From Lentinus brumalis (Eukaryota > Basidiomycota > Agaricomycetes > Polyporales > Polyporaceae): a DNA stretch of 64,000 bases. Under the pieces are notes generated by a model. It was given only the letters and a program-made list of their open reading frames with translations, ran no database searches and had not been told where the DNA came from. Shown in pieces: positions 1 to 64,000 of the stretch. Location of the stretch: positions 238,774-302,773 of the forward strand of contig MARA01000045.1 in the NCBI GenBank assembly GCA_001792895.1, written 5' to 3'. How positions within the stretch are numbered: the first letter of the stretch is position 1; each line of letters starts with the position of its first letter. Position numbers and translations under genes: made by a program.

Positions 1-18
1 TGTTGACCAGCGGATATC

Positions 19-1034
19 ATGCATACGCAACGCCTTCTTTTCCCTGTCGACCTTACTCCTCCTGTTCCTCCTCCTCCTCCATCCGAGGGCACTCCGCGCT
101 ACGATGAACTCAGTGCACCCGGCATGATCGACGAGAAGTTCACTATCACACTCAAGAAACGCTTGGCCTCGCACGATCGCGGGCGGCGAAGAGTCTACCG
201 CGCCACAATGACGGTTGACAGTACCCAAGAGAAGCACGACGTCGTCTGCAAGGTTGCCTTCCAGCGGCGTTTCTGTGAGCGTCTGCAGAAGGAGGCGGAC
301 TGGTATACCGACCCCATACTCGATGACCTCCACGGCGTCGCTACCCCCAAGTCCTGGGGTTGTTTTCGTGGAGAGACGGACGAAGGCTTGACCACCGTGC
401 TGGTCCTTGCTGATCATGGCGAGGAATTGCGCGTTCCCTTCGAACAGGAACCGCAGCAGTTCAGGTACGGCCTGCACATTCTCCGGCTCGGACTGTAACG
501 TGTCCTCATATACCGCCTCGTTTACCCAGGCTCGATATCGCTAGCATCTTGTTCAACCTCCACAACAGGGGCATCGCACACGGAGATTTCAGGGAGCACC
601 ACATCGTCGTCAAGCAAGTGGACGGGAAGTTCCAGCCCATGCTCGTCGACTTCTCCGAAATGTACCTGCACAGATGCCCGTACAAGATCACTGTCTTCGA
701 TGCGTACTCGCCCGAGCCAGATCCGGACCTGATATGTTCGGAACTACTGGAGGGCATCGACGCTCTACACCTGTGGCGGCCAGGTACGTTATCGCTCGTT
801 CTCGCCTGCATCATTTCTGAACGTGCGCTTACGACAGAGGCGCGTTACTTCAACTACCGGATACCCTTCGAGCATGCAGGCTCTCCGGAAGAGATCATGG
901 AAAGCGTCCCTCGGTCGAGGTTCGCGTCCGAGAGGGAATGTGTTGTTGAAGCATACCGTGCATACAATGAGCTGGTCGACTGGTATGAGACTAGGGAGAA
1001 GTGGGAAAATGCGGAGGTTCGCATCAAGCCCTGA
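19..1034 (+). CDS. Kinase-like protein K1 (catalytic motifs partly altered)
   Basis: Three exons (19-464, 530-783, 838-1034) with GT..AG introns join to 298 aa in one frame. Residues around 75-110 give the N-lobe motif VVCKVA, whose lysine is the presumed ATP-binding one, and an EAD glutamate helix. Exon 2 carries the catalytic loop as HGDFREHH, so the aspartate is kept but the downstream metal-binding asparagine is histidine. The DFG position reads DFS. The exon 2/exon 3 pattern (254 and 197 nt) is identical to K2, the adjacent paralog on the same strand. Seen: motifs and splice phases. Known: this loop order is that of the protein-kinase fold. Inferred: weak or no kinase activity. Substrate unknown. 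The start at 19 is the first ATG in the window, so exons further upstream cannot be excluded. Confidence 0.75.
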
Positions 1035-1324
1035 CATACATATGTTCTCTGTTCCTCGTTTGCGGTGTTCCCTTCACTTATGCATGAGTTCTGTGGTTCT
1101 GCGATTGCTCACAGGCCTCGAGTTCTCTGCTGTTGTGCACGGCATATGCCTGTGAGTGAAACGTTAGCAGAAAGAACAGAGCTTGAGAATGCCTCGAGGA
1201 CCTCATATCGTGGGAAGCTCGGCTACGGCAGCTTTGCTGGAACGACCTCCAACCGTGATGAGTCTTCGTTCCCGCTGATTGGCAGTCCCTTCTCTGACGC
1301 GTGCGTATCTTCCTCAGGTCGGCC

Positions 1325-2349
1325 ATGGCCACTCAGAGTGCTCCGATCACCCTCAAGTTCCCATCGGACATCACCTCAATAACGGAGAGGGTCCACGACT
1401 CCGCCTCCGCTCCGATGGAATACTTCGACTGGGTCGCTCTCAGTCACGCCGAGGAGCCTACAACCTACACCATCACCGCGATTATAGATCGACTCTCCTT
1501 CAAAAGCGGTGGTGTGAAGCGGGTGTACCGCGCTACCATGCATCTGGCCTCCCTCGACACGACCGCCTCCGTCGTTCTCAAGATCGCGATAGGGAGGCGG
1601 TATGCCCGAGACCTCAGGAAGGAGGCTAAAGTGTACATGGAGAAGCTTACGTCGTTGCTTGGATGTCGGGTCCCGTTCTGTTACGGAGTCTGGAGCGGCG
1701 AGACCTACGAGGGGCAGACGGCGGTGATGGTCCTGCAGGATGCCGGGGATCCGCTCCGGAGGGCTATCGCTCAGCAGCCTGTCCTGTTCAGGTACAGTCG
1801 CCCGCCCGCTTCTTATTGATCATTTATCTGACACGGTCCTGCAGACAGAGGATACTCAAACACTTGCTGGCGGTTCACCGTGCTGGCGTGTCGTTTGGTC
1901 AGTTCGGGGAAGACAACGTCGTCGTCTGCAACACGGAAGGGGAATTATATCCGACGCTTATTGGTTTCGGCAATGCGGATACCTCCCACAAGTGCCCTTA
2001 CGCTGGCGACATCGCTGTTTACTCTCGTATGCCTGAGGATCCACTACCGTGCCCTGAGCTTTGGGATGCCGCGCGGGTGGCGGAAGCATATCATCCATGT
2101 AGGTTTCGCTCTATTCAAGCTGGCATCCGTGCACTAACGCGTGAACGTCCAGGCACGGTTGACTACTTCGGGGAGAAGGTGTCTCTGGACAATGTGAGAA
2201 GCTCTGAGGATGTTGTGAAGATTGGCAAACGTCCAGATGGCATTCCCGAGGATGTCGCGCTGGTCTACGCCGACCGCGTCGTCGGGGAGTTCATAGATTG
2301 GCGCAAAGCGAGACTCGAGATGGACAAGCAACCTGTTCGCCTGCGGTAA
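1325..2349 (+). CDS. Kinase-like protein K2, predicted pseudokinase
   Basis: Exons 1325-1791, 1845-2098 and 2153-2349 give 305 aa with clean phases (2, then 1). The N-lobe lysine is in VVLKIA and the glutamate in KEAKVY. Where active relatives have HND, the sequence reads FGQ within SFGQFGEDN, so the catalytic aspartate is absent, and DFG has become GFG. The reading frame is nevertheless open through all three exons, which argues for a maintained non-catalytic protein or a recent loss. It lies 290 bases downstream of K1 in the same orientation and has the same exon 2 and exon 3 lengths, so the pair is a tandem duplication. The ATG at 1325 follows directly after a short pyrimidine tract ending in CAG and could instead be an internal codon after an upstream intron. 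Confidence 0.75.
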
Positions 2350-2608
2350 TCAGGCCTTGTACCAGTATCACCTCTTGTCGAACGCTTGCGTGCCGCTCTC
2401 TCCTTCGTCGTACTCTTTGCTCGCCACCACTGAACCGTATCACGCCGCGCTATGCATGTGACTTGTAGGATATTGGATGATGATGCATGTCAAACTGTTA
2501 AACTGAGCTACCGAGTGCCTTAGCACATTCCGACCACTTTGTAACGTCCGCTGGGACTGTATGTTATACAGGGCTGATACATGAGATTGTGGCGCGAGCC
2601 CGCCGTTA

Positions 2609-3699
2609 CTAAATAGCGTCCGGCCAGCTCTGAACCTGCGGGTTAGCGTCCCAATAGTTGCGCTCATGCACTCTGCGCCAGAGCGACTGGCAAGCCTCTT
2701 CTGCAGATCTCTTCGCCTCCTCCGGATCTGCCGGGTCTATGCCCATCTGCGCCTTAGCCTTGCGGACGAGCTCCTCCGGCCCGTCAATCGCCCAAGTGGA
2801 GGGTACCGGCTTGCCGCAGTAGTCAAGGATGGCTGATTGCAGTGTATAGTCAGTCTACGCAGCACCCGCGGAGCGTCTTTCGAGATGCATACCTGGACGC
2901 CACACTTCAGCCCGCTCTGCGGAGACAACGTATAGCTCTTGGCATTTGAAAACGAGACGATCAGGCTTCGGGATGTAGAAACGAATCATGTCCTCCTGAA
3001 TGGGACAGACGTGGTCGCTTGCGTTACCGAAGTCGACGACCATGACAGTGGGGACGCCAAGGTCCTTGTTCATCCGAACGACGAGGTTCCGTTCCTTGAA
3101 GTCGTTGTGCACCACGCCTGCTTTATGGATCAAGTGCAAAGCCAGCACAACTTGCTTCCTACACGTATGCCCGTCAGAACGGACAGTTGGATTAGTGACA
3201 CGAGAGATTTGACACACCTCAAGGCGAGGTCGTAGTACCTGAGTGAGGCCTTGAGAGAGTCGCCGACATCCTGAAGGACCAGGATCCCGGTGTGTCCCTC
3301 GTTCGTTTTGCCGACGTAGCATCCATAGATCGTGGGGACAACCATGCCTTGCAAATGACGGAGCTTCTCGGTGTATATCCTTGCCTCCGCTTTGAGAGCG
3401 TCGACCCGCCGGCCGCCGTAGGCGACTTTACATACGACACGCCGTTCGTTGGGGGACGTACCGTCCTTGTGAACTGGACGTAGTGCTGCCCGGAACACCT
3501 GGGTGTTTCCGTCGGGTTTCTCTCCAATCAGTGTGTCGACAAAGGCTCGGATGGGGGTGACAACTTGGTGGACGTCCGAGGGAGGTATAAACGACTCGAG
3601 ATAGTACCACGTATTGTCCGAGTCTATCTGGCCTGAGGACAATTCCGATAAAGACGAGGCGTATTGCGGCCAGTATAATGTGATGGAAGGCTCCGTCAT
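2609..3699 (-). CDS. Kinase-like protein K3, catalytic motifs intact
   Basis: Exons on the minus strand are 3699-3218, 3158-2893 and 2832-2609, joining to 323 aa. All kinase landmarks are present: K91 in VVCKVA, E105 in KAEARIY, the loop HNDFKERN (H178, N179, D180, N185) and D203-F-G205. The C-terminal exon is rich in charged helices. K3 is therefore a reference for judging damage in the other copies. It converges on K1/K2 from the right and is the closest intact relative of pseudogene K9, which keeps its exon 3 signature. A TATATAA-like box lies about 85 bases upstream of the ATG. An in-frame extension from a TTG upstream is possible but the ATG at 3699 is preferred. Fungal expansions of such small kinases are known in Agaricomycetes; the substrate is unknown. 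Confidence 0.82.
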
Positions 3700-3783
3700 T
3701 GTTCGCAAACTAGATGAGCTCGTCCGAACCAAGTTTGAACGTGCTTGGGAGGTTGAAGGTGTATAGGCGCTCCGCCGGCTTGA

Positions 3784-3791
3784 CTTATATA
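3784..3791 (-). promoter_or_regulatory. Possible TATA box of K3
   Basis: TATATAA read on the minus strand lies about 85 bases upstream of the K3 start codon. The spacing suits a fungal core promoter with a short 5' UTR. This is a sequence match only. Confidence 0.35.
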
Positions 3792-3799
3792 ATTACTTG

Positions 3800-5720
3800 A
3801 CATAAGCTTGGTCGATCTGATCGACTTAGAGAAGTAACATTGAAGCTTGACTAGCTTGACTGCTGACCTCCACGTCCTCCCTCACGAGCTTCGCTCTCGA
3901 CGACTGCACAGTGATCAGATTCGGAGATGCTGAACTCAGCACCAAGGTAGCTACGACCGTGGATCACGACAGCCTGAGCCAGGCAGTTCCGGCAGCGCAG
4001 GGGCGGGCGGGCAGCGGAGCAGGAGAGATATGGGTCATATCGAGGGCATGTTTGGCTATGTGGTGTGTCTATATACTTCTTCAGATTGAGCGGTATTTGC
4101 TGACTGACACGCTGCTTCTGCCGTGGCCTTGCAATGACGACCCATGAATGCCGCTGCAGCACTTTGCATGGCGACCCTTCCTCAAGCTGCGGCAGTCTCA
4201 TCGAGAGCTCCGTCGTATTGCTCAGAATCAGACACCTCTGACGACAGCCTGGAGAGGACCGGTGGATCATCCTATTTCCGTCACGTCCTTCCTACGGTTT
4301 ACTCTGGCATACGACCGACCTGCACTTATCGGCCCTTACTGCCATGCCAACCAGAGAGAGGCACTCGACCTTGGAGCGGGGCATTGACGCCTGAGCGACC
4401 TTCCTTCTTGCATGTCCAAGCCCCCCGCAGACTGCGTGTCCTGTTCTGTCCAGGGTTCACCGTTGTAACGTGCAAGAGAAGAGACGCAACATCGTCGCCT
4501 CATCGGATCGTTTCCTCACGTAGATCTTCCCTCACCGGTGGCACGGTGGTTGCTTAGCTTGATGCGTGCCCACGCACCTGGCCGAGGCCAAAGATATCCA
4601 GGGTGAGTGCACGCGTCATTGATCGTCCTCAGTCTGGCCATGCTCACATTGAACCCTCGTGTCGCTTGTTAGGACGTTGCAGGGTGGAATGTTGCCCACC
4701 TCCCTGTCATTGGTACCCACCTTGCTTGTTGCCCCCAGATCAGCTTGCTATCAGGAAGAGGGTCGGTGATTCTCGGGATGATGTGTTCGATCCCTTGTTG
4801 TGACCCTCCGTTTCTGGTTCTCCGCCGCGGATCCCTCTCGACAAATCCTCTCCCTTGCTGGACTACGTCCATGCATGACCTCACGACTTGAGGGTGCCTC
4901 GGACTGCTTTGAAGTCACGGGTGATTCTTCGCACCTTCCATCCACGTCCCTCGTCCTCAATCCCTTGTACGAAGCTCAATCATGCTCTTTTAATTGTCGT
5001 GCGACGCGGAGCAGCTGATCCCACCAAGCGAAGTCTCACGCTCGTGCTCCCATCCTCATCGCCCGGACCCACCTGTCTTCACCTTTGCAGCACTCTCGCG
5101 ACGTATGCGTCTCTGAACATTGAGCCTCGTGAGCTCGTCCGCGTTCGACACGACCCGCTGATCCCGAGCTTGACCTCCGTTCGGATGAGCGGGTTCCGGC
5201 TTGCATTCGCAAGGGGCTGCCCAGTCACGGTCGACACTCTGGCCGTCCACGTCGCTTCCCTTCAACAAGGCCATATCGGCACTCCGTTCCGTCTGTCCTC
5301 TGGAATCGTCGCAGCTCACCGGTCAAGGCTAGCGTCGCGAGGATACCACCTCCCACTCGCCGTAGGATATTACCTCCCACTCGCAACCCCACGACGAGAC
5401 GAACAGCCTATGCTGGTAGTAGGGGCTGTGAACAAGATACTGGCGTCCGTGCGGATCTGGCATGTCGGAGCTAGATCTTGGAGGTGCGAAGGTGGCTACT
5501 GTCAAGCCATGGGGCTGACTTTGGCTTTCTGCGACCATGGTCGACGCAACTACCCTGTCTCGTAGCTCTCCGGCGCGTCGCGTCTTAGCAGGACTTCCCG
5601 TAGAGGAGGTCTGTACCCCTCGCCAGCCTCCTGGATCGTACTTTGCCTAGCCAGAACTTGGAGTAGTCTATGCATCATGTGTCAAAACATACCGGTCCAC
5701 TCGTGCGAATGCATCGCACC
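3800..5720. other. Intergenic, no supportable gene
   Basis: Open frames here (for example 4888-5565 on the plus strand) are rich in serine, arginine and leucine, lack recognisable motifs and do not connect through plausible introns. I see no transposon ends or RNA gene. Confidence 0.5.
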
Positions 5721-5925
5721 AAGCAGTGTCGGACTCGGGATTGCGAGCCGCAGTAGAGAGGTCTATGAGACTTGTTGATGTCTTATACTTACAGTTCCCG
5801 GTCGGCTCTCGAACGACTGGGCGTGTTATAGCGCAGATAACCCGCGACCGGCTTGCAGGTCACGATGAATATTCACCAGTCCAATGCGATGTTCATACGC
5901 TGCATAATACATCTTAGATGGAAGT

Positions 5926-7420
5926 AACGTGTGATGGGACAAAATGGGAGCGCTGAAAGCGCAGCTCGGCTTCAGGGAAGTAGTACGCCGGGACATTGTT
6001 GATGTTGTCCTGAAGCGTCCTCCGTATGGCGACGTACCACAGCCTCTCGTGAGACGGCTTCTGCGCCCCCGCCCACCAGCTGGATGTGTGTCCCATGTCC
6101 CCAGGCACGAGGCGAGACCTGCGCCTGTCAACCAGAAGACGAAACGTAGACGGTCAGTCCGTGGACCGAGAAGAAGGGAGTGTACGACGCACCAAGGTAT
6201 CCTTGCAGCATCGACCATATGCCAGATTATATCTCCCCAAGATTTCTCGCTGATCAAGGCTACCTCGTAGGTGTTCGACAGCGAGATTTGCTCTCCCGGG
6301 AGCTGCAACCACCGTCGCAGTAAGGCGACTGAACCATGTAGAAGACGAAGCGGAGAGTGCTCCCCAATGATTGAACCACTCACTGAAAATGTCCCCCGGG
6401 CGGAAGGGCCTGTATGGAGTGGCCCTGAGTAATGCGATCGCTGATAGTCATAGACAACCTCGAATAGGCCTGATGATGCCTCATGTCCATGTACGCCCCA
6501 ACATGGAACCCAGTCGAGCGGGAGTCCTCGGAGTCGTACAAGTCCATCCGCCCGTGTGCCGGGAAGGGAATCTTCATGACGCGGGGACTCTGCATTAGGT
6601 TTCCTGCCATCGTGATGGTACCAGGATGGTGGAGATAGCGAGCGGGGTAGTGGACGGAGCGAGACGTTGATGCTCGACCCCAGTAGGCCACATAGACCTG
6701 CTCTCTACCACTTGGACCAACGAGGTCGAGTGGTGTATCGTCACGCGAAGGCCTGCTGTCAGGATGCCAGTGCGCCAGTTCTTATACGGCACAGGAATGA
6801 CTGAAAGCAAAGGCTCGACTTGCGGAAGGCCTGCATGAGGTCAAAGGGAGCTGGACGTATCTCGAGAAAGCACTCACCTCGCACGTACATGCACCACATG
6901 ATACCGAGTTGAACAGCGAGCGCGCGAATGATGGGAACCGGTTCGCGGGCGTGTCCATCATCCCGGTGGCTGGAATGACTGGAAAACGTTCTTGTTCCAA
7001 GGGTGTTAGTGTCTCAAGGACCAAGGACATTCGCCTCGGGTCCTAGCAAGATGATGGGGGGGATACACAAGAGCTTCGGCCCACATCTGTGGGACAGGTC
7101 CGCCGGGCTGCCAGCAGTTTCGGTGTCTGTGAGTGAACGACATCAACCTACTGCAGCGACGCGCGAGCGCGCCACCGTGCCACGCACCTCAATGGGTAAT
7201 TATGAGCCGTGAGGATGTACCCGGGTGAGGCGACCGAACGGATTGACGTTTCGGGCACAACAAACAACTACTGAAGAGAAGCCAAAGATGCGCATTGGTT
7301 CCGGAGTCCGTCGTGCGGCGAGCAAGGCACCACATGGGACGGCTGCCAGGTGAGCCAACGCGTAGGTGGCGAACGGTTTCCGGTCAATGAACGCGGGGCG
7401 GAAGAGATATAAACGCATAC
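5926..7420 (-). pseudogene. Degenerate protein-coding remnant ending in YYFPEAELRF
   Basis: Short protein-like stretches follow one another on the minus strand in different frames: around 7418-7210 (hydrophobic, alanine/leucine-rich), 7030-6900, 6810-6650, 6600-6400, and a C-terminal piece near 6090-5930 that ends VPAYYFPEAELRF before running on to a later stop. The same ending occurs at 9192-9230, so both come from one family. I could not connect the pieces with consistent splice phases, and stops interrupt them. The hydrophobic segments would suit a membrane protein, but I do not recognise the family. It could be a decayed gene or a real gene whose small exons I have missed. Confidence 0.35.
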
Positions 7421-7615
7421 GATACGGGACCGCTTCGAACAGGAGTGTGTTATCGTCCAGGGATGCAGGGACTGCACATCATACCTCTATGATGGATAAT
7501 CGACTATGTGTCAGCAAGCAGGTATATGTCTATCGGATGAGGCATGTCGGACACAGTACGTCGTTGACACTGAATACCAGCGATCCAACAGATCAGAGCG
7601 TGACAACTCCTCCTC

Positions 7616-8790
7616 TCAATGCATCAATCTCTGCATCTTGTCGTTCTTGAATTTCGCCTCCAACTTCGGAGCCTCCTGCTCCAACTGCCAGCGGTGACGC
7701 AGCCAGCACCGGAAATCATTCAGCAATGAAATGGCCTCCGCACTTGCAGCGTTTCGTTCAACTCTCTCCGCAACTGCAGCAGCGGTGAGTTGGTCTATCG
7801 TGGGTATATTGTTGAAATCAGAAAAGCGAATCCCGTAGTACTCGGCTGTGAGGGCTGACTAGTCAGGGTTGGGATTGTATTCGATATAAGCATGGACACG
7901 TACGAGTATACCATGCCTGCAACATCTCAACCAAATTGTGCATCTCCGAGCAGAGGGCCAGATCCGATCTCGGCACCGTGTTTTGTAAGAAGGAAGCTTC
8001 TATATCAAGGAGCCTGCATCTATCTGGGTGCGGCTGGGACCTCCCGAAGTCGATGATCCAGATTTTCCCGTTATGATCGCAAAGGACATTTTGCTCTGCG
8101 ATGTCGTTGTGTAGGACCCCAACTTCGTGGATCAGCGTGAATGCCACATATATCTGAGATCTGGGATTCGCGTCAGTACTAGTGGAGAAGCCTGAAACGA
8201 TGATGACAACCTGAATTCTGCCCAGTATCTCACCTGATATTCTGGCTGAATGCCATGAACGGCTCGCCAGTCTCGCTCAGCGCATGCCCGCAGTACCTCA
8301 GGACTGCCACCCCAATAGGTACGCCGTCGATGTACCCAGCGAAGAGGCCGAGGAATCCGGGAATGATTTGCTCTTGAAGCTCAAGGAGGGAGCTCGTGTA
8401 GAGCCGTGCCTCCTTGAAGAGCCACTCCAAACTCTCCTGATGATGAGCGACCTTACAGACGACAAGTTGTCCTGCTCCGCCAACGTGAGTCCCGAGGATT
8501 CCCAATGAAGCAATGTAGACTTGACAGCGAGGCCGCTTCGAGACCCGGGAGAGTTTCTGATCTTCCTCCTCTTTGGTCAAACAGTCTAATATCCGCGATG
8601 GGTACAGCGTCTGAAAATTCCCCGACCACATCGCGTCTACGGGACCATGGGCCGTGCCTTCCAGACCGGCGTCGGAGACCACTGAGGTAGGATTGCCGAC
8701 AGCCAAAGGCAATCGGATAGTCGCTTTCGATCCGTCGTCGGATTCTGGGAGCGCATTCAAAGGATGTCGCGGAAATAGAAGGGTAGACAT
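7616..8790 (-). CDS. Kinase-like protein K4, catalytic motifs intact
   Basis: Minus-strand exons 8790-8234, 8160-7904 and 7845-7616 join to 347 aa. It has an N-terminal extension of about 110 residues before VVCKVA (K113), then the loop HNDIAEQN (H203, N204, D205, N210) and D223-F-G225. The loop is preceded by a VAFTLIHEVGVL helix. All residues needed for phosphotransfer are present, so this is one of the two plausible active kinases of the array. The truncated copy K10 (27.4-31.1 kb) is its closest paralog and shares the exon borders to the base. The exon 3 product is helical and ends with a lysine-rich tail. Function and substrate are unknown. Confidence 0.82.
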
Positions 8791-9191
8791 GAGCGGAAAG
8801 GTGAGGTGGGTGAGACGGGAGGTTCCGGAGGTCCAGTGTGCCTATGAACGCCCGACGAGCCATGCAGGTCAGTCGTGCTGTTGACTTGCTATCGTACAGC
8901 CAGGTGTTGTTCAGGACGCACCTCAAAAGACCAACCTGAACTTCGTGGTTGATCAGATGGCAAGTAGTTGGGCGACGATGGTGTAGCGATAGCAAGCCTC
9001 GAGGCATCCACGTGCCACGGTCGACTCTCGTACCTTCCTTCGGTCCAGCGACGATGGTGCGTAACAGACTCGAAAGAGATTGTGTATCATCTGAGAAATT
9101 GCTCGATTGAAAGGCGGCATACTTCGGGCTAGGAAGTCGGACTTACGCAGGATCAGCATAGTTGTACATGATAGAAATGAGTGACTGGAAA

Positions 9192-10040
9192 CTAGAACCG
9201 CAGCTCAGCTTCAGGGAAGTAATAAGACGGGATGCCGCAAAGCTCATCCGGAAGCGTCCGCTCGGCAGCTTTCCGTACCTCGAAAGAGCAAGATCTGAGG
9301 TAGTTCGGCGCAATCGCAAGGATAGACAACTTGAATAACACGGAGCATGGTACGTGTCGCAATAACGATCTTGAAGAGACGGAGGGACAAAGTAGAGGGC
9401 GCATGCGCAGGTGTCCGCACATAGCGAGTACCGACTCCCAGGCCTAGATGTCAGCGGCGGCGTGCGGGCTGCTGAGGGCGACGTGAGCGAGTTCGCCGGT
9501 TGGATGACGGCGAGTCCGACGCCGTGTGGCCGGCACAGAGAACGCCATGGACGTCGACTAGGCGCAAGCCGAGTCTATGCTGACGTAGTCCGGCGAACAC
9601 TCAGCCTGACAAGCCAACCACGACGCCTATGCATCTATGTAAGATTTTGGTGGTGGCCCAGGAAGGGAAACCGCGAAGCGTACCTTCGGTGACGCAGATT
9701 TGCCCGGGTCGTCCACGTTGTGACGGCGTCCGACAGCTTCACGAAGATGCCTGTGGCAACATACGAAGACCATCTGGGAGCTCTAAAATGGGGATCACGA
9801 CCATACCATGACAACACGTCCACTGCTACGTCGTCTTCAGGATATAAGTATGTCGTGCCCACCGTCTGCGGAAGTACTCCTGCAGAATTGCCGCTTTTCA
9901 GCCTCCTTCGATGTGTACCATCCGAGTTCGATAAGATGAAAGAAACTTACCTCGGTAAGTCGTTAGACTTAAAAGTGGGACGAGACTTCCAGTCAACGCC
10001 ATCTCCGGCAAAGTTCCCCGACGATGTACACGCCCAGGAG
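9192..10040 (-). pseudogene. Second remnant with the YYFPEAELRF C-terminus
   Basis: The minus strand at 9310-9192 encodes a stretch ending SYYFPEAELRF and a stop, nearly identical to the end of the remnant at 5.93 kb. Further upstream (9862-9650) another protein-like stretch contains VDVLSWYGRDPH. I could not join these into a continuous model. Its position between kinase genes suggests that the unknown family and the kinases were duplicated together. Confidence 0.3.
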
Positions 10041-11400
10041 ACACGCAAGATTTTTGAGCCTTAGTAGCCCCAATGATGGTCGTCTAAAAGAGTGATTCTT
10101 TAATGCGGACGTGTATCGTCATTGCTACGGGACATGCAACACGGAGGCTCGGGAGGCTCGGAACAGGACGCCGGTGCGTGAACCACTGCCCAGACGTGAG
10201 GGCTGCGGAGAGCAACCTCGCAGCTGCACGAGCCATGTCAAGTGCGTCAGCAGCAGATGTGATGGAGATGATATGGTTGACACTCACCGACGACCCGACC
10301 GACACCTCGGAGCCGTCTGTCTGCCCTTGCCCTCCAAGCCCATCGTCGTACAACGCGCAGGCTGAATTCGAACTCGCGCTGTCACGGTGCCGGCCGGCCT
10401 ACTGACGAGTCGGGCGGGTCTGCGCTAGGACGGGGAGGAGCATATAAGGGTGTGGGGAGCGCAGAGAGTGGGCGTGCCATGCTCACCTTGTCTCAGCTCT
10501 TATACCCCGCTAGATCTCCCCACAGCCCTCACTACTCATCCCGGACTCGCCGGACGTCGTTGCACCACCGTGTCGTAGTAGTCGATCATTTTGCAAGTAT
10601 TTACCTTGCGTCACACTTGTTCTGTGCGTGCAGCTCGCTAACCGGTGTCCGTATTGCAGACATCTTGAGCTACTCGGCGAGGTAGCGTGATGTGAGCGTG
10701 CCGAGGTGGATGACTGCGGCGACAGGTGCAGAGGTGGGAGACGGGCCTTGACACGAGAGGATGCGAGAGCAGCGATGGCCAAAGCGACGCAAACGGAGTT
10801 CGTCGATGAGTAAACAGGGGTATTGCAGGACACTCTAGACGCAGCGAGAGAGGCCGCGTCGTCCGTCGTGAGCACTGGCAGAGAGACGGGGGCGCGACAT
10901 CCTACGCGTGACGTCAGCGCGCGTCCCCTCTGCACAGCATGCCCGTTTACAATACAAACCCCCACTCTTAATAAACCGGGAGTCTGTAAATCCGATCATA
11001 TACGACTTCTACGACAGTTGCATCTGAGGCCTGAGGAAGTATGGAGTAATCCACCGGAGATAAGTACCAGGTTGTACTGACGGTCTACACAAATCAACCC
11101 TTCTGAGGACGAAGCTGATCTCACCACGGATCAAGAGCACGGTCGAGACGCGGACTCGGACTCAGTATTTGTACGACTCAAACGATTGCAAAGAGAAATG
11201 CATCAATGGAAGGCAGCCGTGGATTCATCTAAGTACAGCCGCGCCTGGCACTCCGAACTATTGCGTACTGCTTATACGATTCTCTTCGTGATAGATAACT
11301 GATACTATTCACGTCCGTCATCAGCCAATAATTATCCGGAATCCTTGGGAACCCAATGCTATGTCGAGGGACGGGACGTCTTCACTCTGCGGCGGATTTC
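10040..11400. other. Intergenic, no supportable gene
   Basis: Only short, low-information frames occur. A perfect TGACGTCA palindrome lies at 10909-10916, listed separately. No repeat or RNA gene was recognised. Confidence 0.45.
10909..10916. promoter_or_regulatory. CRE-like palindrome TGACGTCA
   Basis: This is an exact 8-bp ATF/CREB-type site. A second copy is at 25297-25304. Neither lies directly upstream of a confident gene, so it may be chance. Confidence 0.25.
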
Positions 11401-11414
11401 AGCGGAATCCTTAC

Positions 11415-12254
11415 TCAGATAGGGACAAAGTATCCAACTAACCATTCAATATCGAAACCAAGGCAACTCCATATGATTCGCAGCTCCCGGCACTTAGACA
11501 ACAGGCAATCGTCGCCAAATTTCTGTATGTCCGTCTTGATGTCGTTCTCCGTGGCCTTCTTCACCATCGGGCATTCATGAATGGTAGCTTTGTCAAACCC
11601 GACAAACCGGATGTCGGGAGAGGCCCCCGTGGGGAGATCACCAAATGGAATGCTTCGGGACAGGTACACGATGTCATTGTGCATCACGCCAGCGGCATGC
11701 AACTTGAACGCAGCAATCAGAATGTCCATTCTGTGGATGGTTTTATGGTCACCATAGAACTAGCCTTGTATTGACCATACGGATACTCACCGGATGCTTC
11801 TGGACAAGGTTCCTGGCACGCCATCTGAGGGCGGCCCACAATACTCCTCAAGCAAGACGTGGACCCTCTCGCCGTCCACCCGTCCGGTGTATGTGCCGTA
11901 GAGCTTGGGGACCACCGTACCCTGCAGCGTCTTCAGCTTTGTCTGGTAGATATCCAATTCGTGACGCAAGGACTGAATGCAGACGTCTGATGCGATCTTG
12001 CAGACAGCACGTCCACTCAACCCCAGGTCGTCCGAGAGTTCCACTTGGTAGACACGCATGTGGGCCCGTCTGGTCGGGAGACGCTTGATAACCTTTGCAA
12101 TTACAGCCCGCTCTCTGGACGTGTCAGACTGGCCGTCCCGACCAGCCTCATCGGATGACATGAGGACGAGAGTCACAACTTCAGAGGTCTTCGCGTCCAA
12201 CTCGCTAGACGTGACGATGCCCGTGATGAAGTCGGGAAATTGGAGGTTGTTCAT
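11415..12254 (-). CDS. Kinase-like protein K5, two-exon form with altered DFG
   Basis: Minus-strand exons 12254-11791 and 11730-11415 give 259 aa. The N-lobe has AVCKIAS and the glutamate helix RHELDIY. The catalytic loop keeps HNDIV, but the metal-binding asparagine is not evident. The DFG position reads GFD within RFVGFDKA, an apparent exchange of the first and last residues that recurs as GLD in K7. The protein ends shortly after CRELRI and lacks the third exon of K1-K4. K5 and K7 therefore form a shorter subfamily. Loss of the DFG aspartate predicts no magnesium-dependent catalysis; this is inference. It lies head to head with K6, with about 490 bases between the start codons. Confidence 0.75.
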
Positions 12255-12746
12255 GATGAGTTCGGTAATGGAGCAGGGTTGACGAATAAGACAAGAATAA
12301 GAGAAGTGGTCTGACGGAGAACGGTGTTCATGATTACGAAGGTCTCGGTTGTGTTGTATGTTGAAGGGAGGGACGCGTACGAGTGATTAGACGCCTTGCT
12401 TACCAACTTACTTATTACTTACCACTCACTTGCTGCATTACTTACTCTCAACTTACGTTTACCGCAGTTCTAGGCGGGCGCGACATCATACATCATGGGC
12501 GTAGCAGTCCGAGTCGGACGTCCACCAGATGCTACAAACTCGTCGGCATACTATCACAGCCTGAGGAAGCCTTTCCAAGACGAACAGGTCGACAACGGGA
12601 CTCCATCCCCCGAAGGCTTCGCGGTAAGTATACGCCTACCAATACTTGACCGATGCGGGCAATATCAATTGAGAGCAGTGTCACGTCAGGACTCTGCCTA
12701 CCCTCGCCAGTGACGCTGCAGGGTTACGATCGCTGAACTACCATCT

Positions 12747-13893
12747 ATGGGTGAGGAATTTGGCGACTGTGTTCCGGTTGTCGCTCAATACTTACTGACA
12801 TATACTTGTGTATGGCAAGCATCAACCGCCGCAACTACTGACAAGAAGCTCGTCCTGCAGTACGAGCCAGACATCAGTACATATATCTCGCCTCCTTCGG
12901 CGAGTGAACCTGTGAAACTGGAGTTCGTTCGCCTATTTGATTCCTGTCCCCCACCCGCCCCGGATGTCAACTACGCATTCACTTTGCGAGATGGCAAAGA
13001 GATACCAACCAGAAACGAACGGCGGCGAGTCTTCCGTGCCGCCCTCAGTAGCTGGAATTGCTCGGGAACCATTGTTGACGTGGTCTGCAAGGTGGCACGG
13101 GGCAGATTCGGGGTGGATCTTCTGATGGCGGAAGCGGATCTGTACCAGGGCGCACTCAAAGAGCTGCAGTGCCTAGTTGTTCCCCATTCATCGGACTCGC
13201 CGCCGGGAAGACGAAGGAGGGAGTACTCGTTGGCGTCATGGTGCTGCAGTACAGCGGAGTATCACTTCAAAAACACCGCCTCAAGGAATATGGCGTAGTG
13301 ATCAGGTTCGTTCTGTGGTCTTATGCATTCAACATAGTACTCATATTGGCCTTGAATTCAGGAAGACTATCCTGTATGCCATCATTCAGGTTCACGAGCG
13401 TGGAATCTATCACCATCAATTTGAACCGGAACACATCCTATACGACAAGGCCAGCCGACGAGTTATACTGATCGACTTCGCCGCTGCCATTTCGCACCAG
13501 TGCTCGTACCCGGGGACCATGCAACTTCCGGTTGAGTTCTACGAGCGCGGATATTCCAAGCGAGATTGCGACTGTGAGGAGCTCATCATGGCAACCGAGA
13601 AGCTGGAGGCATGGTCTCCCCGTGAGTGCTACAGAGATAGTGGAACTTATAGGAAGTACTCATCTCATGGTCGGATCACGACAGTGACATGGGCTGGACG
13701 CATGATCAGGGCGCAAGATCTCAAATCCACCCTCGAATGCCTCGTTGAGGAAGCATCAAAGGGGCGCTCCGATGCTGAATGGCGTGCAAGGCTCGAGCGT
13801 GAGGCTAAGCGGGTCTTGACAGATTTCGGGGACTGGCTGAGATCTAGAACGGACCGGTATGAGGCTGGTGTCGCGCTGATAGATGATCTTTGA
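12747..13893 (+). CDS. Kinase-like protein K6, frame break at a C run, HxD lost
   Basis: The proposed exons are 12747-12750, 12820-13305, 13362-13621 and 13685-13893. The first intron is 69 nt with a CTGAC branch-like site and the third is 63 nt; both can also be read through in frame. The N-lobe has VVCKVA and a MAEADLY helix. The frame breaks at CCCC (13182-13185). One extra C restores VVP followed by FIGLAAGKT and gives 319 aa with all downstream phases correct. The catalytic loop reads HHQFEPEH, so the aspartate is glutamine, and DFG reads DFA. It is thus a predicted pseudokinase whatever the status of the frameshift. The exact +1 repair at a C run suggests a possible sequencing error. 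Confidence 0.65.
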
Positions 13894-14059
13894 CCTCTGC
13901 TAGAGCGATTGTGTATGAACCTCTCTCCATAGCGCGTGTTGGCTCCCTCGGTAGACTATAAAGAATCATGCAGAACCTGTAACGTCATGATCCCTTCGGA
14001 GTTGGTCAGAACACATATGCCGTGCATTGGGGTTGCGTGGAAGGCCTGCTGACGTCGAG

Positions 14060-16075
14060 GAGAACGTCATATAATCGACCATCTGGAACTTGCTCCCTGT
14101 CTCACCTCAAAAGCAGCGACTTGTCGTCCAGAGTGATACGTGGCTATGAGGCGAGGTAGCACAATGAAGCAGCTTCTCCCAGACAGCGCTGGTCTCCTTT
14201 CTCCTCGAGGGTTCCCTCCAGTGTCCGCAGAGACATCGGAAAGCGAGAACGTGTCGGCGAAGGCTGGAGAGGCGTCCGGCAGGCACCGGCGATGACCGTG
14301 CAAGTCGACGTCGTCGGATGTAAGTACGTATCGTAGCGCAGGCTCGCGGTCAGTATGGCGGATGATGGACAGCAGTCATCTGAGACATGAGGAAAGACCG
14401 GAAGGCCAGCGAGCTCTCGGAGACCTTGAGAGTTCCAGTCACGCCGACTCTATACGGCTCCTCCGTGGTGCCACAGCGCCTTCTTGGAAGCTTGCGTTCA
14501 CAGTCATAGTCGAAGCTAGAAGGTCCTCATTGCAGCATTCGGAAACGAGTCGCGACGCAAGTTTTCCCCCGCGATGCGTGGCAGGCAGACTCCGGGAGGA
14601 GCCTGAGAGCTGGCAAGTCAACTAAGTTGTCAATCGCTCAAATAGCCATCTCGCGCATACGACAAAGTGTACGTACCATCCCTCCGAGTGCAGTATTGCC
14701 GTGCTTCTGCTTGCACTAACTGATACACCTCGTTCGCCGAGCCAAGATTAGGGAAAGAGGCGATTAGAGTCGAGAGTCGAGCCCGAAACGACACGAAGCT
14801 GAGCACCAATCAGGTAGGAACGCATCGGGACATGGATAAGAAGACCGGCATGGCTTAACTGCGACTCGCCAGACTCTCCGACCCGAGCTCGCCCTGGACA
14901 TGTTGCGCGCACAGTGGAATAGGAATGTTAAGATGTACGACCATTGACAAACTGAGACGTGTGAATCAACTGGCAACAATCAAGCCATAAGTACCAGCAC
15001 CTCATCTGTGAAGCGATACAGACCTCAGTACTCGGACGCGCAATACAAGGTGGGGTCGTACTTACCTTCACAACTTCGCGGAAATATACTCCGCCGTCCC
15101 CCGTCCCTCTCCCTCTCCCGCTCGAGTTGCTGATTCGCCCGCCGAACCTCAAGGGTAGCAGCCCATGTCGAGGAGGGCCTGCGTGACCTCTTTCACCTTT
15201 CCGGAGTACGGACAGTCGATCACGACACTCACGTACCTAGCAAAGCGTGAGCGGCAGCTCCGGAACTGCACACGCAGGACGTACCCTCGGACGCGCAAGC
15301 CTTCCTTCATCGCGCGTTTCGTGACTGCCTCCAAGCGCAAGGACTCTGCGACGGTGCAGTTCCGTGAGCCTTCGCGACCGCGTCCATCGCGGCGGTGCGA
15401 ACAGCTACTTATCTCCTCCGTGATAGGGGCCTCAGACGCAGACTGCTCAGAGAGGAGGTCGAGCACAATCTCCAGGACCTTGGATTTTGGGACCAGGACC
15501 GGGCAGTGGAGACCGTTCCGCCGACACATCATCTTCAGCACTTCCGCCGTGCCGGCCATCTGTGCGCGCATCCCATCAGTCTCGCTATACTTCCCCTGCC
15601 TTCCTTTCGCAAGATCCTGCTCGCGCGCACTCCGGCCTCCTCCATCGCTCAAACTGAAAAGGCGGATACTCACCTGAAGGGCTCACTTTGGGCTACCCTA
15701 TGATGATGTCCAGTCCCGCCTCCGCGAGTCGGTTCATAAGCTCTGCCTTCACTACGAGCGTTATCACTGCAGACTCGTTCTGGAGGCCATCGTGGGGGCC
15801 AACTTCGACGATTCTGACTATCCTGACGCGCTCGCGGGCTTCCGTCGCGTAAGTACGCCCGAATCCGGATTGCGGCAAGTACTGGGCGGCATTGAAGAAG
15901 GCGTCGTGCTAACATGGTGAATGCATTAGTGTAGTCGAGACTGCCATGTCATATCTTGATCCTTCAAGGCATCAATGGCGCGAGTGTCGACGTCGGCGTT
16001 GAGATCGAAGATGGGTGCGACGTGGTCATAACTCATGAGGCACGCGCAGGCAAGCGCGCACGCATCTTGCTCTAG
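14060..16075. repeat. Segmental duplication, copy A
   Basis: This ~2 kb segment is paralogous to 17400-19665. Both contain, in the same order, a minus-strand stretch FADxFSxSDxSADT, a diverged non-coding stretch, the shared block with CAATACAAGG/CGATACACGG near 15040/18290, and a degenerate HMG-CoA lyase copy. The block also has a shared upstream part around 15980-16030 and 19570-19610 (gtgtcgacgtcggcgttgag). K7 lies between the two copies. Confidence 0.65.
15060..15915 (-). pseudogene. HMG-CoA lyase pseudogene, copy A
   Basis: Reading the minus strand from the ATG at 15915, an arginine-rich mitochondrial-type leader (MLARRLLQ) is followed in shifted frames by [16 protein letters not shown]. 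This is the N-terminal signature of 3-hydroxy-3-methylglutaryl-CoA lyase, with R replaced by H in GPRDGLQNE. Later pieces are GLHCPVLVPKSK and YVSVVIDCPYSGKV. The segment after [12 protein letters not shown] is missing, and the part with the active-site loop GGLGGCPYS, present in copy B, is deleted: the sequence jumps from the MGCYP region directly to the C-terminal arginine-rich helix near 15150. Frameshifts also occur. The parent enzyme cleaves HMG-CoA to acetoacetate and acetyl-CoA in leucine degradation. This copy cannot encode it. Confidence 0.75.
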
Positions 16076-16187
16076 CGGTGGCACGTGGAGGACCTGATGG
16101 CAGGGCAGCCGTCGATGCTACGCAGGTCCGCTCACTATCCTTGTACTTACATCCAACTTTCAAACTTGACCCCCAGCCTTTCGAGCT

Positions 16188-16993
16188 ATGAGGGTCGTTC
16201 TATTCCCTGACTTCTCCAGAGAATTTGTCGATTTTGGCAACTCGAGCCATGCCACCCTCCCATTCGCACAACTCGAAGAGATTTTTGCCAAACGCGATGG
16301 TGACCTTTCGATCCAACCCCAAGCCGAGGGCAATGACATTATGACGGCGAGGGTTCTTCAGCGTCTTGATAGGCGGAAGAGGCCTCGCGTCCGAGTCTAC
16401 AAAGTGGAGCTCTCCCACAGCCAAGGCCGCCACCTCGCTGTTTGCAAGGTTGCGTCATTCGACGAAGCCTCAAACCTCCTGAAAGAGGCCGCGCTCTACG
16501 ATAATGAGCTCAAGACGCTGCAGGGGACGGTTGTTCCGACAATCAAAGGCTTATTCATGGGATGGCTTGATGGCGAGGAGGCCTATGTACTGGTCCAGGA
16601 GTACTGTGGACCGAAATCAACGAACCTTAGCAGCTTCAAGTGGGTGTCTCCGTAACCTGATGCTTGCCATATGCGCTGACAACTTTACTGCTCGTTAGAG
16701 AGGACGTTCTAGCAGCCGCAATCAAGTTACACGCTGCAGGAGTTGGGATCTACGAGAATCTACTCGCATTGGGACGGCACGTCACACTTGCTGACGGTGC
16801 CGATGGTTCGAGACCTACAATTCGATTTGTCGGTCTTGACAAGGCAGTACCTCATCAATGCGCTTCGGTAGCGGAGGGAATCCCAGAGCCCTTGGACGTG
16901 ATGGCAATCGCGTACAACCAGAGGCCTAAATGCAAAGAGTTGCAGGCCCTCTGTTTGATTCTGGAGGATTGGTACGTTCAGCACCTTGGCTGA
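16188..16993 (+). CDS. Kinase-like protein K7, catalytic loop erased
   Basis: Exons 16188-16639 and 16699-16993 give 248 aa. The N-lobe has AVCKVAS and the glutamate helix KEAALYD, and the hinge region resembles K5 (VLVQEYCGP). Where relatives have HND, the sequence reads GIYENLL, so the catalytic histidine and aspartate are both gone. DFG reads GLD within RFVGLDKA. The protein ends after LEDWYVQHLG without a third exon; a GT donor at 16972 exists, but splicing to the nearest acceptor would create an immediate stop. The frame is otherwise undamaged. It lies between the two copies of the segmental duplication. It is probably a pseudokinase or an early pseudogene. Confidence 0.7.
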
Positions 16994-17399
16994 CTCGTCA
17001 AAATGAAGTACTGATTACTCACACAGAGACCGGATCACCGTGGTACTGTCGTGTTAGGGAATGGGTGATGAACAGCTGAGACATGTAGAGGCGGATCTGG
17101 AGCGAGGGCGACGGCGAACCGGAATTGTAATGGACATATGGATGAGCCTAGTAAGCTTGACTTACGTGATGACGACTTGCGATACACCTTTCCGGAACGA
17201 TGTCTCTGTCAGAGCAGTGAGCATCATTACGATTCACATGTTGTGTTTCCAAGCTCCGACGCGGACAGACCGGCATCGAGTATCTAGACTTCTCGTGCAG
17301 TTTGTGACCAACACTACGTCCGACGCGGTCATTCCAAACCTCCGATGATTGAATGATTGGTACATCACCAGCCCCAATGCTCAAGCGAATCACTTTGAG

Positions 17400-19665
17400 T
17401 ACTGCGGTAAATCGGGGTGGCGAGGGTCCGTCAGGCAGCGAGGCGGACAATGGTACATAGAGACGCCAGCCGTGCAGGCCAGCGTGAGCGGCACCTTGGT
17501 AGCAGAAAGAGGACAGCGTCTCCCAGACGCGCTGGTCTCGGACACGGCAACGCCAGTCTTCTGCCTGGTGTCCGCAGAGATGTCAGAGGACGAGAACATG
17601 TCGGCGAAGACGGTTAAAGGGTCAGATAGGCTCCGTCGCTGAAGGTGCAAGCCGACGTCGTCAAATGTGAATATAACTGCAGGATCGCGGTACGGTAGAT
17701 GTAGACAGTAGTCGCCTGGAACATGATTGGACTTTGGGACGAGATGAAAGTCTGGAAGTCTGGAAGATCGGTGAGCATGAGAGGTTGTCCAGCCAGGCGA
17801 AACTATCAGAAAGCTCGTCCTTGGTGGCGCAGCACCTTCACAGAAGTATGCGTGCAAGAACATCATTTGGTATCAGGGCTCCTCATTGCAGCGATTCTGA
17901 AGAAGCACCGGTAAGTGGTTTCCGAGGAAACCTTCGCGAGCTGAGCTGGAGCTCAAAGAGCTGGGAAGGTGGCTGAGGACATGTATCGCTCAGAAAAACC
18001 ACCTCGCACACATGAGCATCATGAAGTTCACGTACCAGTGCTCCGTGAGGCGACCAGCCGTCAATAGATCCTAGAAGGGATCGATGGTGTTACTGTGCGT
18101 TGCTTGTACCCATGCTATCACCTTCTTCTCCGAGAAAAGCTAACGAGAGAATTGAATTCATGAAGATGCGAAGTTGCGCATAGGAATCTTGTGATATACA
18201 ATGTAGACTGAGCCGCGCGCATGAAACAATGCACTACTGGTCAGCACCTCACCCTGTGAAGCAATGAAGAGCTCAGTACTCGGACGCGCGATACACGGCG
18301 AGGTTGTACTTACCTTCACAACTTCGCAAAAATGTTCTACGCCAAACCCCCCATCCCTCTCCCGCTCAAGCAGCTCCCTCGCCCGCCGAGCCTCAAGCGC
18401 CTTCCCCACACGACTCGAGTTCGTGCGGTTGAGCGCCTTCGAGATCCACGTTACGACCTCCGCGATCGCGTACAGGTTCCCAGGCGTCGCGTATTTGCTC
18501 CCGCTGAGCGCGTACAGAACGTCCTCGGTCGCGACGTTACCCGCCGCCCCGGGAGAGTACGGGCACCCGCCGAGCCCGCCGATGGAGGAGTCGAACGTGC
18601 GGAACCCGTGCTCGAGCGATGTCAGGATGTTCGAGACACAATTAAGATACCCATGCCGTACGTGTCGTGGGTAGTGGTCCTGGGAGGAGTGAGCGATTGT
18701 TATGGCACGAGGACGTGAGGTGCATACCGCGAGTACCGTGTCCCCAAGGCTGACTTCTTAGCATCCGATGTCGAGGATGGCTTGCGTGACCTCCTTGACT
18801 TTGACGAGGTCGACCTTGCAGGAGTACGGACAGTCAATGACGACACTCACGTACCTGCGAAAAGCGTGAGCGGCACCTCCGGAATTGCACACGCTGAACG
18901 TACCCTCGGACGCGCAGGCCTTCGTGACCGCCTCCATGTGCTGCAAGGACTCTGTGAGGATGCAGTTCGTGTTAGCCTTCGCAAACGTGTCCGTCGCATC
19001 GGTAAAGACGGCAATCCCGTCAGCGTAGAATACTTCGGATGCAGGCTGCTCGGAGAGGAGGTCGAGCAGGACCTCGAGACCCTTGAGGTTCGGGACCAGG
19101 ACTGGATAGTGGAGACCCTTCCGCCGCCGCATCGACTTCACCTCTGCTGTACCGACCATCTGCGCACGCATCCCGTCAGTCTCGCTCTGTCCTGCTCCTG
19201 CCCTCCTTCCACAAGATCCGTCGCGCGCGCATCCCGCCCTCCTCCATCGCCCACAGTAAGAACGCGCGTACTCACCTGAGGGACCCACTTCGGGCTGACG
19301 AGACTGCCCGACTCGATGATGTCCAGCGCCGCCTCCGTGAGTCGGTTGATGAGCTCTGCCTTCACTGCTGGCGATATCACCACAGACTCGTTCTGAAGGC
19401 CATCGCGGGGACCAACTTCGACGATCCTAACGCGCTCGCGGGCTTCCGTCGCGTACGCGCGACTCCGGATTGCGGCAAGTACTGAGCGGGACCGAAGAAG
19501 ACGTCGTGCTATGTAGCATGGTGGATGTCGTTGTGTCAAGTCCTGGTCCTTCTTGGCATCAATCGCGCCTGTGTCGACGTCGGCGTTGAGGTCGAAGATG
19601 GATACGACGTGGTCATGAGGCAAGCTGTGGCACGGACCGCAAGCGCGCACCATTCTTGCTCTCGA
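17400..19665. repeat. Segmental duplication, copy B
   Basis: This is the partner of 14060-16075. It is slightly longer because it keeps the part of the HMG-CoA lyase gene (about 18420-18760) that copy A has lost. The homologous order of landmarks shows one duplication event, after which both copies decayed independently. Confidence 0.65.
18300..19519 (-). pseudogene. HMG-CoA lyase pseudogene, copy B
   Basis: The minus strand encodes a leader ([16 protein letters not shown]), the signature [16 protein letters not shown], then [32 protein letters not shown], a short SLGDTVL block, HDTYGMGIL, and the C-terminal active-site region GGLGGCPYSPGA followed by NVATEDVLYAL. These are landmarks of HMG-CoA lyase, including the loop cysteine. 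Lesions seen: the start ATG is out of frame relative to copy A; a TAA at 18758-18760 replaces the tyrosine codon of GCYEVSLGD; the stretch between GDTVL and HDTYG is missing; and a frameshift follows GMGIL. The gene is therefore broken in several independent places. Which genomic parent it came from lies outside the window. Confidence 0.8.
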
Positions 19666-19669
19666 TGAT

Positions 19670-22600
19670 GACCGACGACAACCCGAAAGACCTCGATCCT
19701 CCCGTTGTACGATGGTATGTATATGGGGGATTTCCGGTCCCTTCTTGTGCGGTGCGGTCTGGTGCCAATCTGGTGTGCTCGGTACGTTGAGACGCTACAT
19801 ACAACCTGGGTTCGCTAGCTGACCTCTATCACCTTTCAGCAGGAATCGAATCCTTTTGACCGTAAGGCGGTGTGGTGAATGCGTGGATGTGATCGGTTTC
19901 GTGTCGGCGATGTCTGCGGAGTTGTCTCGGTTTCGGAGTCGTGCTCCAAGGACCAAGGTGCGTGGCCGTGCCGCTATAGCTTCCCAGATTTTGATATGCT
20001 GACAGACTCCCCACGATGCCTCAGCCCACCATACTACCGTACGAAGGGACTACCCTTGTCCCGCAGCCTTTCGACACTGGCGGAAACTCAGTCGATGATT
20101 CATGCCTGACTCGCGTCAGTATAGGAGGGACGACTGGGAGGCATAGGTGCGTCGGTATACCGACCCGTGTAAGTTTTCGCTAACTCATAGCATCTGAACG
20201 GTAGCCCTCCTACATGAGACTGCGATCTTCCCAATCCCGGTCTCCATCTGAGTCGCTCACGAGTGTCACCGCCTTCTTCATCCTTGATACTGGTAGCGGT
20301 GCCTCCGTATCCGCACAACGTTACTGTCAACCTCCGCGATTCCTGCTATAGACACCCCGACCACGTACGTTATTCGGCTACGCACACAGCCGCTACTACC
20401 CATCCTCCTTGGACCCTTACCCGAATCCCCGCGCACTGTCCAACAAGCTGCTGCTGGAGCGGTGATCGTCGTTTCTAAGACTTCCGACTGGTCCTTGATG
20501 ACCGGCCGCGAGGTGGAAGGCAGGAAGATGGTCCAGACGAGCCCGGCTATGTACGCTCAGACAGCTCGCGTTTGTGGCTTCGCATCCCCTGCCACACGCT
20601 TCGCCCGCCTCCTGCAATGCTTCGAGCCGACGCTCAGACCGCACTTGTTCCCTGGTCTTTGTTTGGCTGTTTTACATGGTCTGAGATCAACACACTCCGT
20701 GACGAGACAAACCTCGCTAGCACAGTGTAAGTGCTAGTCAATATTCTATCGGATTCCCAGTATTGATCGTACCTGCAGAGTTCTCGCGTTCTGCTAGATG
20801 TTTTGATGCATCCTTCAGGACTACCTAGGTCGCCTTCGACTAGCCGCAGCATCGAGTCTCGTCGGTTGCTGACGTGGCCTGCGAGTTCGGCGTCGGAGTG
20901 CGTCTGTCAACATTGCACAGTCTGCCGCAGCCTCAAGCCGGACCCGGAGAACATGGTCCTCGAGCGGCGGTGTCTCAGCATATCACTCATCTGGATGCCG
21001 GACAACCCTCGCTCTTGATGCCTCGCCCTTTTGTTCCAACCATCTAGACTGGTAGGGTCTATCCGGGAATCCCAAGCTGCGATGGTCGTCTCCACGGGCT
21101 CCGCCTTAACCGCCTGTGGGTGGAAGTCATCAGCGCCCCCGCTTCCTCCCAACTGTATAACTCCTCCAGAATCCAGCCTGCAGTGCTGACGATCATCACA
21201 AGGCGGCCCGGAGGGGCATCAATCACATCTTCCGGCCTACGGTCCATGTTTGCGATAGAGCGTCGCCGGTTCGCACCTCTGCTAGGAACCTGCCTCATCC
21301 CTTCTTATTCCCGTCGCTACACCATTGCAGCCACACTTCTTGATCGTCATGTCAGTCCTCAACTGGTCGGTAGCGACCTTTCTGCTTAGCCCGCTTCAGC
21401 GGACCGCGTGACTCGAGCCTGGAATAGTCGCACCTTGTTCACGCGGTCCAATATCAACGAGTCCTACAACCGCAGCTCTATCTAGTTTCGGGTTCTCGAA
21501 GGAGGGCTCATGCGCACTGAGCTTGTTGCCATCTGCATGCTTGCCCACAGTCGGACTCGGTGAAGCCGAAGGACGCAAAACCCAGTCTACAAAGAGAGCC
21601 TGCAGAGCCGCCCGGACGTGATATCCGGGCTTCACTGCTGCTACGTCAGGTCACTTCGAGAGGGTGCAAGTCGGTCATCTTGGAAGTTCTTACTCGGAGA
21701 AAAGAGGTGAGTATAGCCCGATTTATGGATCTTTATCATTTACTGAGGTTGTCTTGCTATCAGAACCCTGTTATAGTCGCCGATCACGAAGTCTTCGCGT
21801 CTCGGAAGATCGCTGTCTCCCGGCCTGCGAAGGATGGGAGCGAGCACTTTCTTATCGCGACCGCCACAGCCTACGAGTGATATCTGGGAGAGCAGCTTGC
21901 GTCAACCGATGCAGCCGTCTCTGGCTGGCTTTGGTCGTCGAGAACTCCATCGTGGCTGTGAGGCCGTGTCATCGCAGCGTCGTACGTCTATATTCTCTGG
22001 TCTCAGGTTGTGGCTCACTTGAATTGTCGCCACAGGAGAGGTGGAATTTCGTGGATTCGACGGTACCCGCTCGAAATTGCAATCGAACCAAAGGAACTCA
22101 GGATCTCATGGAGGAATCGCATCAGTCGCCCCCGTGCGAGCTCGCGCTAGACTTCAGGTCTTCAAGAAAGCTGAACGCAGGTGGCATACGCTGGACGACC
22201 ACCCGGTTGTATCGACACCGCTCCTCGACCTCTTCGAACTTCATCTACTGCTTGCCGTGACAGGTTCGCCCTCCGTTATCCGCCGTGTGCGCTGTACTCA
22301 TCTGAGTTGTGCACGAACATGCGCAGCCGAAGCGCGAACGCTGCTTCGATTCGGCGCAGTCTCAACGCGGATCAGTCCTGCGTAAGGCTCATGTTGCGTC
22401 CGCTCTCCACACATACATCGTCGCACTGTATGCGATCTACCACCCGCGGCAGAATACTACTGTGTCCATTGCCACTATGTGTCCTACAGACTACAGTATG
22501 TAAAATCCTGTTGCGCCTGCCGTTACGTACGCGCGGCGGTTGCCGAACCGTGCATTCGCAGATGGCGCGCCTTGTCGAAACGCCCTCAGCAGTCTCGCAT

Positions 22601-22680
22601 ACTGATAAGCCATCATCCCGAGATTGCATGGATTCAACATCCCCACCGCTCCCCACACAGTCTCTCGCAACTTCAACCCA
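19670..22680. other. Intergenic, no supportable gene
   Basis: Many short frames occur without consistent splice links. A single aspartic-protease-like string (ILDTGSGASVS, plus strand near 20287-20319) is noted under rejected observations. The open frame upstream of K8 (22181-22681) lacks motifs. Confidence 0.4.
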
Positions 22681-22681
22681 C

Positions 22682-23920
22682 ATGTGTACCATTCAAGCTC
22701 CAGCGGACTTCGCAGCCCACTGCGGCCGTGGAGCTATACCAGCGAATATAGCCTTCATCTCTCTCTCCGCCTTGACCACTACCGATGAGTTCCCTGTGGA
22801 CTCGATGGTGAAAGTGGTTCAAGTACACCAGAAACACGAAGTTGTCCGGACGAACATGGAGCTCTACTCGGTGGACATCATGTGTACCACTGCAGACCTC
22901 GCGGAGAGAGCGGTTCCTCGCCATATGGACACGTTCAAAGCCATTTGCAAGATCACCGCGGATGAGACCGGGAGGAAGGCTCTCTTGAAAGAGGCCTATA
23001 TACTCGGGGGCAGGCCGGACACGGACTCGGACTCGGACTCGGACTCGGACTCGGACTCGGACACGGACTCGGACTCGGACTCGGACTCGGACTCGGACAC
23101 GGACACGGACTCGGACACGGACTCAGACTCGGAACCCAATCTGAAAGAGCTTCAGGATGACGCTGTTCCGAAGTTGTACGGGTACTTTCAAGAGCCCGCC
23201 GGGGGAAACGACCGGGTGGGCTTGCTCTTGCTTCAGTATGTTGGGCCGCAGTTGCGCAGGCCCTTCAGATGTCTACCCGCGTCATTCAGGTACGTTCGAT
23301 CCCCCGTCGCATATCCTTGAAGTTCAGTGGCTCACTTGATGACTTAGTCTCGAAGCGATAGCGGCGTTACGCGACATCCACCTTGCCGGTTTCGTGCTCC
23401 GCAATTTCCGCGAGAGCAGCATCTTTGTCCGAATGGATGCAGACGGCGAACAAACACCAACGCCAGTCATATACAACTTCGACATCGCAGAACGGCATGT
23501 ATGCAAGGCTCCAGAGTCAGTACTCTGCTCAGGGATTCCGCGACCCCGTCAGGAGGGTATACTTTGTCACGAGATTTACGATACTCTATCTCGAGCGGAT
23601 GTGTGGACGCCTGGTATGTGATCTAAAACCAATCAGGCCACAATCACTGATGTCACTATATTCCAGAACTCATTCTGTTGGACAGAAGGATCAAGGTCAC
23701 CAACGACATTGACAGCCCGCAGTCCTTAGTGGAGTACTATAAACAGCGATCCCAACAGTCCGACCAGCACACCGCTTCTGATGTTGAGTGCGCTGCCAGG
23801 TTAGCTTTCACCAAGTTCAAGGAGTGGCGCAATGAGAGGGACAGGAAGGACCAGATGGCGTTTTCAGTCGAACTGCAGCCTGGCGAATATTGGGATGATT
23901 GGGACATCACTACACTATAG
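22682..23920 (+). CDS. Kinase-like protein K8 with Asp-Ser/Thr repeat, predicted pseudokinase
   Basis: Exons 22682-23289, 23348-23613 and 23667-23920 give 375 aa; exon 2 (266 nt) matches the length of exon 2 in K3. The N-lobe has AICKIT and the helix LLKEAYI. Directly after this helix a hexanucleotide array (23018-23130) encodes about 19 Asp-Ser or Asp-Thr dipeptides before LKELQDDAVPKLYG. In paralogs this place holds a short helix. The catalytic loop reads LRNFRESS instead of HNDFKERN and DFG reads NFD, so catalysis is not expected. The acidic Ser/Thr tract could be a phosphorylation target for casein-type kinases (inference) or a neutral repeat expansion. The frame extends upstream to 22181, but the ATG at 22682 is the best start by comparison. 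Confidence 0.75.
23018..23130 (+). repeat. Hexanucleotide (GGACTC/GGACAC)n array inside K8
   Basis: This is an uninterrupted in-frame tandem hexamer array encoding alternating Asp and Ser/Thr. A fragment with the same hexamer occurs near 11153 outside any gene. Confidence 0.9.
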
Positions 23921-26435
23921 ACGTCAGATGTCTAGGATGCAGTCGTGCTATGTATGTAAGAGTAGTACTGCGCTGGGGTAATTACTAATAATGCCTTCGA
24001 GCGGCGCGCAGATGTCATCGAGTCTCAAGCCATAATTAAAGCACGACTGCCAGTGGATCACGAGGCTGTCTTGCAAGCCTTGCGGCAGCGTCTTCTCTGT
24101 TAAGTCAAGACTACACCGTAGGCATCAACGTTTTGGACGATGATGGGATCGGAATGAGAACACTCGTACCTTCTGCCAGGACACGTGTCGAGAGCCCGGC
24201 TCAGCTCGAGAGCCATGGCTAAGGCTTGGATTTCAGAGCTACGGCCTGTCGAAACCCAAAGCTGAGCTCTAGAGTGCAGCTCATGAGCCTATGGGCGACG
24301 GGCCATAGGTAGACGGAGCCTGCTCGGCTAGTGCTTTTCCAGCAACGTGTCCGAAGTCCGAGCAAGGCCTGCTTAACGAGTGTGTGGCGCATACATGCAC
24401 TTCGTCGAGACATGCCCAGAGTGAAGAAGCTATCTGCAGGGGACAGTCTGTCTGTTCCACATGTACGCGCGTATAAGTGGTCGGCGTACGCACCTGTAGC
24501 CCACTGTATCGTCCCGGTCAGTAGCGGCTGCCCAGATGTCAAGATCACGACATACGCGGACATGAGAGTCGAAGAGACACCACACGGACTCATTCGTTCT
24601 CGGACATAAAAGCCTTCCAGAGGCATGCGAGGATTGTAAACCTCAGCAAGGCGGGCGGGGAGGGTTATGTGGTCTTTTCGCGTCGCAATTGACGGTCGAT
24701 TTGGGGAGAGCCTCCGACGACGCACGCGCGCAAACGACGCAACTAATTTCGATAAATCGAACAAATCGAGCTCTGAGTCCTCGGGCTGCGCGGTGGCCAA
24801 CTCCCTTGCAAATGGCGAAGGGAGCCTCTCAGGCGACAGTGACCTGGAAGGAGATATGAGACGGTGTTGTGAAAGGCAGCGTAACCTTGCAACTTCGTAG
24901 CTTTGACTGTGGCGAGTGCCTCCGCCTTGCCGTTGCGCTTCTCCTTCAGGGCTCTCTGAATCATGTATTCCATCGTCTCGCGGCGGCGCCAGGCACAGTC
25001 GAGTACTTTGACACAAAGGTACCGCTCGATCCCGCGAATACCATCGCAAAATTGAGGATAGTCTGAGAGCAGGCTGTCGTGGGATACCGAGGATGAACGC
25101 CGATGATAGCACACGCGAGTGGTATGACAGTGCATGATCGTCTCAGTCTGCAGGCGCCGAGGACGACCATACACTTTCTGGTGCTACGACGTACGACAAT
25201 TGTGCGATAGCATATAGCATGCTGATACATGGATGACAGTGTGATAAATACTCATTTGGCGAGCTCGGCGAGGGGGATGCAAGCAGCACTCAGGGATGAC
25301 GTCACGCATTCTGTGGATGATGTCACGCGTCTCTGGACTGCGCGCTACTTAAAACTCGTTCACGCTATTTCTGCTGGCCTCGCTCCTTGTCCTCTTACCA
25401 CCACCATCAACTCTGGAGCTCTACCCATCGTCGCGCCCTCTGCTATGCGACCCGCCCCGCACTTGGACTCAGACTCGTCTCGGACGCGGAGGTCTACGCC
25501 GACGGAGGTGCGCGGTATGCCGAGGTACGTCTCTCTTCGCTTGATATCGGGAAAATGAGCGCATATATGCGCTCTGCTGATGAGTCGTACGGTTCTATGT
25601 ACAGCGTGGGCCACTCACAGATCAGAAGCAGGTGCGTATGCCTTATAGTTTGTGACTACATGCGCATATAGTAACTCGAGAGCGCGTCTGCGCTCCGTTC
25701 TCACTCACCTGTGCATCACGGTGAGTCCCATATTTGTCCATTTGGATCGTATGCGCCCACACCGTCCTGCCCATCCTATCCATTATCCGTCCGCATCCTC
25801 CACTCCTTCGCGGCAACCCTTTGCCCATCGTCTCCCAAGACAACACAAGCCGTTCCGTGGGCTAGCCACCTTCGACCGTATCGGTAGGTCTGTCCCTTCT
25901 CATGTGTATCCATCCTGCATCGTCTCCCGACTCCGACTCTCGCTTTCCCTTCCGCGTTCCCTCCCCTCGCTCTTTCTCTTCACCTGCTCCAGCTGCCTAC
26001 TCTGCTTCGCGCACGGCCAAGCGGCTCGCTCTGTGATCAGTTTTCAGTTCGTCCTGCATGCGTAGTCTCTTGGTTCGCTTTCTGTGTTGCCCGCTCGCCC
26101 TTCGATACCGTGTTCCCTGATGTATTAGGTAGTTGCCACCAATACCCTGGATTTGAATCGAAAGACTTGGTGTGATCGAAGAACGGAGGTTACACTAAGC
26201 ATGAGCTGCTATCATTCGGGTGGGCTGTACGATCGCACGCTCGCGTCTGTATGACGGTGTGCTATCGGACTGCCTGCGGCGTACGATCGTTGCATACCGG
26301 GTGTGATATGCATGGTGTACTCAGACAGTACCACTACCATACAAAATATGTGTATATGGGTACGATCATGGCATCTAAGTATTGTAGTGTACTGTCAGAC
26401 CCGCGCACGATTTGGTGATGACCCCGAGGAGCTTG
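23921..26435. other. Intergenic, no supportable gene
   Basis: Frames such as 24219-25112 on the minus strand are arginine/serine-rich shadows without motifs. A CRE-like TGACGTCA is at 25297-25304. A pyrimidine-rich plus strand at 25700-26060 suggests a UTR or promoter, but no gene could be anchored to it. Confidence 0.4.
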
Positions 26436-26439
26436 TGCT

Positions 26440-27085
26440 CAACGTCCAGAAATTCGCCGCCGCCGCCCGTTATCCATCGACAGCATCCGGTCACTTCTGG
26501 ACAAGTGGATTAGTACCGTAGTACTCAGTTCCGCTCGCGCACTTTCCTCCAGGGAGATTCGCGACCTTTTGCGAAGCGCTTTCGCAGATGCCTTCGCGGC
26601 TTCTGGATCCCCAGAATCTGTGCCTGAGTATGGCCTAGCGTTGAGGACGACCTCGTCTGAGCCATCAACAGCACACACGGATGAGGATATCTGCTTGTAT
26701 CTCTCGCGTGAGCCTACGCAACGCAATCAGAGTTCGTGCGCTATACATACCTGGACGGCACACTTCAGCGCGATCTGCGCAGACAACGCGTAGTTCTTGA
26801 CATAGGAAGTGGTGCTTCTTGAGCTTCAAACTGCAGAAGCAGATCATATTGTCCTGCAGATGGAGAAGCTTCTCGGTTTGCGCGCTGGAGTTCGTCAACG
26901 CGACGGCCGTCGTAGGAAACCTTGCAGATGGGCGCGGTACATTTGAGGGCGCGGTACATTCGAGGCAAGTCGTAGTTCTGCAAAGAGCACCTGAGCGTTT
27001 CCATCCTGCTTCTAAGCAATCACAGAACTCACGAAGACTCTAATGGGGACGGTGACTTGGAGGACAGCGGGGGAGGTATGATGAC
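26440..27085 (-). pseudogene. Kinase-like pseudogene K9 (K3 type, core deleted)
   Basis: The minus strand carries, in order, a degraded match to K3 PIRAFVDTL (PIRVFVSSV followed by a stop), the DGNAQV region, PICKVSYDGRRVDEL (N-lobe lysine kept), EKLLHLQ, and then directly DNMICF and CQELRVVCADRAEV, which in K3 lie after the DFG motif. The HND and DFG segments are therefore deleted. Exon 3 remains recognisable (DGSDEVVLNAR, then GDPEAAKASAKAL, against DGPEELVRKAK, then ADPEEAKRSAEEA in K3). Frames shift between the pieces. It is the only copy with a clear internal deletion of the active site. Confidence 0.75.
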
Positions 27086-28058
27086 TTGGAAGCATACTAC
27101 GTCGTCTTAAACTCTCCTATCTCATCGCAAGACCAATTTAAATAGAAATCAAGGTTACGTGGGCCAGGATAGGTCATTTGAACAGCAGTCATGTAGTGGA
27201 AAGTTCGCGGACCGTCGTGGGTCGAAGTCGGGAGCAAGATGCACCAGCGCTCGATGCTTAAAGTACTGACATAAGGACCATCCATACAGCTTCGGCAAGA
27301 TTTCTCCTCCAACACCACAAGGCCGATACGAAATCCGACAGGTCCCAGGGCGTCAGATGGTATCATCGTCAGGCTCAAGCAGTGCGTGTAAGCTTCCGAG
27401 TCGACGACGGATGAGCTAGCAGTCTCCTCGGTAACAACATTACTCGAAGTACTCATCCTCCTTAAACCACTCGTCCCACAATGGAGCCGCCAATTCCAGC
27501 TCTCGGCGACGATCCAACCAGGACTTGAAAGTAGTCACAAATATGGTAGCCTGCGACCTTGCAATCCGGTCTGCGACTCCTAGCTCTATCCCAGCAAGGG
27601 TGACGTCTTTGATTGTGGGTATATACCTTAGGTCAGAGACCCGGACCCCATAGCACTCGGCTTTCGGGCTCAAGTAGTGAGATAGAGCATTGAACATGGC
27701 TGGGATAGAACGTACCCGAATACCATGCGTCCAACCGTTCAATCAAGTATCTCAGCTCTCTGCAATCCATCTTGGATTTCGGCACGATGTTGCAATTGAA
27801 CTGGACCTTTTCGCGGCTGAGACCACAAGGCCGGTGCGGCTGCGCACACCCGAAGTCGATGATCCATATCTTCCCATGATGGTCGCAAAGAACGTTTCGC
27901 TCTGCAATGTCGTTGTGCAGGACCCCAACTTGGTGGATAAGCGTGAACGCCACATATATCTGAGATCTGGCGTTCGCATCAGTACTAGTGGAAAAGCCCG
28001 GAACGATGATGAGAACCAGAACTCTGCCCAGTATCTCACTTGATATTCTGGCTGAATG

Positions 28059-29946
28059 TATGAGGGGCGCCAGCGGACAAAAAGACTCGACTTCAGTTCT
28101 GAGTTTGGACTTTGGATTTGGACTTCGGCAACTGAAGTGAACTTCAGAGTTGGACTTGACACGTGATCGGTTCAATTTCGGTTTGTGATTTCGGTTTCGC
28201 GCGGGCGTCTCAACTTCCGCTTTGGGCTTCGGTTTCGCCTCTCGACTTCACGACTCCCCATCGCGACTTCGCCCAGTGCGACACTGTCACTGTGCGACCC
28301 GGCTGATTGACGCCTCCGGCACGCACCTCCGGTAACTCCGCAACGCCTCGCAGCACTCTCACAAGCAGGAATTAGGTCTGCCACTGAGTACTTCAACTTG
28401 TTCAGTAAGTACTGTCCAGCGTCCGGCGGCGCCCTCCGCGGCAGAGACTTGGACTCGAAGGTGGACACCAAAGTTCTGCGAGTGAACGAGGAGGTCCTGA
28501 GAAGGAGTGCCAGAAAGCTAGCAGGATTCGAGGACGACAAGGTGTGCCTTACCATTCACTGGCCGCCTACTTACTAGTAGTCATATCCCCTCTACTATCA
28601 AGCTCGAGCCCATTCTGCTCCGAGACCGGAGCATATGTATAATTATCATCCGGTACCTCATGAGCTTGAGGACTACTGCATTTTGCCGAGCTTGAAAGAG
28701 TGCGTTAATTAGTGACGACATCACTCTGGGAAGCAACAAACGGTAAGACAAAAGTACCTCCGAGTCAGGCAGGCGTAGTCCCGACGTCGGGCACAAAGTC
28801 GGCCACAAGATTTCTGCTCCACCTGGACACCACGACTCATGACGACGGGCACGCTTGCCCGCCCCACTCTAGACCTGATCCTCACCATAGTAGGGCAGTC
28901 GGGCACAGCGCTGATTCAGTGATTCGGCCTGACAATGGCTTTGGGGTCCATCTGGTGTATGGCTTCCCCCTACTTCAAATGGAGACAGACTCGTGGATGG
29001 GCTGGTTCGAAGCATGCTACCGCTTCTGCACTTGATCGTGCACTAACGAGACCTTTCAACGATGGATAGTATGAGCCCCTACTCTGAAACCGCGAGTTGC
29101 TGGCCCGGTGTAAGTTGACAGATCCCGAGATCTCCAAGTCCAATTCACACAACTGCTTCCTTTACACGTTATCAGGCAAAGTCTGTAGTAACAGTCATGC
29201 AATTTTTCCAGTTCCAAGTGCAGACAAATGTCGTCGTCAGAGCTTGAGTTCCTTGTCGCGGCAATGCGCAAGTTTCATGCCTCCTGAGACCTTATGACTG
29301 CACAGATAAGCTGGAGCTCGTTGTGTCGCTTGACTACGGCTGAGTTCGCCATTTAAATACAGTCATATCTGGACATGGAGAAGTCCCAGGGCCCCGGGAG
29401 CCGGGACACCGTCAGTGCTGCCCACCGTGCCCGGTACTAGTACAAGCATACCTCGTATCCTCACCTTGTCTACGTTGCGTATGGGGTGATAGAGTCTCCG
29501 CACGTTCATGATTACAATGTGCGGAGACTTGCATCCGGGACCTTGATAGGCTGGCGGACTGTGACATCATACAGATGAGAAGGTAGTAACTTGTAAGTGA
29601 GAAGTACGTTGACTACTAGTATACGAGTCGTAATTGCCAGATATGGGTGAGCTGCGAGGCGTTGCGGAGTTACCAGAGGTGCGTGCTGGAGGCATCAATC
29701 AGCCGGGGCGCACAGTGACAGCGTCGCACTGGGCGAAGTCGCGATGGGGAGTCGTGAAGTCGAGAGGCAAAACCGAAACCCAAAGCGGAAGTTGAGACGC
29801 CCGCGCGAAACCGAAATCACAAACCGAAATTGAACCGATCACGTGTCAAGTCCAACTCTGAAGTTCACTTCAGTTGCCGAAGTCCAAATCCAAAGTCCAA
29901 ACTCAGAACTGAAGTCGAGTCTTTTTGTCCGCTGGCGCCCCTCATA
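28059..29946. mobile_element. Non-autonomous DNA transposon with 295-bp TIRs
   Basis: Both ends read TATGAGGGGCGCCAGCGGAC inward. The inverted repeats run 28059-28353 and 29652-29946 with few mismatches. A 6-bp direct repeat TGAATG flanks the element (28053-28058 and 29947-29952), and the uninterrupted K4 gene has TGAATG once at the same place, so borders and target duplication are certain. The 1.3 kb interior has no transposase frame. The TIRs contain many degenerate GACTTC/TTCGGT strings. Superfamily uncertain: a 6-bp duplication fits none of the commonest fungal groups exactly. Confidence 0.9.
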
Positions 29947-30016
29947 TGAATGCCATGAACTGCTCGCCAGTCTCGCTCAGCGGATGCCCGCAGTACCTCA
30001 GGACCGCCACCCCAAT

Positions 30017-31074
30017 AGTCGTCCTCAATTCTGATAGTTTAGTTCCAGTTTAGTTTTTGGGCACACGGAAAAGGAAAGCCACGAGGTGATGGATGGTGAT
30101 GGGAACTCGGCAGACCTCGGTACGCCTTTGCGTACATTGACCCTACGTTGAGGTTCTACGAGCGGACTCCAAATATCGATCGCCACATGCGGCGGCATGC
30201 GTTCGTCCACGCTGGCTCAAGGGGGTGGCAGAAAGTGAATAACTTACCGGAGGTCCTGAAAGTGCAATAAGCAACTTTCCGGGGACCCCTCCCCCCTCCC
30301 CCGTGGGAAACTACTTTATATGGTATGTTTTCCGTATGTTGTACAACAAAACCTTCCAAAATAGTATGAAAGATCTAAACATTCGAGAGTAAGGACCGAT
30401 TATTGTCTCTGGTATGTTTTCCAACTACGATACGCTTCAGAAACCGCGAATCCGTGCGTGTCCTGCGACTGAGAGGGTGAGACTCCAGAGCGTCAAAGTT
30501 CCTTATATGGCTGTTCAGACGCCCATCTGCCATGCTTGAGTTGCTCGACACTGGTCACAGTCCTGTGTACCCTTACATGGAGTCTATGTCACTCCAGCAA
30601 ATGTTGGAATTGCTCAGTAGCCTCACAAGATTGTCTATCGGGCCTCAAGGAGTCCCAAAGAATGTGCACAAATGACCTCCCGAAAGTGCAACAAGACCCC
30701 CGAAACCCCCTCCCCCCCATAGGCGCCCAGTACCCACGGTCTCGGGTTTTCCCGATGCCACCCCCTTGCGCTGGCTCGCACTCACGTCAAGCATGCACTG
30801 GCACTCGTTCTATTACTTCTCAGTCAAGATCATTCATGGCACGCAGTGTACCAGTAGGTTGCGTGAGCTCGACGGCATCGTCACGAAGCGCGTACGCTTA
30901 CTGCGACTTGCCCAGGTGTGAATTGAATTCAGAGTCCGACAATAGTCGCAGGTATATTGCCCGAAAATCGGGCAGCTGATGCTCGCGGTGGCGTTTGATA
31001 TCATGGCTGCTTTAGGCAACTGCCTAAACGGGCGACGCAAAACTAAACTACACTCGCAAGAATTGAGGACGACT
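30017..31074. mobile_element. Short DNA element with AGTCGTCCTCAATTCT ends
   Basis: Left end AGTCGTCCTCAATTCT and right end AGAATTGAGGACGACT are inverted copies (16 bp), followed inward by related GTTTAGTT strings. The target site AAT (possibly AATA) is duplicated at 30014-30016 and 31075-31077; K4 has it once in CCCCAATAGG. There is no transposase frame in 1058 bp. The interior has two similar blocks with GTGCAAyAAG followed by C-rich runs (30265-30300 and 30686-30719), suggesting internal duplication. Short TIRs with a 3-bp target duplication fit CACTA-like or Harbinger-like derivatives; undecided. Confidence 0.8.
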
Positions 31075-31124
31075 AATAGGGACGCCGTCGATGTACCCAG
31101 CGAAGAGGCCGAGAAATCCCACCT

Positions 31125-32027
31125 CGACATCACGCGTTACGTGGCTAGTTAGCCTCGACGGGTAAATGATCCCGGAGGCTAACTAGCCCGTTGCCGCTTG
31201 GCCCCGTGTAATCCAATAAATCGTCCTAAATGTCCCTCGGCAACCACCAGGAGATACTAGAGCCCATCAGCACCATCAATCAGGGCGCGCCCGCCGACAG
31301 CGCGGGGCGGGCAAGGCGCTCTGTGCCCGACGCCGCCGCCGCCATCGAGCTCGCTATGCCACACAGCGAGCTCGATAACTCGGCCAGTTCCTGCCCGTTT
31401 GGGCTCGTTCTTCTTGCTATCAGGGGTTATTGACCCACGCGAATACGATGGAATACTTACCTTCCTTATGCGCTGCTTGGTTGAGTGGGAAATGGGGGCG
31501 GGAGCGCGAGTAGCGGCTGGGGCGTACGCGCCCAGGCACAAACCGTGTGGCGTCATCGGCTCGAAGAGGAGGATCTGGGAATCGAGTCCAGGCCTTTCCA
31601 CGTGCTTCCTGCTCCCCAGATCTCATGGGAAGGCGGTCGCTGTGTCTGTGGTGCTGCTCATCGTGCTCGACGACGTGCTCGAGTTCTAGATCAAATACGG
31701 TCCGATTTGCGCCAACTTTGGGACTATTCTGTACAGAATTGTGAGTAGAACATAGCTAACAATTGTATGAGGTGCTACAGAGACGAGAATTGAGTGCACA
31801 GCGTGGGCGAGGTTGGGTGGCGGGAGCAGAGGTGGCGGGAGCACTGCCACCATAGTGACATGCCAAATCGGGATTATCGCAGATAAGATAAGGACTTCAC
31901 ATATGTACGAGGAGCAGAGATGTCTCTATTATTGTGGCGGGGTCCTTATACACAGTGTAATCAGGGATACAGGAATGATAACAGTATCTTAGCGGGATTC
32001 TGACTACATTCAAAGTGACGACATGAG
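31125..32027. other. Intergenic with two perfect inverted repeats
   Basis: A 14-bp inverted repeat GGCTAGTTAGCCTC (31143-31156) pairs with 31175-31188 around an 18-nt loop. A second palindrome, ATCGAGCTCGCT with a 9-nt loop, lies near 31345-31380. They could be hairpins or the ends of a decayed element. No gene is supported. Confidence 0.4.
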
Positions 32028-32869
32028 CTAATAGGGGCCTGGCGAGAACATATCATCAGGAGCAATGTTCTCAGTACCACCATGAAGCGACATGCGTGAC
32101 GGCGTGCGAATGAAAAGCTCGTGGTTCATGAACGTCGGCGTCAGGTTGAGCATAGGGTGGGGGGAAACGTGAAGCCAGGAAGGTCGAGACCAGGCACAGG
32201 CGGCGCCCACATATTCAGCGCGTCGAGGTCGGATGCAGTGATGGCAGACGTTGGCTGTGGCGGGAATGTGAACCCAGGAAGGTCGAGACCGGGCATGGGT
32301 GGCGGCAGCATCGTGCGGTGCGACGCAGATAAAGCGGGGGAAGGGTTGCCGTAAGCATGAGACGATGTGTCGAAGGATAGAGGGTCGAGGATGGGATCCG
32401 TGGAGGGGCCGGCGGGCGAACGAGCAGCGTTATAAGCGTACGGTGCCTCAAATCCAGACATGCTCGCGGCGCTCGGAGACATTGACACCATGCGGCCGGA
32501 CATCCGCGATGGGAGGCGAGCCACAGGCGCGGGGCTCTGGGACGAGAGGCGTGAGGACGAGGCGAGGCTCTGGGACGGGACACGGGGCAGCGGTGCGGGG
32601 ATCTCAAACGGAGACCTCGAGACGGGGGCAGGGCTGTGGGACAGGAGGCGCGAGGACGGGGCGGGGCTGTGGGACAGGAGGCGCGAGGACGGGGCTGGGC
32701 TCTGCCTGAACATCGGGGTTACGGTGACAACGACGGCGGTTTCCGGCAGAGTCCGGCAGATTCCGGCAGAATCCGCCGGACGAGCGGCTACGAAATTGTT
32801 CTCCCATAACACAGGCGCTTCAGGGCACTTGCTACCATCAGATGTCCCGTTCCCCGCCCAGACTAGCAT
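32028..32869 (-). CDS. Low-complexity protein with repeated PGLDLPGFTFPP motif
   Basis: The minus strand from the ATG at 32869 encodes a proline/serine-rich protein. It has repeated SxRLxSxSPAP units (32700-32520, from a ~33-bp DNA repeat), and then the motif PGLDLPGFTFPP twice. The frame breaks at a run of six G on the plus strand (32159-32164). One extra base continues the second motif into PHPMLNLTPTF and on to a stop at 32028, giving 280 aa. No catalytic domain is visible. Such a composition suits a disordered regulatory or nuclear protein, but I do not recognise it and upstream exons may exist. Confidence 0.5.
32520..32705. repeat. ~33-bp minisatellite inside the low-complexity gene
   Basis: The unit GGGACAGGAGGCGCGAGGAC (first 20 bases) is repeated almost exactly at 32638 and 32671, with degenerate units to the left. 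It encodes the SPAP repeats on the minus strand. Confidence 0.8.
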
Positions 32870-35850
32870 GGTCGACTGCGACTGGTCTCATCACACCGCC
32901 CTTTGGATCCTTCCTGGTTGACACGGCCGTTCTCTCAACAGACCGCCCACCGTTGACCTCCAGCGCGCGCTCTCTCTGTCTGCAATCTCAACATCCCGCA
33001 TTTTCTCTACTTCTCATATATGTACTACTCGACTGACACCCATCGGCAACTCACCCTATGTCTGTCGCAATAACTCTTCATTAACTTTCAACTATTCTCG
33101 ACATGTCCCCGTCAACTTTCACCTATCCTCGGTCACCTACTGTACGCCACTCTCACTAACCAACCGTCACCCACCTTGTATCACTTCATGTACACATACA
33201 CACACCGGTGCGCAACATTAACGACATATTCTGTCAACCCGTATCGCACTTCCTCCTTCGTCAACAGTCCTGATGTATATCGTGCCCTGCTCAAGTAACC
33301 CGCATTTCCTCTCAACGTCACCGTATCATGTTCAGTATGAAGCTATCAAGCTTTTCTTCCTCAGCTGGCGTGGTTTCCGAGCCGCCCACCCAGTCTGACC
33401 ATGTTACTGTCAAGCTGAACTCGACTTCGCCCCCCAACACCGTAGCTGCTCGCCATCACCCCACGCAGACAAGTCCCATTCCTCATAACACCCTCATCAT
33501 CACATGCCTGCCACAACGTTCCTGTGTAGTCCTTCGCGCAGTCACCATAACCACTATGGTCACTCAGCGACAAGTCCGCTTCCGCCCGTTTATGTGCCCA
33601 CCGCCGCAACTCCGACTACACCCCCGACCCGCCAGGAATGGTACCCACCCCGGGTCGCCGCACGCCAGGCCGTCGCCCGCACACCTAGCGGTTAACAGGA
33701 CACATAACGGGTCGCCGCACGCCAGGCCGTCGCCCGCACACATAGCGGGCCACCGGGCATGTAACGGGTAACCGCTGTCCCTCAGCCCACTGGTTAAGCA
33801 CGGTGCACGCCCTAGCTGCCTCGATACACCTACCTCGGCTCGCCTCCATCCAGCATAGGCACATTCGCGGTGCGCCTACTCTTATTCGAAGCACAGTGCA
33901 CCGTCTATCTCACAGTGTTCTCTTGCAGCTGTGTCATTATGCCGTCACACATGGCCCCATTGCATCTACACTATGTCCTTCATTACATTCCTCCTTTTCA
34001 TCGTAGTCGCACCTCTCTCAGTGCCACCTTCAGTCGTCCATCCACACTTTGACTCACCGCATGCGCTATACGCATCGTAGGTAAGTGGCCCGACGCCGTG
34101 ACCGCGGCCATACACATATATCCCACGCCATGTATCAACCCTTCCCCATATTCATGTGCCCATCCGGTGCGCCCACAGCGTAACGCCTCAGTGTCTTGCA
34201 CGTCACTCGTTGCCTTCCGAATGCGCGCCATCGGTACTCTTTCTTTATGCTCAACAAATCCCTACTTCTCCTGCCGATATCGGCTCACGACCACCGCAAG
34301 CACGGCCACTTCGGTGAGCGCGTCCCATGTTCGTTTGACCACACTCTGAAATGCGGCGACAAACACGCACCCACAGCTACTGTCGCCTGTCGAATGTCCC
34401 TCCCGGTCAGCCTGCAGTTCGACCACGACACCTACTCATAGCGCGCATGCTTGACCGTAACAGGTTACAGGACTTCCGATAGGACAAGTTCTCGAATCAA
34501 GTCCACCATCGTTCAATTTGCACCCACCGCACCGCAACAACTCTCCGCCCTCGGATGAATCCACCAGAGCTCCAACAGCATTGACCAGTCCTCACCTCCG
34601 TCGTCCGTTCCATGTGCTCCCACCTCGCCATTATCAATACTCTTTGTGATCCTCAACATCGCTCGCCACCGTTCACCCGTTTGTTTGACCTGCGGGTGCT
34701 CGTCATAATGCTACATTGACGTATGTTTTGAATCTCCCCATCCGATCGCCAAGCCCATGAACATGATTACATTGCACAGGCTGCCCTGCCCCGGCACTAT
34801 GACTACTTATTGAATGTGCCGTCAACGGTTCTGCCGTCGGGGCGGCGTGCGCCTGCCATGCGCACGCAGCTCCGACGGACGTTGATCCCATAAGCAACCT
34901 CCATCAGCAGCCCTTGATGCGTACAAACTGCGTACAAACGCTGAGCCCCCAAAATGCGTGCCCTCCACTAGCATAGCAACAACCGACTCGCTACCATGGG
35001 ACCCATCCGTTGGTATCCCCGTCACCCGTCCACACGCAGGTGACGGCATGTCCTCCGTCCCCCGCCCGCGACATCTGCCGGTGCAGCCCTGCCTTCTTAG
35101 GCACTGCCGCGCCTCCTGCCATCTATCTCCCCGTACATCTTCCCTCAGCCCAAAGCTCAGCGTGTGATCCGGCGTCCCACCCGACCGTTATCTCCTTGAC
35201 CCATATCCGCTCACCGGACCTCCACCGTTCCGCCGGGCCATGTCCTGAACACGCGAGCACTGGCTTCCACAATCCCATCAGCCCGCGCTGCATAGGCCGG
35301 TGAGTCACCCGGGGTGGTTGTACCGCCACCCGCCCAGTGATGCCGCATCACTCCGTGCCGATGTGCGATTACGTTCACTCCAACCAGGTCTACGCACTAA
35401 CCACCTGTTCCGCCACTTTGCAGGCATATACGTCCGTTCGATCGCCCACGTCGATCTCTTCGTTGCCGCGCTCATCTCACTTACACTCTGGTCAATGTGA
35501 GCTCCTTTCTCCATATCACGTCCTCGACGCAGTCGTGAAGACACTCCCATTCACAGACCTGCTTTCACTCAGCCATCCTGACTTCCATCGATCCGTCCGC
35601 ATCGCACTGAACAGTCCTCCAATACTCCCCCAATCAACTCGGCGACCAATAAGTGCGCCAGGCACACCGCGCAAAGCACCAGCTCCGACGACGGAGTCGC
35701 CCTACCATATTTGGTCTCGCCCCATGGCGTAGCGAGGGACGCGTGAATGTATAAAGGTGTGCACGCTCGTAGTCTGTCTCATGATGATTCACCCATCCCG
35801 TACTCGTGACCCATCCTCTGTTATATACGCACACTTCGTCGAACACCCGC
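32870..35850. other. Long gene-free tract, pyrimidine-rich plus strand
   Basis: No frame with motifs or linked exons was found over ~3 kb. A 57-bp tandem duplication occurs at 33651-33764 (unit starting CGGGTCGCCGCACGCCAGGC). Dense CAC/CCC/TCA strings on the plus strand suggest decayed repeats or regulatory DNA. Confidence 0.45.
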
Positions 35851-35911
35851 TGTGCCCCTCCTCTTCAGTTCGGCTACGAGGTTAATCACTGCCCGCCGTT
35901 CCTCCGGGGTC

Positions 35912-38274
35912 ATGGCGCCGCCGGCCCTCCCTAATCCGCATCCCCTCGCACATCTTCCTGTTTGTCCAGATTGCGACTTCTTCCTGACCGCGCCCATAAT
36001 ATGCAAAGGCAAGAAAACTCGTGAGTTCCTGAACTTCTGGTATCGCAAGGTTGGTATTGCAATATCATTTCGCTCACATTGTCAAGTCGTTGATATCGTA
36101 TCGTGCCTACAGTGCTTGCATAATCACCCTCCTGTGGACACGTCGTGCGAGCACTTCGACTGGACTGACTTGCCGCAAGGTGACGCCGCAGTGCCGCTTC
36201 TCCAAGGCCGATGTCCCGGAGCGTGCGACGGACGTGGCGAGTTGAACGTCAAGTGTATCGTGGGGTTGTGCAAGCAATGCTGCGTGCTCGCCCAGGCGAC
36301 GGTGCCCGGATTACGCTCATGTGTCGTTGGATCTCATAATCAAGGTCGCCGTGGAGGTCAAGGTGAGCAGTGTTTCACATACTCTTCCACCCGTGCCCGA
36401 CCGATCGCGCTCTTCCCTTTCCAGTGGCACCCCCGCCGGCTCCTGCGGTCGCCCGTGCGCCGTCTCCTCCTGCGGCTGTAGTGCCACCGCCGGGCCCTCC
36501 TCCTCGTGCCACGCGTGCCGCTGCAGCACGCAGTATGGCAGCCCCGCCTGCCCCTCCGGCTCCCGCCGTCGCTCGTCGCCGCGGACCTGCTGCTCCAGCG
36601 GTTGGCCCCGCTGTCGCAAGACGTCCTACCCAGGCTCGCACTCCAGTACATCCTCCACGCGCCCGCCCGGCTGATGCGGACACGGCGTCCGACTTACCCG
36701 TGCTCCCCGTCGCCAGGCGCTCTCCGCTCCCACCCCCACCGCCTCCTAACCAGCTTGCCCTTACTGCCCTCGATCCGGGAGGACCAGACCCCGCCACGCA
36801 GCCTGTACGTCGACTGAAACCTACGTACCGCATATCCGTCTCTCCGTCTTACGCAGCACGGGTGCAGGCGAGGGACGACACCCAGATAAGCCAGGCCGAG
36901 AGCGCGAAGTCCGAATCTCGCTTTAGGCAACAGAACACTCACACCGTGCAGTTAGATCTGTGGGTGGAGGTAAGGGTTCACGTCTGTCGCTCATGATCAT
37001 GCTGACGGGCCTCTGAACTCACACAGAATGGCGCTGCTCCCGAGGGCTTCGTGTTACACGTGCCGCAATGGCCGGGCTTCCACCCTAAGGACAGCCCCGA
37101 GCTCGTCGAGGGCTACAAACTTGATGTCGAGACATGTCAGTATTGGGATGCGGATCGTCGCCGTTGGTTCAACTGCACTCCTCATACCCTCCCCGCAACA
37201 TCAAGAACATCGAGACCCTTTCGTACCGCCTCAAGGGTGTCACTGAAGGCATTCACATGCCGCTTGAAATGCATGCTCGGTCTTCCAGTTTCTCGCCTCA
37301 GAAGCGGCGCGCGGACGAGGCTCTGCAAGAGGACGTGCCCTCGGAGGACATGTGGTGAGTGATGTCTTCCGAGCGATACCATGCCTCTGCTCACCGGTAG
37401 TTCAAGGTTACTTTCGCAAGGGACGCCACGCAAGAAACATGCTCCCTTCCCAATTACTCCTTCGTTGCAGCATGCGTCTCGCTCATGGCCTTGGACACCA
37501 TCCACGGGGAGCTCGCGACATGAATCAGTCCCGCCGACACCGTCGACATCATCGTCTCTCGCCACCGCTATGCCTCCATCGTCGTCCTGGGGTACTCCCT
37601 ATGGCTCGCCGGTTGGGACGCCCTCTTTTCGCTCCCGTACTCGATTATCTGGCGACGCCACTCACGACGCACTTCACCGCGCTGGTCCCACCCGGGCGTC
37701 CTCCCCGGCTTCCTCCGACGAAGGAGGCGAAGCCGATCGATCTCTTCCCTCTTTGTACCCGATGCTCCTTCAGGCGCACGAGCAACACCTGGCCCGCGGG
37801 CGAACGCAGTCGAGCCTTGCTTCCGAGTCCTCTCACGCTGCCTCTGTCCCCTCTACGGCCCGGTCGCTGTCTCGCGTACCGTCGGTGGCCTCCTCGTTGC
37901 ACCGGTCTCGGAGCCCATCGGCGGACTCGGTTCGAGTGGGCCGAGGAACACCTGTTGTCCCGCTGGACCCCGCCGATATCGATCTTACGAACGCACCTCC
38001 AGGCCCTCACGGTTGGCCGTTGCGCTACGTGTGCGATATGGCAGACGGATTCAGGTTGATGCGCTACTTCGAGGACCACGAGCAGATGAAACGCATACCG
38101 GCCTTCGAGGCCGCGTTCCACAAGACTTACAAGCGCGCTACCTTCCACCAGAACATGGCGGCGTGGGATGCTGCCGGAAATGTGCATGGTGAGCATGATC
38201 GCTGGATAGCACACGGTCGCGAGCGAGGGGGCGAGTGGAGTCGTTTCTACCAGCGATGGAAGAAGCGCACGTAA
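35912..38274 (+). CDS. GRF-type zinc-finger protein with second Cys cluster
   Basis: Exons 35912-36049, 36113-36362, 36425-36969, 37027-37354 and 37401-38274 join in phase to 711 aa, provided one C is added at CCCC 37191-37194. Domains: residues ~18-66 have CPDC, IICKGKKTREF, WYRKC and CEHFDW, the spacing and aromatic ending of a GRF zinc ribbon (nucleic-acid binding). Residues ~80-125 have a Cys cluster with CKQCC and a final HN, a pattern I associate with fungal GRF proteins. A long Pro/Ala-rich linker follows, then a domain with HVPQWPGFHPKD and YWDADRRRWFNCTP, a Ser-rich linker, and a helical C-terminus (GFRLMRYFEDHEQM). The role is inferred to be DNA or RNA binding. It may come from a mobile-element gene family. 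Confidence 0.65.
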
Positions 38275-38527
38275 TTACATACGTATTGTCTGTTTTGTAA
38301 TGCATATCTCGTTCACTGTCTCGCGATGTATACTCCTCCCCGCGACCACTCGGTGTCACGACGCAACATCAACACCAGATCTCCCACATCCGACGGGTGA
38401 GCGCACACACGTGGGGCATTGCGCGACCCGGATAGCGCCTCTGCGGCGGATAACCACTCCTGCCGGGAGTTATGCGACGCGATATGTCAGCGTGGCGGGC
38501 CAACCCATAAACGGAATCATTGCTCAC

Positions 38528-39538
38528 CTAGATCCATGCGACACCCGCAAATTGCGGCCCCCAGCGGAACGGGGCATGCACGGCGGACAGGTATCCGATG
38601 CCGGGGTTCAACCCGATGTGATAGTTGTTGGCTCGGCAGTCGCGGAAGCAGTCCGCGTAGATTTGCAGTCGCCAGACGGTGGTCGTCCCAAAAGGCGCAC
38701 TGCGCTTGCGACGCAGGGCCTCGATGCCCGTCGGCGAGTTGTCGAAGAATTCCACAAGGGAACCACCGTCCCCGAACCAACGCTCCTGGCCAGGGCAGAG
38801 ATATTGGCTCCGGAAACAGGGCGTGCCCCATTGACCGACGAGAGACGGTACGCCGGCAGGGACCAGGTCTCGCGCATCGTGCGATAAGACAAACCCGCAC
38901 CGGTTGGTGAGGCTATCACGGTCAAACGTGTCTTGTGGACGGTGGACGAAACAGAACGGTTCTGGGCAGAATCCGCGACGGCGCAAAGTGAGCGCGGCGT
39001 AGGCACAACCGAATGAATGCGGCGAGACATAGTTGATTTGTGCGGAGATTTCCATCCGGGCGATGGGAGCGATCGGGCTGTCCGTATTGGAGATATGGAG
39101 CAGGAGAAAAGTACAGCTTGGCAAGCTGAAACGGCGTTTGACGGGTCTCCGCTCTGACATGATGTCGTCGTCGCCACCGTGGGTCGCAGTGCAGTTGAAA
39201 CGGGTGCACAGGGCTTCCTCGAGCTCGGGTCTCTCGTACAATCCCACCGAGACGTCGAGCTGCAAGTCTAGCACTAGCTCGTCGCGCAACATGAACGCTA
39301 GAGCCGCGTTGCCAGCGAGGACGGCGTTGAACTCGTCGAGGAGGTCGAGGAACCCCGGGACGTCCTCGATGTAATGACCAATAATATGATCACGCGCCTC
39401 TCGGAGCAAGTCATTCACATAGATCTTGTTGCGAGTGCACGTCTCCCGCCAGGACAACAGCGTTGGCATGTCGAATAATGAGATGATCATGTCGAGCATT
39501 TCGGCTGGGAGGCTGCAGAAGGTGAGCGCAAGACACAT
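38528..39538 (-). CDS. F-box-like protein, single exon
   Basis: An uninterrupted 336-aa frame starts at the ATG 39538. Residues ~8-47 (LPAEMLDMIISLFDMPTLLS, then TCTRNKIY) have the F-box pattern: LPxEhhxxIh, hDxxTLLxxRxTC. The rest has the layout of an Agaricomycete F-box-like family seen twice more in this window: an alanine/leucine helix, a basic stretch, the YVSPHSFGCAYAALTLRRRG block and a GDGGSLVEFFD block. F-box proteins usually recruit substrates to SCF ubiquitin ligases; for this lineage-specific family that is inference. No intron, no damage. Confidence 0.75.
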   Translation of the reverse strand: MCLALTFCSLPAEMLDMIISLFDMPTLLSWRETCTRNKIYVNDLLREARDHIIGHYIEDVPGFLDLLDEFNAVLAGNAALAFMLRDELVLDLQLDVSVGLYERPELEEALCTRFNCTATHGGDDDIMSERRPVKRRFSLPSCTFLLLHISNTDSPIAPIARMEISAQINYVSPHSFGCAYAALTLRRRGFCPEPFCFVHRPQDTFDRDSLTNRCGFVLSHDARDLVPAGVPSLVGQWGTPCFRSQYLCPGQERWFGDGGSLVEFFDNSPTGIEALRRKRSAPFGTTTVWRLQIYADCFRDCRANNYHIGLNPGIGYLSAVHAPFRWGPQFAGVAWI

Positions 39539-40406
39539 TTCGGCACCCTGGACGCAACGTACGTCATGAGCGTAGGCTGCAGTCCAGGCATGGTGGTGGC
39601 GGCGGAGGGTTGGGTATGGCTGTGGGTCAGCTTTGGTGCTAGGGTCGGAGAGTAGCTGCCTGAGACACGGTTGCCCGTCAGTAATAAGGGTTTCGCCAGA
39701 TCAGATAAGCAGTTTCCCGGGCACGGTGCAACATACAGTCACAGTGATCGAGCAATATCTTTCCTCTGTTATGCCGTGTAATAACAGGTCGCCCTTGCCG
39801 TCGCGCGGGCGTGCACCCCAACAATATGGTTACAGTGTTGTTCCATGGCCAGAACGCACGTCTCTCCAATGGCCGGCGTGGAGTACGTGTGCCTGTTTCA
39901 GACAAGATCTGTGGGTACATCCAAATCGTAGGGGCTGGGTCCCGCAAGGACATCGCATGCTGTCAGCGGTCGCTGGAGTGGTCCTGCTGGGTTGACACCC
40001 GCGGAGGTGCCGATCCTGCCCGGATGCCCGACGAACCAGATTGGCCCGTCTGGCAGGCGTGCTTGTCGGTGACAATCTGTCCTTTTGGGAGGCACGCTTT
40101 GTGGGCTTGTCTGCGTGGTCGATGCTGAGTGTGGCCGGGACTTGGCATACTGTCGGCGGTCGCTGCGGCGGTCGGGCTGGGTCACACGAACCAGATGCCG
40201 CATTTGTCTGTATACACAGCCACAATGTTCGCCTTCCAGATGTGGTGGCTTGCTGCGCGCGCCCACATGCTTCCGTCATTCCTCCTCCTAGCCCGATCCA
40301 TCTCAGGTTGATCTTTCTATCCCAGGCTCGCCCGACCGGCTAGCCATGGCACCTGGTCGGAGCAAATCACCCCGTGTCCCTCCAACAGTTCATCTACACT
40401 CGCGCC
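39539..40406. other. Intergenic with imperfect internal repeats
   Basis: Two related blocks contain GTCrGCGGTCGCTG (39962 and 40151) with similar surroundings, suggesting an old tandem duplication of ~190 bases. No gene is supported. Confidence 0.35.
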
Positions 40407-43400
40407 ATGGATGACTTCGAGGCACCCTCCCACACCCCGACTCCGCGCACCAGTACTCCTCGCCCTTCGCACCTTTCCTCCCCCCTGACTCCTCTCTCCA
40501 GCACCATGTCTGACTTTGCGCCCGACCTTGACGAGTCCGAATTGTCGCGCACACTCCTGCGTGCGAAACACCTGTACGTAGGAATGGCCTTTGCACGCGA
40601 GAGCCTCCATGTTGACTTCTCCGTCCAGTGAGAGGTTCAAGGTCGACGGGCTTCGTGTACGTCTTCCCTCCCTACCTATCCACCATTGCACTCGTTCCTC
40701 ACCGCCGGCCTGGCGTTAGGCGCTGCTCAAAAAGTGGACAGGTACCGAGCGACTTCCTAAGTACGGAAAGACGAAGTTGATTGAACACCTTGTCAACAAT
40801 GACGCAACCGTCTGCTGGAGTCGGGTTCGCGCATGGTTGGACGATGTCGAGGAACAAGAGCTGCCCGATGTGCCTCCCCCGGGCTGTGATTCGTCGGTGA
40901 AGGAGTGGGCAATGGACCTGTGCATGTACTCCCCCCGCCGAAAGTGTTTGAACGCCTATGAATAGGCGCCCAGTGCGGGTAACTTATATCAATGAAATCT
41001 CACTCATAAGCAAAGTTATGTCTGAGTCACTGGGCATGTATGATAGGTAGACATCTGATGTTCCAAGGGGTGGGTATAGAACTGTATAATGATTTGGTAT
41101 AATGATGTAGAGGGAGAACCTTTTCCGTAGCATCATTCTTGCACTGACCCCAACTCTGCCCTGCATAAGGCCTCCTAGACTTATTGAGACAACCTCAAAA
41201 CCATACTTACAGACACCTGAGAGCCTCACCCACATACCATATAAATTTCAGGATCTAACATTGAAATCCGGGGGAGTAACGATGGGTATAACACAGCAGT
41301 TGGACTTGCCTCAGCAACAGAGCAAGCAATCATCAGTGGGTAGTCCCTGATCAAGGGCTCCTGGTAGAGTGCTACTATAGCTAATAAATAGATGAGGTAC
41401 AGGTAGTGTGGCTACAGTCCACAATAGGCCCTAGGCATGAGAGTTGTAATGTCTAGGCTGCATAAGCTTGAAGCCGGAAAGTTAGCCTAGTCTGTCCACC
41501 AAGTTACACCCATGATTACTCCTCCAGAATTTCACGTGAAGTCCTGAAATTTACATGGCACACCCATGAGGCTCTAGTGTACCTGTAAATAATTATTTGA
41601 GGATGTGTCTATAAGTTGAGGCAGACTTAGGGAGGGCAAGATCCAGAATGGGGGTGAGGACACAGTTGGCGCTCTACAAAATTCTATCAAACAAAGCATG
41701 CAATGTTTCAAATGTGCACTATGGCCTTAAGTGTATGTCTACTATATGCACCTAGTGGCTTAGACGGAATGTGGATACTGAGTGCAATATGCTGATGATA
41801 TTGTATGCATACGAGGCACCAGCGCCTAGGTGTTCAAACACTTTTGGCGCCCGCTAGTACAGCTGCATTCAGAACGCGACAGGGTGTTATCCACTAGACG
41901 TACGTGCTCATTGTGCCGGCTCCCTATTACACACTCATTCCCGATGTGGTAGGATACGTCCTCGTCTGACGAATCGTCCCCGCCGGCCGGTTCAGCGGAA
42001 GACCCCGACGCTGACGCAGATGGCGAATGGGACGACGAAGCTGGCCCCGACGCGGAGGCTCCTCCGACAGCTCAAGCTCAACCCCTGTCTGCAGGGCCAG
42101 AGTACGACAACTCTGGCCCAGCCTCACACCCTCGCGACCAGGCCGCCAAGGGTGCCTCGCGGCACTCCTCTGTTGCGAGGGACATCGACCCGCAAGCACA
42201 CGCCAGACACACGGAGCAAGGTCAGGAAATTATCGATCGGACTGAGCAGAACCAAGTCCGTGGCGCAACCTTGGTGTCAGAGAGCGGTGGCGAGGTGGAC
42301 GCAGATGGCGGCTCTGAAAGAGATGACCCTCTTCCCGCCCCGCGGGACGAACACGGCGCTGCGGAGAACGCCTCGTCCGACCACGCCGATTTGATGGTAT
42401 GTGCCTTCCCACCCGCGTGCAGACTGCTGCTCATGACTCTGCAATCGTGTGCTAGTCCGTCGACCTATTTGCAGAAGATGAGCGTGTTGAAGCGCTGGAA
42501 AACTTCATCCGACGCGCGATGCGGGCACTGCAGATGTGTCGATTCGTGAGTACTGTGCAGACTTGTATCACGAATAATCCACGGAGTCTTACACCCGCCT
42601 AACCAGCTCGATCCTACTTTTGTGCGCTTCGCAGGGGAGGAAGAGACATTGGATGCTCCTGCTCCCGACCACGGCATCATCGACCCGGCGTCGCTTACAC
42701 CCGAGGACCCCTTGTACGTCTACAGACACTACATGGAGGAGCCCCCAAGAAGGTGCGATGCTGTTTGCCATGGCGTGACTGGTGCCCACGGACTCACACC
42801 TGTCGACCACACACAGCGGCTGACTGAACTCCCAGCGGACGGTCCCCTGGAGCCTTGGCCGGCTGGCTGGCACGACGGCCGCGGATCCATTTTGGCGGTA
42901 GGGAGAGATTTCCGGGGCTTGGGTCCCCACGACGAGGGTAAGCGGGTGTCCACGTTGTTGGCTGGCGTGTGGATGCAGTATGTCAGCGGCGAACGCGTCT
43001 TCACCGCCCGGTCAGATGATCTGGCCCGGGCCTTGGCACGGTGTCCCCTCCTGGTCGAAGGTACACCTGATTGTCCTTCGACGCCCGCCCCGAGTTATCA
43101 ACCTGATCAACCGTCGTCGTAGGGAATGTTTACGTCACTCTCGTGATCGACGTCGATACCCGGCCTTCCTCCATTGCGCTCGCCGCCTTCGACAGTACAG
43201 GTGGCATCTATATGGATGAAGACCGGTTTGACGTCGAGCTCACCCTGCTCGACTCCCACCTCAAGAGATCTCCTACTCTGCTGTCGACATACTTCAAGAT
43301 TGAGTTTGAGCTTCGCGCGGTATGTAGGGCTAGCGATGAATTTGCATTGCCCGGCGTCGCTCACGGGCTGGCATGATAGGCTTTTGGCATCATTCCACTC

Positions 43401-44876
43401 AAACGCGGGCGCATGCTATCTATGGAGAATGTGGCCGCCTTGGAGGGCCGGGGCATGAGAGCGCCCCCGGAACCCACCACGTTCAAGGCTCCTCGGCTGC
43501 CAGCACATGCGCAAAGGGCACGCAACACCGCCTCGTCCGCAGATGCACCTGTGATGACAAGCCGTCCCCCTCCTCCGTCCGATCGCTCAACCACGGCCTT
43601 CGAGGACCAATCTTTGGACACTGCTGGCGTCGTCGCGGCGACGCTATCGCCCGCGAGCTCACGCCCCCCCTCGGAGTTGCGCTTGGCGCCGAGGCATTCG
43701 AACCGAGCTCCCGAGGTGCAGCAAGCGCAGCAGGATACCTCGGGGGCAGCGCGTCCTCGCAAGGGGAAAGCTCTGCACGTTGTGGAAGCCCCTCGTCCGG
43801 AACCTGAGGCCCCCCGCCCGCCTGTTCCTCGCGGTGCCGGGGCAGGTCGCCAAGGTTCTGGGGCCTCAGTCCCCCGTGCTGCAGCCGTGCCCGCCGGTTC
43901 TTCGGGCGTACCGCTGTCCGAGGACCCGGCGGCTCGCGTCGTGCGTCCCAACGGTGCATCGAAATCCCAGCGGATGGCCGCAGCACCGCCCATCGAGCGT
44001 GGACCCCGTCGCGAGAGGGCTCGGTTACCGGATGAAGATTCGCGCCCTCTGGCGTCCGCAGCCGATTTCCCACCTGATCACTTCACCTTCTCTGAGAACG
44101 AGGACGAAGAGAGGCTACTCGACTCGCTGCGTCAGAAGTCTAGCAAGGGGAAGGCGCGAGAACAGGACGGCTACGAGTCCGAGCGCGGGCAGGCTGATTC
44201 GACCGGGGCCGGACGCAAGGCGCGTGTGCCGGCAGGAGCCGCTGTCCCGCAAAACCCTCACCCAGGCGCTGGGGCCAAGTCGGCGCCACTGAAGGCGAGC
44301 GCGGCGCGGCCCGCCGCAGGTCCCTCCCGCCCGACGAAGGCCCCACAGGGCGCAGTAGGTGGCAGCCGTTCGACTGGCACAGCACCGTCGAAGCTGATGT
44401 ACGTCGAACGTTGCGGCTTCGATGCGCGGGGCAGGCCAGTGGACCCGGACGCCCTCACCCAGGACGAGATACGCGGCCACTTGGTTGCTTTCCTCCGCGA
44501 GACGCGATGGCACAAGAATCCCCTCGTGCAGCAAATCCGTGACTGCTCCGAGGATTCCCGGGACCGAGGTGGTCGCGAGGTGGCTCGCCTCGAAGAGTGG
44601 TGTGGAGTGGTTACCACGCTCCTCGCCCTGTCATCGCCCTTCGGCACTGCGAACAAGTTCGTCATCTCCTCCAAAGTTGTCGGCGACTTCCTCTCCCATT
44701 CAGACGACTGGGTTCAGAACTGCTCGAAGGCGCAGCGCATCTTGCTCAAACGGCACTCCATAACTCGCATTAATGAATGGTTACAGGTGAACGCCAACCG
44801 GTCCATGGGCATGGGGCGGTTCGCGTCCAATCTGCACGCCGTCATGGATGGGCGCGATCCTGACCAACCGCGTTGA
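40407..44876 (+). pseudogene. Large SAP-domain protein gene interrupted by an AT-rich element
   Basis: Exons 40407-40573, 40629-40656, 40720-40929 + 41861-41899 (one exon split by an insertion), 41953-42396, 42456-42545, 42607-43060, 43123-43319 and 43380-44876 join in phase to 1041 aa once 40930-41860 is removed. Residues ~56-90 (LERFKVDGLRALLKKW, then LPKYGKTKLIEHL) are a SAP motif, a DNA-binding helix-extension-helix. Then come an acidic linker (residues ~165-310), a globular region with VYVTLVIDVDTRP, and a long disordered part. The C-terminal domain contains LVAFLRETRWHKNPLVQQ. With the insertion present, translation stops at 40965 after 146 aa. Function unknown beyond likely chromatin binding. 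It may have been active very recently, since the rest of the frame is clean. Confidence 0.7.
40930..41856. mobile_element. AT-rich inserted element with GTGTTTGAAC inverted ends
   Basis: The segment is clearly AT-rich against its surroundings. Its ends are inverted: CGCCGAAAGTGTTTGAAC at the left and the complement of CGCCAAAAGTGTTTGAAC at the right (41835-41852). The flanks are GTAC at 40926-40929 and 41857-41860, so the target duplication is TA, GTAC or similar; the palindrome prevents a decision. Excision of the element plus one GTAC restores an open, correctly phased exon. There is no transposase frame; it is a MITE-like element of ~0.93 kb. Confidence 0.8.
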
Positions 44877-45059
44877 GATAACCTTTCGTGCTTTGTATGG
44901 TATGTAACAATGTTATCGTACAGCCGTCTCTTGACGATGCTATGTTGACGATGCTATGCCGCGATCGTGACCAGTGGTTCAACGGTCGCCTGATGAGACA
45001 CCGGAGGTACTTTATTCCGTGAAGACTTGTACCCTACGATATGACCGTCGGCCACAACT

Positions 45060-45415
45060 TGTGCGCACTGTCCCACAACCGTTCGCCTGTCGTGGCAGCC
45101 TTCAACCGCTAGCCCGCTCGTCCGTACTGTGTTATGACCGTTCGCCGGTCGGAGCAGCCTTCAACCGCTCGCCCGCTCGTCCGACTGTCGCACGACCGTT
45201 CCTCAGTCGGGGAGGCCTTCAACCGCTGGCCCGCTCGTCCGACTGTCGCACGACCATTCGCCGGTCTGGGCAGCCTTCAACCGCTCGCCCGCTCGTCCGA
45301 CTGTAGCACGACCGTTCGTCGGTCTGGGCAGCCTTCAACCGCTCGCCCGCAGCCTTCAACCGCTCTCCCGCTTGTCCGCGAATTGCCACGACCGTTCATC
45401 AGTCGGGACAGCCAT
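45060..45415. repeat. 58-bp minisatellite, about six copies
   Basis: The landmark CAGCCTTCAACCGCT recurs at 45096, 45155, 45213 (one change), 45271 and 45329, then a shortened copy, giving a 58-59 bp period. Each unit contains GACCGTTCGCCGGTC, an imperfect palindrome. Frames through it are not coding. Confidence 0.9.
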
Positions 45416-45504
45416 GTATGGTTCACAGGCTTCAGAGCGCAGGGACGAGATGCCCTCCTTTGCAAATTGCGCCAAATGTAACTATGCCCTTGCGTACACA
45501 GAGA

Positions 45505-46424
45505 CTACATGATTTTACACTTCAAAAGCGAGCCCAACACAGAGTGTTCTCCCAGACACGACCCTCCACACGGCCGGACATCCAGTCGCCAGCACACGTT
45601 GGATCTGAGCCGCCAATCCACCCGTGGACGCAAGCGGATACTCATAGCACCCGGGTCGGTGAAGGTTCGAGGTTGGCTGTAGCATAGCCACTGAGTGGCT
45701 GCGCACGTACGGCCGGGACTCTCGTCCCACGCACATGCGGAGAGCCGTATGTCAAACCCCCGCGAACGCCATCGGGCGAGCCCCGCACTCTCCGTCGGCG
45801 CCCACTGCCCAATCAGCCCGCGCCCGCGAAAGAGAAGGGAAGGAAACGGCGTTCCAAAGTGCAGTGGATTGATGTAGGCGGTCTCCACGGTGAACGGGAG
45901 GCAGGCAACGGCGAGGAGGGCGTCCTGTGCGATGCACCGATAGAGTCGGATCGTCCCCCGGGAGTGAGGAAGAAGGAGATCGAATCGAGGGCCCTATGCC
46001 GCAGATGACGATAGGCCGTATGGTCGGCGGAATGGTGTTGGACCTGCTGGGCTCGTTGGGTGTGCATGAGGTGATCGACGAAGAATCCGAACTGACGATA
46101 CGGGATGTAGATGTCGAGGGAATGGGGCATGAAAGGCTGGTTCCGGAGCAAGAACCGGGTGGCAGCTTCACCAGCCACGTACCCCGCGCTCTTCGCCAGC
46201 GCATCCATGAATGACCCAATGTCATAGATCCACAGCAGGCATAGCGTGCACAGCGCCTGGCGGAACAACAGGGTGACTACACGAAGTGCAACACGAGATG
46301 TGGCCCGAATGGTCAGCATGCCCGGCATGTCAACAGCCGACCAGATGATCGCGTGTTCGACTATTGTCAGTGTGGCGAACGACCGGCGAAGAGGTGGCGA
46401 CGTCGATAGGGTGGAACTGGGCAT
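45505..46424 (-). CDS. F-box-like protein, frame break at a C run
   Basis: From the ATG at 46424 the minus strand encodes an F-box-like stretch (VEHAIIWSAVDMPGMLTIRA, then TSRVALRV) aligning with the F-box of the gene at 38.5 kb. It continues with an Ala/Leu helix, a DIYIPYRQFGFF block, and then breaks at CCCCC (45955-45959). One extra base continues into TIRLYRCIAQDALLAVACLP and the INPLHFGTPFPSLLF block, equivalent to the family's conserved centre, and ends at 45505 (306 aa). It is a tandem neighbour of the next F-box-like gene, 115 bases away in the same orientation. Confidence 0.6.
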
Positions 46425-46539
46425 GGCAGGGGCGCAACGAGGATCTGCTGGGATCCTGGATGGTATCCGCATCGGTGAATATATGTACGGCCGCGTGGCC
46501 AGGCACAACCAATGAAATACGCGACAAAGGACATCGTGT

Positions 46540-47738
46540 CTACATGCCTATCAGCAGGTCCCGGTCGCAAGTTCGGGCACCCGGCCTCATGCTAGCGAGA
46601 CCACCATGGCATCCAGGAGCGCACGTCGGCCCGCCTCTCCACCACATCAACGTATCTCTGACGCCCAAGTGAGGATCTCCGACCCGTCGTAACACAGGCC
46701 CCGACAGAGACAATGAATCCCCGAAGTGCCGTACGGCCACAGCACACCCAGTCGACCTGACTCCAGTACATGCCGCGCCTGGGGCCCACTGTTCCCATTC
46801 ATCCGACACCTCCCAACCGACCCGCCGCCACACGTCGAGACAAGCAGATGCCTGGCTAGACGTGGTCGCCGAGGATGTCACTGTCACCGGGTTGACAAGG
46901 GCACGATTGCTTTGCGTGAGGCGGGGATAAGCGCACGTGAACCAACGAGGCCCCACGAAGTTGAAGAGAGCCGAGTGCAGCTCACTGCCGAGCGGATACA
47001 ACGCGCTCGCATGCGTGCTGCGGACCAGGCTGATCACCCAGCCATTCTTGGCGAAGAAGCTGACCTCAGCGACGCCACGGTGCCCTGCTCGCCACGACAC
47101 GAACGATGCTGAGCGGGCTCGGCGCTCGACGTGGTCCTCGTCGTTTGGAGCCGGATGCGCACCGCGATCAAACGAAGCCTGGGGCCTGGTTATGCCAAGG
47201 GCAGACGCAGTCCCGGGTTGCACAGGGGGGTCCCCATTTCCGCGCTTGTGGACGGCATCTCCTTGAAGCCCATGTCTTCCAACAGAAATGAGCGCAGGTA
47301 GTGATAGCGGTGGGCGGGGGTGAAGAGATCGATCACGGGAGGAAGGCCGAACGTCGGAAAAAGCACATACAGCGCCGCGAGGCCGCCGATTACCGCCTCA
47401 CTCTCAATGAACATGTGAACCAAGCGGTTGTAGTCGCCTATGGTGTCCGGAAAAAGGTGCCTGACTCGATGATGCAAGGCCGCGCGTGCGGCCCTATCCC
47501 ACACACGGTTGGTGCGTCGGAGGTGGGCTAGATCGACGACGTCGAGACGATGGAGTATTGGCGGTGTGAGGTCGGCAGGCAGGACGGGAAAGAGACGTTC
47601 GCCGGGATATTCCACAAGCTCCATGAGGCAAGAACGAGGGGGAGTGGACGATAGGAAGTGTAGTTGCGGTGGGACTTTCATGCTCTTAAGCAGCCGGGCA
47701 ACGAGCCTAGACTCTCGCAGCGATCGCGCCGCTTCCAT
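46540..47738 (-). CDS. F-box-like protein, frame break at a C run
   Basis: The ATG at 47738 opens a frame with the F-box pattern at residues ~50-90 (LPADLTPPILHRLDVVDLAH, then LRRTNRVWD). A conserved hydrophobic helix and the FTPAHRYHYLRSFL block follow. The frame breaks at six G on the plus strand (47225-47230). One extra base carries it on through SALYPLGSELHSALFNFVGP and AVRHFGD to a stop at 46540, exactly 399 aa. The order of blocks matches the intact F-box gene at 38.5 kb. SCF substrate-recruitment is the family-level expectation only. Confidence 0.6.
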
Positions 47739-47927
47739 GGATGGGCGGGCGTAGGTACATTGGTCGGCGAGAGCGTCAAGAGCCCGGTGCCCCGGATCCT
47801 CGCCACGGCGCAGTCACATGAACCTCTGATAGAAGTGGATATAGGAAATACATGCGGAACAACGACGACGCTGGAAACGAGCCTCATGTGAGATCGATCG
47901 GGGCCGGGGCGATGCGGTGGATGGCGG

Positions 47928-48990
47928 TCATGGTGAACTCCATCCCCCCGCGATGCGGCGGACGGTGCTCTCGACGAGCACCACGGAACCTATGAGCACA
48001 GAGGTAAACGGGATTGTCTTCGCAAAGTTGCCCGCACGGATACCCTCTGAGGAGTTGTAGACACTCTCGAAGCTCTGGGTCGCCATGAGAGTGATGAGCG
48101 ACATGGAGATGACGTCTGCGCACTCACCGAAGAATGTTGCCCGTAACGCTTGTATGCCTCGAAGTACGGAGGCACAGGCTCTACAACAGGCCCGCGGCGG
48201 CGTGAGCCATCGAGACATGGAGCGGCACAACTGAGCGACTTACTATGAGGCACACAAGTGTGATAGATCCGACGCAACGCACTCTTGTCAACCGCACGAG
48301 GGAGCTCGATGCGACACACGAACTCGGGGTAGTGCAGGACATCCGCATGGAATGCCTGCCCGACAACCGTGCCCACGGTGCGAAGCCGTACAGGAATCTC
48401 CTGGTAGCCCAGGGTGCCGTCAGGCAGCCACGCACAGTTGTCGAGGGGGATCATCGCCAACGAGAACAACGCCTCTTGAGGAACATTGGTTTGAACGTAA
48501 CGGCGAATATTTCTTGCACGACACGAACGCCATGAGACTGAATGCGAGGAAGGTCGAAGTGAGAAAGCGACTCACCTCAGTGACCTAAGATCCACCCAGA
48601 TGTCGAACGCCAACGCCTGCGGATCAACGGCCGGCCCAGCACCTATCGCCACAGCATCGTGCTCCTCGCCCTCCCCAATGATGGTCTCCCCGTCCTCGGC
48701 GATGACAGACAGACCATCGTCGATGTCATCCACGATGCGAGCATCCTCTGAGTAAGCCACAGACACCACATCGTCGTCGTCGGCGTCGGCGTCGGCGTCG
48801 GCGTCGTCGTCGTCGTCGTCGTTGGTGTGCTTGTCGGCGGTGCCGACGCCGGGGGCGTTGTCGCCATGTGCGGGAGGGCCAGGATCGTCCGCAAGCTTCT
48901 CCTGTTTGATGGTAGGCTCCTCATCGACCGTGACGTGCCGGCGCGCGCGAGTGGCCCGGCCTGAGAGTGGGTCCACCAGTGGTATCCAGA
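47928..48990 (-). pseudogene. Acidic protein gene, 5' part cut off by the KDZ element
   Basis: Minus-strand exons ~48990-48576, 48512-48244, 48180-48128 and 48074-47928 join with correct phases. The first visible exon has no start codon and encodes a very acidic tract (poly-Asp/Ala from a GAC/GCC trinucleotide run at 48770-48825). It is followed by FDIWVDLRSL, then a folded region (SLAMIPLDNCAWLPDGTLGY, YPEFVCRIELPRAVDK) and a C-terminus with a possible membrane helix (TSVLIGSVVLV). I do not recognise the family. The frame runs upstream into the transposon's terminal repeat, where the protein-like character ends, so the insertion removed the 5' end and promoter. Splice sites and reading frame are otherwise undamaged, pointing to a recent event. 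Confidence 0.65.
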
Positions 48991-50598
48991 CTTGTAGTAC
49001 AAACCCCCACAGGTATGGTACAATGGTTGTGCTGTACGTGGGGATATTCTGTACAAGACCCTTGTACAAGAGCCATAGGATTGTACAACCAACCACTTGT
49101 AGTACAAGTAAGGCTTGTATTACAAGTGGTCTACTGCAAAGGGCAGCTAAATGCGGACTTGTACAAAGGATTGTAACCCGCATAGAGCAGCCTATACAGA
49201 GCTTGTACAAGGCTTGTAATAGATGTGATCAGCAGATATAGATCTGATAGATCTGGTGATGGGAAATCTAAGTACCAAGATCCTGGCTCTTGTAACCAAT
49301 TGTAACATGGTCTGGGGGCTATATGGAGGCAGGCTCTGTAAAAGTGATTGTAACCATCCGTGGGTGTCTATATTTGGACAGGAAAAGCTGGAGCTTGTAC
49401 ATGGGGTCCAGACCTTGTAATGCAGATTGTAACTGGCCGTAGTGATCCCGATTCGGACAGGAAAAGCTGGAGCTTGTACATGGGGTCCAGACCTTGTAAT
49501 GCAGATTGTAACCGGCCGTAGTGATCCCGATTCGGACAGGAAAAGCTGGAGCTTGTACATGGGGTCCAGACCTTGTAATGCAGATTGTAACCGGCCGTAG
49601 CGATCCCGATTCGGACAGGAAAAGCTGGAGCTTGTACATGGGGTCCAGACCTTGTAATGCAGATTGTAACTGGCCGTAGCGATCCCGATTCGGACAGGAA
49701 AAGCTGGAGCTTGTACATGGGGTCCAGACCTTGTAATGCAGATTGTAACCGGCCGTAGCGATCCCGATTCGGACAGGAAAAGCTGGAGCTTGTACATGGG
49801 GTCCAGACCTTGTAATGCAGATTGTAACCGGCCGTAGTGATCCCGATTCGGACAGGAAAAGCTGGAGCTTGTACATGGGGTCCAGACCTTGTAATGCAGA
49901 TTGTAACTGGCCGTAGCGATCCCGATTCGGACAGAGAAAGCTGGAGCTTGTACATGGGGTCCAGACCTTGTAATGCAGATTGTAACCGGCCGTAGCGATC
50001 CCGATTCGGACAGGAAAAGCTGGAGCTTGTACATGGGGTCCAGACCTTGTAATGCAGATTGTAACCGGCCGTAGCGATCCCGATTCAGACAGGAAAAGCT
50101 GGAGCTTGTCATAGCGATCCCGATTCGGACAGGAAACGCTATCTCAATTATACCATCATCATTGTCAGTATTCCAGAACATCTGCACAGGCTGGGTGCAA
50201 AATACAGCCAGAGGTACTGAGGTTTGGAGAGCCATCACAACTTCCAGCTGCAAAGATCTAATTGTGTGCCAGTTTCTAGGACACTAGTAGCCGCCTCGTT
50301 GCTGCGAGCACCATCCTGATATGTTAGGCTATCCGCAAAAATAGTGTTTGAGCCCATAGTGATAGCCCAAGACATGTCATTGATCGTCACTTACTGACCG
50401 CTTCAGTTTGCCGCCCATGATGCCCTTGGGAGATTACTACTTAGCTTCGCTTTCGGACTCTACAATTGGTTTTTTACTCAGGCTGAGTCTTAGCAGTTGT
50501 ACAACACTGTTGATAGCCGCACTTAGGGAATAAGTAATTTGAACAAGTCGGCGCTTTTGGACGACTTATGGACATGCCTTACTGAGCTTACTTATCTG
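48985..50598 (+). repeat. Left terminal inverted repeat of the KDZ element
   Basis: The outer ~390 bases are packed with TTGTA and TACAA words, including CTTGTAGTACAAG and CTTGTATTACAAG at 49094-49131. These are followed by nine full and one broken 79-bp satellite units (49382-50130) and a ~470-bp unique stretch. The unique stretch matches the complement of 62555-63040 almost perfectly. Confidence 0.9.
49382..50130 (+). repeat. 79-bp satellite array, left end
   Basis: Unit starts fall at 49382, 49461, 49540, 49619, 49698, 49777, 49856, 49935 and 50014, an exact 79-bp period; the tenth (50093) is truncated. Each unit holds three TTGTA words at offsets 14, 34 and 46. Units differ only at C/T positions such as AACTGG/AACCGG and GTAGTG/GTAGCG. 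Confidence 0.95.
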
Positions 50599-50661
50599 AC
50601 TGTTGCACATTACAGATGAGAGTCAAGATCATGACGATACACATGTGATCCTATATACAGC

Positions 50662-53600
50662 CTATTCATCCCTATCTGAGCCAGCCTCAGAGTCTGAGGA
50701 GTCTGAGGCTTCGACGCCAAAGGCCACATTCAACTCCTCGCCATCCAACACAGCCATGCCATTGCGACTGCGTGGCCGCACCTTACGAGCGTACTTCTCG
50801 TACGGGCGGATCCAAGGTGGTAGAGGCCCTATGCTGGCAAGCTCGTGCACCCAAAACGATGCGGTGCGGATTGCGAGCTTGTCAAACACAGCTGCCTGCT
50901 TCCGGGCATAGATCCGAAGGCCCCGTTTAAGACGTGCAGGCACGTCTGCCCGACGCCCGGCCTGATTTCGCCACCATCGAGACTTCCACTGGAAGTACTC
51001 GATAATACGTCGCATCTCTTCCAATAGGAGAGCTTGTTCCTCATCCCACCGGTCGGCCCGCGCCTTACACCGCGCCCATTCTGCGCGCATAGTCTGCAGG
51101 AACTCCTCATTGTCCGCAGGATTCATGCTGTTAGCAGCAGATTCCCGTGCGGACAACGATGTGAGCCAAATCCAGCTTGGCGTGTAGCGACCCTCGCTTG
51201 CGATGACTTCATCGTCCTCTCTCCGAGGCCCGCGGAGATCTGCGTCAAGGAGCGGCCGGTAAGTCGTAGTCCAGGAACCGTCCGGATCGAGAGCCACCAT
51301 TGCAGCGCGCGCCGCTCGGTACCTCTCCACCGCACGTTGCTGCTTGTCTTTGAAGCGCGTATACAAGCCTTGTTGCCTGGTCATGGAGCGCTGGCCAAGG
51401 CCGAGGACGTTCATCCTTGAGAACTCGGATACCGCAGCCAGAACACGACGGATACGCCGAATCTCCGCGAGCGCATCGGATAACTGGGCCAGACGTAGTC
51501 GCTGTTCCTTCTTCCGCAAGCCCGAGAGAGTCTCGTTGGATGCCAAAGTTGCCGGAAGGGCGGATGGGAGCCACAGGCGGACATCTTCAGCTTTGATTGC
51601 AGGACGCGGACCCTCTTGATCGGAACGGGTGCGACCGGCGGCCGCACGTAGTTCTGCAACCATAGGCATGTGGATGTCCTGGAGCTCGCGCCAGAGATCA
51701 ATCCGGCGCGTCAAGACGTTGCGCTTTTCTTGCTGCGCCGCGAGCTCTGACAGACTGCGCCCCGTGCTCGCTCGAAGGCGGAGGGCACGCCTGCCAACCC
51801 GTGCCAGTATGAGTCAGCTGTAGAGTGAGATAAGAGGAAACGCGTACTGCTTCTCTTCGAGCTCCAGTCCAACCTGCAGGAACACTCCTGGAGTTGTGTC
51901 GTGGGGAGGCAGCGTCCCGGCCGCGGCTTCCGCTGCTTCTTCCTGGTTGAGCTGGAGCTTGACCGCGACGAATGTGATGGCTGTAAAGCGAGGTCAACGC
52001 AAGCTCGTGGAAGTCCACAGTCGCTCTCAGCTTACACGAGGTGGGTTCGTCATACGGGTCCGGTTTGGTGGGGTCTGCATTCCATGCGCTGAGCATTTCC
52101 TCCCATCCCTTGACAGTATCCTCTGGGATGTTTGCAGCGAACTCTTCATAGACCTTTCGCTGTTTTACGCGCATCTCTTTGGCTTCCTGCAGCGCACGTA
52201 GGAGAACTAAGCCTGATGATAGTGTCAATCATGATGTACGCAGGTCAACGCAGATAAGACTTACCGAACGAGATCGTCTTCTGCCAATTCCAGGCGCCCC
52301 AGTGGTCGTTGTAGACCTCATGCCGCATGCCGAGGCCCATCTCCCGCGTACTGAGTGCCAGAGGGTTCATGTGTGACCAATGAGCTTCAATCCATTCGCC
52401 GTAAGTGCGTCCGACGTGCTTGAGAAAGTTGAGAGACCACCGCGAGTGCGGCTCCCCTCCGTGAACACGGTAGTGCTTCTTCGGAATGGCAAAGCGGATG
52501 TCTTCGACCTTTGTTCTATCTATCCTCATCTCGGGAGGAAAGTTCTCGTCCATCCGCTTGAAGAACTTCTTGCACCATTGGCAGGCGATGTCGTAGGAGA
52601 AGAGCAGTGCCGCCAGGACGAGGCCCAAGACCGTCGAAAAAACGAGGTAGTCCATATTGGCATACCTGAAGATGTTGTATCCTTGGTCAGCCCGAACACT
52701 AGGAAGCATAGAAAGCTCACATACCCTTCGCCGAGCTGGAGATCTCCCGCTCCGTTCTTCCGGACAAGGGCATGGCGAGCGCACAAGACAGCGCCGATAC
52801 CCGAAGCAATGTACCCCTCGCGCCGAAGATTGGCCTTCAAGATAGCGTTGTGCTCTGCAGAGCAGGTGTTTTCCTACGACGATCAACGTCAGCTGACATC
52901 AGACGGGCTTTGCGTGCGTTGTCATACCTCCTTTTGGCCTTTGCAGGCGGCAACATGCGCTTGATACGCTTTCTCTTCGACGTAATAGGCCCACCCCGGG
53001 GCGAGCTCGATGTCCTCGATCCCTCGGTCCTTGCACCGAGCGCGGAAGTTGGCATCTATCATGAGATACAGCGTGTACAACCACCTGGTATTCGAATCAT
53101 GCGTGAGATCGACGCGCTGATAGAAAGCAAGAAATCTGAACTCACTTCGACTCTGCCGGCGCATTCTCCCATCCCTCTGGCAGATTTTTGCCAGGGTGCG
53201 GGCAGGCTGGACACTCAACAACGAGTTCGCCAGGTCCGGTTGCCTGCGCGCCAGCTGGATCGTGCGCTCGCGCGGATCTCTTCAGCATCTGGAGATGACG
53301 CCAGATACGAACGGCATGAGAGAGTTGCTTGTATCGATTCTAGAAAGTATCATTAGGGAACTCCGTGAGGACGACGGATGATCTTTGAAAATGAAGCTCA
53401 CCGGGACATCGGCACCTCCTGAGTTGTCGGTGATCCGCTCCAGGGTCTTCCAGTAGTCGTGCAGGTTGGTCTTGGCCTGGAAATTGAGCTCCTGGAACGT
53501 CTTGAGGAGCCGAAATGTGAAGACCGTTTCCGGGCGGTCCATGCTGGCCGGAAACCAGCCCATGCGCATGAGCTGACGCCAATCTGGCGTGAGTTCACCC

Positions 53601-54485
53601 GAAGCAGGGTCTATGCACTTGCAGAACTTGACCCGGTGCGTATAGATTCCCGTAGAGTCGCAGATGACGATCCGGCGGCCGACCAGAGAAGGGTGAGGGC
53701 ATGTTCCACGGTCATGGCCAACTTGCACTTTCAAGCCGAGCTTTTCGAGCGAGCTGTTGCAGAATTTATCTCCATCCCACTCCTGCTCCGTCGCTTGTGA
53801 GTTTCCAGAAGCTGAATGAATCGGGATTTACTCACTTCGACCCGGTGCAACAGGTTCTCGGCATGCTTCTCAAGTATGCACGACTTGCAGCGGAGAGGGC
53901 GTCGGAAGCAGTCGCGACATCGTATAGTTGCAGGGCGGACTCCGCATAGATCGCAGAGAACGAAGCCCTCTTCAATAGGCTCCTCGCAGCCTTCAAAGGC
54001 GAGCAGTTCATCGAGGAAGTCTTGCCTGGCGGGGAGCCACTTCCGAAGACGATTCTAAAGAAGACTTCAGTACTCGGATGAGAAAATGTAGAAGAACGGT
54101 CACGCACTACTGCACGTAAATCAGAACGCGGTCTCTTGGCCTGAGTGGTGGGACTGGTGTCGCCAGTCGATCCCTCGAGGTCTTCAGCTTCCGCGACAGG
54201 CAATACAGCCAAGATCGAATTCACTGTGTTGTCCGACGAGGCATCTCCTGCATAGGCGGGTGCTTGCTCGCGCGGGTCTGGAATGACCTGCATACGCTCG
54301 GTTTTCTGTCGTCTGCGCCCGGAAGAGCTTTCTGAGAAGTCGACATGTCGCACTGTTATAGGTTGACTCGAGCCAGCCTCGGTGCTACTTCCACTGGGCC
54401 CGTCGAAGACTGTATCTATCACATCAAACTTGGCCTTCTTGCCTTTGCGTGGACCCGATGTCGCTTTGCGTTTTTCCGACCTCAT
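50662..54485 (-). CDS. CxC2 + KDZ transposase, apparently intact
   Basis: Ten minus-strand exons (54485-54108, 54054-53836, 53782-53402, 53339-53146, 53084-52928, 52873-52725, 52665-52265, 52212-52036, 51980-51848, 51790-50662) join in perfect phase to 1105 aa. The N-terminal 125 residues are basic and disordered. Residues ~158-285 form the CxC2 cysteine cluster (CDLCG, CRDCFRRPLRCKSC, HRVE, GH with C, ICDSTG). The KDZ domain follows: RHLQMLKRSARAHDP, LPEGWENAP, LYLMIDANFR, GYANMDYLVFST, FSYDIACQW (D518), FLKHVGRT, HWSHMNPLALSTREMG and NDHWGAWNW. The C-terminal third is helical with LPSALP and SWIWL. These are the diagnostic blocks of Kyakuja-Dileera-Zisupton transposases, RNase H-type enzymes that cut element ends. 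No lesion was seen. Confidence 0.93.
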
Positions 54486-54799
54486 GCTCGATGTAGTTGG
54501 GCCGACCGACGACGCAGCCGGTAGACGTCCGTGGCGGCCAGGGAAAGACCAATGATGGCAATAAGCGCGGATCCAACTGCGTACGAGTTTGCGCATCCGT
54601 ACTGTAATGCATGCTATATCTCACTCAAATCAGCCTTATATGTTTCACAGCCTGACTACGAGGACGCACATCTTGAAGACTACCATGAGCCTCAGCCTGT
54701 CTCAGATCCTGACCCGGTGTTGTTCATCCTGCATCCTCCAAATGCCGACCTCGCAGCCCGTCCACGACACACGGTGCACTACCCCGTACGGCCCCGACG

Positions 54800-55408
54800 A
54801 TGGCGCCTGCACATCGCTCTGCACGCCTACAAGATGCCGTGCATGAGCTCCCCAAAGACAATTTGCATGGCCAAATCCTGCGAAAACCGCGGTACCAGCC
54901 CGCACGCGTCGCCCAGGCCGACTGCTCCGCCCGTAACGGTACGCACACGAGTTCAACCTGCCATAACTGACTTCCATGCTACAGGCGAGCCAGACGATGT
55001 TCGTCTCAGAGAAATGACGCGGTTTCCGGTGAGTTATGCTCCCTTGTCCATTCGGATTTCAAGCAGTCTGATGTCGAGGCCGAAGAAGGCTCGGAAGTCT
55101 TCGTGCCCCCATCTCCGTCGACGGCGCCCCTCTCCTCTCTCGCCTCGCGCTGTAGCGAGTTCACTGCGTGCGAGGGCCGACCTCGAGCACGATGGCATCC
55201 AGCCAGTTCACTGTCCCCGAAGCCGGGACGAGCATCGAGTATCTGTTCTGGATTGGACTATTCACCCCAAGTAGTTTCGCATTGCATGTATAGATCCGAC
55301 CACAATTTATCTGTCTGGCATTCATCTTATACATGTCCGCTCTACAATACTTGTGCATCGTGCGCAGCTAGCTGTAGGTGGACTTTGGTGGCAGCGATGA
55401 CATACTGA
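54800..55408 (+). CDS. Small unknown protein of the KDZ element
   Basis: ATG at 54800; exons 54800-54938, 54985-55028 and 55067-55408 splice in phase. It begins MAPAHRSARLQDAVHELPKD, then has an acidic stretch (SDVEAEEGSEVFVPP) and a Ser/Pro-rich part. The C-terminal half is doubtful: two other frames between 55140 and 55300 look equally protein-like, so a further intron or frame change is possible. It is transcribed away from the transposase gene, with ~315 bases between the two start codons, so the two may share a promoter region. No family recognised. Confidence 0.4.
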
Positions 55409-56143
55409 ACATTAGAGCTTGCAGTAGTGATACCCCTCCACACCTCATGCAAGGCGTCCGAGGAGAGACCTCGAGCAGGCATGCTCACCAGAACATCCTG
55501 TATCCACTCCAACAACTCCTCACCCCTGTCGACCTGCTCCTCAGCCTCAGACACCCAGGATTCCATCTCTTCCCCCAGTAACGCACGCTCGTATCGAACA
55601 CAGAGCTGTTTCCAGAACGCGTTGAGTTCTCGCGATATCCCCAGTAGTTCAGTGCCTCGTTGAGCCTGTCGAGGACTCGAATGAGTTCATATTCGGCGGT
55701 CGCAGGGATAGGAATAGGCCAAGCTAGGGCATTCGTCCTGTCGCACCTCAACCAATTGCATCATGACTGACTGCACTTTGACTCACCGGAACGAAGGGTC
55801 TATACCATCGCCCTCGAATCCAACATGCTCCTGCGCGGCGGGCGCGGTTGCGTCTGAGCCAGAATCCTCGTGGGTCTCGGACGGCCCCGCTTGAAGTAGT
55901 TGCTTGTGCTTTTGTCCAACCGGCCTGCTTCCCTTGCCCGCCCTACTCAATTTGCGCAGGGCCTTCACCGAGATCCCGAGCCTTTCTGCTCTGGCGGGAG
56001 GTTAGTGTTAGACACAAGTGCAGCTTGGGAGCAAGGACTTACTCCGACTTCTTCTTCAGGTAGTGCCGGTGATTCCTCTCCTGCTTCAGAAGCTTGCTCC
56101 GCAGAGTCTCCTCGTCGGTTATGTCTTGGACAGCCCGAGGCAT
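55342..56143 (-). CDS. Unknown helical protein of the KDZ element
   Basis: Minus-strand exons 56143-56043, 55990-55787 and 55746-55342 give 236 aa if one base is added at CCCC 55639-55642. It starts MPRAVQDITDEETLRSKLLK, a basic helical region, followed by RLGISVKALRKLSRAG, which could be a helix-turn-helix-like basic motif (weak). The C-terminal half is a predicted helical bundle (YELIRVLDRLNEALNYW, LNAFWKQLCVRYERALLGEE). It ends convergently with the small plus-strand gene. It could be a DNA-binding accessory of transposition, by position only. The single frame break at a C run is of the same type as elsewhere in the window. Confidence 0.55.
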
Positions 56144-56725
56144 GATATGTAGACGAGGGATGCACAAGTAGGAGTGACTGCACGTTGGGCTGAGTAGAGG
56201 ATCAAGGTGAGCATGGAGGCGCTAGTAGTCCGCGGCAATTGAAGAGGGTTGGCCGCGTCGCTCCGCAGGACTCTATTATGCAACATACCTCATGCGTACA
56301 TCGTCAGTAACACAGGAGATCCTCTGAAATGTGTATAGCCAAATTTCAGACGACCTTACATCCCATGTTGACTACATGTTCTAATACACAACATGACTCT
56401 ACGATACTGTGTCTTACTTTCAGCGACAGCGTCTTAACCTTCGAGTAAGACGCCGTCGCATGTCCTCGCATGGATTATGCCATCGTCACCGGCTCACATG
56501 TCTATGAAACCTCTCGGCGATATATGTTCGTACGACCAACTCGACTACAACAGTAAACTGGTAAGACGCATATCAGTCTATAAGACACCGTAGCCATGTT
56601 ACTCACCGAATCTTACTTTTGGCGACAGCGTCTTACCCTCCCAGTAAGACACATGTTTGCATGCATCAAAGTCTTGTCCGACGACGAACTCAATTACGAA
56701 AGTAGGTAGTACGACGGTACACATA
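56144..56725. other. Interior spacer with degenerate direct repeats
   Basis: Two related stretches share CTTACTTT-GCGACAGCGTCTTA (56420 and 56616) and ATATCAGTCTA (56568 and 56723), ~155-195 bases apart. The second repeat overlaps the stop of the dioxygenase gene, so the spacer appears to hold a decayed duplicate of that gene's 3' end. Confidence 0.4.
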
Positions 56726-58772
56726 TCAGTCTACAAATTCGTCCCATTTGCTAAGTAAAGACATGCCCAACCTCCATCGCTCCTGGCCGGTAATGTCGAA
56801 CTTGTTACCCGCAGCCTCGAAGTTCTTCTGGCTTTGAAAGCCGCACGCCGCCCAGCGAAGGAGTCCACCTGCGGTATACTGCGTGATTGACAGGCGAGTT
56901 TCGCCTGCTTGTGTCAGGATAGTATTTGAATGGGGAACGGTCGCGGAGGGTAGAAAGATCGTGGCGCCGGGTGGGAACTCGATCACCTTACGCAAAGACC
57001 ACAGGACCAGATGTCCGCTCTGCTTAGGGTTGTACCTCCCAAGCGCAGTGACCGCGCACAACCCCCATGGAACGTTCTGCTGGTCAACATGGCGATGAGT
57101 GACGGTGCTCGGGCCGAGGTTGAACGTTGCTGCGGCAAAGACATTGCCCTTGAAGGGCGGCTTGAGCTCAGGATCGCGCTCGCACAATTCGCTGAGCACG
57201 TCGCCGTAGGAATCGTAGAGCCTGGGTGCCCAGACCTGGAGCGCGCCTTCGAGCTTGTAAATGACCCGTCCATTGCAACAAACTCGCCACTCACCACTGG
57301 CAAAGTTCGCGATGCGGCGAATGGCCGTGTTGTCCAGAGCGTCTTGGATCACAAGGCGGTTGTGCGCGGAATGGGCGAAGTTCGACGGAGACTTCGGGCC
57401 GGTGAGCATGCGAAAGGTAGGCCACGAGCACGCGCACTCACCGGCTGTCCGCCTCCATAGGTGATTCCAGTAGTGACCGACCAGTAATCGCCGCGGCGGT
57501 GGGAGAAGTCGCAGTGTGCAGAGTGGTAGTTCCGCCGCATGTCCTCAAGCGCCCCGGTCGCTTCCTCAGTCACCGTGCTCCAAGACGCGTCGTTGGGTTG
57601 ACCGGCAAGCACGACGATGATTGTGCCATCAGGAGCGAGGAGGACACGACATATCCTTTGGATCAAGAGGTTGGGCGACGCATTCGACGACTCGAGTATG
57701 TACGAAACACTCACTTCCCATCCCACTCCTCATAGTCGAAACCCAGAAGATCCACCAGTTGTTGCGCCGTCCACGGCGTCCGATCGTCTTCGGTCAACGA
57801 GAGCACCGGTCCTGTGAAGCCTTGCCCGACCACAGGTACATAGTCGAGGCCAACTGCCGGTGCTGCGATGTTCTGCACGGACTCGGTGCGTGATGCTTGA
57901 GCCCCTTGACGATGCTTTGCCGCGGAGGATTTAAGAGGTCGCCTCGTGAGGGGCGTGCGGATGCTCAGATCTGGGGGCACTGCGGAAGCACCACTGTCCA
58001 CAGATGCGGCAGGCTGGGCGACGCGCTTCCGCTGGCGGCGGGCCTTGTTGCGCCCTCGCTGATGAAACTGCTCCTTGGTAGCGCCGTCGTCCTGAGTACC
58101 GGACGAGCGCAAGGGTGGTTGGGGATAGGGTGCCAGTGCATTGCGCGATGCAGCAGCGGACGTGCTAGCCTTGGCTCCACGCTGCCTCGGCTTGGAGCGC
58201 GTCTCTGTGGCGAGCGCGTGCGAAGGCTGCGGGTCCGCGGAGCTCAGTGAGCCTGACAGGCATGGCGCAGAAGCAGTAACCGCTGGAAGGGGGTCGGGGT
58301 GCACTGCGGGTTGTGCCTGAGCGGTGGCAGGCATCTCTAACAACGCCCGGCTTGAAGGCGATGGTGGTTGCGCCACAGGCGGTGGGCCCGACCCATGGGG
58401 GTCGTCTTGTGCGAATATTGCAGCGAGGAGATCACGTCCAAAGTCGAACGTAGCAGGGGCGTGCAGGGGAGGGCCGAGTAGGGCTCCCCATGGGGAGAAG
58501 ATGCTCTTCTGGCGTGTCTGAAATCGAGAGGCGGCGACAGTTATCAGGTACTTGTTGCGCGGAGCCTGTGAATAAGTACTCACAACGCGAAAGGAGTCCA
58601 GATATTCGGGCCCTAAAGCGCAATAAAGCATGATCAGTACACAGTGCTGAGCTATGCCAAGCACCCAGTCGACCACCTATTGCGCGCAACGTCTGGGATC
58701 CAACAGTCGAGTCCACGCTCGGCGCACGCAGAGAGGTCGAAGGGGATGTAATAGAGAGCACTCACCAGACAT
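56726..58772 (-). CDS. TET/JBP-family 2-oxoglutarate/Fe(II) dioxygenase, apparently intact
   Basis: Minus-strand exons 58772-58766, 58612-58584, 58517-57715, 57655-57442 and 57391-56726 join to 572 aa with correct phases. The N-terminal ~240 residues are a Pro/Ser/Arg-rich disordered region; a short VSGP...WTAQQLVDLLGFDYEEW-type segment precedes the enzyme. The double-stranded beta-helix core contains H452-V-D454 (in THRHVDQQNVPWG), the second iron histidine H505 (VPHSN) and the 2-oxoglutarate arginine R517 (GETRLSITQY), with the family blocks CAVTALG, GGHLVLW-like GHLVLWSL and FPPGATIFLPSA. All iron and cosubstrate ligands are present. The family oxidises 5-methylcytosine or thymine in DNA. 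Its position between the element's inverted repeats marks it as transposon cargo. The first exon is only 7 nt and the start is therefore less certain than the core. Confidence 0.9.
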
Positions 58773-59617
58773 ACAGGCGTAAAGTGAGTTGAACCGGGTG
58801 GCGGACGTGGTGGTGGTTGTATACTAGTACACGGCGCGACAGGCGCGTTTTGAGATATGAACGTCCGGTCACGGGCACGGGATCTGTGACCACACAGACG
58901 CCGTACACCGGTAGGCTGCCGCATATGCTCTGAAGCAGCAAGGTCCAGATCTAGACACGCGAAGTGTGCTTGAAGGAGTAGAGTAGAGAAGAGTGAATTG
59001 GGCGCCAGGTACAGATACATACAGGCACTATTAGCTACTCTTATCGAGCCCATACATCCGTGACGCAGGAGACCGGGAACTCATGGTTAGATGTCTTGTG
59101 TATCCGAGTACAAGCCAACCCGGGAGCGGTCGTAGCGGTGGTCGCGGTGGGGATGGGAGCGACATCCGTGCTTTGAGAACTGGCTCAGCACGTCGCGCGG
59201 GAGCTAGAGAGGAGCCGGAGAATAGGAGGCAGTCCCGTCCGATCAATAGCGATGCAAGATCGGTCCTCCTTAGGCACGTGTGAACGGGCACTGTCCGGAG
59301 GCTGGCGATTAAGTAGCTGGACGCAAGGCTGAAGCAAGAACGACATGTTAGAGGAACGAATGCCAGAGGAAGAGCGATAATAGTTACCAGACCCGAGAAC
59401 GTGGAAGGACAGTTGCAGCAGGAAGGCTGCACAGCGGGAGAGGTGGTGGTGCCCGATCATCCTCTCGGACTGGCTCGGTGCAGATCGGGTGCGCCGCCGC
59501 TGGGTTGTAACACAATGCGCCCACGATTTTTTGCAGCCTCTGGCATCCGACATCTGTCCTCACCTGCATCGTTTCAGTCTCCCCTCTGTACACGGTCACC
59601 AAACTCGTACCTTCGCT
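58773..59617. promoter_or_regulatory. Divergent promoter region, dioxygenase / companion gene
   Basis: This is an 845-bp gap between two start codons pointing away from each other. No convincing TATA box or repeat was seen, and frames within it lack motifs. It should contain both promoters. Confidence 0.5.
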
Positions 59618-62432
59618 ATGGGCCGCCCTTGGACAGCTGAACTCGAACTCGCAATGCTTGAAGAGCGGTGGCCAGGGTTCACTGCGGCGCGTACCCAGGA
59701 CCTCACGACGACGTTCTTGACGAGCGTGTATCAAGACTACTTCTCCGCGCTATACCCCGAAGTCGTAGTACCAGAGGGTGCAGACGAGAAGTCGATCTTC
59801 TTCACCACTCTGAAGCCGGGGCCCGATGGCGAGGAGCAGCAGATCTCTGTACATGGGCGCAAAAAGGTCAGTCTCGCTGTGGTTCGTAGAGCATTCGCCT
59901 GACTCACCTGGTTCGAATACTTAGCAAATCTATTGGTGGTTCTGGAATCGCGCGAACAGTCTTGACCTGAAGACGCGAAACAAGAGCAAGAAAAAGGACA
60001 GCGGCCTCGACTTCAACGCAGACCCGCAGAAGGCTGTCAAGAGACAAGCCTATCAGGCTTACGTCGACATCTACGGCGAGCGCGTCCTACCAATCATCAA
60101 GCCAGAGTTCGACGAGTACTTGAAGAAGTTCGTTGCAGCGGAGGAGGGCGAGAAGCCGAAGGGATGGTTGGCATTCATGGGGGAGCGGGCAAAAGTGATG
60201 TTGGAGAATGAGAGCGAGGAGGTGAAGGCGGAGGTCGAAGCGGCGCGCATCAAAGGTCCCAAGGACGACGGCTTAGACATGTTCACCGACCCCGCGCCTG
60301 GCGTAACGGTGCAGGATCAACAGAAGCGGCAAGGATCATCCAGGAGTGAGTTCAACGATCATGCAGACTCGAATTCCTCTTACCTGTCTCTAGCCGCATC
60401 GATGCGTTACCCGAGAAGTTCGCAAAGCTCGCGAAGAACCTTGAGCAACAGCTCGGCTGGAAGGTGTCGGTCAGTGCTGGAGGGCCACGTCCAGACACCG
60501 GCGAGTTCGTGTCTTACTCGTGAGCACAACAGTCTCTGCGCCTGAAATGTCTTGACGGCTGACAATACGTGTTAGCTATCATTCAGGACATACAGCGAAT
60601 CTGGGGCTCACGTTGACGGATGTGTGTACCAAATGGCCAGCTTTCAAAGCAGACTTCAACAACTTCGTGGTCAATTGCTATCGTGAGTAATATGATACAG
60701 CTGTTCGAGCTAGTGGGCGATGACGCTAATCCGAAACTGTTACATGCAGCACCGGACGCAGCAAAGAAATTGCATGCCGCTTACCTGGGTGGCGAAGCCG
60801 ATCCTGACTCGAGCACCACCCCATCCGAGTCGTCACGGTCCACACCCGCTCCTCCACCTCTTCCCAATCCCCAGCCAACGTTCTCCGTCCAACTTCCCCC
60901 TACGACGCCCTCAGATCCCCCTTCTTCTGCGTCGAGACAGTCGACTGAGTCTGCCGCAGGTCCGTCGAAGAATACCGCAGCCACCGCGCCGGAATCAAGC
61001 CCTACCAGCGAGTCGGAGGGTGGTGCGCCCAATACAACCACGTCGTCGAGCACGTCGTCCCGCAGTATATCAGGAGCGATGGATTGGGAGAAGCAGAGGT
61101 TGGCTACGATGAAGAGGAACCACGAGAGGATGGTGGCGGAGGGGTTGATCTCGGCCGCGCAGGCTCTGCAAAAGCCAGCGAAGAAACCTCGCGCGCCCCG
61201 TGCACCGAAGACTACGGCTTCTATTCCTCCCACGTCTGTCACGACACGCACACGCTCTGCCGCCGCCGCCGCCGCCGCCGCCTCTGCTGCCACACCCACT
61301 CAGACCGAGGCTGTCACCCAAGCCTTCGTGCCAAAGACTCATCTGCTACGCCTGGCGAGTTGAGCAATGCGGCGGCCTCAGGACTCGCAAGTTCCGTACA
61401 CAGCATACATCCCACGCACGGCACTTCATCTGGTGCTGAGCAGCCTCCCACATCTGTGTCGCCGACTTCGACAGCGACAACCTCTCCCCTGCCAAGCGCA
61501 ACTCCTTCGGCGGCTTCAGGTGCAGCTTTGCCCGCCCCGGCGGATGCTCAGGACGTTCAAGAAGTCGAGACGCAATCCACCGCAGCCTCCTCCGCCTCCG
61601 GTCAGGTCCATGTACAAGACCCCCTTGCAGGCTCTTCCGCTTCGCTCCAGCCTGCGTCCATCTCAGACACCATGTCCTCCCCGGTATAGCGACCTCATCC
61701 TCTGTCGTCACCCCTCTGGACGGCTCTGCTCTCCTTCCATCGACAGACACCGAGAACGTGTTGATTGTGCTTGATCAGGAGGCCCCGGACTGGGTCTTCA
61801 GCGCGGTCGAGTTCTTCGAGTACCATCTCGAGGCTGGAGGGAAGGGCTGGCACCGTCTGGTGCATAGTTGGCAGAAGTTTGAGATGCATATGGGGTACCC
61901 GGAGTCTCGGGTGAGTACTATCGATCTTTCATGCTCTGTAGCGGCCATGGTCATGACTCAAGCAATTCTACAGAAGAAGCAGTTTCACCTCCCGACCGCT
62001 CTCCGTCCAGATGAGATTGCTCAATGGATGAAGGAGGGTCGCGATTACGAGAAGCTCCCAGAGCTCGTCGACCATGTTGCCTTTTCTGCGCAATGGAAGA
62101 CATGGTGGGCCTCCCTGCAACCGGCTACCCGACGCGTCGATGGCTCCCCAACTTTGCTCAACCGCATCGCGCCTACAGATAAGAGCGAGTGGGAGATTAT
62201 CTGGCGCGGAGGGCCATGTGGGCTCTTCCTCGTCATCATGGGGCTTGCATGGTGGCTCTACGCTGCTTCTGAGAGTGATAGCAGCCTCCAAGAGGTTCAG
62301 GATGCTATAGATGACGTGCACTGGGCCCTCTGTACCGCTATGGAGGCTCACGGGCTGAATGCGAAGCGTGCTGCCTCGGAGAACTCGGACGTCGAGAGTT
62401 GCACTTCCGTGAAGCGCGCTCGCATTGATTGA
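59618..62432 (+). CDS. Large companion protein of the KDZ element, function unknown
   Basis: Exons 59618-59866, 59925-60345, 60394-60519, 60576-60682, 60750-61910 and 61974-62432 give 841 aa if single bases are added at 60290-60293 (CCCC), 61331-61335 (CCAAA) and 61679-61682 (CCCC); all splice phases then agree. The N-terminus (GRPWTAELELAMLEERWPGF, later QIYWWFWNR) is a Trp-rich helical region that looks like a Myb/trihelix-type fold (weak). It is followed by RIIQDRIDALPEKFAKLAKN, a conserved-looking YHSGHTANLGLTLTD block, and a long Ser/Thr/Pro/Ala-rich linker. The C-terminal ~220-residue domain has APDWVFSAVEFFEYHLE and WEIIWRGGPCGLFLVIMGLA. I recognise no enzyme. The three frame breaks make it either a decayed gene or one affected by base-calling errors. 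Confidence 0.6.
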
Positions 62433-62554
62433 GTTCTCCTTCGCTGTCACGGTCATTTTCCTGTACAGTACAATGATGCCTGTACTTATGTCGAACTATC
62501 AATACTCAGTACTTTGTTCTGAGAATTATGATGAACCGTTGTCAACTCAGACAC

Positions 62555-64000
62555 CAGATAAGTAAGCTCAGTAAGGCATGTCCATAAGTCGTCCAAAAGC
62601 GCCGAATTGTTCAAATTACTTATTCCCTAAGTGCGGCTATCAACAGTGTTGTACAACTGCTAAGACTCAGCCTGAGTAAAAAACCAATTGTAGAGTCCGA
62701 AAGCGAAGCTAAGTAGTAATCTCCCAAGGGCATCATGGGCGGCAAACTGAAGCGCAGTCAGTAAGTGACGATCAATGACATGTCTTGGCTATCACTATGG
62801 GCTCAAACACTATTTTTGCGGATAGCCTAACATATCAGGATGGTGCTCGCAGCAACGAGGCGGCTACTAGTGTCCTAGAAACTGGCACACAATTAGATCT
62901 TTGCAGCTGGAAGTTGTGATGGCTCTCCAAACCTCAGTACCTCTGGCTGTATTTTGCACCCAGCCTGTGCAGATGTTCTGGAATACTGACAATGATGATG
63001 GTATAATTGAGATAGCGTTTCCTGTCCGAATCGGGATCGCTATGACAAGCTCCAGCTTTTCCTGTCTGAATCGGGATCGCTACGGCCGGTTACAATCTGC
63101 ATTACAAGGTCTGGACCCCATGTACAAGCTCCAGCTTTTCCTGTCCGAATCGGATCGCTACGGCCGGTTACAATCTGCATTACAAGGTCTGGACCCCATG
63201 TACAAGCTCCAGCTTTTCCTGTCCGAATCGGGATCGCTACGGCCAGTTACAATCTGCATTACAAGGTCTGGACCCCATGTACAAGCTCCAGCTTTTCCTG
63301 TCCGAATCGGGATCGCTACGGCCAGTTACAATCTGCATTACAAGGTCTGGACCCCATGTACAAGCTCCAGCTTTCCTGTCCGAATCGGGATCGCTACGGC
63401 CAGTTACAATCTGCATTACAAGGTCTGGACCCCATGTACAAGCTCCAGCTTTCTCTGTCCGAATCGGGATCGCTACGGCCAGTTACAATCTGCATTACAA
63501 GGTCTGGACCCCATGTACAAGCTCCAGCTTTTCCTGTCCGAATCGGGATCGCTACGGCCAGTTACAATCTGCATTACAAGGTCTGGACCCCATGTACAAG
63601 CTCCAGCTTTTCCTGTCCGAATCGGGATCGCTACGGCCAGTTACAATCTGCATTACAAGGTCTGGACCCCATGTACAAGCTCCAGCTTTTCCTGTCCGAA
63701 TCGGGATCGCTACGGCCAGTTACAATCTGCATTACAAGGTCTGGACCCCATGTACAAGCTCCAGCTTTCCTGTCCGAATCGGGATCACTACGGCCGGTTA
63801 CAATCTGCATTACAAGGTCTGGACCCCATGTACAAGCTCCAGCTTTCCTGTCCGAATCGGGATCACTACGGCCAGTTACAATCTGCATTACAAGGTCTGG
63901 ACCCCATGTACAAGCTCCAGCTTTTCCTGTCCAAATATAGACACCCACGGATGGTTACAATCACTTTTACAGAGCCTGCCCCATATAGCCCCCAGACCAT
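62555..64000 (-). repeat. Right terminal inverted repeat of the KDZ element (incomplete)
   Basis: It is the complement of 49307-50598, with a unique stretch 62555-63040 followed by about eleven 79-bp units (63060-63930) against nine on the left. The outermost ~320 bases are cut off by the window edge. Confidence 0.92.

Follow-up and report, generated by a model that had tools for sequence, protein, structure and literature searches.

A KDZ transposon of Lentinus brumalis with motif-array ends and a predicted TET/JBP-type dioxygenase

Certain DNA transposons of fungi carry erasers of DNA methylation, and the terminal 64 kb of contig C77 of Lentinus brumalis (genome 53.4 Mb in 136 contigs), here called the window, contain an element that bears on the question of why. 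TET-bearing KDZ transposons have been characterised by Kojima, and the function of the erasers they carry is given, in the parts of that article used here, as not experimentally validated (Kojima 2025, PMC12730594). With moderate confidence, we regard the element in the window as a KDZ transposon that would move by cut-and-paste, leaving 7-bp target duplications; its transposase likely binds arrays of a TTGTA motif in the long inverted ends, and its dioxygenase likely oxidises 5-methylcytosine (5mC) on the element itself, so that silencing would be avoided.

Ends, copies and target-site duplications

The element is about 15 kb long, with inverted arms of about 1.6 kb each. Its features are:

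48967..48973, no strand: left target-site duplication GTGGGTC, 7 bp, with the second copy on C118 past the right tip
48974..49371, plus strand: left terminal tip, beginning CACCAGTGGTATCC..., with TTGTA/TACAA at 53 per kb; CpG-poor (observed/expected 0.21)
49372..50109, plus strand: left array, 79-bp unit in 9.3 copies, three TTGTA motifs per unit
50110..50598, plus strand: inner part of the left inverted arm, with blocks 100% complementary to the right arm and TTGTA at 6 per kb
50662..54485, minus strand: KDZ transposase gene with CxC2 zinc cluster, 10 predicted exons, 1103 aa, stop-free
55342..56221, minus strand: small middle gene, exon structure uncertain, with a weak relative in the TET-less sister element
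56726..58772, minus strand: predicted TET/JBP-type dioxygenase gene, 5 predicted exons, 572 aa, HVDxxN.....C type
59618..62432, plus strand: third gene (companion), spanning the two right-hand genes of the preliminary description, its frame interrupted in the window
62555..63044, minus strand: inner part of the right inverted arm
63045..63936, minus strand: right array, 79-bp unit in 11.3 copies
63937..64000, minus strand: first 64 bases of the right tip, where contig C77 stops

The long inverted repeats described as enclosing the genes are there: blocks of 367 and 200 nt, complementary at 100%, are followed by the facing 79-bp arrays. The left end, formerly placed at 48985, is at 48974. CACCAGTGGTATCC is the start of all eight fetched ends of the window family. 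The terminal-tip pattern has 14 matches genome-wide and none for its reversed control, so it is not due to chance, and at least 13 of the 14 places terminate an element with a KDZ match (the place at C1:2800624 was read over 201 bases). Among all 91 pairings of the flanks of the 14 ends, six match exactly over 7 bp and none of the rest reaches a match of 5 bp; the ends C79a and C1 are without a partner. Defined ends with target-site duplications and a transposase domain with a CxC zinc cluster are features of the KDZ superfamily, and the element has both, the duplications being seen in the six exact 7-bp pairs.

The preliminary description called the element near-complete and staked itself on a matching repeat beyond position 64,000. 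That repeat exists: the right end of what is most probably the same insertion is at C118:14955, past contig C77, with the 7-bp duplication GTGGGTC in common. Near-completeness holds in that the right end has been located, but the outer right tip is absent from C77; its remaining 334 bp or so, a size taken from the tips of the other ends, should lie beyond the window. Given the shared flanks, the simplest reading is that C77 and C118 hold opposite ends of a single insertion that were assembled into separate contigs.

Searching the genome with the left end and inner arm gave further copies on C59, C62, C118 and C125. Pairing of the 7-bp duplications reduces the six assembled TET-bearing copies to four insertions. 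The flanks of the C62 copy do not match one another, and each equals the flank of one C125 end; C62 therefore joins the flanks of two insertions, by recombination or assembly collapse. The search for identical copies that had been proposed was thus productive, five of the six being 98-100% alike in aligned blocks, which suggests recent movement. The cores of C77 and C62 differ by 23 substitutions over 12.9 kb, 19 of them away from gaps, and C59, at 94.6% to C77 over 11.2 kb, is an older copy. Empty sites, also proposed, did not emerge: the joined flanks of the C59 insertion matched C59 alone in the whole genome, and the 1-kb left flank of the window matched, genome-wide, itself and a 72% paralogue at C77:85843. 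The element is real, complete and, to judge by its near-identical copies, recently mobile.

Transposase, dioxygenase and companion genes

The 10-exon gene said to encode CxC2 and KDZ domains without lesions does so. Its product has the full KDZ domain (PF18758) at 191.7 bits and CxC2 at 115 bits, above the Pfam cut-offs of 26.6 and 27, and the profile placement of 50662-54485 in KDZ holds.

The dioxygenase is a more difficult case. The iron and 2-oxoglutarate ligands attributed to its five exons were recovered, H101, D103 and H154 (the HxD and distal H) being invariant in a 46-row alignment and R166 kept in at least 90% of rows. Its nearest named relatives in the protein search are from Trametes, then other Agaricomycetes, in keeping with a probable polypore-like host. 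Its placement in Tet/JBP was borne out by fold comparison but not by Pfam, where Tet_JBP scores 19.6 bits on the window exon, below the gathering cut-off of 34.9, and gives no match at E <= 1 to the full-length model. Of the 46 members of the clade, 27 are matched by the same profile with E no higher than 1, and neither the window exon nor the 46-row profile found a TET by sequence in the PDB. Tet_JBP is a poor test for this clade, and fold the stronger one. The predicted model shows a TET-type double-stranded beta-helix, with TET2 (8.4) not separated from the unrelated GGCX (8.1) in the fold list of the window exon. The gene had been taken as intact, and its frame is indeed open in the window, in C62 and in one C125 copy, but the remaining three of the six assembled copies, those of C118 and C59 and the second on C125, have a broken one. 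As C118 is the other contig of the window's own insertion, a sequence error in C118 or in the window TET is likely.

The active-site residues are conserved across Agaricomycetes. Among 119 aligned homologues HxD is present in all, Cys in 118 and Asn in 116. Two types from the consulted parts of Kojima 2025 (PMC12730594) were rejected for the window clade: AG-type TETs need equivalents of Asp337 and Gly/Ser331, where the clade has Cys and Asn, and PE-type TETs are expected to have HxE. The Cys occupies the +11 position, which is Asp337 in CcTet, Thr1393 in hTet2 and Ser238 in NgTet1 in the relevant passages of PMC11040006. Because Asn and Cys replace Gly331 and Asp337 of CcTet, an hTet2-like 5mC contact is predicted, and 5mC rather than 6mA would be the substrate.

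Three unknown companions had been counted, and there are really two. The frames at 59.4-61.4 and 61.4-62.4 kb both fall inside one 562-aa frame in the relative on C13, and the C62 copy encodes 846 aa in 6 exons, with a 605-aa frame; the two frames are therefore one gene. Five separate intact genes are rejected on this ground and because the third gene is interrupted in the window. There are 11 length differences between the window and C62 from 55.0 to 61.7 kb, ten of a single base and one of two, besides a tangled stretch at 62.5 kb. Six of the 11 are also covered by C125 and C118; five of these are private to the window against all three other copies, and one is common to C118. The private differences suggest unpolished contig-end sequence. 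No protein-database match at E <= 1e-3 (7987 and 109 candidates) and no Pfam family above cut-off was found for the third gene, whose relatives, among the searches made, come from the host genome only; its product may bind DNA or act as an assembly factor. For the middle gene (about 55.3-56.2 kb) support is weak, the sister element giving a match at 24% identity and E 1e-5.

TET, transposase and third gene are repeatedly linked. A KDZ domain lies within 10 kb of at least 24 of 39 N-type TET places, merged from 54 rows matching the window TET, with the N/C letters read in some but not every place and near-identical copies counted separately; without the window family's six copies, which the 39 include, the count is at least 18 of 33. 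The N-type set leaves out the weak separate places C56:363575, C2:101265, C64:10504 and C93:1265398, and the other 11 rows omitted are fragments of kept places. For AG-like TETs, which are 20 of 29 rows above cut-off, with Gly and Asp read in L001-L008 only (five of these near-identical), the figure is at least 16 of 20; about 3.4% would be expected by chance. The third gene is within 12 kb of 16 of the 39 N-type places (11 of 33 without the window family) and one of the 20 AG-like.

A tree of 19 of 21 transposase fragments, about 120 aa each (L068, with a stop, and L069, out of frame, were omitted), places the six AG-linked transposases in one clade (99/100), separate from that of the window. 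The transposases of the window and C79 are sisters (100/100), identical at 112 of 127 residues, and the two join six N-linked transposases at 84/82, two other N-linked ones falling elsewhere with a long-branch warning. TET type tracks transposase type broadly, if imperfectly.

Motif arrays and signs of methylation

The C79 sister is a 13-kb element whose transposase is 88% identical over the compared fragment and which has a third-gene relative (47% identical), a weak middle-gene relative, the duplication GCTCGCA and its own 93-bp array. Its tip matches that of the window over 31 bp at 90%. No TET was found by tblastn over the 4.65 kb between its transposase and third gene, and the TET search gave no place on C79. 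C13 carries a second TET-less element, with duplication TGTCCTC and likewise no place in the TET search. As both have like tips and 7-bp duplications, the TET is dispensable for the architecture of tip, duplication and array, and for movement.

TTGTA/TACAA occurs in the window at 53 per kb in the tip, 37 in the arrays and 6 in the inner arm, against 1.3-1.4 in flank and interior; in the C79 sister there are 35 per kb in the tips, 53 in the arrays and 1.5-2.4 in the interior. Beyond the tip, the window and sister ends share a 13-bp match only. Persistence of a motif amid changing sequence is characteristic of a binding site, and the transposase would be the likeliest binder. The plant transposons En/Spm and Ac/Ds have similar subterminal arrays of short transposase-binding motifs. 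Their transposases are unrelated, whereas here the motif sits in 79- and 93-bp satellites of an element with an oxidase. That the arrays are ordinary satellites produced by replication slippage, with no binding role, we think quite unlikely. Copy number does vary between arms and copies, as slippage would give, and C122, of another N-type family with arms of 316-318 nt at 94%, has no tandem repeats and never more than 4 TTGTA/TACAA per 500 bp over the 10.5 kb read, its outer tips being undefined; but the single-copy tips are about as dense in motifs (53 and 35 per kb), and the motif recurs in two unrelated units, of 79 and 93 bp. The stretches of C122 read do not support TTGTA arrays as a general feature of KDZ elements.

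Array units also bear on methylation. Transitions vary 7 of 10 CpG columns against 5 of 69 others in 123 ungapped units (26 distinct; gapped units absent), which come from related arms, so that p values are indicative; taking the majority base at column 63, or restricting the count to distinct units, leaves the result standing. In comparisons of copies, CpG transitions are about 4-fold enriched (7/2009 versus 8/10869; 139/2041 versus 163/9363, sites beside gaps being skipped), and transversions at CpG are also up about 2-fold between C77 and C59 (81/2041 versus 167/9363). The transition pattern is compatible with cytosine methylation, short of proof of it or of TET action at the ends, and the host genome has DNA_methylase matches at two places. 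CpG observed/expected is 0.21 in the window tip and 0.30 in the sister tip, 0.76-0.79 in the window arrays and 0.53 in those of the sister, and 0.98-1.04 in the element genes, with a median of 0.39 in low-GC control windows (n=23). Since the TET-less sister and the low-GC controls share it, depletion of the tips does not single out methylated ends, and was dropped as proof of end methylation.

Known elements and the role of the dioxygenase

TET-bearing Kyakuja transposons of Agaricomycetes were reportedly described by Iyer et al. in 2014. Like the window element, Kyakuja combines a KDZ transposase and an internal TET/JBP gene with 7-bp duplications and 5'-CA..TG-3' termini, both of the latter present here (parts of PMC12730594). 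The two Kyakuja families of Laccaria bicolor are reported there to be without terminal inverted repeats (TIRs), unlike the window element with its array-bearing arms, and AG-type TETs of Kyakuja keep Asp337 and Gly/Ser331 where the window TET has Cys and Asn. The element was not filed as Kyakuja, because it has TIRs and their absence may or may not define the Kyakuja lineage. CcTet of Coprinopsis cinerea (7vpn, 7w5p, 8jkk), considered transposon-derived by Kojima (passages of PMC12730594), has the TET fold and HxD...H of the window TET, from which it differs in Gly331 and Asp337 (Asn and Cys in the window; passages of PMC11040006); identity is 20% over 168 structurally aligned residues. Zisupton and the Cryptococcus elements KDZ1-3 share the KDZ core and TIRs, and KDZ1-3 have a CxC zinc cluster (CxC1), TIRs of 139-241 bp and observed movement; TET is not mentioned for them in the passages of PMC12810828 concerned. 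Duplications are 8 bp in Zisupton and KDZ1 and 4-8 bp in KDZ2 and KDZ3 (same passages), and Zisupton was rejected since it requires 8 bp and all six pairs here are of 7 bp.

The KDZ profile and the predicted fold support the element as a KDZ transposon with a TET/JBP-type gene, a known kind. That it was 'little-described' stands only for the motif-array ends, the N/C-type TET and the linked third gene, which, provisionally, have no description in the literature searched or in the parts of Kojima 2025 (PMC12730594) consulted; the words 'satellite' and 'tandem repeat' are absent from the main text of that article.

What might the dioxygenase do? It could be captured cargo that hitch-hikes without benefit while the transposase alone moves the element. 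A sister element without TET, similar in its tips and 7-bp duplications, has also moved, the TET is broken in three of six copies, and it is co-oriented with the transposase in the window family and opposite in several relatives, as if separately inserted or inverted. Such a passenger would hardly stay within 10 kb of a KDZ domain so far above chance, with or without the six copies, or keep its active-site residues across Agaricomycetes, and we find this account unlikely. It is also rather doubtful that the window insertion is an inactive relic, dead through its interrupted third gene and perhaps its TET. One length difference there is common to C118, of the same insertion, in which the TET is broken; yet the window has open frames for transposase and TET, C62 has one for the third gene, and many of the length differences are confined to a single contig end.

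Somewhat less improbable is that the enzyme works on some other base (6mA or thymine) or throughout the genome (non-targeted 5mC), affecting the host rather than the element's own ends. CMD1 yields a different product within the superfamily, the +11 Cys is unlike the residues of CcTet, hTet2 and NgTet1 (passages of PMC11040006), and Kojima discusses JBP chemistry and non-targeted oxidation in Agaricomycotina (parts of PMC12730594). The Asn at +5, however, equals a residue of hTet2 that reportedly stabilises 5mC and blocks 6mA. Under the favoured reading, the dioxygenase would act on the element itself.

Tentatively, and at less than even odds, the window family may represent an additional kind of transposon-borne TET that has not been described before: an eraser specific for 5mC, with the active-site contact of animal TETs, inherited together with a transposase clade of its own and a third protein dedicated to it, and acting at the transposase-binding motif arrays. 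The genome would then have two rival erasers, AG (5mC/6mA) and N/C (5mC-only), with the TET-less sister as a natural control. With its near-identical TET-bearing copies with defined ends beside that sister, and two TET types whose single residues predict different use of 5mC and 6mA, the host genome is a testable setting for the question of why such transposons carry erasers, and the motif arrays suggest where on the element eraser and transposase could meet.

Surroundings and sequence quality of the window copy

To the left of the TET-bearing KDZ element, the window holds:
45067-45371, minisatellite (58-bp unit, 4.9 copies), outside the element
47190-47813 (-), F-box-like frame beside the insertion, its match below the cut-off (E 1.8e-4)
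47974-48973, 1-kb flank of the insertion, with a paralogue at 72% on the same contig (C77:85843)

Between 55000 and 62800, the window differs from other copies of the element by small changes in length, and as these become denser towards the contig end, this sequence is likely to be unpolished.

Other insertions and relatives in the assembly

Two insertions lie 18.4 kb apart on contig C125 (1-42398) of the L. brumalis assembly (G000), and the single element at C62:488931-505656 is flanked by the outer flanks of both. The C62 arrangement reflects either ectopic recombination with loss of the 18.4 kb or assembly collapse.

A 20-kb relative occupies C13:1000722-1020938, its transposase and third (companion) gene being 12 kb apart. 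A further N-type TET-KDZ family is found on C122, with inverted arms (15265-15580, L083; 28003-28320, L084; 94%) in which, by eye, a CGAATAG-like repeated motif replaces TTGTA.

AG-like TET genes near contig ends

Five near-identical AG-like TET genes (C59:535318, C64:470731, C115:6084, C16:30019 and C62:510526) each have a contig end no more than about 10 kb away, and at least four of them lie 3 kb from a KDZ domain among those listed. They are possibly a subtelomeric TET-KDZ family.
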